From an uncultured Spirochaetaceae bacterium (lineage in GTDB: Bacteria; Spirochaetota; Spirochaetia; Sphaerochaetales; Sphaerochaetaceae): 39,822 nucleotides of DNA. The position numbers and the translations under genes were made by a program. The stretch covers positions 1-39,822 of the forward strand of contig CALXMP010000013.1 of the NCBI GenBank assembly GCA_944389505.1, given 5' to 3'. The notes under the pieces are model-generated. The model was not told where the DNA came from. It made no database searches and saw only the letters and a list, made by a program, of their open reading frames with translations. This document shows positions 1 through 39,822 of the stretch, piece by piece. Positions within the stretch are counted from its first letter, which is position 1, and each line of letters starts with the position of its first letter.

Positions 1-362
1 TACCGAGACCTCAAAGACCCGCATTCTGCATATTCATGCAGCTTTTCATTGTAGACCTGAGTTTTGAAAAAAGCTCTATTAAATTCCATTTGATACCCAA
101 GAATATTTTCCGATAGAAAATTAGGAGAATAGGGATACCCCTGATCTGATTTTAAGTTTTTAAAAAGATCCTTCCTCTCATTCTCAATCAGAGCTTCTAT
201 GTTCCTGTTTGCATTCAGAAGCATATAGAGGCTTTTGGAGATTGTTGATTTACCTGTTCCATTCTCACCTGCTATAAGCGTGACAGAAGGAATCATTATA
301 TCAAATGATTCAAATGGCCCTATATTCTTACCTCTAAGCCTGATATTATCAGCGGAACTCAT
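1..362 (-). CDS. AAA/ABC-type ATPase, N-terminal part (truncated by window edge)
   Basis: I translated the minus strand from an ATG at 360-362 and it stays open to the window edge, giving about 120 residues. Residues 32-40 read AGENGTGKS, a clear Walker A P-loop, after a short beta-rich start (NIRLRGKNIGPFESFDI). This is the usual N-terminus of SMC/ABC-like ATPases such as RecF-, OLD- or AAA_23-type proteins. After the P-loop the sequence is Asn/Lys/Phe-rich and unlike anything I can name. The gene is AT-richer than its neighbours, which fits horizontal transfer, and such proteins are often defence-related; that is inference. The ribosome site is weak (AGGG about 14 nt upstream), so the start is uncertain. 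It lies downstream of the ppdK terminator and is probably transcribed on its own. The Walker B motif and any nuclease domain are outside the window. Confidence 0.7.
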   Translation of the reverse strand, partial: MSSADNIRLRGKNIGPFESFDIMIPSVTLIAGENGTGKSTISKSLYMLLNANRNIEALIENERKDLFKNLKSDQGYPYSPNFLSENILGYQMEFNRAFFKTQVYNEKLHEYAECGSLRSR

Positions 363-399
363 AGAGATAATATACCCTGAAGATGATTCATCTTTAAAT

Positions 400-432
400 A
401 GAAAAGAGGCCTGCCGGTTAAGACAAGCCTCT
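400..432 (-). terminator. Rho-independent terminator after ppdK
   Basis: On the minus strand, AGAGGC (432-427) pairs with GCCTCT (410-405), with extra partial pairing inside the loop. A TTTTC-T run follows. It lies 25 nt past the ppdK stop codon and separates ppdK from the AT-rich ATPase gene. Confidence 0.7.
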
Positions 433-457
433 GTAATTGCTCTTAGATCTCTCTTGC

Positions 458-3157
458 TTACTTCTCTTCAGCTATTGCTGCCTGAGCTGCTGCAAGACGT
501 GCGATAGGCACTCTGAACGGTGAGCAGGAAACATAGTCAAGACCTACTGACTGGCAGAAGGCAATCGACTTCGGATCTCCGCCATGCTCTCCGCAGATAC
601 CCATCTTCATTCCAGGCCTTACGCCGCGTCCAAGACCTACAGCCATCTTGATGAGCTTACCCACTCCATCGAAATCGATGGTCTGGAACGGATCATAAGC
701 ATAGAACTGCTTATCCGGGTCATTGACGTAGTGCGTGAGGAATGATGCAGCATCATCACGTGAGAATCCGCATGTCATCTGAGTAAGATCGTTTGTACCG
801 AATGAGAAGAACTCAGCATCCTTTGCAATCTCATCTGCTGTGATTGCAGCGCGAGGAACCTCAACCATTGTACCGATCTTGTAATCGACCTTGAGTCCCT
901 GCTCCTCGAATACCTTTGCGATGACCTTCTCAGCATGCTCACGGCAGAACTGGAACTCCTTGTAGATACCTACAAGCGGAATCATGATCTCTGGATGGAC
1001 CTTGACGCCCTGTCTCTTTACTGTTATCGCAGCCTCGATGATTGCCCTGACCTGCATCTCAAGGATCTCTGGGTATACGATAGCAAGACGGCATCCGCGG
1101 AAACCGAGCATCGGGTTGAACTCCTGGAGCGCATTGATCTTCTTGGAGATCGTCTCGACAGTCGTTCCAAGCTGGAGAGCCATCTCATGACGCGATGTAT
1201 GGTCATTCGGGAGGAACTCATGGAGAGGAGGATCAAGGAGACGGATCGTAACCGGAAGTCCCTGAAGCTCGCGGAAGATACCGATGAAATCCTCTCTCTG
1301 CATCGGAAGAAGCTCCGAGAGAGCAATCTGCCTTTCACCATAGGTATCGGCAAGGATCATCTTCCTCATCGATATGATTCTCTTGCCTCCGAAGAACATA
1401 TGCTCGGTGCGGCAGAGACCTACGCCCTCTGCTCCAAGCTGGACAGCATGATGAGCATCAGCAGGTGTGTCAGCGTTTGTGCGCACAGCCATCGTCTTCA
1501 GCTCGCTCACATAGCCCATGAACTTCGAGTAGTTCTGATACAGCACAGACTCTGATGCATTCATCGTACCCTCGAGAACCTGCATGATCTCAGAAGGCTT
1601 TACAGGAATCTTCTGTGCGTATACGGCTCCCGTGAATCCGTCGATTGACATATAGTCGCCCTCAGAGAGCTTCTGGCCATTGATCTCAAGCGTCTTCTTT
1701 ATCTCATCGATGTGGATATCGCCACAGCCGGAAACACATGGGCATCCCATGCCTCTAGCAACAACGGCTGCATGGCTTGTCATACCGCCGCGGCAGGTTA
1801 TGATTCCCTTGGAGACAGCCATTCCCCCGATATCCTCAGGAGATGTCTCTGTTCTTACAAGGAGAACATCCTTGCCCATAGCAGATGCTTCCTCTGCATC
1901 CTTTGCTGTGAAGTAGATCTCTCCGCATGCACCTCCTGGGGATGCATTGAGGCCATGTGTTGCCTCCTTGAGCGAGAGCTCGCGGATGTAGGATGTATCG
2001 AGAATCGGAGCAAAGAGCTTGTTGAACTCTGAAGCAGGAACGCGGGAGACAGCGGTCTTCTTGTCGATAAGACCCTCCTCAACCATCTCCACCTGGCTCC
2101 TGAGCCATGCGAAGATCGTCCTCTTTCCATTCCTCGTCTGGAGCATATAGAGCTTTCCTTCCTGGATTGTGAACTCTATATCCTGCATATCATGGTAGTG
2201 CTTCTCGAGTATATCGCGAATACCGCAGAGCTGCTTATAGACATCGGGATTCACACGGAGCAGAGTATCTATCTTCTGCGGCGTCCTTATGCCTGCAACG
2301 ACATCCTCGCCCTGGGCATTCATGAGGTACTCGCCATAGAACTGATTCTCGCCTGTTGATGGGTCACGGGTAAAGGCAACACCTGTTCCCGATGTGTCTC
2401 CCATATTTCCGAAGACCATTGACTGGACATTTACAGCTGTTCCAAGAAGTCCCCTGATATCATTCATGAGCCTGTACTTGATAGCCCTGTCATTGTTCCA
2501 TGACCTGAATACAGCATCGATTGTCTTGAAGAGCTGGTACTCCGGATCGGTCGGGAAATCCTCGCCTGTAGCCTTCTTGTAGATAATATGGTAGCGCCTG
2601 ATGACATCCTTGAGATTCTCGACATCGAGCTCTGTATCGAAGTGCTTGCCGTTCTCATCCTTCACAGCCTGGAGAGCATACTCGAACTTCTCATGAGGAA
2701 CACCCATTACAACATCACCGAACATCTGGATGAAACGGCGGTAGCTGTCCCATGCGAAGCGCTCATTGCCTGTCTTCTTTATAAGAGCCTGAAGCGAATC
2801 AGGATTCAGACCAAGATTGAGAACAGTATCCATCATGCCTGGCATCGACTGTGCAGCGCCTGAGCGGACCGATACAAGAAGAGGATTCTCCTTGTCTCCG
2901 AGCTTTGCGCCCATCATCTTCTCAAGTTTCCTGAGATTCTCCAGGACCTCTTCCTTCATTCCCTCTGGATATGCATTATGCTTGTCCCAGTAGGCACATG
3001 CCTCTGTCGTGATCGTGAATCCAGGAGGAACCGGAAGCCCGATCGATGTCATATCCGCAAGATTGGCTCCCTTCCCCCCGAGAAGCCCCTTCATGTCAGC
3101 ACTGCCTTCGGCCTTACCATCGCCGAAGAAATACACATACTTTTTCTTACCTGCCAT
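458..3157 (-). CDS. ppdK: Pyruvate, phosphate dikinase
   Basis: This enzyme interconverts pyruvate + ATP + Pi and PEP + AMP + PPi, linking glycolysis to pyrophosphate use in anaerobes. The 899-residue length is normal for the family. The N-terminal ATP-grasp nucleotide domain begins GLLGGKGANLADM (about residues 24-36) and includes the SVRSGAAQSMPGMMDT segment near 96-111. The swivelling phosphohistidine domain carries GGMTSHAAVVARG, with the phosphorylated His at residue 462. The C-terminal PEP/pyruvate barrel contains FGTNDLTQMT and GICGEHGGDP with the catalytic Cys. The start is supported by AGGAAG 7 nt upstream. It is monocistronic, with its own promoter at 3188-3216 and a terminator at 400-432. 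All key residues are present. Confidence 0.98.
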   Translation of the reverse strand: MAGKKKYVYFFGDGKAEGSADMKGLLGGKGANLADMTSIGLPVPPGFTITTEACAYWDKHNAYPEGMKEEVLENLRKLEKMMGAKLGDKENPLLVSVRSGAAQSMPGMMDTVLNLGLNPDSLQALIKKTGNERFAWDSYRRFIQMFGDVVMGVPHEKFEYALQAVKDENGKHFDTELDVENLKDVIRRYHIIYKKATGEDFPTDPEYQLFKTIDAVFRSWNNDRAIKYRLMNDIRGLLGTAVNVQSMVFGNMGDTSGTGVAFTRDPSTGENQFYGEYLMNAQGEDVVAGIRTPQKIDTLLRVNPDVYKQLCGIRDILEKHYHDMQDIEFTIQEGKLYMLQTRNGKRTIFAWLRSQVEMVEEGLIDKKTAVSRVPASEFNKLFAPILDTSYIRELSLKEATHGLNASPGGACGEIYFTAKDAEEASAMGKDVLLVRTETSPEDIGGMAVSKGIITCRGGMTSHAAVVARGMGCPCVSGCGDIHIDEIKKTLEINGQKLSEGDYMSIDGFTGAVYAQKIPVKPSEIMQVLEGTMNASESVLYQNYSKFMGYVSELKTMAVRTNADTPADAHHAVQLGAEGVGLCRTEHMFFGGKRIISMRKMILADTYGERQIALSELLPMQREDFIGIFRELQGLPVTIRLLDPPLHEFLPNDHTSRHEMALQLGTTVETISKKINALQEFNPMLGFRGCRLAIVYPEILEMQVRAIIEAAITVKRQGVKVHPEIMIPLVGIYKEFQFCREHAEKVIAKVFEEQGLKVDYKIGTMVEVPRAAITADEIAKDAEFFSFGTNDLTQMTCGFSRDDAASFLTHYVNDPDKQFYAYDPFQTIDFDGVGKLIKMAVGLGRGVRPGMKMGICGEHGGDPKSIAFCQSVGLDYVSCSPFRVPIARLAAAQAAIAEEK

Positions 3158-3187
3158 GCTTTACTTCCTAATAGTTAATACAGGGCA

Positions 3188-3216
3188 ATGGTAATCCGGA
3201 GAGAACTCTTGGTCAA
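3188..3216 (-). promoter_or_regulatory. Sigma-70 type promoter for ppdK
   Basis: On the minus strand, TTGACC (3216-3211) and TACCAT (3193-3188) are separated by 17 nt, about 30 nt upstream of the ppdK start. The -35 box is strong and the -10 box weak. Confidence 0.5.
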
Positions 3217-3349
3217 CAATTTCGTGTTAATATCGCATTCATAATTTCTGAATATATAGATAATTATCGATTCCAAATGAAACATTGTTCCATTTTATTG
3301 CAGAAAAATCAATAATTATATTGTATGATATATACTGAGGTAGAAGCCA

Positions 3350-3730
3350 ATGACACTCCATGAATCAGGTGAGATGTATCTTGAGACAATTCTCAGGCTG
3401 TCTGAGAAGTATGAAATCGTGAGAGCAATTGATATAGCGCAGGAGATGGGATTCTCAAAGCCGAGCGTCAGCAGAGCCATGAAGACCCTTAGCTCCAATG
3501 GCTATATAACAATCAATCCCGATACCGGTTCGATACGTCTTCTGGAGCCAGGCAGGAAAATCGCAGAGACAATCTATGAGCGGCATCAGCTTCTTACGGA
3601 ATACCTTGAGAGGATCGGTGTCGATCCGGAGACTGCCCAGGAAGATGCGTGCCGCATCGAGCACGTCATCTCCGAGGAATCATTTGAAGCAATAAAGAAC
3701 CATGTGTCTGCTATGATTAAGCAACGCTGA
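3350..3730 (+). CDS. DtxR/IdeR-type metal-dependent transcriptional regulator, short form
   Basis: This 126-residue protein has the DtxR layout. A winged helix-turn-helix fills residues 1-70, with the recognition region FSKPSVSRAMKTL at 35-47. A dimerisation/metal domain follows to the end, and the SH3 domain of long DtxR proteins is missing. The metal ligands resemble iron-type DtxR more than manganese-type MntR. Met9 (in EMYLE) takes the place of MntR Asp8, and CRIEH at 101-105 supplies Cys101, Glu104 and His105, matching DtxR Met10, Cys102, Glu105 and His106. His79 matches the other site. It probably represses metal-uptake genes when iron or manganese is plentiful. GAGG lies about 9 nt upstream of the ATG. 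The 3' end overlaps the convergent sigma gene by 14 nt. No metal transporter lies nearby. Confidence 0.85.
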   Translation: MTLHESGEMYLETILRLSEKYEIVRAIDIAQEMGFSKPSVSRAMKTLSSNGYITINPDTGSIRLLEPGRKIAETIYERHQLLTEYLERIGVDPETAQEDACRIEHVISEESFEAIKNHVSAMIKQR

Positions 3731-4583
3731 AGGCTCTGAGATCCTTCTTCTCTGAAGCATTCCTGAGCTTCTCGAGAGCTCTCTTCTCAATCTGCCTGAT
3801 CCTTTCCTTTGTCAGGCCATAGCCCTCACCTATCTCCTTGAGGGACTTAGGCTCGGAGCCGTCAAGCCCGAAACGCTTGATTATGATCGCCCTCTCCTTA
3901 TCGGTGAGCACGGAAAGAATACCCTGGACCTCATCCTTCAGTGAGCTGTCGATGACCTGGGTCTCAGGACCGTCAGCCTCATCCTCGATGAAATCACCGA
4001 AGGTCGAATCGCTCTCATCATCCTTCCTTACAGGGCTGTCGAACGATACAATGTCCTGGCTGATTGAGAGAAGATCATCCACCAGCTTCCTGTCGAGACC
4101 CGTCAGGTCTGCAATCTCCTCAGCTGTAGGAGCTGTCTTCTCCATCTCATGCATAAGGCTCTTCTGTGCCTTCTGGATCTGAATAAGCTCATTGGACCTA
4201 TTGAGCGGAAGGCGCACAGCCCTTGATTTCTCCGATATAGCCTTCATGATAGACTGCCTGATCCACCATACTGCGTATGAGATGAAATGGTAGCCCTTCT
4301 CCGGCTCGAATTTATCAAGAGCTGTTATCAGCCCGATATTCCCTTCATCGATGAGATCGGAAAGGGGAAGCCCATTACCGCGGAATTTCTTCGCTACCGA
4401 TACAACGAATCTGAGGTTCGCATTTATGATTCTGTCCCTTGCAGCCTTGTCCCCGGCCTTCGCCTTGAGAGCAAGCTCATACTCCTCGTCATATGAGAGA
4501 AGCGGAATCCTGTTTATTTCCCTGAGATATACGGAAAGGATCTCATTGTCGTTTTCCATCATCTCTGTATTTCTTGCTTCCAT
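3717..4583 (-). CDS. RNA polymerase sigma-70 family factor, group 2 (RpoS/RpoD-like)
   Basis: At 288 residues this factor lacks region 1.1 and the long non-conserved region of a primary sigma, so it is a group-2 (RpoS/SigA-like) factor. Region 1.2 begins with VYLREINRIPLLS. Region 2 contains NLRFVVSVAKKFRG and then the -10-recognition helix with YAVWWIRQSIMKAI. Region 3 lies around TAPTAEEIADLTGL. Region 4, the -35-binding helix-turn-helix, carries SLKEIGEGYGLTKERIRQIE near the C-terminus. A perfect Shine-Dalgarno AGGAGG sits 7-8 nt before the ATG. It is a single gene, convergent with the DtxR gene. The upstream region holds a good -24/-12 element, so it may be controlled by sigma-54, as rpoS is in Borrelia. 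I cannot tell its regulon. A minimal housekeeping sigma is the alternative. Confidence 0.93.
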   Translation of the reverse strand: MEARNTEMMENDNEILSVYLREINRIPLLSYDEEYELALKAKAGDKAARDRIINANLRFVVSVAKKFRGNGLPLSDLIDEGNIGLITALDKFEPEKGYHFISYAVWWIRQSIMKAISEKSRAVRLPLNRSNELIQIQKAQKSLMHEMEKTAPTAEEIADLTGLDRKLVDDLLSISQDIVSFDSPVRKDDESDSTFGDFIEDEADGPETQVIDSSLKDEVQGILSVLTDKERAIIIKRFGLDGSEPKSLKEIGEGYGLTKERIRQIEKRALEKLRNASEKKDLRAFSVA

Positions 4584-4610
4584 GGCGTTACCTCCTGCAT
4601 GAATTGCATT

Positions 4611-4639
4611 ACACTAACCATTCGCAGAAAGCATGCCAA
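4611..4639 (-). promoter_or_regulatory. Sigma-54 like -24/-12 promoter (or sigma-70) for the sigma factor gene
   Basis: The minus strand reads TTGGCATGCTTTCTGCG (4639-4623). The GG and GC dinucleotides are exactly 10 nt apart, as in sigma-54 promoters (YTGGCACG-N4-TTGC). The expected start site is about 30 nt before the ATG, leaving room for the strong Shine-Dalgarno. The same stretch can be read as a weak sigma-70 promoter, TTGGCA-N17-TAGTGT (4639-4611). The sequence alone does not decide between them. Confidence 0.45.
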
Positions 4640-4761
4640 TTAGAATATTTTTTTATAGTATAAATAATTAAATACAAATCTTGTTTATGTAGAGAGAAAG
4701 AATTATGGGTCAGGATGACACACTAAGGTACGGGGCACTGGAAACAGTATCATTATGACAC

Positions 4762-5136
4762 TCAGGTGCTCTCAGGCAGCTCTTCTGTGTCATTCTGCCA
4801 CGGAAAGACTATGCTTACCGATTCCAGAAGGTGCTTTCTCCCCTCTCCCGTAACATTGAACGGGGAGTTATCCACCGCATCAAGGAATGATCTGTATGCA
4901 TCTGCGATGAGGTCGGTAACCATATCCCCTTCAGGGAGGGAAAGCGTGAACACAGGCTTTGCCTTAAGGTATGAAAGGAGCTGGTATCTGTAGAATGATA
5001 CGAACTCAAGCGTCATATCGATTCCTGTAAGCCTTGAAAGGAATGACGCGGAATAATCCTCGAAGGCCTCCCTGTACTTCCTGGCCTTCGCTTCCATGTT
5101 TCCTCTCTTAAGATATACGATACTCAGCGCATCCAT
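4762..5136 (-). CDS. Conserved-looking hypothetical protein, 124 aa
   Basis: I do not recognise this protein. It is short and soluble, with no signal peptide or membrane segment. It begins MDALSIVYLKRGNMEAKARK, then has amphipathic helices around residues 20-60 with several Tyr/Phe, and ends in an acidic tail (NDTEELPEST). I chose the ATG at 5136 over the GTG at 5145 because AGGTGA sits correctly for the ATG and would overlap the GTG. It stands alone between the sigma gene (same strand) and groES (opposite strand). A plausible weak promoter, TTAACT-N16-TATATT, lies upstream. Codon use and coding density look like those of neighbouring genes, so I take it as real. Confidence 0.6.
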   Translation of the reverse strand: MDALSIVYLKRGNMEAKARKYREAFEDYSASFLSRLTGIDMTLEFVSFYRYQLLSYLKAKPVFTLSLPEGDMVTDLIADAYRSFLDAVDNSPFNVTGEGRKHLLESVSIVFPWQNDTEELPEST

Positions 5137-5234
5137 AGCTATCACCTACGCTATGAATATAATAAGTATTCCGGAAAAGTTAATAGTTTTGTGTGGAAAT
5201 CATGAAGCTCGGATGATATTCCCTTAATCGATAC

Positions 5235-5263
5235 TTGCCGTTTCATCGATTGATAAGTATATT
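5235..5263 (+). promoter_or_regulatory. Sigma-70 type promoter for groES, inside an inverted repeat
   Basis: TTGCCG (5235-5240) and TATATT (5258-5263) are 17 nt apart, about 50 nt before the groES ATG. The arms ATACTT (5231-5236) and AAGTAT (5255-5260) form an inverted repeat that covers both boxes and could be a repressor site. No canonical CIRCE element (TTAGCACTC-N9-GAGTGCTAA) is present. Confidence 0.5.
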
Positions 5264-5313
5264 CCATTAGTGATCCGGAAGGATTTCAATAAAAAACACA
5301 GAGGTGAAGCAAA

Positions 5314-5577
5314 ATGAAGATCATACCGCTTGGTGACAGAGTTCTTGTAAAGGCTAAGGAGACCGAGGAGAAGACAGCATCCGGAATCTACATTCCGCAG
5401 ACAGCTCAGGAGAAGACACAGATCGCAACAGTCATCGCAGTAGGCGATGATGAGACAATCAAGGTGAAGGCTGGACAGCAGATCGTCCATGACAAGTATG
5501 CCGGAACACAGATCAAGGACAACGGCGAGGACTATCTCATTCTCAGCTACTCAGACATCCTTGCAATCGTAGAGTGA
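5314..5577 (+). CDS. groES: Co-chaperonin GroES (Hsp10)
   Basis: GroES forms the heptameric lid of the GroEL folding chamber in the cytosol. The protein has 87 residues, slightly short for the usual 94-97. The start IIPLGDRVLVKA is the classic Cpn10 signature. The mobile loop lies around EEKTASGIYIPQTAQEK (residues 18-34), with the hydrophobic IYI contact for GroEL, and the C-terminal strand is YLILSYSDILAIVE. GAGGTG gives a good ribosome site. The gene stands alone with its own promoter and terminator and no groEL follows it. Separation of groES from groEL is known in other spirochaetes such as Treponema. Confidence 0.97.
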   Translation: MKIIPLGDRVLVKAKETEEKTASGIYIPQTAQEKTQIATVIAVGDDETIKVKAGQQIVHDKYAGTQIKDNGEDYLILSYSDILAIVE

Positions 5578-5600
5578 TTTCCCTGGCTCTGATGCTATAG

Positions 5601-5628
5601 AACCGCTGGTTGATACCGGCGGTTTTTC
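5601..5628 (+). terminator. Rho-independent terminator after groES
   Basis: AACCGCTGGT (5601-5610) pairs with ACCGGCGGTT (5615-5624) around a TGAT loop, with one G-U pair, followed by a T run. It sits just past the end of the convergent membrane-protein gene and could slow transcription from both sides. Confidence 0.9.
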
Positions 5629-5632
5629 TGCA

Positions 5633-6064
5633 TCAGATTATCATCGATACAAGCAGGAGAATCCCTGAAAGGATTGACAGCACGGCCGATGCAATGCTCC
5701 TCCTGTCGAATGCTGCAAAGAGCATCGAGAGCACAGGAAAGAGACCGAGAAGGAAGACCGTGAGCGAACCTACACGGCCCATCAGATAGAATACCCACAC
5801 GATATAGTAGCAGGTGATCGATATGAACGAGAGGGACATCAGTCTTGTCCGCCAGGAAAACGGCCTGCCGTTCCCTTTTGGAAGCATTACTGCAGAGAGC
5901 ATGAAGAACACTATCGCAGGAACGGAAAGAAAAGCCGGCTGGAGATCGAGTCTTCTCAGCGCGTCTCCGGGAAGAGGGAATGCGAGATAGAGCAAAGCAG
6001 GACATGCTGTCAGGATCAGCAGCAGCAATCCAAGTTTGTTGAATGTTTTTCCCCTCTTGTCCAT
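5633..6064 (-). CDS. Small integral membrane protein of unknown function
   Basis: This 143-residue protein starts MDKRGKTFNKLG at the ATG 6062-6064, 7 nt after the dinG stop, with GAGG as ribosome site. A longer reading frame would overlap dinG and is less likely. It has four or five hydrophobic segments: about residues 11-30, 42-60, 75-97, 98-115 and 122-143. Short positive loops separate them (KGNGRPFSWRTR, FDRRS). I see no catalytic motif and do not recognise the family. It is the last gene of the cvpA-holB-kinase-regulator-dinG run and shares the groES terminator region from the opposite side. Confidence 0.7.
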   Translation of the reverse strand: MDKRGKTFNKLGLLLLILTACPALLYLAFPLPGDALRRLDLQPAFLSVPAIVFFMLSAVMLPKGNGRPFSWRTRLMSLSFISITCYYIVWVFYLMGRVGSLTVFLLGLFPVLSMLFAAFDRRSIASAVLSILSGILLLVSMII

Positions 6065-6071
6065 ATAAGCC

Positions 6072-8129
6072 TCAGTACAGGAAGCGTTCGATCTTCGACG
6101 CAATATTCCCAAGCGATGCATCCTCCGGGATATAGCACTCGGGAAGGGAGCTTAGCATAACGCGTCCATATCCATGGGATAGTATCCTATTATCGAGAAT
6201 GAGGACAACTCCCCTGTCCTCTTCGCTCCTTATAAGCCTCCCAAGGCCCTGCTTCAGCTTCAGCGTGGCTTCAGGAAGCGACATCTCAAAAAATACCCTT
6301 CCACCTTTCTTCTCGATATTCATCGATCTCGCAGCCTCTATCGGAGCTGTCGGAACGGAGAATGGGAGCTTCACGATTATGACGAGGCGCAGCGTGCGCC
6401 CTGGCGCATCTATACCTTCCCAGAACGATGAGAGAGCAAGAAGCGAGCTGTCCTCCCTGGAGCAGAACGCAGAGAGAAGCGAGGAGCGTAGCGCTGCATC
6501 ATCCTGCTTCATAAGGTCATCGATCCTGCCTCGCAGCCTTGAATAGACACTGTTCATCATATCCTTGGAAGTGAAGAGTACGAGAGCACCGCCGCCTGCT
6601 GCGTTTATCGCCTCATAGACAGCCTCCGCAACATACCCAGAGTACTCCGCACTCCTGTCCTTATGGAACGAAACACCATCATGGGGAAGAAGAAGCATGA
6701 GATTCTTCCTGTACTCGAATGGAGATGGGAATATGCCAGAGAGAACCCTCTCCTTCTCCTCCTTCAGCCCAGACCGTTCCTCAAAGTACTGGAAACCGCC
6801 GTTTACGGACAATGTCGCAGAGGAATAGATGACCGATTCAAGGTTCGAAAGAAGGAACTTCGAGAGGACAGGCCCCGTATCCATAGGAGAGATCCTGATC
6901 TCGTATTTCCCATCCTGATATGATACAGCATATGGAATCCTGCCATCCCAGTCCGAGAAGCGCATCCACGTCGTGAGCGTACTGCCGAATGAGGAGAGGA
7001 CCGAGGCGTATCTCATGAGAAGCTCAAGCGCCGTCACATTGCTCTCGCTCGGATTCTCGCTGTATCCATCATAGACAGTCTGCTCTATCTTCCTCAATTC
7101 CTCCCCAAGCCACTCGGAATCCCTGATCTTCTCTCCGAAGCGCTGGTAGAAATCAGGGAGGAAGAGGACATCGGACTCCTTGCCTCTGTACTCCTCCATC
7201 ATCGATGAGAGATCCTCATCGAACCTTATAAGCAGCGTTCTTATATGGGCAATGCTCTCAGCGATACTCTTGCCGGTTCCTCTTACCTTCTCCTCCGTGG
7301 AGAGGAAATCCAGGATCGATGCAGAGCCGAAGCGCCGCTCATGGCGAGTCATATAGTCAAGATAGCGTGATACAAGACGAGACGAGAACGCCTCTGAGAA
7401 TATCTCCGTAGCTTCCTTCTCGATATGGTGAGCCTCATCGATCACGGCATACTGATACGATGGCAGTACCGCATCATCGCTGAAATCCTTATCGGATTCG
7501 GCCCTGTACTTCGCATCATAAAGCAGTATATGGTGGTTCGTGACGATGAGATCGGCCTTCTCAGTCCTTCTCCGTGCATTGTAGAAGAAGCACTCCTGAT
7601 AGAACGGGCAGCGGAAGCTGGCACAGTCTTTGTCATCCGAAGCAAGTGGAGGGAACAGCCTTGCGATCCGTGGATCGTGGATATCTGCACGGGCACCTGA
7701 ATCGGTCGATTCAACCCACTCTGCAAAGAGCGATGCATTCGCATCATTCCCGGCGTCCCCTGCCTCTCTGTACTTCCTCATGCAGAGGTAGTTCGCCCTC
7801 CCATAGAGCACAGCCACCTCGATATCCGAGGAGAGAGCCTCCTTCAGGAATGGTATATCCTTCTCATACAGCTGCTTCTCAAGCGGTATCGTGCTTGTAG
7901 CAACGACAAAGCGTCTGGACTTGTCCTCGGCCAGAGATGCCATGATCGGTGCAAGATACGCAAAGCTCTTGCCCGTACCCGTCCCAGCCTCTATAACGGC
8001 ATGCCTGCCCTCGCTGAAAGCCTTTGTCACGAGCTCCGCCATGCCATACTGCCCTTCCCTGTAGGAATACGATGGCAAGGCATTGTCGAGAAGTCCTCCA
8101 TGTGCGAAGACCTCTGACATATCAAGCAT
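6072..8129 (-). CDS. dinG: DinG/XPD-type ATP-dependent DNA helicase
   Basis: This is a superfamily-2 iron-sulfur helicase, expected to unwind 5'-tailed DNA, D-loops or R-loops during repair. Motif I is EAGTGTGKSFAYLAP, near residue 48. Four cysteines follow in XPD-like spacing (LCMR, then KDCASFRCPFYQEC), which would bind the 4Fe-4S cluster. Motif II is VIDEAHHIEKEA. Later motifs are FWEGIDAPG and QGLGRLIRSEEDRG (motif VI). The length of 685 residues is normal. The start overlaps the upstream response-regulator gene by 8 nt, so the two are probably translationally coupled; an ATG at 8120 is an alternative. All family motifs are intact. Confidence 0.94.
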   Translation of the reverse strand: MLDMSEVFAHGGLLDNALPSYSYREGQYGMAELVTKAFSEGRHAVIEAGTGTGKSFAYLAPIMASLAEDKSRRFVVATSTIPLEKQLYEKDIPFLKEALSSDIEVAVLYGRANYLCMRKYREAGDAGNDANASLFAEWVESTDSGARADIHDPRIARLFPPLASDDKDCASFRCPFYQECFFYNARRRTEKADLIVTNHHILLYDAKYRAESDKDFSDDAVLPSYQYAVIDEAHHIEKEATEIFSEAFSSRLVSRYLDYMTRHERRFGSASILDFLSTEEKVRGTGKSIAESIAHIRTLLIRFDEDLSSMMEEYRGKESDVLFLPDFYQRFGEKIRDSEWLGEELRKIEQTVYDGYSENPSESNVTALELLMRYASVLSSFGSTLTTWMRFSDWDGRIPYAVSYQDGKYEIRISPMDTGPVLSKFLLSNLESVIYSSATLSVNGGFQYFEERSGLKEEKERVLSGIFPSPFEYRKNLMLLLPHDGVSFHKDRSAEYSGYVAEAVYEAINAAGGGALVLFTSKDMMNSVYSRLRGRIDDLMKQDDAALRSSLLSAFCSREDSSLLALSSFWEGIDAPGRTLRLVIIVKLPFSVPTAPIEAARSMNIEKKGGRVFFEMSLPEATLKLKQGLGRLIRSEEDRGVVLILDNRILSHGYGRVMLSSLPECYIPEDASLGNIASKIERFLY

Positions 8130-9486
8130 CTTCTGCTTCTCCCGTGTATTGGGCCAGCTTGCGATGAAGAGTCTTCCTTCCTATTCCAAGAAGATCAGCT
8201 GCCTTTGTCTTGTTTCCCTTGCAGAACGAGATCGTCTCAAGTATGAGGCCCTTCTCAGCCTCCTCCATTGTCACAGGAAGAGAGAATGAGATTGAGCTCT
8301 CGCCATTCGTCTCCCTGAGCTGTGGCGGAAGATCATCGATATCGATGACATTCGACCGCGACAGAACGACAGCTGCCTCGACAGTATTCCTGAGCTCTCT
8401 TACGTTTCCCGGCCATGAGTATGAGAACATGGCCTTCCTTGCAGCCGGGGTAAAGCCCTCTATCTTCCGTCCATCCTCACGGTTGAATGTGCTGAGGAAT
8501 GATGCGGACAGCAGCTCGATATCCTCCTTCCTCTCACGGAGAGGAGGAACTTCGACATGCACGACATTGAGCCTGTAATAGAGATCCTCGCGGAAATTGC
8601 CAAGCTCCACCTCTTTCCTGAGATCCCTGTTCGTAGCGCAGATTACCCTTACATCGACAGTAAGGGTCTTCTCCCCTCCTACACGCTCGAACTGCCTCTC
8701 CTGCAGGACACGCAGAAGCTTCACCTGCGTCGCTGCATCGATCTCACCGATCTCATCCAGAAAGAGCGTTCCCGTATCTGCAAGCTCGAACCTGCCCTTC
8801 TTCTGCGCTACAGCACCGGTGAATGCGCCCTTCTCATGCCCGAAGAGCTCATCCTCGAGAAGCGACTGGGAAAGCGATGCGCAATGGACCTTGATGAATG
8901 GCTTGTCTGAACGGGTTGAGAGCGACTGGATAGCATCAGCAACCAGCTCCTTGCCAGTTCCTGACTCACCTGTTATGAGCACCGTAGCCCTTGTCGGAGC
9001 GACCTGGGATACAGTCTGCATCAGCGCTGCGATCTTCCCCGACTTGCCGATGATCTTACCATAGCCCTGCTGCTTCCTCAGCTTCTCTATCTCTTCTGCG
9101 AGCTTCCTGTTCTGCTCAGCAAGCGATGATGCCGCTATCGTCTTCTTCACGACAAGCAAGAGCTTGTCGATATCAACAGGCTTGGTGAAGAAATCAACAG
9201 CGCCATCGCGCATCGTCTCGACAGCTGTCTCTATCGTCCCATGCCCTGTAAGGACAATGACAGGAAGCGTTGGATATGCTGCAGATATCCTCTTAAGCAG
9301 CTCATAGCCATCCATCTCAGGCATCCTGAGATCGGTTATGACAAGATCTATGGCATTCTTCTGGAGCTTATCCCAGGCTTCCTTTCCATCAGCTGCCGTT
9401 ACGACAGTATATCCCTCATCCTCGAAAGCGAGCTCAAGGCCTGAGCGTATGTTCTTCTCATCATCAGCGATCAATAGTGAAGCCAT
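8122..9486 (-). CDS. NtrC-family sigma-54 dependent response regulator
   Basis: This 454-residue protein has three domains. An N-terminal receiver (residues 1-120) starts LLIADDEKN and has the phospho-acceptor Asp52 in ITDLRMPEMDG. A central AAA+ domain follows, with Walker A GESGTGKELVA, the sigma-54 contact loop GAFTGA, Walker B LFLDEIGEID, and the arginine-rich segment YYRLNVVHVEVPPLRERKED. A C-terminal Fis-type helix-turn-helix (KTKAADLLGIGRKTLHRKL) binds DNA. I chose the ATG at 9486 because AAGGAGG lies 6 nt upstream; longer starts destroy this spacing. It overlaps the kinase gene by 23 nt, so they form one two-component system. Its presence implies that rpoN exists elsewhere in the genome. 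Confidence 0.96.
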   Translation of the reverse strand: MASLLIADDEKNIRSGLELAFEDEGYTVVTAADGKEAWDKLQKNAIDLVITDLRMPEMDGYELLKRISAAYPTLPVIVLTGHGTIETAVETMRDGAVDFFTKPVDIDKLLLVVKKTIAASSLAEQNRKLAEEIEKLRKQQGYGKIIGKSGKIAALMQTVSQVAPTRATVLITGESGTGKELVADAIQSLSTRSDKPFIKVHCASLSQSLLEDELFGHEKGAFTGAVAQKKGRFELADTGTLFLDEIGEIDAATQVKLLRVLQERQFERVGGEKTLTVDVRVICATNRDLRKEVELGNFREDLYYRLNVVHVEVPPLRERKEDIELLSASFLSTFNREDGRKIEGFTPAARKAMFSYSWPGNVRELRNTVEAAVVLSRSNVIDIDDLPPQLRETNGESSISFSLPVTMEEAEKGLILETISFCKGNKTKAADLLGIGRKTLHRKLAQYTGEAEDA

Positions 9487-10657
9487 TTCCATCCTCCTTA
9501 TCCTCAAGCGCTTTCCTCTGGCTCTGCGGAACCGGAAGCTTTATAGTGAACACCGTGCCCTTTCCCATCTCCGATGAGACGAAGATATCCCCATGGTGCT
9601 CCTTGATGACCTTGTAGACAACAGTGAGCCCCAAACCTGTCCCGGAGGCCTTCGTCGTGAAGTAAGGCTCGAATATCTTCTCAAGATGCTCTGGATCGAT
9701 TCCAGTTCCTGTATCCCTTATGCAGAGCGTGACATAGTCTCCTGTAAGCTTTGTGGAGATCGTGAGCGTACCGCCTCCAGGCATAGCAGAGAATGCATTC
9801 TCAACGATATTCAGAAGGCTCTGACGCATATAGCGCGCATCGAGCTCAACGCGCGGGAGAAACTTCTCAAGATCTGTCCTAACCTCAATCCTCTTCTCAT
9901 CAGCCTCCGGTGAAAGGAATGTGACAAGATCCATGATCACATCGTTTATCGAGCCGAGCATCAGCTCTATATCCATGGGCCTGACAGCAAAAAGGAAGTC
10001 CACAGCAATTGTATTGAGATGGTCTATCTCCTCGTCCAATACAGAGAGATAGCGCTCGGCCATCTCCTCTGTAAGGCTTCCCTTGCTTCTGAATGCCTTT
10101 CTCAGAAGCTGGAGATGGATCTTCATCGCAGCGAGGGGATTCTTGATCTCATGGGCAATGCCTGCAGCCATGGTCGTCATTGATGCAAGGGACTCGGAAC
10201 GTCTGAGCCTGGTCTCCTTGCGTATATCCTCGGTTATATCCTTCACAACGATATCAGTAAGGGTGGATTCACCGATAGGAATACTCTGGAAGGAGACCCT
10301 CACAATCCTCATCTCATCACCATGCTGGAATGCAAAATCCTTTGGCTCCGGCTTCTCTCTTCCTGAAAGCACATCCATCAGGAATGTCTTTGCATCCCTG
10401 TCGATTATCGCATCATCGATCGATCTTCCTTCCCTTATACGCCCCCTCCTATCGGATGGAAGCAGAAGCGATACAGATCTGGATGCAAGAAGCACCTTAT
10501 GGTCCCCGCCTACGAGGATATGCCCTTCAGGAAGAGAATCGAAGATGCCCCGGAGCTCACTGTTCTCATCAAGGGCCTCTGTGACAAGACGTATGATCTC
10601 GTCCTCAGGAACGGAGGAGAAATCCTCAAGGACCTTTCTGAGAAGCTTATCTGACAT
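9464..10657 (-). CDS. Cytosolic PAS-domain sensor histidine kinase (NtrB-like)
   Basis: This 397-residue kinase partners the adjacent NtrC-type regulator. It has no signal peptide or membrane segment, so it senses something in the cytoplasm. A PAS-like domain covers about residues 32-140. The HisKA helix carries GIAHEIKNPLAAMK with the phosphorylated His169. The HATPase domain shows the N box (NIVENAFSAMPGGG), G1 (IRDTGTGID), the F box (FEPYFTTKA) and G2 (GTGLGLTVV). I chose the ATG at 10657 because GGGAGG sits 6 nt upstream. It overlaps holB by 11 nt at the 5' end and the regulator by 23 nt at the 3' end. The signal it reads is unknown; nitrogen control is only one possibility. Confidence 0.94.
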   Translation of the reverse strand: MSDKLLRKVLEDFSSVPEDEIIRLVTEALDENSELRGIFDSLPEGHILVGGDHKVLLASRSVSLLLPSDRRGRIREGRSIDDAIIDRDAKTFLMDVLSGREKPEPKDFAFQHGDEMRIVRVSFQSIPIGESTLTDIVVKDITEDIRKETRLRRSESLASMTTMAAGIAHEIKNPLAAMKIHLQLLRKAFRSKGSLTEEMAERYLSVLDEEIDHLNTIAVDFLFAVRPMDIELMLGSINDVIMDLVTFLSPEADEKRIEVRTDLEKFLPRVELDARYMRQSLLNIVENAFSAMPGGGTLTISTKLTGDYVTLCIRDTGTGIDPEHLEKIFEPYFTTKASGTGLGLTVVYKVIKEHHGDIFVSSEMGKGTVFTIKLPVPQSQRKALEDKEDGNGFTIDR

Positions 10658-11831
10658 CTGCAACCTCCCTGAGCGCAAGATCGAGCGCGTGCCTGATGCT
10701 CATATTATAAGTATCGGCAGAATCGAGCGAAGAGGAAAGCGCTCTCCATATCAAAGCAGCACGGCCAGGGGCAATCTTCCCCGATAAAAGTCCATCCTGC
10801 AATGATGATACAACCCTCTCCCTGAAGTACCTGAATCCATCCATGCGCTCCAGGCCAGAGAAGATTTCCTCCTCCCTCTCATCAGAAAGACGGCGTCCTT
10901 CTGTGAGAGCGGAAGCATAATCGCTTATATATCCATCCATCGCACTCTTCTCATCCTCTCCTGAGCCTTCACGGAAGAAGAACTCATCGAATGAGGAGAA
11001 TCTGCCATGGATCATGAAACAGCGCGCGATGAACACTGAGACAGCCTCTGGAGTAAGCTCAGGGAATGTGAACTTCCTGACCCTGGAAAGGATTGTCTCA
11101 AGAAGTCTCCCTGGATGCGCGGAGACAAGGATGAGATGGGCATGCTGAGGAGGCTCCTCAAGGAGCTTCAGGAGGCTGTTCTTCGCACCTTCCGTATAGT
11201 CTTCGGCATTCTCGAATATAACAGCCTTCTCCTCTGTTCCCTCGGAAAGCCAGTCCTGTATTGCGCGTATCTCATCGATTGTCGCACCTGCGGTCTTCTT
11301 GCCGACAGCAAGCACGGAATCGGTCATAAGCTGGGAAATTGCTTCAACGGTCTTCTCTATCACACTGCCATCGTATTCCCCGCTTCTTTCAATGGACAGC
11401 AGAAGCTCATCTGCCGCAGATGCTGCAGCGAATACGGTCTTTTCCCCCTCCATGATATCGAGCCGGGACTTCACCCCTGCGCTCTCCTTATGGAGGGAAG
11501 CTATCGAGCTATGATACTGAAGAAGAATCCTTCTGACAGTCCTGATGAAGAAACGCCTCGAGAAGTCATTCCTCTGGCGTAGAAAGAGCTCCGATGCGGC
11601 TCTGAGCTCAGGCCTGAACGGCCTCGATGCAAAGTATGCGATGCGCTCCGATGATAGAAGCTCCTCATTCTCCCCTGTCAGGGAGAAAGCCTCTTCCAGA
11701 GCTGCTGTGAGTCGCCCTGATCCGGGAACGCCAGAGAAGAGCACGGACTGAGGCATCATACCATCCCTGGCAGTCCTATCGAGCTCATCAGCCATCCGCG
11801 GCTGGATTGCCCTCAGATGCTCAAATGCCAT
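10647..11831 (-). CDS. holB: DNA polymerase III delta-prime subunit
   Basis: This clamp-loader subunit helps open the beta clamp for loading on DNA. The 394-residue protein has the AAA+ fold with a degenerate P-loop, SGVPGSGRLT, where Arg replaces the usual Lys; delta-prime subunits often cannot bind ATP. Downstream marks are KAVIFENAEDYTEGAKNSLLKLLEEPP cut at about residues 205-231, and ILSRVRKFTF, the SRC-like region (here SRV). No zinc-binding cysteine cluster is present, unlike E. coli HolB. It overlaps cvpA by 11 nt upstream and the kinase gene by 11 nt downstream. Confidence 0.88.
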   Translation of the reverse strand: MAFEHLRAIQPRMADELDRTARDGMMPQSVLFSGVPGSGRLTAALEEAFSLTGENEELLSSERIAYFASRPFRPELRAASELFLRQRNDFSRRFFIRTVRRILLQYHSSIASLHKESAGVKSRLDIMEGEKTVFAAASAADELLLSIERSGEYDGSVIEKTVEAISQLMTDSVLAVGKKTAGATIDEIRAIQDWLSEGTEEKAVIFENAEDYTEGAKNSLLKLLEEPPQHAHLILVSAHPGRLLETILSRVRKFTFPELTPEAVSVFIARCFMIHGRFSSFDEFFFREGSGEDEKSAMDGYISDYASALTEGRRLSDEREEEIFSGLERMDGFRYFRERVVSSLQDGLLSGKIAPGRAALIWRALSSSLDSADTYNMSIRHALDLALREVADVR

Positions 11832-12345
11832 CCGATACTCCGCTTATGATACCAAGGACAGATGGGAAGAGCGGCTCTATGATGTCGCTGATGACAAGGC
11901 TGCTCTTCGTCAGTCCGGAGAAATCGATGAAGGGCTGGTAGTTAAGTATCATGAGGATTATCGAGAGTGTCACCGCAGACCCTACAAGGCCCCAGATGAA
12001 GCCTAGGATCGAATCGAGCGCATGGAGAGCGCTGGAAGCACTGAGAACATTCGCAAGCTGGCTTCCGAAGATGCAGAGGATTATGTACACAAGAAGCGCA
12101 ACCCCCACAAAGGCTATGAGAGAACAGATCATATAGCTGAAACCCGATGCAGCTGCCAGGGCCTCAGCAGCGGTCTTGGTGAAGAGAAGCGATACGGGAA
12201 TCGCAAGGACAAAGCCAATGAGCCTTGCAGCCGATCTGCTGAATCCTGTTATGCATCCCGATATTGCCCCGATAAGGACGATGACAACGACCGCTATGTC
12301 CAGAACGCCGAACGTGAGCGATCCGATAGTAAAACTCCAATCCAT
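11821..12345 (-). CDS. cvpA: CvpA family membrane protein
   Basis: This 174-residue inner-membrane protein matches the CvpA family, first tied to colicin V production and later to envelope stress. The N-terminal segment FGVLDIAVVVIVLIGAISG followed by ITGFSRSAARLIGF is typical, with four membrane helices at roughly residues 14-33, 40-60, 70-95 and 110-140. It is the first gene of the minus-strand run that continues through holB. There is no Shine-Dalgarno. Instead, TATCAT lies exactly 6 nt before the ATG, as expected for a leaderless message. It is divergent from secA, with an 80-nt gap. Confidence 0.85.
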   Translation of the reverse strand: MDWSFTIGSLTFGVLDIAVVVIVLIGAISGCITGFSRSAARLIGFVLAIPVSLLFTKTAAEALAAASGFSYMICSLIAFVGVALLVYIILCIFGSQLANVLSASSALHALDSILGFIWGLVGSAVTLSIILMILNYQPFIDFSGLTKSSLVISDIIEPLFPSVLGIISGVSDGI

Positions 12346-12351
12346 ACAGCG

Positions 12352-12380
12352 ATGATAGCAGAAAAAGGATGTTTTGGCAT
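12352..12380 (-). promoter_or_regulatory. Sigma-70 promoter for cvpA, predicted leaderless start
   Basis: On the minus strand, ATGCCA (12380-12375) and TATCAT (12357-12352) are 17 nt apart, and the hexamer ends 6 nt before the cvpA ATG. Transcription would start at or next to the start codon, which fits the missing ribosome site. Confidence 0.5.
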
Positions 12381-12425
12381 CGCACTACACATTCAAGGCG
12401 CTTCGGTATTATATTCATTATCGAT

Positions 12426-15200
12426 ATGGCAAATTTTCTCGCAGCACTCTTCGGAGGCACAAAGCATGACAAGGATATGAAGAGGCTCCAGCCTCTTGTC
12501 GATAAGGTCAAAGCCGAGTACAGCTGGGCTGAATCGCTCAGGGACGAGGACTTCCCCCGCATAACCGCAGAGTGGAAGGACGAGGTGCAGAGCGGCAGGA
12601 AGACGCTTGACGATCTTCTGCCGAAGGCCTATGCGCTTGCACGCGAGGCGGCAGGAAGGACACTTGGTGAGAAGCACTATGATGTCCAGATCATGGGAGC
12701 GATTGTACTTCATCAGGGATCTATACTTGAAATGAAGACTGGAGAGGGAAAGACCCTCACATCGGTCCCTGCAGCATATCTCAATGCCCTTGAGGGAAAG
12801 GGTGTGCATGTCGTCACCGTCAACGACTACCTCGCAGGGAGGGATGCCGAATGGATGGGCAGGGTCTACTCCTTCCTTGGCCTCACGACTGGCGTTGTAT
12901 TCCCAGGTCAGGATGAAGCGAGGAAGAAGGAAGCCTATAAAGCCGATATAACCTACGGAACGAACAATGAGTTCGGCTTCGATTACCTCCGCGACAACAT
13001 GAAGGGATCGCTCCAGGCAAAGTGCCAGCAGACGCATCACTTCTGCATCGTCGATGAGATCGATTCAATCCTTATTGATGAGGCAAGGACTCCTCTTATC
13101 ATATCGGGCCAGGCCGAAGATGATACCCCTAAGGTGAGGGCCGCAAAGAGCATCGTTCCGTTCCTTAAGGAGTGTGAGAAGGATCCTGAGACCGGTGATT
13201 ACTACGAGCTCAGCGCTATAGACAAGCTCGACAGGGAGGTCTATGCGGCATTCGACGAGAAGGGAGACTTCAAGCTCGATGAGAAGGGAAAGAAGGTCAC
13301 ATTCACAAAGCAGGGAATGACGCACATGGAGGAGCTTCTGAGGAAAGCAGGAGCGCTCCAGCCATCCTCTGCAGAAGATGGCTCTACTGTATATTCCCTG
13401 TATGATGATGCGAACTTCGAGCTCGTGCACTACGTGACACAGGCTGTCCGCGCTGAATATATGTACAAAAGGGATACCGACTACATCGTGAAGGATGGAG
13501 AGGTCCAGATCGTTGATGAGTTCACAGGCCGTGTACTTCCCGGGCGCCGCTACTCAGAAGGACTTCATCAGGCTATAGAGGCAAAGGAGAATGTGAGCGT
13601 AAGGGGCCAGTCCAGGACATTCGCCACAATCACATTCCAGAACTTCTTCAGGATGTATGACAAGATCTCCGGCATGACCGGTACTGCCGATACAGAGGCA
13701 ACGGAATTCAAGCAGATCTACAACATCGATGTCGTTGTCATCCCGACAAATCTGCCAGTCCAGAGGAAGGACCTTCCCGATCTCACGTTCTACAGCGAGG
13801 AGTTCAAGTACAATGCAATCGTCAAGGATGTGAAGAGAATACATGCAACCGGCCAGCCAATTCTCATTGGTACGACATCTATCGAGAAGAGCGAAAGGCT
13901 CTCAAGGCTTCTTACGAGGGAAGGCATCAGGCATGAGGTCCTCAATGCGAAGAACCATGCCAGGGAGGCTTACATCATAGGCGAAGCCGGTGCCGAGGGC
14001 GCTGTCACGATTGCTACGAACATGGCTGGACGCGGTACGGATATCAAGCTGGGAGGATCGCCGGAGCATATCGCGATGAAGAAGGTCGGTACCGAGGCCT
14101 CCCCAGAGGATCTCCGCAAGGCTGTCCAGGAGATCATGCCGGAGTACAGAAAGGCATATGAGAAAGTGAAATCCCTTGGAGGTCTCTATATAATCGGCTC
14201 AGAGCGCCATGAATCCAGGCGTATCGACAATCAGCTCAGAGGAAGGGCCGGAAGGCAGGGAGATCCTGGCATGAGCCAGTTCTATGTTGCTCTCGATGAT
14301 CCTCTCATGAGGCTCTTTGCAAAGGAAGGCCTCAGGGAGATGATTGGAAAGCTTGGTCTCAAGGATGGAGAACCTATCCAGCATAAGATGCTCGACAATG
14401 CAATCGAGAATGCGCAGAAGCGCGTTGAGCAGCGTAACTTCGAGATAAGAAAGAGGCTTCTTGAATACGATGATGTGCTTAATGAGCAGAGGAATTTCAT
14501 CTATTCCGAGCGCGATAAGATTCTCGCTGCAGATGATCTTATTGAAAGGATAATCGAGAATACCAATGTGCTGATCGACAATGCATATGAGGATGCCGAT
14601 GGCGATGCATCACGCTTTGCTGAGGATTTCCAGAGGCTCTTCTCCATCAGACCGCCTGAAGGAATGGAGAATAACAGGGAAGATCTTAAGAAATTCATGG
14701 AGAGCAATCTCCGTGATAAGGAGAGCAAGGTCGGCAAGGAAGGATTCAACGCATTCATACGCTTCATCTATCTGAAGAATATCGATAAGAGATGGGTTGA
14801 CCATCTTGATGCGCTTGAGGATCTCAGGGAGGCGGCATCGCTCATGAGCTATGCGCAGAAGAATCCTCTTGTCGAATACAAGAATACAGCATCGGATGCT
14901 TTCGATGAGATGATCGAGAGCATAACAGAAGCTGTATGCAGGACTGTCAACGCAGTCCGTGTCTCACTCCAGCCAAGGCAGCAGAGACCTGCAGGACAGC
15001 CTAGGATTGAAGCGACACACCACTCCCCTTCCTCTGTCCTATCAAGCGTTCCAAGGGGCGAGGTACGGACAAACGTCACAGCAGCCTCCCAGGCTCAGGG
15101 CACGACATATGTGCGTTCCCAGCCGAAAGTAGGACGCAACGACCCATGCCCCTGCGGGAGCGGCAGGAAGTATAAACATTGCTGCGGCAAGAACTTATAA
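12426..15200 (+). CDS. secA: Preprotein translocase ATPase SecA
   Basis: SecA drives unfolded preproteins through SecYEG. From the ATG at 12426 (MANFLAALFGG) it has 924 residues; a longer frame to 12369 has no support. NBD1 carries Walker A MKTGEGKTLT and Walker B VDEIDSILIDEARTPLIISG. The preprotein cross-linking domain follows. NBD2 has GTTSIEKSERLS, TNMAGRGTDIKLGG and RIDNQLRGRAGRQGDPG. A Pro/Gln-rich linker leads to the C-terminal SEC-C zinc site CPCGSGRKYKHCCG, which binds SecB or ribosomes in other bacteria. No Shine-Dalgarno is visible; TATTAT lies 13 nt upstream, so the leader may be very short. A terminator follows at 15221. Confidence 0.98.
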   Translation: MANFLAALFGGTKHDKDMKRLQPLVDKVKAEYSWAESLRDEDFPRITAEWKDEVQSGRKTLDDLLPKAYALAREAAGRTLGEKHYDVQIMGAIVLHQGSILEMKTGEGKTLTSVPAAYLNALEGKGVHVVTVNDYLAGRDAEWMGRVYSFLGLTTGVVFPGQDEARKKEAYKADITYGTNNEFGFDYLRDNMKGSLQAKCQQTHHFCIVDEIDSILIDEARTPLIISGQAEDDTPKVRAAKSIVPFLKECEKDPETGDYYELSAIDKLDREVYAAFDEKGDFKLDEKGKKVTFTKQGMTHMEELLRKAGALQPSSAEDGSTVYSLYDDANFELVHYVTQAVRAEYMYKRDTDYIVKDGEVQIVDEFTGRVLPGRRYSEGLHQAIEAKENVSVRGQSRTFATITFQNFFRMYDKISGMTGTADTEATEFKQIYNIDVVVIPTNLPVQRKDLPDLTFYSEEFKYNAIVKDVKRIHATGQPILIGTTSIEKSERLSRLLTREGIRHEVLNAKNHAREAYIIGEAGAEGAVTIATNMAGRGTDIKLGGSPEHIAMKKVGTEASPEDLRKAVQEIMPEYRKAYEKVKSLGGLYIIGSERHESRRIDNQLRGRAGRQGDPGMSQFYVALDDPLMRLFAKEGLREMIGKLGLKDGEPIQHKMLDNAIENAQKRVEQRNFEIRKRLLEYDDVLNEQRNFIYSERDKILAADDLIERIIENTNVLIDNAYEDADGDASRFAEDFQRLFSIRPPEGMENNREDLKKFMESNLRDKESKVGKEGFNAFIRFIYLKNIDKRWVDHLDALEDLREAASLMSYAQKNPLVEYKNTASDAFDEMIESITEAVCRTVNAVRVSLQPRQQRPAGQPRIEATHHSPSSVLSSVPRGEVRTNVTAASQAQGTTYVRSQPKVGRNDPCPCGSGRKYKHCCGKNL

Positions 15201-15220
15201 TGCAGTAAACTGTTAAATCG

Positions 15221-15256
15221 AGCGGCCCCGTGGATTATCCGTGGAGGCCGCTTTCC
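15221..15256 (+). terminator. Terminator after secA
   Basis: AGCGGCC (15221-15227) pairs with GGCCGCT (15246-15252), and GGAT-T-ATCC can form an inner hairpin. A short pyrimidine-rich tail (TTTCCTATCTTCTT) follows. The U run is imperfect. Confidence 0.65.
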
Positions 15257-15332
15257 TATCTTCTTCGCTTCGTATCTGTTCCTGTTTCGAAAAACAATTA
15301 TTCCAATCGCGCATTGGCGATGCAGTGATGAA

Positions 15333-15358
15333 AGAGAAAGGCGGATTCAATCCGCCTT
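15333..15358 (-). terminator. Terminator after the outer-membrane protein gene
   Basis: AAGGCGGA and TCCGCCTT (15338-15345 and 15351-15358) form a perfect 8-bp stem with a 5-nt loop. Read on the minus strand, it is followed by CTCTTTC. It lies 36 nt beyond the stop codon. The rest of 15201-15393 shows no gene. Confidence 0.7.
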
Positions 15359-15393
15359 ATCGTCTCAGCTGCCTTGGATCAGGGTCTACGTAA

Positions 15394-15984
15394 TCAGCCA
15401 AAATTGAAGAGAACAACCGCAGATACCCTTGTTGATTCCCACATCGGGTTTATAACATCCCAGCCACCTTCGCTGAATGATGTTCTGCATGGGAGTATAG
15501 CATTGATGCCGATACTCAGGAAGGCAAGATTGAATGTAGCACCTGCTCTGTATGCCAGCTTTGACTGGGCGAAGGCATCACCTGCATTATCCATCGGCAA
15601 TCCATTCATCGTCCAATCATTGCGGTCGCCTACATACTGGAAATCGAACTGCGGACCGACACCTATCGCGAGATCGAACAGACCTGTTATAGGGATATTG
15701 ACATTCACAGTAGGAATCAATGCGATGCTTATTCCTCCGTGGCTTCCGAATCCAAGCGTCACTGGGATATCAATGCTTAGATATTTCAGAGGGTTAACAC
15801 GGATATCTGCACCGAATGAGAAGTTATCGATATTCCAGGCCTCATCCCCTTCCATTGTCTCCTGCATCTCAACCACTGTTCTGTTGTATGAGACGAGCGG
15901 TCCTATCTGGAAGAAAGGAGCTGCAGTCGCAGCCATAGGAATGATTGCCAATGTGATGAATACAGCCAATAGTCTCCGTTTCAT
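15394..15984 (-). CDS. Predicted outer-membrane beta-barrel protein
   Basis: This 196-residue protein has a clean signal peptide (MKRRLLAVFITLAIIPMAATAA, cut just after residue 22). The mature part is rich in alternating hydrophobic and polar residues with many Gly, Asn and aromatic residues. Examples are DIRVNPLKYLSIDIPVTLGF and DLAIGVGPQFDFQYVG, typical of 8-strand barrels. It ends in VVLFNFG, close to the usual C-terminal aromatic residue for barrel assembly. AGGAGG lies 7 nt before the ATG. It has its own promoter (16029-16058) and terminator, so it is monocistronic. I cannot name the family; small barrels of this type are common in Treponema and Sphaerochaeta. Its job may be porin-like or structural. 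Confidence 0.75.
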   Translation of the reverse strand: MKRRLLAVFITLAIIPMAATAAPFFQIGPLVSYNRTVVEMQETMEGDEAWNIDNFSFGADIRVNPLKYLSIDIPVTLGFGSHGGISIALIPTVNVNIPITGLFDLAIGVGPQFDFQYVGDRNDWTMNGLPMDNAGDAFAQSKLAYRAGATFNLAFLSIGINAILPCRTSFSEGGWDVINPMWESTRVSAVVLFNFG

Positions 15985-16028
15985 GAATATACCTCCTAAC
16001 GCATTGTGCTGTCTCTCATCCCGATAGC

Positions 16029-16058
16029 ATTATCCTTGAACAGAGCAGAATCGCACAA
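16029..16058 (-). promoter_or_regulatory. Candidate promoter for the outer-membrane protein gene
   Basis: On the minus strand, TTGTGC (16058-16053) and GATAAT (16034-16029) are 18 nt apart, 45 nt upstream of the start codon. The -10 box matches five of six positions and the -35 box is weak. Confidence 0.4.
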
Positions 16059-16140
16059 TCGGAAAATATGAAATACACAGATTCTACAGATTCCACATAA
16101 CCAGCACGCAGTCTCTCTGTTCTCCTATCCAGAAACAGGG

Positions 16141-17595
16141 CTATCTCTTCCAGAACATCCTCGTGAATAGCGAATAGACGGTGTAGAACTCAAGCCTTCC
16201 TACAAGCATCAGGAAAGAGAATACCCAGAGACTCCACTCTGGGAAGATGCTGAAATTGAACGATGATCCAAGTCCCCCTATCCCGGTACCAAGATTGCCT
16301 AGGCATAGGAATACCGATGAGAAACATGTAAGGAAATCAAAGCCCGTGAGCGATATAACAACGGATCCTGCGAAGAGTGAGAGAAAATAGCACCCTGCAT
16401 AGCCTGCTATGGAAAGAGCTGTGTATGTATCATAGTAGGTGTTTCCAAGCTGTATCGATGATACAGAGCTGGGATGGATGCGCTTGAGCATCGAATTGCG
16501 GGCAAGACGCAGCAGAATACCTATACGGACGACCTTCATTCCTCCACCTGCGGATCCTGAGCATGCGCCTATGAAGCACACGACGATGAGTATCATCTGT
16601 GAGAACATGGGCCACATATTGAAATCATCGGTGACATAGCCTGTCGTGGTCATCATCGACACGACATGGAAAGCAGCAGCCCTGAGGGATTCAGACAGTG
16701 TTCTGTATGTACCGGAAAGGAACAGCTGGACCATGACTGCCATTATGGAGAATAGGATTATCATGAAATACATGCGGAACTCGCCGTTCCTGGCAATCTT
16801 CCTGAAATTCCTCTTTATAGCATAGAAGAAGAGCGTGAAGTTGCATCCTGCAAGAAACATGAAAAGTACGCATATCCACTCAACTGCATCGTTCCCATAT
16901 CCACCAATGGAGGCATTCAGAGGAGCGAATCCCGCGGCGCCCATCGTCCCGAACATCACAGTCACAGCGTTGAATGGATCCAGCCCTGCAGTCATCAGCA
17001 TCAGAGTCTGGGCTGCGGACAACCCGACGTAGAATGACCAAAGGGCAACAGCAGTACCGCGGATAGTAGGCATGAACTTGGATTTCGTCGCTCCCACGGA
17101 TTCGGCACCGAAGAGCGTATTCCCGCTCAGACCGAAGATAGGAAGGACGGCAATGAAGAGGACTACGACACCCATCCCTCCGAGCCAGCTTGTAAGACTT
17201 CTCCAGAATATTATTGAACGGTCGAGCGCCTCTATATCCACAAGCACCGTCGCTCCAGCTGTCGTGAATCCAGACATTATCTCAAAAAAACATTTGGAGT
17301 ATGAGAGCCCATCCCCTGCTGCATACATCGGAAGCGCACCGAAAGCCGCCATCACGACCCATGTAAGCGATACAATCAGCATCGATTCCTTCGGACCTAT
17401 CCTCATTCCACCTTCGCTTACTGCGATATTCAGGATGAACACAGCAGATAGAACCATAAGGACAATCGTGAGCACGTAGCCAAGAAAGGCATCATCCTCG
17501 CCATAATGCAGGGCAAGGCCCATAGGAATGAGCATCACGAGCGAGATGAAAAGCATTATGAATGCGAGGAAGCGGAAAACCGAACTATAGCTCAT
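16141..17595 (-). CDS. trkH: Potassium uptake protein TrkH/KtrB-type channel subunit
   Basis: This 484-residue membrane protein belongs to the Trk/Ktr K+ transporter family. Four pore-loop repeats can be seen, each with a selectivity-filter glycine: SGFTTAGATVL, FGTMGAAGFAP, MMTTTGYVTDDF and LGNLGTGIGGLG. About ten transmembrane helices surround them. It needs a cytosolic TrkA/KtrA gating partner, which is not in the window. The start has no clear ribosome site. It lies 19 nt downstream of the LytM-like gene on the same strand, so the two are probably co-transcribed. That pairing is unusual and may tie turgor control to the envelope protein, but this is only inference. Confidence 0.93.
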   Translation of the reverse strand: MSYSSVFRFLAFIMLFISLVMLIPMGLALHYGEDDAFLGYVLTIVLMVLSAVFILNIAVSEGGMRIGPKESMLIVSLTWVVMAAFGALPMYAAGDGLSYSKCFFEIMSGFTTAGATVLVDIEALDRSIIFWRSLTSWLGGMGVVVLFIAVLPIFGLSGNTLFGAESVGATKSKFMPTIRGTAVALWSFYVGLSAAQTLMLMTAGLDPFNAVTVMFGTMGAAGFAPLNASIGGYGNDAVEWICVLFMFLAGCNFTLFFYAIKRNFRKIARNGEFRMYFMIILFSIMAVMVQLFLSGTYRTLSESLRAAAFHVVSMMTTTGYVTDDFNMWPMFSQMILIVVCFIGACSGSAGGGMKVVRIGILLRLARNSMLKRIHPSSVSSIQLGNTYYDTYTALSIAGYAGCYFLSLFAGSVVISLTGFDFLTCFSSVFLCLGNLGTGIGGLGSSFNFSIFPEWSLWVFSFLMLVGRLEFYTVYSLFTRMFWKR

Positions 17596-17614
17596 ATTCT
17601 ATGGGTTGATGATA

Positions 17615-18610
17615 TCAGAGGACGGACTCAGGATCCAATGCTATTCCAGACTGTCTGACACAGAAGAATACGGCAGGTGAACCATCGAAATAGGTATTGC
17701 TTGTGCCTATCGATCCTATCGTCTCTCCTTTTGTTACCGAGCGGCCCGTTCCTACCATTATCGTCTCGAGGCCATAGTACTCCGTCACATAGCCGCCTTC
17801 ATGGTAGATGACAAGCCCTTTGCCATAATCGGGATCGTTCGGGAAATCCTGCACCTTGCCATCGGCAGCGGCTGTCACAGCCGAGCCGGGAGCGCCTGCA
17901 ATCACGATGCCCTTGAGCTGCTCGCCATTGTATATTGAATTGAAGCGCCTGGTAATCGTTCCACCCTCAAGAGGAAGAGCAAATGCGGAATCGACCCATT
18001 CAGCCGACTCCGGTACAGGGATGAACAGTCTCTCCCCTGCAGATACCGAACTGACTCCATTGAAAGCAAGAAGCTCCTCCCCCGTAATGTCAGGGCAGCA
18101 GGATGCTGCTATCGATGCAGCCGTATCGCCCGCTGCAGCTGTATACCAGTAGCCATCGGTATCAGGTATCCTGATGGAGGAACCGGGGGCGATGGTATTG
18201 AGATTCCTTATTCCATTGAAATTGACTATCGTATCGGCAGTTATCCCCGAAGCTTCAGCTATCGATTCAAGCGTATCGCCATCCTGGACAACATACTCGC
18301 TCACACTGTATCCAGGCACATCCTTGCTTACAGCAGCCGAATCGGATGAAGGGCTCTGTGAGGAGTGGCGGAGCGCAGGAGCCTCATTGGCAAGCATTGC
18401 CGGCTCCTCTACATCGAAGCTGACAGCACTGACTCCTGATGATGCATCCTCATTCCCATCGCTGTGAGGGGTGAACATAAGATAGATCACAATAGCGATC
18501 AGTGTGATTAGGACGCCGATAAAGGCAATGATAAGCGAAGTTCCCCTGTTTCCAGAGCGTTTCTCCCTGTACCCTTCCGGAAGCATATCATCATAACTGT
18601 TTCTGCCCAT
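17615..18610 (-). CDS. LysM-LysM-LytM (degenerate M23 peptidase) membrane-anchored protein
   Basis: The 331-residue protein has a short cytoplasmic N-terminus with NSYDDM (residues 4-9), one membrane helix (25-45) and a Ser-rich stretch. Two LysM-like repeats follow (about 104-148 and 153-198; the first is VVQDGDTLESIAEASGI), then an M23/LytM fold (209-331). The LytM fold is clear from AVTAAADGKV, DYGKGLVIYHEGGY and VTKGETIGSIG, but every zinc or catalytic ligand is replaced. The usual HxxxD is L232...V236, the YAHL His is Gly280, and HLHFEV is A313-V-F315-F-C-V. This resembles EnvC/NlpD-type division activators, which lost catalysis and recruit other hydrolases. It shares a 41-bp divergent control region with the truncated PBP gene and precedes trkH. 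Confidence 0.85.
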   Translation of the reverse strand: MGRNSYDDMLPEGYREKRSGNRGTSLIIAFIGVLITLIAIVIYLMFTPHSDGNEDASSGVSAVSFDVEEPAMLANEAPALRHSSQSPSSDSAAVSKDVPGYSVSEYVVQDGDTLESIAEASGITADTIVNFNGIRNLNTIAPGSSIRIPDTDGYWYTAAAGDTAASIAASCCPDITGEELLAFNGVSSVSAGERLFIPVPESAEWVDSAFALPLEGGTITRRFNSIYNGEQLKGIVIAGAPGSAVTAAADGKVQDFPNDPDYGKGLVIYHEGGYVTEYYGLETIMVGTGRSVTKGETIGSIGTSNTYFDGSPAVFFCVRQSGIALDPESVL

Positions 18611-18614
18611 ACTA

Positions 18615-18668
18615 TCGACAATCCTTAAACCGGTGACTATTATAAATAGCTATGAACGAAAATGGCAA
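18615..18668. promoter_or_regulatory. Overlapping divergent promoters between the LytM-like and PBP-remnant genes
   Basis: Plus strand: TCGACA (18615-18620), 17 nt, TATTAT (18638-18643), then 8 nt to the ATG at 18652. Minus strand: TTGCCA (18668-18663, inside the PBP-like ORF), 18 nt, and a perfect TATAAT (18644-18639), then 28 nt to the ATG at 18610. The two -10 boxes overlap on opposite strands, so polymerase should occupy only one at a time. Confidence 0.55.
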
Positions 18669-19512
18669 TAAGCCCGGGCTGCTTGCTGGCATCCTGATTA
18701 CCATAATGGCTGCGCTGACTATACTGCGCATCATTCTCATCATCTCAGCCCCAGGGAGCTCTGGATACAGGGATCCTGAGCTGCCAGAGGTAATGATCAG
18801 GGGCAGTATCATTGACAGGAACGGAGAAATCCTTGCGCTCCAGGCTCCGGACTATGGCTTTCTTATCAAAGACGATGGCACTCCATCATCTATACTTGCC
18901 TCATTCATCTCCGGATATACAAGCGAGAATGCAATATCGATAGAGAACAGAATCGACAACGGCGCTTCATTCATCGCCATCACGTCAATTCCTTCCATAG
19001 AGGAAAGTGAGGAGATTGTGGCTTCCATAGGGGAAAACGGACTGGATGACGCCCTTGCATTCTCATATGTCGAAAGAAGAAAACTACTCGTTCCGGAGGC
19101 ATCGTTTCCGTTCATCGGCAGAACGGATGAGAATCTCCATGGGATTTCCGGGATAGAGAAGACGATGGACAGCTTCCTATCACCTCTGCCGACACCCGGC
19201 AAGGACAGCGTGACAGGTGCGACGGTCATGCTGACAATCGACCAGGAGATGCAGTACAAGCTTTCATCCCTCTCTCTTCCAGGAAGAACGGCAATATACC
19301 TTGAAGACGGTTCGATTGCTGCAATAACAGGCATCGGCGACAGCGATATCAATGAGCTGGTGCTCACTGTAACAGGGGCAGAGGGCACGATATACAGAAA
19401 AGAGATGTCAGCGCCACCTGAAAATGCTGTACCGATGGGTCCATTCCTTATCGCAGCAGATGATATGAGCGATGAGATCCTTCAGGAGATATCCGAGACC
19501 TGTGACCTGTAG
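18652..19512 (+). CDS. Truncated class B PBP-like protein (dimerisation domain without transpeptidase)
   Basis: The 286-residue protein has one membrane anchor (about residues 10-31). It then shows class B PBP pedestal marks in the right order: RGSIIDRNGEILA at 50-62, GISGIEKTMDSFL at 164-176 and VMLTIDQEMQYKL at 192-204. It continues with AIYLEDGSIAAITGIGD (214-230), matching the first strands of a transpeptidase domain, then ends. FtsI and PBP2 are about 550-650 residues. Where the SxxK serine should come (PGSTFK), it reads PMGPFL at 261-266, and no SxN or KTG motif follows. The frame is intact with no stop in the pedestal, so it appears maintained rather than freshly broken. The start has no Shine-Dalgarno and lies 8 nt from a -10 box. 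The 3' end overlaps flhF by 31 nt. The role is probably scaffolding; calling it a decaying pseudogene is the alternative. Confidence 0.75.
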   Translation: MNENGNKPGLLAGILITIMAALTILRIILIISAPGSSGYRDPELPEVMIRGSIIDRNGEILALQAPDYGFLIKDDGTPSSILASFISGYTSENAISIENRIDNGASFIAITSIPSIEESEEIVASIGENGLDDALAFSYVERRKLLVPEASFPFIGRTDENLHGISGIEKTMDSFLSPLPTPGKDSVTGATVMLTIDQEMQYKLSSLSLPGRTAIYLEDGSIAAITGIGDSDINELVLTVTGAEGTIYRKEMSAPPENAVPMGPFLIAADDMSDEILQEISETCDL

Positions 19513-20582
19513 CCCTTCATATCAAGTCCGAAACCCTTGAGATACTCAAGAATCAGGGCGGATGAGGCCTTCTTTATGTCATCAGGAACCTTCTGGCCAT
19601 CTGTGAAGAGCATTATCGGGGTGGAAGTCTTGTATGAAAATGAGAGCACGTTCCCTATCGTCTCAGTCTCATCGAGCTTTGTTACGGCAAGCGATGAAAT
19701 CCCGAACTCTGAGTATGATGTGAACTGCTCCATGGCATCCTCCTCCTTCATCGAGGCAGAGACAGTGAGGATGAAATCCGTTCTGTCCTTATCGAGAACG
19801 CCAAGGAGAGCGCGAAGCCTGAGGTTTAGCTCCTGATCCTTCGGGGAAAGCCCCATCGTATCGATAAAAATCACATCCTTCCATGAGAAGGATTCATAGG
19901 CCGATACAAGCTCATCCTCGGCACCGGCCATTGCAACAGGGATTGAGAGGGCATCGCCGAACGCCTTTATCTGCTCATACGCCCCTACCCTGTATGTATC
20001 GAGCGATATCACCGCAACACGCTTTCCGCTCTTGGCATAGAGATACGCAGTCTTCGCAAGTGTCGTGGTCTTTCCCGACCCGGTTGGGCCGATGAAGACG
20101 ACGAAGCGCTTCGGATGGACCTGTCTTGTATAGTCCACGCCTGAAAGGGAGATTATCCTGTCTGGAAGCACAATCCTGGGATCCTTGTCCTCAGGAAGGT
20201 TCTCGAGAAGCTTGGAAAAAAGAGGCTCCGTGATGTGATTGGCCTCAAGAAGCCTCCTTGCCTCCTTCTCCGCATCGGACATCTCCTTCTCACGGTATAT
20301 CTCCGTATCGAGACGCTCGCTTCTGGAAAGGGATGACGGATTGGGAGTCCTTGCCTCCTTCTCGAACTCGGACATATCCTTCTCATCGGTGACCTTCTTC
20401 TTTTTCCCAGTTCCCTCTGCAAGATAGCAGACAATCTCGCACCGAGGCTCGCGGCGGGTGAAAAGCCCGCCACGCGTATAGTAATCACGGCGCGAGTTTA
20501 TGCGGATATCATTCCCATAGAGCTCACGGGCTTTATTGAGAGCACTCTCATAGCTTTCAGCGACAACGGTGTAGTACTGCAT
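19482..20582 (-). CDS. flhF: FlhF-like SRP-family GTPase
   Basis: This is a 366-residue member of the SRP54/FtsY/FlhF GTPases, which target proteins to the membrane or cell pole. The N-terminal basic region (MQYYTVVAESYESALNKARE start) and RRDYYTRGG fit FlhF more than FtsY. The NG domain has G1 GPTGSGKTTTLAK at 165-177, DTYRVGAYEQIKAFG, G3 IDTMG and G4 TKLDET. An EKxMSxxEKEAR motif occurs twice, near residues 67-78 and 98-109. FlhF normally sits with flhA/flhG and positions flagella; here it ends a division/protease run with no motility gene in view. It starts 3 nt after hslU and overlaps the convergent PBP-remnant gene by 31 nt. A non-flagellar targeting role is possible. Confidence 0.85.
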   Translation of the reverse strand: MQYYTVVAESYESALNKARELYGNDIRINSRRDYYTRGGLFTRREPRCEIVCYLAEGTGKKKKVTDEKDMSEFEKEARTPNPSSLSRSERLDTEIYREKEMSDAEKEARRLLEANHITEPLFSKLLENLPEDKDPRIVLPDRIISLSGVDYTRQVHPKRFVVFIGPTGSGKTTTLAKTAYLYAKSGKRVAVISLDTYRVGAYEQIKAFGDALSIPVAMAGAEDELVSAYESFSWKDVIFIDTMGLSPKDQELNLRLRALLGVLDKDRTDFILTVSASMKEEDAMEQFTSYSEFGISSLAVTKLDETETIGNVLSFSYKTSTPIMLFTDGQKVPDDIKKASSALILEYLKGFGLDMKGYRSQVSDIS

Positions 20583-20585
20583 ATA

Positions 20586-21938
20586 TCAGAGAATATACTT
20601 TGAAAGATCCTGGTTCTCAACAATTCCCGAAAGACGCTGCCTGACATAGTCCTTCGTAATCTCGATTCTCTGTCCAGAAAGCTCATCGGCAGAGAATGCA
20701 AGCTCCTCAAGAAGCTTCTCCATCACGGTGTAGAGCCTTCTTGCACCTATATTGTCATTCGACTGGTTCACCTCGTATGCGATATCAGCAATCTCTCTGA
20801 GTGCCTCGTCCGCGAACTCCACCTCCACACCCTCTGTGGACAGCAGTGCCTTGTACTGCTTCGTGATGGCATTCTGAGGCTCGGTAAGAATCCTGTAGAA
20901 ATCCTCGCCTGAGAGATCGTTCAGCTCGACACGGAGCGGGAATCTGCCCTGGAGCTCCGGGATGAGATCGGAGGGCTTGGCAAATGAGAATGCACCAGCT
21001 GCGATGAAGAGGATGTTCGTCGTATCAACAACACCCCATTTTGTCGAGACCTTCGTTCCCTCGACAATCGGGAGGATATCGCGCTGGACACCCTCGCGGG
21101 AAACATCGGAATTGGAAGTGCTGTTGCGCGATGCGACCTTATCGATCTCATCGATGAAGATGATTCCCATCTCCTCAGCCCTCTCTATCGCCTCATCGAC
21201 AGCCTTATCCGGATCGATGACCTTATCCATCTCCTCCTCATGGAGGATCTCCCTCGCCCTCTTCACGGAAAGCTTCCTTGTCTTCTGCCTTCCGGCTGTC
21301 GAGAACATGCTGCCGAGGGAATTCAGCGCCTGCTGGATATCCTCCATGCTTCCGCTGGAGCCCATGACCTCGAACCCTAGATGCGCCTTCATATCAACGG
21401 GCATCTCGACTTCCTTCTCATCGAATACGCCATTTCTCAGCATCGTGCGGAACTTCTCCCTCGTATCCGATGCTGCGATGTCCGTGGAGCTGTCCTTCGA
21501 TACAGCAGGAAGCAGGAGATCGAGAAGCCTCTCCTCGACGCGTCTCTCGACTTCCTCCTCCTTCTGCCCTGCCATCTCCTCCCTGACCATTGAGAGCGAT
21601 GCGGCAGCAAGATCGCGAACCATCGACTCAACATCGCGTCCTACATAGCCTACTTCGGTATACTTCGTTGCCTCTACTTTGATAAAAGGTGCATTGGCAA
21701 GCTTCGCAATCCTTCTTGCGATCTCCGTCTTTCCGACACCGGTAGGACCGATCATCAGTATATTCTTCGGAGAGACCTCATCCCTGACATCCTCAGGAAG
21801 CCTCTTGCGGCGCACCCTGTTGCGGATTGCAATAGCGATTGTCCGCTTAGCCTCATCCTGGCCGACTACATATTCATCAAGGCTCCTCACGATCTCGGAA
21901 GGAACCATATCATCAAGTTTTTTCCTGTTATCTGGCAT
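20586..21938 (-). CDS. hslU: HslU, ATPase subunit of the HslUV protease
   Basis: HslU is the AAA+ unfoldase that feeds proteins to HslV in the cytosol. The 450-residue length is normal. The start region [20 protein letters not shown] is typical. Walker A is GPTGVGKTE near residue 66, followed by the GYVGRDVES pore loop. The I domain follows, then Walker [11 protein letters not shown], sensor elements, and the C-terminal tail DLSKYIL that docks into HslV pockets. It overlaps hslV by 11 nt, so the subunits are translationally coupled, and is followed by flhF after 3 nt. Confidence 0.98.
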
Positions 21939-22476
21939 CCTGCACCTCTGTGATTATATTGTGGTTGGTATATATGCAGATATCCGCAGCGATCGATACG
22001 CTTTTCCTTGCGATCTCCTCTGCTGACATATCAGCACCGGCATCGAGATAGGCCCTGGCCGCCGCAAGCGCATAGCTTCCGCCAGATCCTATTCCCGCAG
22101 CATCATACTCAGGCTCAAGCACATCGCCTGCGCCCGTGATAAGAAATGCCTTATCGCCATCGGATGTAAGGATCATCGCATTGAGATTCCTCAGCGTCTT
22201 GTCCGTCCTCCACTCCTTTGCAAGCTCGACAGCCGATCTTGTAAGATCGCCGTTGTACTGCCTCAGCTTCGATTCAAACAGCTCGAAGAGCGTGAATGCA
22301 TCGGCTGTAGCCCCGGCGAATCCGACTATTATCCTGCCATCATAGATACGTCTGACCTTGCGGCAGTTTCCCTTCATGACGACACCGCCTTCGCTCTGCG
22401 TTGCCTGTCCATCACCAGCGATGGCAACCTGGCCATTCTTCCTTACAAGGCATATTGTCGTGCCATGGATACTCAT
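21928..22476 (-). CDS. hslV: HslV, peptidase subunit of the HslUV protease
   Basis: HslV is a threonine peptidase of the proteasome type that forms two hexameric rings. The 182-residue protein begins [15 protein letters not shown]. The catalytic Thr is residue 6, so a five-residue leader must be removed; similar MxxHGTTI starts occur in Thermotoga and Bacillus. [38 protein letters not shown] and DICIYTN are all conserved. AAGGAG precedes the ATG, whose A directly follows the xerC stop (TGA-ATG). Co-transcription with hslU is clear. Confidence 0.98.
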
Positions 22477-23364
22477 TCACTTCTCCTTTGCATGAGGATG
22501 CGCCATCTCATAGACATTCCTGAGCCTCTGGCGCGAGACATGGGTATAGATCTGGGTCGTGGAGATGCTCTCATGCCCCAGCAGCTCCTGTACCAGCCTG
22601 ATGTCAGCACCGCGGTCCATCAGGTGCGTTGCGAATGAATGGCGGAGCGTATGCGGTGTGAACTCCTTCTGCCATCCAAGCATCTTTCTATACTTTTCAA
22701 AGATAATATGCGCGCTCGATAAGGGCAACCGTCCTCCTTTGCTGCCAAGGAAGAAAGCATCGGGATCGCCATTCTTCTCCCGTCTGAATGCCTCGAGGCA
22801 CGGTATATACTCCTTTATCTCCTGCTCCGTTGATTCCGAGAAGAAGACGAAACGCTCCTTATCGCCCTTTCCGCGTATCAGGATCCTGCGATGCGGGAAA
22901 TCGAAATCCGTGGCATCCACCGACAGCGCCTCTGAAATCCTCATGCCTGAGTTGTAGATCAGGAGGAAGAGCATATGGTCCCTCTCGTCCATATACCCAT
23001 GCCGTGGAACGGCGAGAAGCTCCCTCACCTCCTCCTCTGTCAAGACGGAAGGAAGCCTGCGTTCCTTCATCCTCAGCGATATCCCGCTGAATGGATCGGA
23101 TGAGGCTATACCCCTTCTGATGAGATAGCCATAGTAGGTTCTGATCGCAGTAAGCTTGCGGAGCACTGACCTCTCCGAGAACTCGCTCATCAGCTCACGA
23201 GCATATGAGAGCGCATCATCGCGCGTGAATGATTGCTCATCAAGCCCTGCCTTCTCCATCCAGGAAAGCCAGTGCCTCAGATCTATTCCATAGTTCGTGA
23301 CGGTATTATCCGACAGTCCCCTTATGTCACCGATATACGAAAGGAAATCCTCTGCTAATCCCAT
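22477..23364 (-). CDS. xerC: Tyrosine recombinase XerC-type
   Basis: The 295-residue recombinase has an N-terminal SAM-like DNA-binding domain (residues 1-95) and a catalytic domain. The active-site set is complete: Arg142 (GMRISEA), Lys166/169 (RGKGDKERF), His238 and Arg241 (PHTLRHSFATH), His264 (LLGHESI) and nucleophile Tyr273 (TQIYTHVS). It should resolve chromosome dimers at dif together with a partner. Linkage to hslVU and a dprA-like gene matches the xerC (codV)-clpQ-clpY order in Bacillus, which is why I call this copy XerC and the other XerD. It overlaps the dprA-like gene by 10 nt. Confidence 0.9.
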   Translation of the reverse strand: MGLAEDFLSYIGDIRGLSDNTVTNYGIDLRHWLSWMEKAGLDEQSFTRDDALSYARELMSEFSERSVLRKLTAIRTYYGYLIRRGIASSDPFSGISLRMKERRLPSVLTEEEVRELLAVPRHGYMDERDHMLFLLIYNSGMRISEALSVDATDFDFPHRRILIRGKGDKERFVFFSESTEQEIKEYIPCLEAFRREKNGDPDAFFLGSKGGRLPLSSAHIIFEKYRKMLGWQKEFTPHTLRHSFATHLMDRGADIRLVQELLGHESISTTQIYTHVSRQRLRNVYEMAHPHAKEK

Positions 23365-24074
23365 TGCATCCTCATTATACCGAATCGTGAGCCGTGGAAT
23401 CCATAATAACCATTCTCAGAGGGGTATGCTATTGCCTGGGGATACTCAACGAAGGAGGAGTATGACCCGACTGCGGGGCATCCTTCCCTCACGATATTCC
23501 TCATAGCCTCCTCTGTCAGAGAGGAGCGGAGCACGGCAGCGTCGAGCCCCATGTCTATGGCAGTAATAAGCGGATGGGTTCCAGGAAGCCTTTTCCCGCC
23601 TGCTGCCATTATGGCCGAGGAGGACAGCGAAAGCGCTATGCTTCTGGCAAGGCCTTCATCGCGGCCCCAGAGAAGAGGGCTTATCACGCTGCCGCCAGTA
23701 AGGAGTATCTTCCTGAGCTTCCATCCATAGTTTTTTTCGTAGCTTCTCATTCCCTCCGATATGACCATATGTATCCGGCCCTCCCCATCCTCCGCTCCGC
23801 GTATGACGGAAAGCATTCCTCCTCTGTCTCCTATCGATACAATATCAATCCCTGACGAAGCTGCCTCCAAGGCAGAGACGTACATATCGCAGAGAACTCT
23901 CTCAGATGAGAGGAAAGAGACAAGAAGAACACACTTATCCTTAGGAAGGACTCCCCTGTAGAAGACAGGGATTGAATCGATAAGGGCAAAACCAATGCCA
24001 TCATCCTCCGCTCGAAGAAGCTCTGCCCTCATATCATCGGGAAAGAGCAGGCTGAAATCATGAAATATCTCCAT
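23355..24074 (-). CDS. Divergent DprA/Smf-like protein
   Basis: At 239 residues this is shorter than DprA (about 290-370) and very divergent. The best evidence is the second half of the Rossmann core. GRDEGLARSIALSLSSSAIMAAGG (split here: GRDEGLARSIALS, then LSSSAIMAAGG) lines up with RNRIIAGLS...VVEA. THPLITAIDMGLDAAVLRSSL lines up with SGSLITARHALELGREVFAVPGS, and NIVREGCPAV with LIREGA. The N-terminal SAM and C-terminal winged-helix domains are missing, and the SGxAxGID motif is not recognisable. DprA binds ssDNA and loads RecA in transformation. Context supports the call: dprA sits beside xerC-hslVU in many genomes. No Shine-Dalgarno is visible. The DNA-binding role may be lost. Confidence 0.65.
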   Translation of the reverse strand: MEIFHDFSLLFPDDMRAELLRAEDDGIGFALIDSIPVFYRGVLPKDKCVLLVSFLSSERVLCDMYVSALEAASSGIDIVSIGDRGGMLSVIRGAEDGEGRIHMVISEGMRSYEKNYGWKLRKILLTGGSVISPLLWGRDEGLARSIALSLSSSAIMAAGGKRLPGTHPLITAIDMGLDAAVLRSSLTEEAMRNIVREGCPAVGSYSSFVEYPQAIAYPSENGYYGFHGSRFGIMRMQWD

Positions 24075-24096
24075 GAAATATATACGCGCTGAGTCC

Positions 24097-25014
24097 CTAT
24101 TCCTGCCAATCAGGATCTGAAAGTGGTGAGAATTTGTCGAAGAAAGCGAGAATCGAACCGGTATTCATATGGGTATATATCTGGGTTGTCCTCACATCGC
24201 TATGGCCGAGCATCTCCTGCACAGATCTTATGTCCGCTCCATGCTCAAGCATATGTGTCGCGAATGAATGGCGGAGGGTATGGATTGTTGCATCAAGGCC
24301 TAGCCTTCCTGCAGCCTCATGGAAACGCTTATGGGCAGCCTGTCTTGTCAGCCTTCCTCCTCTTCGGTTCAGGAAGAGCGCCTTCTCATTCTGATGGCCT
24401 GAAAGAAGCCCTGGACGGATTGCCGAGAGATAATAGACAAGGGCTTCCTTAGCTATATCTCCGATGAATACAAGCCTCTCTTTATCGCGCTTGCCGATAA
24501 CGGCTATCGTCCCCTCATCAGGATGGAATGATGAGACATCAAGCGCAACTGCCTCTGATATCCTCATCCCTGATGAGTATATGAGCTCAAAGAGCGTGTA
24601 GTCCCTGACGGAAAGCGGATCATCTGAAGGAAAGGAGGAGAGAAGCCTATCGACATCGCTCTCGCTTATGATCCTGGGAAGATGTGCATTCTCCTTAGGC
24701 TTCTCCACAAGCGATGCAGGATTCTCCGATAACGCACTATGGGAGATTAGAAAGAGGTAGAATGACCGGAGTGACGAGAGTATCCTTCCCTCCGTTCTCT
24801 CCTCGACCCCGTCGGATCTTCTCCTTGCTATGAGATAGCGCTCTATATCATCAGCGGATGAAGCGTACAGATCTATACAGTTTTCATCGAGATATGAAAG
24901 GAACCTGGACGCCTCAGAAGAGTAGACCTCCCGGGTTTTATCCGAGAGGCGCCGCTCAAAGATTATGAAATCAGAGAATCCCTTAAGAAGGGCCTTCTGC
25001 TCATCTGTCGTCAT
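24097..25014 (-). CDS. xerD: Tyrosine recombinase XerD-type
   Basis: This 305-residue second Xer recombinase has all catalytic residues: Arg151 (GMRISEA), Lys175/178 (GKRDKER), His245 and Arg248 (HTLRHSFATH), His271 (LGHSDV) and Tyr280 (TQIYTHM). The N-terminal core-binding domain covers residues 1-105. Its ATG lies inside the ftsZ coding end (14-nt overlap), so its translation is probably coupled to FtsZ. Together with the XerC-type gene 0.7 kb downstream, it completes a two-recombinase system for dimer resolution. The XerC/XerD labels are by position and could be swapped. Confidence 0.88.
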   Translation of the reverse strand: MTTDEQKALLKGFSDFIIFERRLSDKTREVYSSEASRFLSYLDENCIDLYASSADDIERYLIARRRSDGVEERTEGRILSSLRSFYLFLISHSALSENPASLVEKPKENAHLPRIISESDVDRLLSSFPSDDPLSVRDYTLFELIYSSGMRISEAVALDVSSFHPDEGTIAVIGKRDKERLVFIGDIAKEALVYYLSAIRPGLLSGHQNEKALFLNRRGGRLTRQAAHKRFHEAAGRLGLDATIHTLRHSFATHMLEHGADIRSVQEMLGHSDVRTTQIYTHMNTGSILAFFDKFSPLSDPDWQE

Positions 25015-26257
25015 CGTCGTGCCGCGAGTACCTGAGAACTGCAGGGATTGAATAGTCGTTCGATGCCTGCGATCTCTTGCCGAGCTGCTGCTGGAGATCC
25101 TGCCATCTGTTGACAGTAATCGCTGCAGGATCCGCGCTCTGCTTCTCCTGCGGGGCCTTCTTCTCAGGAACGGGCTCTGGCTCAGGTTCCCTTGCAGCTG
25201 GTTTCTGAGGGACTTCCTCCTCAGGCTTCCTCCTGAAGACCTCCGTATCGGGATTGAACTCTGTCTTGACCTCTGGCTTCATCTCAAAGCCTGTCGCGAC
25301 GACAGTTACTTTGATTCTGTCCCCAAGTGACTGATTATAGCTCTGGCCTGCGATGATGAGCGCATCCTCTGCGCAGTTGGCTGTAATGAGCTCAACGACA
25401 TCCTGATACTCCTGGAGCGTAAGGTTATCGCCTCCAGCAAGATTGACAAGCACGGACTTCGCACCTTCGATGCTTGCGTTCTCAAGAAGCGGGTTGCTGA
25501 TAGCGAGCTTCGCCGCATCGACGGCCCTGTTGGCACCCTCTCCGAAGCCAAGACCGATAAGCGCATCGCCCTTTCCCTTCATTATTGTCTTCACATCAGC
25601 GAAATCGATATTGATCTCACCAGGCTCCGTTATCAGATCGGAGATACCCTGGACAGACTGGAGGAGCGCGCTGTCAGCGATGAGGAAGGCCTGCTTTATC
25701 GGGGTATTGTTCTCAACCACCTTCAGAAGATGCTGGTTAGGGATGAGGATAAGCGTATCGACCTGCTTACGGAGTCTGTCGATACCCTGCTGGGCAAGGA
25801 TGAGCTTCTTCTTTCCCTCGAAGGCGAAAGGCGTTGTAACTACAGCTACAGTGAGCGCACCGCATGACTTTGCAATCTCTGCAACGACGGCCGCTGCTCC
25901 TGTGCCTGTTCCTCCGCCCATTCCAGCCGTGATGAATACCATATCGGCATTCTCAAGCTCTGCACGGATATCATCCTTGGACTCAAGCGCAGCCTTCTCA
26001 CCTATCTCAGGGACACCGCCTGCACCAAGACCGCCGGTAAGCTCCTTGCCTATCGCGATTCTCGTCTGTGCATTGGACCGCTGAAGCGCCTGGACATCCG
26101 TATTCAGCGCAACGAATGAGACCTTCTTCAGACCTGACGCAATCATGCGGTTGACGGCATTCCCGCCGCCACCACCTACACCGACGACCTTTATGATTGT
26201 CGGAGCCGACTGTTCTGCTGCTGCAGCATCTTCGATATCAAATATATCAAAATCCAT
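25001..26257 (-). CDS. ftsZ: Cell division protein FtsZ
   Basis: FtsZ is the tubulin-like GTPase that forms the division ring. The 418-residue protein has the GTP-binding loops VGVGGGGGNAVNRM and GGGTGTGAAAVVAEIA (tubulin signature) and the catalytic T7 loop INIDFADVKTIM. A Pro/Glu/Lys-rich linker (about residues 335-375) follows. The C-terminal peptide DYSIPAVLRYSR should bind FtsA and other partners, and an acidic tail HDDDDR extends it. The codons of that tail overlap the xerD start. It is 9 nt downstream of ftsA, in the standard dcw order. Confidence 0.99.
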   Translation of the reverse strand: MDFDIFDIEDAAAAEQSAPTIIKVVGVGGGGGNAVNRMIASGLKKVSFVALNTDVQALQRSNAQTRIAIGKELTGGLGAGGVPEIGEKAALESKDDIRAELENADMVFITAGMGGGTGTGAAAVVAEIAKSCGALTVAVVTTPFAFEGKKKLILAQQGIDRLRKQVDTLILIPNQHLLKVVENNTPIKQAFLIADSALLQSVQGISDLITEPGEINIDFADVKTIMKGKGDALIGLGFGEGANRAVDAAKLAISNPLLENASIEGAKSVLVNLAGGDNLTLQEYQDVVELITANCAEDALIIAGQSYNQSLGDRIKVTVVATGFEMKPEVKTEFNPDTEVFRRKPEEEVPQKPAAREPEPEPVPEKKAPQEKQSADPAAITVNRWQDLQQQLGKRSQASNDYSIPAVLRYSRHDDDDR

Positions 26258-26266
26258 AATCGCTCC

Positions 26267-27499
26267 TTAAAACAGTCTTCCAAGAAAGCCCTTGAGCTTT
26301 CCGCCGAATCCTTCCTTATCCTTTCCGGAATTCCCGATCGACGGATTGTCCCGGTACTTCTTCGCTTCTATCTTCATCAGCCCAAGGAGTGTCGAGTACC
26401 TTGGATCGATATACATCCTGTCAAGCCCGTTGATTGCTTCAGGAAAGCCAAGACGTGCCGGCATTCTGAATATCTCGGATGCGAGCTCCGTGGCGCCAGA
26501 AAGCAGTGAACCGCCGCCGACAAGGACCACGCCAGCACCGAATGTTCCGGAAATCTCATTCTTCTCAAGCTCCCCGTAGAGCATCGAAAAGATCTCAGCC
26601 ATCCTAGGCTCAATCAGCTTCGCAAGCTCCTTCTTCGGGAATCTGATAGGCGGCTTGCCTCCTACTGCCGGAGTAATGATCATCTCGCCGTCAGCAACGG
26701 AAGGTGTATGGCAGCAGCCATCGGAGATCTTTATCGATTCAGCCGCAGAGCGCGGAAGCTGGAGCATGTATGCGATATCCCCCGTGACATTATCGCTGCC
26801 GAGGGAGATTCCGCCTGCATATACAGGAGCCCCCTGCACGTACGCAATCATGTTGGTCGTACCTGATCCGATATTGATGACAATCGCACCCATCTCCTTC
26901 TCATCCATTCCGAGAACGACCTCGCTGTCTGCAAGCGGCTGCAGAACCATGCGCTGGACCTGGAGCCCCGCCTTCTGCACGCACTTGCGTAGATTCTGGC
27001 AGATTGAGGATGCCCCTGTTACAAGAAGGACTCTTGTATCAAGCCTGTGACCGAGCATATCGATAGGATCCTTTATGCCGGAGCGGCTATCGACCTGGAA
27101 ATCCTGGACAAGCGTATGGAGTATCTCGGTATCCTGCGGAAGATCGCGGGCACGTGCTACATCAATCGATCTCCTTATATCCTCCCTCTTGATCTCCTGG
27201 TCCTTCGACTGGATTCCTACGACTCCGCTTGACTGTATGCCGCGGATATGATCACCGCCGACACCGAGGATGACCGATGACACCTCGGAACCTGCCTGAA
27301 GCTCTGCATCGGAGATGACGGAGCTGATCACCTTAAGAGTCTGCTCGATATTGACAACAGAACCGGACCTGACACCTTCGGATGGACGCTCTGCGATTGC
27401 TTCAATCATCAGCTGTCCATCCTTTGATACCGATCCGATTACCGACCTGATCCAGCTTGTGCCTATATCCAGTCCAACAAGAGTCTTATCTGCTGCCAT
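26267..27499 (-). CDS. ftsA: Cell division protein FtsA
   Basis: This is the actin-like protein that tethers FtsZ to the membrane and activates septal synthesis. The 410 residues include phosphate-1 motif VGLDIGTSWIRSVIG, the 1C domain (about 85-165), phosphate-2 AIVINIGSGTTNMIAY and the adenosine motif VVLVGGGSLLSGA. The C-terminal amphipathic helix GFGGKLKGFLGRLF is the membrane anchor. It is intact, which contrasts with the lost catalytic divisome parts. It lies 5 nt after ftsQ and 9 nt before ftsZ. Confidence 0.98.
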   Translation of the reverse strand: MAADKTLVGLDIGTSWIRSVIGSVSKDGQLMIEAIAERPSEGVRSGSVVNIEQTLKVISSVISDAELQAGSEVSSVILGVGGDHIRGIQSSGVVGIQSKDQEIKREDIRRSIDVARARDLPQDTEILHTLVQDFQVDSRSGIKDPIDMLGHRLDTRVLLVTGASSICQNLRKCVQKAGLQVQRMVLQPLADSEVVLGMDEKEMGAIVINIGSGTTNMIAYVQGAPVYAGGISLGSDNVTGDIAYMLQLPRSAAESIKISDGCCHTPSVADGEMIITPAVGGKPPIRFPKKELAKLIEPRMAEIFSMLYGELEKNEISGTFGAGVVLVGGGSLLSGATELASEIFRMPARLGFPEAINGLDRMYIDPRYSTLLGLMKIEAKKYRDNPSIGNSGKDKEGFGGKLKGFLGRLF

Positions 27500-27504
27500 T
27501 GCTA

Positions 27505-28245
27505 CTACTGCCTCTTCATCCTGACAAGCCTATCGCTATACAGACCATAATGCGATTCCGAACCCAGAACCGCTTCTGATCCGCCAGTCATATGCTCATC
27601 TGCGATAATACCTAAGCTCTCGCCTATTCTTGACGCGGCATCGGTCTCCATTACAGAGACGGATGCATTCAGATCCGGTATCGTCAAAGTCAGAACAGGA
27701 GAACTAATATAGCTATTATTGCCATATTCCATCCATGTTATCAAGCGAGAGGAACGGCTGGCATCCGCTCCCTGCCGGATAACTCTTACCATGCTCTCTG
27801 GAAAGCCGAGAAGCATGCCATACTCAAGGTATGAATCGGAGATGCCGACGACGGGATAGATTGCTCCGAGCCTGGACACATCCTCGATCCTTATAGCCTC
27901 GGCATCGTCACCGAACATGATCGCAGCACGGCTGTCCGATACAAGGACAATGCCATCACTTCTATATGCTGGATCAACGAAGAGCGTCCCCTTCTCATAC
28001 TTCATCGTAACATCATCTATATAAGGAAGGGAAATGAGCCCATCGGCTGCCGCATTCCTTGAAGCCGAGAGATATGAGCCTCCAAGCATCGGAAGAAGGA
28101 TTCTCTCCATCGATGCTGTCGGGTAGTCACCTGCATCGATTCTCCTGATCGTAAGCACCGGCAGATAGGAGACAGCCATATACAGCGATATGACAAGAAT
28201 ACCGGGAATCAGAAGGAGGGCTATTCTCTTCTCAGGCCTTTGCAT
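27505..28245 (-). CDS. ftsQ: Cell division protein FtsQ/DivIB-like
   Basis: The 246-residue protein has a short basic N-terminus, one membrane helix (residues 8-30) and an extracytoplasmic part that begins with a POTRA-like segment (LTIRRIDAGDYPTASMERI). Sequence identity to FtsQ is low, as is common for this family; position between ftsW and ftsA is the main support. FtsQ normally binds FtsL/FtsB and controls FtsWI. Here it keeps its place although ftsI is missing. It overlaps ftsW by 14 nt. Confidence 0.8.
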   Translation of the reverse strand: MQRPEKRIALLLIPGILVISLYMAVSYLPVLTIRRIDAGDYPTASMERILLPMLGGSYLSASRNAAADGLISLPYIDDVTMKYEKGTLFVDPAYRSDGIVLVSDSRAAIMFGDDAEAIRIEDVSRLGAIYPVVGISDSYLEYGMLLGFPESMVRVIRQGADASRSSRLITWMEYGNNSYISSPVLTLTIPDLNASVSVMETDAASRIGESLGIIADEHMTGGSEAVLGSESHYGLYSDRLVRMKRQ

Positions 28246-29407
28246 TGTCCCTCCTTCCCAGTATGTATATGAGCCGGTAGAGGATGCATGATGCGATGAT
28301 GTTCATCGCTTCTTCCGAGAGCGAATAGCTGAAGAACGGAAGAAGTATTCCTGGAAGAGGCAGGATGCCCGTGACATAGAGCATGTTCATGAAAGCCTTG
28401 AGGACTATCATCAGGGTCAGCCCGATTGCAAGAGCCGCACTCTGCTCATCACCCTTCCTCGCTCCCCTTGAAGCGGTCCTCAGCCCGATAAGCAGGACAA
28501 GGAGGAAGAATATGATGATGAAAAGACATCCGGAAAGCCCGAGCTCACGGACAAGGGATGCGAAGATGAAAAGTCCTTCCTGATCATCTATGGGGGATGA
28601 GACCGTATTGCCCATTCCAAGACCGATACCGGCAATACCTCCCATTCTTATCGCCTCAGCTGCCCTCAGGAGCGACTGGCTGTATAAAGTCCCGTCAGAA
28701 ACAGGCATTACAGATGCCATGACAGGGGCCATAAGCTCAGGGAATATGGACAGGAATACAACAGCGGCAGCGGCCATCGCGGCAAATGACACAGCAATTG
28801 CCAGATAGCTTATCCGCTTCGCCCTGAGCATCGCTATAACCGTGAAGCCGATGATCACATACCATGAAAGGCCTGCAGAGAAGAGCGACAGGACCATCAT
28901 AACCATGACACCAAGCGTCGACAGCACGAAATCACGGATCCTTCCGCCGCCAAGGGCATCTGAATCGGGGATATAGCCGGATGCAAGGAAGACCGATGCG
29001 AAGAGAGCAAATGAACCGGTATGGATAATCCTGTAGCCGCCGACAGCAAAATAGCCTGAATCTGAAAACCCAGGGAAAAGCGATACAGATGAGATGATTA
29101 TCGAAACCGGGACAAATAGGACATAGGCCCTTCTGATATAATCCATCGGGACAATGCTCAGAAGCAGGCCTGCTGCAAGCGCACACCCTGCAGAGACGAG
29201 CTGCCTGATGAAGTAGTAGTAATGCGGAAGGGAGTTGTCTATCGCCTTCTGGAAGGAAGCGGAATAGAGAATTATAAGGCCGAAGAATGCTATGATCAGG
29301 ACAACGCAGAGGAATGTGAATGGAGAAAGCGATCCGGAGCCATCGCCCCCGGATCCGCTTACTCTGTAACTCATATCATCATAGCTGTTTCCGCTTATTC
29401 TCGGCAT
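28232..29407 (-). CDS. ftsW: FtsW/RodA SEDS-family protein, degenerate at key motifs
   Basis: This 391-residue protein has about ten membrane helices and a long cytoplasmic N-terminus with NSYDDM (residues 7-12). SEDS identity is clear from YSQSLLRAAEAIRMGG followed by GIGLGMGN (about 242-267) and RELGLSG. Two hallmark sites are lost. The GARRWI...QPSE region reads VGGYRIIHTG...SFALFA, and the catalytic-loop HTDF(IFA) reads EGLF(IFA) with Leu279 at the aspartate position. FtsW polymerises septal glycan with FtsI. This copy probably cannot, though a shifted Asp (274/275) might substitute. There is no Shine-Dalgarno; a -10-like TATGAT sits 9 nt upstream. Confidence 0.88.
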   Translation of the reverse strand: MPRISGNSYDDMSYRVSGSGGDGSGSLSPFTFLCVVLIIAFFGLIILYSASFQKAIDNSLPHYYYFIRQLVSAGCALAAGLLLSIVPMDYIRRAYVLFVPVSIIISSVSLFPGFSDSGYFAVGGYRIIHTGSFALFASVFLASGYIPDSDALGGGRIRDFVLSTLGVMVMMVLSLFSAGLSWYVIIGFTVIAMLRAKRISYLAIAVSFAAMAAAAVVFLSIFPELMAPVMASVMPVSDGTLYSQSLLRAAEAIRMGGIAGIGLGMGNTVSSPIDDQEGLFIFASLVRELGLSGCLFIIIFFLLVLLIGLRTASRGARKGDEQSAALAIGLTLMIVLKAFMNMLYVTGILPLPGILLPFFSYSLSEEAMNIIASCILYRLIYILGRRDNAKA

Positions 29408-29416
29408 ATCAGGATA

Positions 29417-29445
29417 ATCATACCACAGACTTAGCGATATGCTAA
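29417..29445 (-). promoter_or_regulatory. Possible internal promoter before ftsW
   Basis: On the minus strand, TTAGCA (29445-29440) and TATGAT (29422-29417) are 17 nt apart, at the end of ftsL, with 9 nt to the ftsW ATG. TTAGC and GCTAA at 29431-29445 also form an inverted repeat. It sits exactly where ftsI would be in other genomes. Confidence 0.3.
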
Positions 29446-29694
29446 ACCCGCTCTGTATACGACATCCTTATCTGCGGAAGGAAGACCTGCGGCAATTGCC
29501 GCCCTGAGCGCCCGGCTTTCAGCATCAAGGTCATTGAAATCCTCATTGGCCTTCGCGATATTCCTGGCAGCAGTGCTTTCCACTCCGATCTGCCAGAGAG
29601 GTACCAGTGCGATGATGAATGCGAGAGACAGCATCGCGACGATCAGCCACCTTACCGGCCTTGTTATGTTCCCGTGAATCTCCAAGTCTTTCAT
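29431..29694 (-). CDS. ftsL: FtsL-like small division protein
   Basis: The 87-residue bitopic protein has a basic cytoplasmic start, one membrane helix (about residues 15-35) and a helical extracytoplasmic stretch (ARNIAKANEDFNDLDAESRALR) of coiled-coil type, written here in pieces at residues 43-64. The family is too variable for a sequence match; the call rests on size, topology and position directly after rsmH (TGA-ATG junction). FtsL links FtsQ/FtsB to FtsWI. In most bacteria ftsI is the next gene; here only 23 nt separate ftsL from ftsW. Confidence 0.75.
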   Translation of the reverse strand: MKDLEIHGNITRPVRWLIVAMLSLAFIIALVPLWQIGVESTAARNIAKANEDFNDLDAESRALRAAIAAGLPSADKDVVYRAGLAYR

Positions 29695-30585
29695 TCAAAC
29701 CACCTTCTCCACCACCCTGAGCTTCGAGCTTCTCGATGGCGGATTGCTCTCGATCTCCTCTTCCGATGGGATAATAGGCTTCTTCGTCAGTATCCTTATC
29801 TCAGGATTGTCTCCCGAAGCCTTATCACGGAAGAACCACTTCACTATCCGGTCCTCAAGGGAATGGAATGTTATGACAGCAATCCGTCCACCCTTGCGGA
29901 GCACCCTTATTGCCTCTTCCAGCGCAGGAGAGATCCTATCAAGCTCCCTGTTGACCTCGATCCTCAGAGCCTGGAACGTCCTTGTAGCAGGATGAATCCT
30001 CCCATACCTGTAGGAAGAAGGCACCGCATGGAAGATCACGTCCGCCAGATCTGACGACAGCTCGAAAGGTCTTTCCTTCCTCCTTTCAGCAATCGCCCTT
30101 GCAATACGCCTGGAGTAACGCTCTTCCCCGTAGCGGTATATGACATCAGCAAGGCTCTCCTCGCTGTAGCCGTTCACAATATCCCGGGCTGAGATATCAC
30201 CATCCTTGTCGAGCCTCATATCAAGCTCCTCTTCACCCCTGAATGAGAAGCCTCTTCCGCTCTCGGCATAATGGAACATCGATATCCCGAGATCGAATAG
30301 GATGGCATCGGCAGACTCTGACTCAGCCGAAGCAAGATAATCATTGAACCAGGATAGGACGGGAGTGAACCTATCACCATAGGCGGAAAGGCGCTCAATA
30401 GCCTTCTTCTGTATCTCCGCATCCCTGTCAATGCCTATCACTGAGAGCTCTGGATAGTGCGAAAGGAAGAGCGAACTGTGTCCGCCCTCCCCCGTCGTGC
30501 AATCGATCATTACTGAGCGCCCTGGAGGGATGAGAAGGTTCTCCAGCACCTCAGCCGGCATTACCGGCGTATGATCTATTTCCAT
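29695..30585 (-). CDS. rsmH: 16S rRNA m4C1402 methyltransferase RsmH (MraW)
   Basis: RsmH methylates N4 of C1402 in the ribosomal P site using SAM. The 296-residue protein begins HTPVMPAEVLENL, typical of the family. It has the SAM motif DCTTGEGGHS, FDLGISMFH (usually FDLGVSS) and GFSFRGEEELDMRLD. The C-terminal part contains ITFHSLEDRIVKWFF. It overlaps the mraZ stop by 1 nt (TAATG), with GGAGAAGGAG as ribosome site. The second gene of a dcw cluster is its normal place. Confidence 0.97.
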   Translation of the reverse strand: MEIDHTPVMPAEVLENLLIPPGRSVMIDCTTGEGGHSSLFLSHYPELSVIGIDRDAEIQKKAIERLSAYGDRFTPVLSWFNDYLASAESESADAILFDLGISMFHYAESGRGFSFRGEEELDMRLDKDGDISARDIVNGYSEESLADVIYRYGEERYSRRIARAIAERRKERPFELSSDLADVIFHAVPSSYRYGRIHPATRTFQALRIEVNRELDRISPALEEAIRVLRKGGRIAVITFHSLEDRIVKWFFRDKASGDNPEIRILTKKPIIPSEEEIESNPPSRSSKLRVVEKVV

Positions 30586-31037
30586 TACTCCTTCTCCTCA
30601 TATAGACTCTGCGCGAGATCAGCTATAGGCTCGTCATCCAGAAATCCCTGATATACTTCCGGATTCCAGATCTCGACTGCATACCCTGTCCCTACAAGGA
30701 GAGCTTCGCCTTTATTAGGCAGGGAGTACTTTTCCCTGTCTTTAAGAGGAATGTTTATTCTTCCAGAGCTGTCGATGTCGACATACTGTGCCGGTGATAT
30801 GAGCTTTCTGATAAGAGATCTCTTTTTTTTATCGAGCATAGCCATTGGGGATGAGAGAATCGGCCCGGAGAACTCTTTCTCAAAATACTCTGGTGTCATC
30901 AGCATCAGATGGTTTTCATCCAGTCCTGGAAGAATAACAACCTGCTCTGCAGCCAATGCGGTCCTTAGTCGTGCCGGCAAGGAAAGACGCCCTTTTTCGT
31001 CGAACCTTGCATTATACATTCCTGTAAGCAACTGCAT
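30585..31037 (-). CDS. mraZ: Transcriptional regulator MraZ
   Basis: MraZ is a DNA-binding repressor of the dcw operon with two SpoVT-AbrB-like halves. They show as FDEKGRLSLPARLR near residue 12 and DIDSSGRINIPLKDRE near residue 90. I chose the ATG at 31037 (MQLLTGMYNARFD), giving 150 residues, because family members begin about ten residues before the DEKGR motif and GGGTGG lies 8 nt upstream. A GTG at 31049 is possible but would sit inside the operator repeats. It is the first gene of an 11.6-kb run ending with flhF and is probably autoregulated through the boxes just upstream. Confidence 0.95.
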   Translation of the reverse strand: MQLLTGMYNARFDEKGRLSLPARLRTALAAEQVVILPGLDENHLMLMTPEYFEKEFSGPILSSPMAMLDKKKRSLIRKLISPAQYVDIDSSGRINIPLKDREKYSLPNKGEALLVGTGYAVEIWNPEVYQGFLDDEPIADLAQSLYEEKE

Positions 31038-31047
31038 TTGTACTGCC

Positions 31048-31082
31048 ACCCATTCTATGGGAATTCATCCCATTTCCTGCCA
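31048..31082 (-). promoter_or_regulatory. MraZ-type operator array (TGGGN boxes, 10-bp period)
   Basis: Read on the minus strand: TGGCA, 5 nt, TGGGA, 5 nt, TCCCA, 5 nt, TGGGT. E. coli-type MraZ sites are TGGGN repeats with 5-nt spacers. Here the third box is inverted and the first is imperfect. The array starts just downstream of the -10 box and runs into the ribosome site of mraZ, where bound MraZ would block initiation. Confidence 0.75.
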
Positions 31083-31084
31083 CT

Positions 31085-31113
31085 ACTTTACCCTAGGCCA
31101 TGAAGATAAGCAA
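31085..31113 (-). promoter_or_regulatory. Sigma-70 promoter of the dcw-xer-hsl operon
   Basis: On the minus strand, TTGCTT (31113-31108) and TAAAGT (31090-31085) are 17 nt apart. The predicted start falls inside the MraZ box array. It is the only good promoter I see for the whole 13-gene run. Confidence 0.65.
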
Positions 31114-31154
31114 GATTAATCTTGAAAAAAGCAAATAATTACTCATGTGAGTAA
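31111..31154. promoter_or_regulatory. Two perfect palindromes upstream of the mraZ promoter
   Basis: CAAGATTAATCTTG (31111-31124) is a perfect 14-bp palindrome touching the -35 box. TTACTCATGTGAGTAA (31139-31154) is a perfect 16-bp palindrome 14 nt further upstream. Their form suggests regulator-binding sites distinct from MraZ. The rest of 31050-31252 holds no gene; AGGCC-N5-GGCCT at 31163-31177 is a third, weaker inverted repeat. Confidence 0.4.
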
Positions 31155-31223
31155 AAAATATAAGGCCAGCATGGCCTCCAAAAAGGGATTTCCATCACAG
31201 AATCGGAAAGAGGAATATTAGAT

Positions 31224-31249
31224 GGAAAAACCTCCCCGGAGGGAGGTCT
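31224..31249 (-). terminator. Terminator after the GH57 branching-enzyme gene
   Basis: On the minus strand, ACCTCCC pairs with GGGAGGT around a 3-4 nt loop, followed by TTTT. It starts a few bases past the stop codon at 31253. Confidence 0.85.
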
Positions 31250-31252
31250 TGA

Positions 31253-32842
31253 TCAGTCATCGATCTTATCAGGATCGAATAAATTGTAGTCCATATCGGG
31301 GAATATCTGATTGCGTCGCTCGGCGTTAATCAGCCACTCCGTATTGACCGTATTGCGGCACATCGAGGAATAGACGACATTGAACGACCCAAGATGGTTT
31401 CTCAGGCGCTTCTCAGCATATGTAACGCTTGTTCTATCATGCATTATGCATGGCCAGTCGGAAGCCATCGACAGCAGCACCTCACGCGAGGCCTGATTGA
31501 GGAACCTCCCCTTCAGGGAACCCTGATCAGGGAATCTGTGGGTAAGCTCCTGCATTCTGTCTATCGCCTTCCTGATATGCCTGTATATCCAGGCATTGGA
31601 ACCATCGAGCCAGGTATCGGAATAACCGCCAGCACCCCATGAGGATTCATTCACACGCAGCTTATCGCATACACCATCGGAAAGAATGACAGAGGTCGGC
31701 GTCGTGAACTGGAAATCGGAAGAAGCGGAACCCTCCCTGAGCACGCCCTCAAGGAAAGAAATCCCTTCATACCATCTGTGGCCGAAGAGCTCTGCATCGA
31801 AGCAGAGATTGAAGACGGGATCCTCAATCCCAAGCGTCTCAATCATTATGCCCTTACGCTTGATGCTGTAAAGGAAATTCTCAACATGGAGCCTTACCTT
31901 CTCCTGGGCTTTCTCGGGGGAATAGAATCTCTTCTCCTCGGTCCGGCCGGTTATCGCATGGTACTTGTATCCGGTGAAGACCCTGACATCAGGCTCATGT
32001 ATATAAGGCCTGACGTAATCAAGCGGCATGTAGTACCCGATATCCCTATAGAAATCACGGTAGTCGCCATCGCATGGATATCCTGACACAGAGGACCATA
32101 CAAGCGATGTCACGCTCCAATCCCTCGGGAACCCGATAAGCCCCGATGGAAGCCGCACCGGCTTATATCCGCCATATACCGATTTATCAAGCGATGTGAT
32201 TACCGAATGAGAAGCGAGCTGGCACCATGATACACCATTCTCTGAAAGGACCTGATCAAGCCCAGGATAATACCCGCATTCAGGAAGCCAGAAACCGCTT
32301 GCATTCTGCCCGAAAACCCTCTTATGCGTCCTAAGCCCCATAACGATCTGGGCCTTGATCGCTGTAGGATAATCCTTATAAAGAGGAAGATATGCATGCG
32401 TCGCCGCTGTGGTTATGAGCTCTATCCGGTCTTTGTCCGCAAGGGCTTTGTATCCTGTCAGGATATTCCTGCCATATGACTCGAACATCTCAAGATTGGC
32501 TTTCGCCTCTTCCAGATATCGTATAGCCATATCATGGCATTCCCGGTCCTCGCGCTCGGTCCTGGCTGCTTCCTTCTCACCAAGCTCAATCCGAAGATTC
32601 ATATAATCCACGAAGCGCTGCTGGAGAGCCTCATCGGTAAGCATCGTGATGAGAGTTGGGGAAAAACAGATCGAGAGCCTGTACCCCACCCCTTCGCAAT
32701 CGAGCTTTTCGAGCATTCTCAGCCCGGGGATATATGATTCATTGAGGGATTCGAAAAGCCAGTTCTCCTCAAGGAACTTCGGATACTCCAGATGGCGGAC
32801 ATATGGGAGATGGGCATGAAGAATAAGGTTTATCCTGTTCAT
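31253..32842 (-). CDS. GH57 1,4-alpha-glucan branching enzyme-like protein
   Basis: This 529-residue protein is a family-57 glycoside hydrolase of the branching-enzyme type, which makes alpha-1,6 branches in glycogen. The start INLILHAHLPYVRH is the first GH57 motif. GFWLPECGYYPG carries the nucleophile Glu188 and CFDAELFGHRWYEG the acid/base Asp349. The later SSWGAGGYSDTWLDG segment belongs to the helical C-terminal part. It overlaps the DUF4912 gene by 4 nt (ATGA), so the two are coupled. The intact motifs suggest an active enzyme; alpha-amylase activity is the alternative. Confidence 0.9.
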   Translation of the reverse strand: MNRINLILHAHLPYVRHLEYPKFLEENWLFESLNESYIPGLRMLEKLDCEGVGYRLSICFSPTLITMLTDEALQQRFVDYMNLRIELGEKEAARTEREDRECHDMAIRYLEEAKANLEMFESYGRNILTGYKALADKDRIELITTAATHAYLPLYKDYPTAIKAQIVMGLRTHKRVFGQNASGFWLPECGYYPGLDQVLSENGVSWCQLASHSVITSLDKSVYGGYKPVRLPSGLIGFPRDWSVTSLVWSSVSGYPCDGDYRDFYRDIGYYMPLDYVRPYIHEPDVRVFTGYKYHAITGRTEEKRFYSPEKAQEKVRLHVENFLYSIKRKGIMIETLGIEDPVFNLCFDAELFGHRWYEGISFLEGVLREGSASSDFQFTTPTSVILSDGVCDKLRVNESSWGAGGYSDTWLDGSNAWIYRHIRKAIDRMQELTHRFPDQGSLKGRFLNQASREVLLSMASDWPCIMHDRTSVTYAEKRLRNHLGSFNVVYSSMCRNTVNTEWLINAERRNQIFPDMDYNLFDPDKIDD

Positions 32843-33549
32843 AGATCCGCATCCTCCTCTCTGAAAGACTCAACAATATCCTGGACAACGGGATTTTCCA
32901 CAAGCTGTCCCTCCCTGGTAGTGATAAGCGAGAGATACAATCTGTAAAGGGAATCACTCTCCTTCATCTCGCATCTGTGTTCAAGCCAGTAGGATTCGAT
33001 CAGGGCTATTGTCCCGGATGACGCAAGGATCTTCCTTTCGCCGTCAACCTCTGAGATAAGGGATACGGATGCACTGCCATCACCATATGGTATTCCTATA
33101 TTCCATTCATTGTCGGAAAGGGATACAGGGATATCATAGTATTCCTCTGCTCCATAACGGACTATCCTAACAGCAAGGAAAAGCGATCCGCCGGCATCGG
33201 CAATACGATCGCTCTCGAGCTGTGAGAGCTGCCAGTAACAGTACGCCCAGGAAGAACTTCTGAGCATGAGATGTATCTCTGTATCAGGATATACCTCAGG
33301 AAGCTCCTCGACGCCGGGAAGTTCCGGCACATACTCATCGATTTCCCTGTAATCGGTTATACCCGAAAGATAGCGCATATTGGAATCAGAGCCGATTTCG
33401 TTCTGCTCATCGTCATCATCGGCATACTTATCCCTGAGCTCCGAGATAATCTCCTCTCTGTCCATTTTGTCAATATTCAGAATACCTTCCTGCTGAGCGA
33501 TATTCCTGAGCTCAGACATGGAAAGCGAATCGATATTAACTAGTATCAT
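32839..33549 (-). CDS. DUF4912 domain protein with SAP/Rho-N-like N-terminus
   Basis: From the ATG at 33549 the protein has 236 residues; GGGG lies 9 nt upstream, while longer frames run into the divergent promoter region. Residues 5-40 (LSMSELRNIAQQEGI then MDREEIISELRDKY) form a SAP/Rho-N-like helix-extended-loop-helix, a possible nucleic-acid or protein contact. After an acidic linker (DDDDEQNE) comes a DUF4912 domain with SSSWAYCYWQLS. DUF4912 proteins are often found with GH57 enzymes and their role is unknown; carbohydrate binding or regulation is plausible. It is translationally coupled to the branching enzyme and divergent from the second GH57 gene. Confidence 0.8.
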   Translation of the reverse strand: MILVNIDSLSMSELRNIAQQEGILNIDKMDREEIISELRDKYADDDDEQNEIGSDSNMRYLSGITDYREIDEYVPELPGVEELPEVYPDTEIHLMLRSSSWAYCYWQLSQLESDRIADAGGSLFLAVRIVRYGAEEYYDIPVSLSDNEWNIGIPYGDGSASVSLISEVDGERKILASSGTIALIESYWLEHRCEMKESDSLYRLYLSLITTREGQLVENPVVQDIVESFREEDADL

Positions 33550-33693
33550 CGCATCCCCTTTATTGTGCGTTTTCATCATAGGAAAAAGGTGGTTTTCTGT
33601 CAATCTAAGCGCTAAATCGGGATTTTGGCGCCACCAGTTCCTCTTTTCTGCGCTTATATGCAAGATGCTGTCTGTATGATAGAATCAACAGCC

Positions 33694-36015
33694 ATGGAAA
33701 CGAAAGAAGAGAGGACCTCACTTATCCTGCATGGCCATTTCTATCAGCCACCGAGGGAGAACCCTTTCACAGGATGTCTTCCGAAGCAGGATTCTGCTGC
33801 ACCGTATCTCGACTGGAACGAAAGGATATACAAGGACTGCTATTCGGCGAATGCGCACTCAAGATACCTTTCCCCAGAGGGACGCATAATATCGATAACG
33901 AATAATTTCTCATATATATCATTCAACTTCGGACCTACCCTGCTCTCGTGGATCCAGAAGGAGCACCCTATGATGCTGGAGCTTCTGAAGGAAGCGGATA
34001 AGGCATCGATCGAGAGGCTCGGACATGGCAATGCCATGGCTCAGGCGTTCAATCATACGATACTCCCCCTGGACAGGTATGATGATGCCAGGCTCCAGAT
34101 AGAATGGGGTGCAAGGGATTTCGAGAACAGATTCTCAAGAAGGCCGGAAGGCATGTGGCTTCCAGAAGCAGGCATCAATGGCAATGTCATAGACCTTCTT
34201 GCAGAGGAAGGAATAAAGTTCGTTGTGCTCTCTCCATGGCAGTGCAAGGCTGTCGAGAATTCAAGCGGCACTGTGACGCCTCTATCGGGCAAGCCTGCCC
34301 CATACTGGGAGCCTTATATCCTCACAGGCAGGACAGGCAAGGAGATAACTGCGTTCTTCTACCATCCAGGTCTTGCGGAGGGCATATCATTCGGACATAT
34401 GCTCCGCTCTGCTGATAACCTCTATGAGACTATCAAGGGAATCAGGGATACGGAGAAGAGACCTCTTATCCATACAGCAACCGATGGAGAGATCTATGGT
34501 CACCATGAGCCATATGGCGACATGGCGCTTGCTGCTCTTATCAGGAAGGTCGGGGAACGCAGCGACTTCACGATGGACAACTATGGCTCATACCTTGAGA
34601 AGCATCCTGCCGTACTCCACGCGGAACTCCATGCCGGAGAGGAAGGACTCGGCACCAGCTGGTCATGCTCGCATGGCGTATCAAGATGGTATAAGGACTG
34701 CGGATGCTCGACAGGGAGCGAACCGGGGTGGAACCAGGCATGGAGAACACCTCTCAGGAACGGGCTGAACAACCTCGCAGTCAGACTTGATGAGATCTTC
34801 GCATCTGAGATAAAGAAGATCTTCGGCGATAAGATAACACCTCTTGAGATACTCCGGATGGCTGGAGATGAGTTCACTGGAAAGACAACGATGAGAGCGT
34901 TCATCGAATCTCTGCACCAGAAGCTCAGCTTCGCGTCGACATATGATGTCGAGCTTGCGCATCTCCTTTCAGGAATGAAGAGCAGGCACTTCTCCTTCAC
35001 GAGCTGCGGCTTCTTCTTCGCTGAGCTTTCCGGCATCGAACCCAGGCAGGATATAAAGTATGCGCTCTATGCTATCCGCATGTTCCAGCCATACTACAAA
35101 GGCGACCTGCTCTATCCGTTCCTCTCAGATCTCAGAAAGGCGAAGTCGAACATCAAGGGGATGGGCGATGGCATGAATATTGCCCAGGAGGAGATGAAGG
35201 GACTTCCTGGAGAGGTTGAGGCAGCACTCTACTTCTTCCTGAACAGAAGCATCGCATCCCCTTCATCCTATAAGGAGGACTATGGAAAATTCATACTCTC
35301 CCATCTTGATATGGATTCGGAGAGCTTCTCCTGCGATATAATCGACACAGTGAATCTCGAGCTTTTCAGATTCTCCGTGCTCTCCTCCTCTTCTGTTGAG
35401 AACGGCATAAACCTCTATATCTCAGAGAACAATGAATCGAATACGCCTATCCAGCGCATACGCATCACGAATCAGGATATCCCTGGCAGAATGCTTGCGG
35501 AGGTATTTACATGGATTGATACGGCGATGAATGGAACAGCATACTCGGAGCTGTCCCTCCTCGCTGCGGATATCAAGCACTTCTCGATGCTTGTGAAGAA
35601 TACAAGGTTCATGCCGATCGATACGCTTGTGCTGGAGAATCTCGGGCTCACGCTGAAGCTTATCAAATCATATTTTGCATCGCACAGCGACGCATCCGCG
35701 GCGGAGAAGCACGAGACTATCGGCAGCATGCTCGGCTTTGTCAGGAAGTGTGGACGCGATACCGACATCAAGGCTCTCAACGCAATGCTCTCAGATTATG
35801 CCATGACACTTGCCGCACAGGTAGCGGAGGAAGGTCTTACAGAGAGAGTCGCTGAGAATATAATCGAGCTGATGGATGAGAGCAATTCGAATGCGCTCAC
35901 GCCAGAGATCGGAGATCTCCAGAATATCATCTATCCATATTACAAGGGAGACAAGAAACCGGAGGCCAGCAAGGATTCAGCCCTGAGAACATACTCAGTG
36001 CTGAACTTCAAGTAA
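33694..36015 (+). CDS. GH57 family glycoside hydrolase with DUF3536 domain
   Basis: From the ATG at 33694 the protein has 773 residues; frames to 33625 add a sequence unlike the family. The start LILHGHFYQPPRENPFTG is the GH57 motif 1 of the DUF3536 subgroup. MWLPEAGI holds the nucleophile Glu158, and TATDGEIYGHHEPYGD holds the acid/base Asp264. Residues from about 280 to the end are the DUF3536 region, with no known motif. Substrates are probably alpha-glucans; no signal peptide is seen, so it acts in the cytosol, likely on glycogen with the divergent branching enzyme. No Shine-Dalgarno is seen. The end overlaps recN by 21 nt. Confidence 0.88.
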   Translation: METKEERTSLILHGHFYQPPRENPFTGCLPKQDSAAPYLDWNERIYKDCYSANAHSRYLSPEGRIISITNNFSYISFNFGPTLLSWIQKEHPMMLELLKEADKASIERLGHGNAMAQAFNHTILPLDRYDDARLQIEWGARDFENRFSRRPEGMWLPEAGINGNVIDLLAEEGIKFVVLSPWQCKAVENSSGTVTPLSGKPAPYWEPYILTGRTGKEITAFFYHPGLAEGISFGHMLRSADNLYETIKGIRDTEKRPLIHTATDGEIYGHHEPYGDMALAALIRKVGERSDFTMDNYGSYLEKHPAVLHAELHAGEEGLGTSWSCSHGVSRWYKDCGCSTGSEPGWNQAWRTPLRNGLNNLAVRLDEIFASEIKKIFGDKITPLEILRMAGDEFTGKTTMRAFIESLHQKLSFASTYDVELAHLLSGMKSRHFSFTSCGFFFAELSGIEPRQDIKYALYAIRMFQPYYKGDLLYPFLSDLRKAKSNIKGMGDGMNIAQEEMKGLPGEVEAALYFFLNRSIASPSSYKEDYGKFILSHLDMDSESFSCDIIDTVNLELFRFSVLSSSSVENGINLYISENNESNTPIQRIRITNQDIPGRMLAEVFTWIDTAMNGTAYSELSLLAADIKHFSMLVKNTRFMPIDTLVLENLGLTLKLIKSYFASHSDASAAEKHETIGSMLGFVRKCGRDTDIKALNAMLSDYAMTLAAQVAEEGLTERVAENIIELMDESNSNALTPEIGDLQNIIYPYYKGDKKPEASKDSALRTYSVLNFK

Positions 36016-37638
36016 GCTTCTCGCGTGCTCCAATGATATGCCGCTCGTGCTGCCAGAAAGCAGACGGGCGGTTTCCTTTTCCCTATCCTCTCCGTCTATC
36101 TTCCTGACGCTGGATACGGTCCTGCCCTCAGTGGCACGCTTCTCGACAAGATAATGGGAATCGGCCCTGACAGCTATCTGCGGCAGATGGGTTATAGCAA
36201 TGATCTGGCAGTTTTCCGAGAGCTTTCTGAGCTCATCACCAACTGCATTGGCACTGTTGCCGCCAAGACCTGCATCGATCTCATCGAAAAGCATGGTCTC
36301 CGGGCCTCCCTGCTCTCCTGTTGAGGCCTTTATCGCAAGAAGAATCCTCGAGAGCTCACCTCCCGATGCTGTATTCTGGACGGGAGAAAGCTTCTCTCCC
36401 TTATTCGGTGCAATAAGGAATGAGATGGAATCAGCTCCATCGGGACCGGGAGACGCATGCTCAACTGTAATCCTGAATGCAGCCCCAGCCATCCCCAGAT
36501 CATGGAGGGTTCTCTCAATCCTCTGGCCAAGCTCCGATGCAGTCTTCTTCCTTGAAGCCGAAAGCGCATCGGCAGAACTGTCAAGCTCAATCCTTAGCTT
36601 TGAAATACGCTTATCGAGGTCGGCAAGCATATCATCGCCATCATCGATGACACGGAGTCTCTCCTTGTACTCATCGCGCTTCGCGATTGCACTCTCAACA
36701 CTTCCTCCGAATCTCCTCTTCATCTTCTGGATGACGGAAAGCCGTGCATTGAGCGAGTCAAGCTCCTCTTCGGAGTACTCCACAGCAGAGAGGTGCGAAC
36801 GGAGAGTAAGGAGTATATCATCGGCATCGATCGATACCGGCTCAAGCCTTTGGGCAAGCTGCTGGAGCTCCTGATCCTTCCTTCCTGCCTTGAAGAGAAC
36901 AGACAGAGCCTCAGAGAGAGCTGATGTGCCATTCTTAAGCTCATCCATGGCGATCTGCATGCTTTCCCTGAGAGACTCAGCTGAATTGATGACATCGAGC
37001 CTTGCCCTTATGCTCTCCTCCTCGCCAATCTTTAGATCTGCCGAATCGAGCTCTCCCAGGCAGTATGTGATGTAGTCCTTCTCCTCTGCGCTTCTTGCTA
37101 TCTCAACTGCTATCCTCTCCCGTTCGGCAGAGAGATCCCTGAGCTCAGAGTAAATGCGCCTATATTCATCAGCCAGCTCTCCATTTCCCGCAGCCTCCTC
37201 CACCATCGAGACATAGACTCCGGGCCTCAGAAGCGACTGATGGGCATGCTGTGATGAGATATCAACAAGGAGGGATCCAAGCTCCTCGCCTTCCTTCCTT
37301 GATACAGGTATGCCATTGACAGTATATGATGACCTTCCGGACATCCTTATCGAACGCCTTATGATGATCTCTCCATCATCGCCGATGGCGTCATGGGCAT
37401 CGAGCCACGATGTGACAGCAGGAGAGGATGAAAGGAACACGGCAGCAACCTCCGTGCTGTCCTCTCCCTTCCTTATGGACTCCTTGTCTGCCTTCGCGCC
37501 AAGTATGAGGGACAGTGCTCCAAGAAGTATTGACTTGCCCGATCCTGTTTCGCCGGTTATTGCAGAAAAGCCATCTCCGAACTCCAGATCGAGCTTATCG
37601 ATAAGCACATAGTTCCTTATGGAAAGGCTCTCAAGCAT
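35995..37638 (-). CDS. recN: DNA repair protein RecN
   Basis: RecN is an SMC-like ATPase acting at double-strand breaks. The 547-residue protein starts LESLSIRNYVLIDKLDLEF and has Walker A GETGSGKSILLGAL at 31-44. Coiled-coil arms cover about residues 150-360. The C-terminal half carries the ABC signature-like TASGGELSRILLAIK and Walker B TMLFDEIDAGLGG, followed by ITHLPQIAVRA. It overlaps nadK by 8 nt; the nadK-recN pairing is common in bacteria. It overlaps the convergent GH57 gene by 21 nt at its 3' end. Confidence 0.97.
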   Translation of the reverse strand: MLESLSIRNYVLIDKLDLEFGDGFSAITGETGSGKSILLGALSLILGAKADKESIRKGEDSTEVAAVFLSSSPAVTSWLDAHDAIGDDGEIIIRRSIRMSGRSSYTVNGIPVSRKEGEELGSLLVDISSQHAHQSLLRPGVYVSMVEEAAGNGELADEYRRIYSELRDLSAERERIAVEIARSAEEKDYITYCLGELDSADLKIGEEESIRARLDVINSAESLRESMQIAMDELKNGTSALSEALSVLFKAGRKDQELQQLAQRLEPVSIDADDILLTLRSHLSAVEYSEEELDSLNARLSVIQKMKRRFGGSVESAIAKRDEYKERLRVIDDGDDMLADLDKRISKLRIELDSSADALSASRKKTASELGQRIERTLHDLGMAGAAFRITVEHASPGPDGADSISFLIAPNKGEKLSPVQNTASGGELSRILLAIKASTGEQGGPETMLFDEIDAGLGGNSANAVGDELRKLSENCQIIAITHLPQIAVRADSHYLVEKRATEGRTVSSVRKIDGEDREKETARLLSGSTSGISLEHARSLLEVQH

Positions 37639-38476
37639 GCATGACCCCCGACCAATGGAGTTTATCGCGGATAACCTCGGTGAAGTTTCTCTTCTGCGAT
37701 TTTACGAGGAGAACCCTGCTTCTGCTCTTCTCCACGGTCACCTTATCCCCCTCCTCGAGAGGGAAATCGAGCTGGCCATCGGCAGTGAGGACAAGGTCGG
37801 TGCGCTGCCCCGGAGAGACGGTCAATGAGACAAGCTTCCCCGATGTGACCAAGGGCCTGTTGGAGAGAGTGAATGGACAGACAGGTGTTATGATAACGGC
37901 AGACATCTCCGAATCGATTATCGGGCCACCAGCTGCAAGGGAGTAGCCTGTGGATCCTGTCGGGGTTGCTATTATCATTCCGTCTGCACGGAAATTGCCG
38001 AGCATCGTATTATCGAGCGAAAGCTCCAGGGAGATGACCTTTGCTATTCCCGATGATGATATTACAGCTTCGTTGAGGGCTGAGGCCTGCCAGACCTTCT
38101 TCCCCTTCCTCAGGACTGCGATGCGGAGCATCAGTCTCCTTGATATATTCTCCCCATTCGCCATATATGCTGTCAGGGCTTCCTGCCATTCATCCTTGCC
38201 GATCTCGGTAATGTATCCGAATGTGCCGAGATTCACAGGAAGAATAGGAATCCCGAGATCATGGACGGCACGGGCTGCATAGAGTACAGTGCCATCGCCC
38301 CCGAGTGTTATGACAAGATCAGCGGTAAGCGGCACAGAGAGCTTCTCGGAACAGCTTCTTGTACTGACAAGAAAGCTTCCTATCCCCTGTTTATCGAGGA
38401 AGGAAATAATCTCATCGGCAAGGACGAGACTCTCGCTCTTTGTACCATTGGCAATGATCAGTACCCTTGAAATCAT
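37631..38476 (-). CDS. nadK: NAD kinase
   Basis: This enzyme phosphorylates NAD to NADP with ATP or polyphosphate. The 281-residue protein has the GGDGT motif at 59-63 and the NE motif in ALNEAVISS. The NAD-binding segment ADGMIIATPTGSTGYSLAAGGPI spans about residues 165-187. All key residues are kept. GAGG lies 7 nt before the ATG. It sits 8 nt after the DegT-like gene and overlaps recN by 8 nt. Confidence 0.97.
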   Translation of the reverse strand: MISRVLIIANGTKSESLVLADEIISFLDKQGIGSFLVSTRSCSEKLSVPLTADLVITLGGDGTVLYAARAVHDLGIPILPVNLGTFGYITEIGKDEWQEALTAYMANGENISRRLMLRIAVLRKGKKVWQASALNEAVISSSGIAKVISLELSLDNTMLGNFRADGMIIATPTGSTGYSLAAGGPIIDSEMSAVIITPVCPFTLSNRPLVTSGKLVSLTVSPGQRTDLVLTADGQLDFPLEEGDKVTVEKSRSRVLLVKSQKRNFTEVIRDKLHWSGVMHA

Positions 38477-38484
38477 ACCCAGCC

Positions 38485-39528
38485 TCAGCTTATGTGGCTT
38501 ATAACGCGCTGCACCGACTCAAGATCGGCCTTAGCGAGAAACGGATAGAGCGGAAATGAGATTGCTCTTGTTATAGGAGCAATTGCATGGGGGAATCTAT
38601 CATACTTATCCTGATACCTATACCCTACGCTCCCTGTGAATGTACGCCTGCATGAGACCGAATACTTGGACGCGAAGGCAATGGCATCATCGGGTCTTGT
38701 ATTGACAATCACGGAAAAACCGAAACCGTTGGCTGTAAAGAGAGGCGATGCAGATCCGAAGAGCGTCGCATCGCTCTTGAGCTGTGCCTGCTGATACATC
38801 CTGTATATCTCAAAGCGTCTTGTCAGAAGCGTATCGATCTTCGAAAGCTGGACAATGCCGAGCGCAGCATTCATATCAGGAAGATCGGTATAAGGAGCAC
38901 CGAGAGATGCATACTTCTTAAGTCTTTCGATATATTCCTCTGATGAGGATACTGCAGCAGCCCCTCCTCCTGTCGAGATAACCCCATCCTCCTCGAAGGA
39001 TGATATAACGATATCCCCACCAGAACCGGCAGTGATAAACTGACCTGATTCATCCTCGAATTTCGATCCAAGGGATTCCGATACATCAACGATGACAGGC
39101 AGCCCCAGAGATTTTATGGATTCATATGACTGAGGCATCTGACAGACAGGCTCAAACGAGAGAATGGCCTTAGCCTCCTCCAGATGCTTGGCAGCATCCT
39201 GTAGATCAAGAAGGCCGAATTCATCGGTATCGACAAGCACTGCCTTTACACCAAGGCGCCTGAAAGCCTCAAGGTAGATCTTGGGGGACAGGACGGATAT
39301 GATCACGCCATCTCCTTCATGCACATCCGATGCAATCAGCGCTGCTGATATAGCATCAAGGTATGAACGGAGGGCAATCCCATCGCTTTTGCCAAGGAAA
39401 ATGGAGAATACACGCAGGAACTCCTTCTTCCGCTCCCCCGGACCTATCTTCTCATCGACCATAGTCTGGAGTACAGCATCCATATCCTTTCTGTACAATG
39501 CAGGTTTATAGAATCTGATCAGTGCCAT
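38485..39528 (-). CDS. DegT/DnrJ/EryC1-fold protein lacking the PLP lysine
   Basis: The protein has 347 residues from the ATG at 39528 (MALIRFYKPAL). The fold matches PLP-dependent sugar aminotransferases: DVHEGDGVIISVLSP, VDTDEFGLLDLQDA, IVDVSESLGSKF (usual PLP-ring Asp in DVSES) and a C-terminal AISFPLYPFL. The Schiff-base site, normally SFHPTKNLTTGEGG, reads SFEEDGVISTGGG, so the Lys is Gly. Either it works without aminotransferase chemistry (a few DegT-fold dehydratases also lack this Lys) or it is a regulator. There is no Shine-Dalgarno, and TAGAAT lies 7 nt upstream. It heads the operon with nadK and recN and lies downstream of the rRNA operon. Confidence 0.75.
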   Translation of the reverse strand: MALIRFYKPALYRKDMDAVLQTMVDEKIGPGERKKEFLRVFSIFLGKSDGIALRSYLDAISAALIASDVHEGDGVIISVLSPKIYLEAFRRLGVKAVLVDTDEFGLLDLQDAAKHLEEAKAILSFEPVCQMPQSYESIKSLGLPVIVDVSESLGSKFEDESGQFITAGSGGDIVISSFEEDGVISTGGGAAAVSSSEEYIERLKKYASLGAPYTDLPDMNAALGIVQLSKIDTLLTRRFEIYRMYQQAQLKSDATLFGSASPLFTANGFGFSVIVNTRPDDAIAFASKYSVSCRRTFTGSVGYRYQDKYDRFPHAIAPITRAISFPLYPFLAKADLESVQRVISHIS

Positions 39529-39564
39529 AGTATGGATTCTAGCAGACAAAGGGTTCTTTAGCCA

Positions 39565-39590
39565 TAAGAAAGACCAGTTCACTGAACTGG
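39565..39590 (-). terminator. Hairpin with U-rich tail between the rRNA operon and the DegT-like gene
   Basis: CCAGTTC (39574-39580) and GAACTGG (39584-39590) form a perfect 7-bp stem with a 3-nt loop. On the minus strand TCTTTCTT follows. It could be a second rRNA terminator or an attenuator. The rest of 39591-39745 is AT-rich; a TATAAT lies on the minus strand near 39671-39676, but I see no gene. Confidence 0.4.
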
Positions 39591-39745
39591 CCCTAAGCCT
39601 AACGGAAACCGGAAAACCAATAAGGGGAAGATGACTGTCTTTCGATTCCTTTATGTATATTCATTATAGTTCACCATAATGTTTATCCGGATGGATTTCA
39701 TATGAAGAATATCATATAAAATATATATCTAAACAATATTAAATT

Positions 39746-39773
39746 AAAAAGAAAACCCCTCATAGAGAGGGGG
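39746..39773 (-). terminator. rRNA operon terminator
   Basis: On the minus strand, CCCCTC pairs with GAGGGG (39772-39767 and 39761-39756) around a 5-nt loop, followed by TTTTCTTTTT. It is about 20 nt past the 5S 3' end. Confidence 0.85.
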
Positions 39774-39792
39774 ATGAAGGATAAAAAAAGAA

Positions 39793-39822
39793 CCTGGCGG
39801 CGACCTACTCTCCCGCGGACGA
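39793..39822 (-). rRNA. rrf: 5S ribosomal RNA, 3' end (partial)
   Basis: The minus strand at the edge reads GGGAGAGTAGGTCGCCGCCAGG, given here as GGGAGAGTAGG followed by TCGCCGCCAGG, which is the conserved 3' end of bacterial 5S rRNA. A T-rich stretch and a terminator follow, so an rRNA operon is transcribed leftwards into the window. The rest of the gene lies outside. Confidence 0.88.

Follow-up and report, generated by a model that had tools for sequence, protein, structure and literature searches.

The window analysed here, the whole 39,822-nucleotide stretch of contig CALXMP010000013.1 from an uncultured Spirochaetaceae bacterium, carries a gene whose product begins like the division protein FtsI and ends without a catalytic domain. 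The question raised by this locus is whether such a headless FtsI is the fragment of a lost enzyme or a protein in its own right and, in the latter case, what it might be kept for.

Structure and position of the headless ftsI gene

The features of the locus are given in Table 1. In agreement with the preliminary description, the reading frame is clean over all 286 residues, and the N-terminal helix is followed by RGSIIDRNGEILA, GISGIEKTMDSFL and LTIDQEMQ, which is the order of motifs in class B PBPs of the FtsI/PBP2 type. A single transmembrane helix and a pedestal with the RGxIxDRxG and LTID motifs place the protein among the class B PBPs. According to the Pfam search, PF03717 (PBP_dimer) matches residues 50-79, the start of the dimerisation domain only (E 2.8e-4, slightly below the curated cut-off), and the transpeptidase domain PF00905 has no match in the protein. 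When a profile of 25 orthologues was compared by hhalign with 14 full-length spirochaete FtsI proteins, residues 1-231 were aligned (probability 99.9, E 1.4e-34); among PDB sequences, the profile matched a PBP (4ovd, E 2.8e-23), SpoVD (7rcz, 5.5e-17) and FtsI (6hzr, 5e-8). The homology to FtsI spans the anchor, the entire pedestal and the first two strands of the transpeptidase domain (AIYLEDGSIAAITG, corresponding to ...MDARSGEILAYSS), and ends there. The AlphaFold model, made from the single sequence without an alignment, had a pLDDT of 36, with helix 7-32 alone fairly confident.

The protein had been described at first as cut just before the catalytic serine, with PMGPFL standing where PGSTFK should be. 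The position of the cut holds in so far as the homology stops after the first strands of the transpeptidase domain. The match of PMGPFL to PGSTFK does not, being unconserved: the orthologues have IGELWI, GCGYTL, GSYYLW and others at that position. The last 55 or so residues show no significant similarity to any part of the transpeptidase domain. The tail was also tried as the end of that domain (last strands plus helix), and this was rejected, the scores in the window genus being no better than those of shuffled tails.

Table 1. Features of the window around the headless ftsI gene; positions are counted from the first nucleotide of the window.
Feature	Position	Strand	Basis or remark
LysM-M23 protein, divergently encoded and lacking zinc ligands (degenerate LytM factor)	17615..18610	-	
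Promoter TCGACA-N17-TATTAT	18615..18643	+	8 nt upstream of ATG; common to relatives' full-length ftsI
Headless FtsI (class B PBP pedestal protein, no catalytic domain)	18652..19512	+	286 aa, ATG to TAG
Single N-terminal transmembrane helix, about residues 8-32	18673..18747	+	Sequence; AF2 helix 7-32
RGSIIDRNGEILAL motif, start of the pedestal	18799..18840	+	R50, G51, I53 and L61 invariant (25 orthologues)
GISGIEKTMDSFLS pedestal motif	19141..19182	+	E169 and L176 invariant, G164 and G167 nearly so (25 orthologues)
LTIDQEMQ motif with what is left of the first transpeptidase-domain strand pair, AIYLEDGSIAAITG	19231..19335	+	Aligned by hhalign to residue 231
Lineage-specific tail, about 55 aa, in place of the catalytic domain	19336..19509	+	Without SxxK, SxN, KTG
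FtsZ	25001..26257	-	Highly conserved in genus; named by sequence and synteny
FtsA	26267..27499	-	Highly conserved in genus; named by sequence and synteny
FtsQ/DivIB-like protein	27505..28245	-	Synteny and similarity to neighbours' ftsQ; no Pfam match
FtsW (SEDS), catalytic Asp replaced by Leu	28232..29407	-	PF01098, 111 bits; alignment
Small FtsL-like membrane protein (87 aa), encoded between ftsW and mraW	29431..29694	-	By position
mraW and mraZ	29695..31049	-	murF and mraY absent here, present in lipid II-positive relatives

The gene order in the window is secA, LysM-M23, ftsI, flhF, hslU, hslV, xer, ftsZ, ftsA, ftsQ, ftsW, ftsL, mraW, mraZ. The identical order is found throughout the window genus and in two other families, in which the ftsI slot holds an FtsI of 549-556 aa; in other genera of the same family the slot holds an FtsI of 537-560 aa with EPGSVFK and KTGT. 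The promoter is shared as well: a strict pattern of it occurs at 22 of the 36 headless genes, against a mean of 0.1 in shuffled sequences, and at all five full-length ftsI genes, one of them from another family. By both position and promoter, the 286-aa protein is the syntenic orthologue of full-length FtsI. Since only 8 nt separate the promoter from the ATG, the transcript is probably leaderless, and the sharing of this promoter by ftsI genes across families suggests a leaderless ftsI mRNA in these spirochaetes. Further along the cluster, lipid II-positive relatives have murF and mraY between ftsW and mraW, where the window genus has the small FtsL-like gene alone. At its 3' end, headless ftsI overlaps tail to tail, by 31 bases, with a gene for an FlhF-like SRP-type GTPase (19482-20582, minus strand); this gene occupies the equivalent place in the genus and its sisters, and its product is a regulator of flagella in a lineage where none are expected.

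On its other side, headless ftsI is divergent from the LysM-M23 gene, and at most loci the two have a short promoter region in common. This arrangement, together with a novel tail that is under selection (see below), would fit a periplasmic protein repurposed for a task unrelated to FtsW, for example spanning the envelope with its LysM/degenerate-LytM neighbour. However, the M23 protein at the equivalent place lacks the HxH pair in lipid II-positive sister families too, so that both the pairing and the degenerate LytM factor are old, and FtsW, FtsQ and FtsL are retained alongside headless FtsI; we regard such repurposing as very improbable. The neighbour was considered as an active hydrolase and discarded, because all of its M23 zinc ligands are missing. 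The degenerate LytM factor has apparently been retained after wall loss along with its LysM domains.

Conservation and selection in the genus

In the window genome (2.12 Mb, 96% complete), the headless gene occurs once, and matches were found in 42 of 45 genomes of the genus (the window genome, 32 of 35 other species, and then nine of nine further species), the three genomes without a match being 85-89% complete. The preliminary description had named length variation and stop codons in sister species as evidence that would count against it, and neither was borne out: the 29 complete orthologues are 262-336 aa long and stop-free, and all terminate ahead of any SxxK or KTG motif. Nine more orthologues are of like kind, and none of the 38 read through in total contains a stop, a frameshift, or a transpeptidase SxxK or KTG motif. 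In six species pairs, dN/dS was 0.08-0.12 for the whole protein, and in the same pairs it was 0.07-0.12 for the pedestal and 0.11-0.26 for the tail. The lineage-specific tail is under purifying selection, and headless FtsI is a protein maintained by selection rather than a fragment. This state is genus-wide, not a private oddity of one genome, and occurs in other genera too. The genus-wide orthologues, the absence of stops, the low dN/dS, the ancestral promoter and the conserved slot beside the ftsZ-ftsA-ftsQ-ftsW cluster all support the earlier suggestion of a pedestal retained by selection without the enzyme.

The main rival explanation is a relic in slow decay: peptidoglycan is gone, and the gene is being lost piecemeal with no present function. 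Across the genus, identity is 27-64% for FtsI as against 67-97% for FtsZ and FtsA; FtsI and FtsW diverge much faster, which is also to be expected of a slowly dissolving complex. Moreover, the active site of FtsW is eroding, and elsewhere in the family FtsI has shrunk further in one genus (g28) and exists in dead or shrunken forms in another (g32). A decaying gene is nevertheless at odds with the dN/dS of the six species pairs, with 38 orthologues free of stops and frameshifts, with the conserved promoter, and with an end state that was reached twice. The relic reading is strained by the selection data, and we consider it improbable.

Loss of the peptidoglycan pathway and its recurrence in the family

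Genes of the peptidoglycan pathway were sought in 36 genomes of the window genus (75-99% complete) and 24 genomes of other families; the search comprised transpeptidases, MraY, MurG, Mur ligases and YkuD. The transpeptidase domain PF00905 was found in 0 of 36 genomes of the window genus versus all 24 of the others, with positive controls, and the same counts were obtained for the MraY/WecA family PF00953. For MurG, nothing exceeded 34 bits in the window genus versus 189-300 bits elsewhere, and the Mur ligase domain usually gave one weak match, likely FolC, versus four to six matches elsewhere. None of the 36 genomes has a YkuD L,D-transpeptidase, an enzyme that few members of the class carry in any case (2 of 24). 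Nearly all sister families are positive for transpeptidase, MraY and MurG. In gene content, the window genus resembles wall-less bacteria, being without MraY, MurG, the set of Mur ligases and transpeptidases. Because transpeptidase, MraY, MurG and L,D-transpeptidase are all missing from the genomes searched, peptidoglycan synthesis has almost certainly been lost from the genus, and its cells appear, judging from their genes, to be wall-less.

The same search bears on the idea of an assembly or annotation artefact, or of a gene split in two whose transpeptidase part lies elsewhere in the genome. A split gene is excluded, PF00905 being nowhere in the 36 genomes; and although the assemblies are drafts, the same kind of end point recurs in tens of independent ones, which leaves this explanation a negligible probability.

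FtsW is present in all 36 genomes of the window genus (about 71-154 bits, where the best-scoring copies in other families reach about 200-377), and that of the window retains the SEDS membrane fold by its PF01098 match. In E. coli FtsW, D297 is the putative catalytic Asp, and the D297A mutant is dominant-negative and taken as inactive (PMC8765783). All aligned genomes that are lipid II-positive have D at this position. The window genome and its neighbour have Leu there, and the residues found across the window's half of the genus are L, L, Q, I, Q, V, A, E, E, Q; one deep branch has Asp or Glu. The genus has retained FtsZ, FtsA, FtsQ and FtsL together with an FtsW whose catalytic Asp is replaced.

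The Asp or Glu of the deep branch would suit a lipid-linked glycan that is still polymerised, with FtsW active on another substrate, the pedestal as its allosteric activator, and cross-linking unneeded. The FtsI pedestal is known to activate FtsW through ECL4 (PMC8078798), and a substitute for MurG is known elsewhere (PMC8092295). That substitute does not make up for the missing MraY and Mur ligases, however; PF00953 is absent from all 36 genomes of the genus, and the Mur ligase domain usually gives a single weak match there. In addition, many members have Leu, Gln, Ile, Val, Ala, Lys or Pro at the Asp position. A continued polymerisation of this kind seems to us quite improbable.

A class-wide survey of 395 genomes, with a follow-up, showed that FtsI is short in further genera of the family as well, measuring about 370 aa in g39, about 346 in g34, about 293 in g40 and 236 in g28. 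A short copy in g38 lies at a contig edge, and the dead or shrunken forms are those of g32. The transpeptidase domain of g39, g34 and g40 has lost its middle but retains the first strands, the last strands and the final helix. The C-terminal end of the domain was recognised by HMM in g39 (E 5.7e-7 and 8e-9), g34 (0.003) and g40 (3e-5), with scores equalled by at most one of 500 shuffles, and BLAST agrees. A combined query for MraY, MurF, MurG and FtsW detected all four in g33, g29, g27 and g42, FtsW alone in the window genus, g34, g39, g40 and (weakly) g38, and zero of the four in g28 and g32. At the catalytic position, FtsW has Lys and Lys (g39), Pro (g34), Glu (g40) and Glu (g38), and the run mraZ-mraW-ftsW-ftsQ-ftsA-ftsZ is kept in g34, g38 and g39.

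The groups that have lost the pathway were labelled by gene content ahead of tree building. In the FtsZ+FtsA+MraW tree, in which g28 and g32 were not placed, the window genus stands beside the wall-positive g29 (100), and g34, g38, g39 and g40 stand beside the wall-positive g27 and g42 (99). A single origin of the wall-less state was rejected, since the log-likelihood drops by 115 units when its members are forced into one clade (AU p 1.4e-32). Given the separate clades and this result, at least two independent losses have occurred in the family; each time, the pathway and the transpeptidase core were lost and the anchor and pedestal of FtsI were retained. The 236-aa FtsI of g28 and the dead, transpeptidase-like forms of g32, both with no FtsW detected, possibly represent further stages or independent losses. 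Because FtsI is smaller or dead and FtsW was not found in these two genera, not every such lineage requires the complex. Apart from these losses, the C-terminal PASTA-like extension of other spirochaetes is missing from FtsI in the window family and in families f3, f4 and f17, which would be an earlier step in the shortening of FtsI.

A putative non-enzymatic division complex

We consider it likely that headless FtsI is the organism's FtsI reduced to anchor and pedestal, within an FtsQ-L-W-I complex kept as non-enzymatic division architecture. The lineage would have lost peptidoglycan, whereupon the enzymatic parts of the septal synthase, that is, the transpeptidase domain and the SEDS active site, would have been free to go, and the remainder would be an FtsQ-L-W-I membrane complex of architectural use. 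Most likely, this complex would still dock on the FtsA-FtsZ ring, and would couple the ring to the periplasm or the outer membrane or relay a signal for divisome assembly; it would most likely act in the constriction of a wall-less double-membrane cell. It might instead set the timing of constriction or do no more than stabilise the divisome. In walled bacteria, the transmembrane helix of FtsI holds FtsW, the pedestal rests on ECL4 of FtsW and touches the long FtsL helix, and FtsI passes the FtsN-FtsQLB signal on to FtsW (PMC10764723, PMC8078798). Seen against these contacts, the parts that have been kept (the transmembrane helix and the pedestal) are those that touch partners in walled bacteria, and the parts that have been lost are those that act on peptidoglycan. 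The partner genes, for FtsW and FtsL, are present in the genus, and headless FtsI would on this reading remain a physical partner of both proteins; we infer the assembly and the role of the whole complex from its genes.

A broader reading is offered tentatively, as a possibility that we lean slightly against: FtsQ-L-W-I may have a second, wall-independent function in cytokinesis, which independent losses of peptidoglycan have exposed twice. With the same reserve, the complex might dock on FtsA/FtsZ and drive or coordinate the constriction of the inner and outer membranes, and the decapitated FtsI and the catalytically dead FtsW might, no more firmly, be natural separation-of-function forms. 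FtsW and FtsI are treated as septal wall synthases, yet spirochaete genera without the lipid II pathway keep both, minus their catalytic parts, and do so twice. This suggests that part of the wall-building division machine has a non-wall job, and a role of the septal synthase complex in division beyond wall making is now testable. Meanwhile, the natural pedestal-only proteins are ready constructs with which to map the contacts of FtsI without transpeptidase activity.

Compared with known FtsI (PBP3) proteins, headless FtsI shares the transmembrane helix, RGxIxDRxG, the pedestal, LTID, the gene position, the promoter and the FtsW partner gene, but those proteins have about 550 aa with SxxK, SxN and KTG, whereas this one has about 286 aa and no catalytic domain. 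A non-enzymatic function of FtsI beside catalysis is known; there, however, the transpeptidase domain and the wall are present, whereas the window genus has lost both the domain and the pathway for making wall. We found no description of a pedestal-only class B PBP in the open literature, subscription journals not being covered. What appears to be new is a natural pedestal-only form of FtsI, accompanied by a dead FtsW, in bacteria that appear wall-less. Mollicutes such as Mycoplasma genitalium are likewise wall-less and keep mraZ, mraW and ftsZ, but the reduced division cluster of M. genitalium has no FtsW or FtsI, whereas the window genus keeps FtsA, FtsQ, FtsL, FtsW and a reduced FtsI.

The spherical spirochaetes Bullifex and Sphaerochaeta probably belong to the same family as the window genome. 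In both, PBP1a, PBP2, PBPC, RodA and MreC were reported absent, murA-G, murJ and mraY are kept, and Bullifex has murotetrapeptides (PMC7738495). They keep precursor synthesis, whereas the window genus is without MraY and MurG, and the picture of the spherical spirochaetes is extended by relatives in which peptidoglycan appears to be absent altogether. Sphaerochaeta was reportedly described in 2012 as having a non-rigid wall and no transpeptidase genes. The lipid II-positive genera of the family have one full-length class B PBP with EPGSVFK and KTGT. A large, complete genome from g33 (3.6 Mb) likewise encodes one such protein with both motifs, which, if g33 is Sphaerochaeta, contradicts the general statement that spherical spirochaetes are without transpeptidases.
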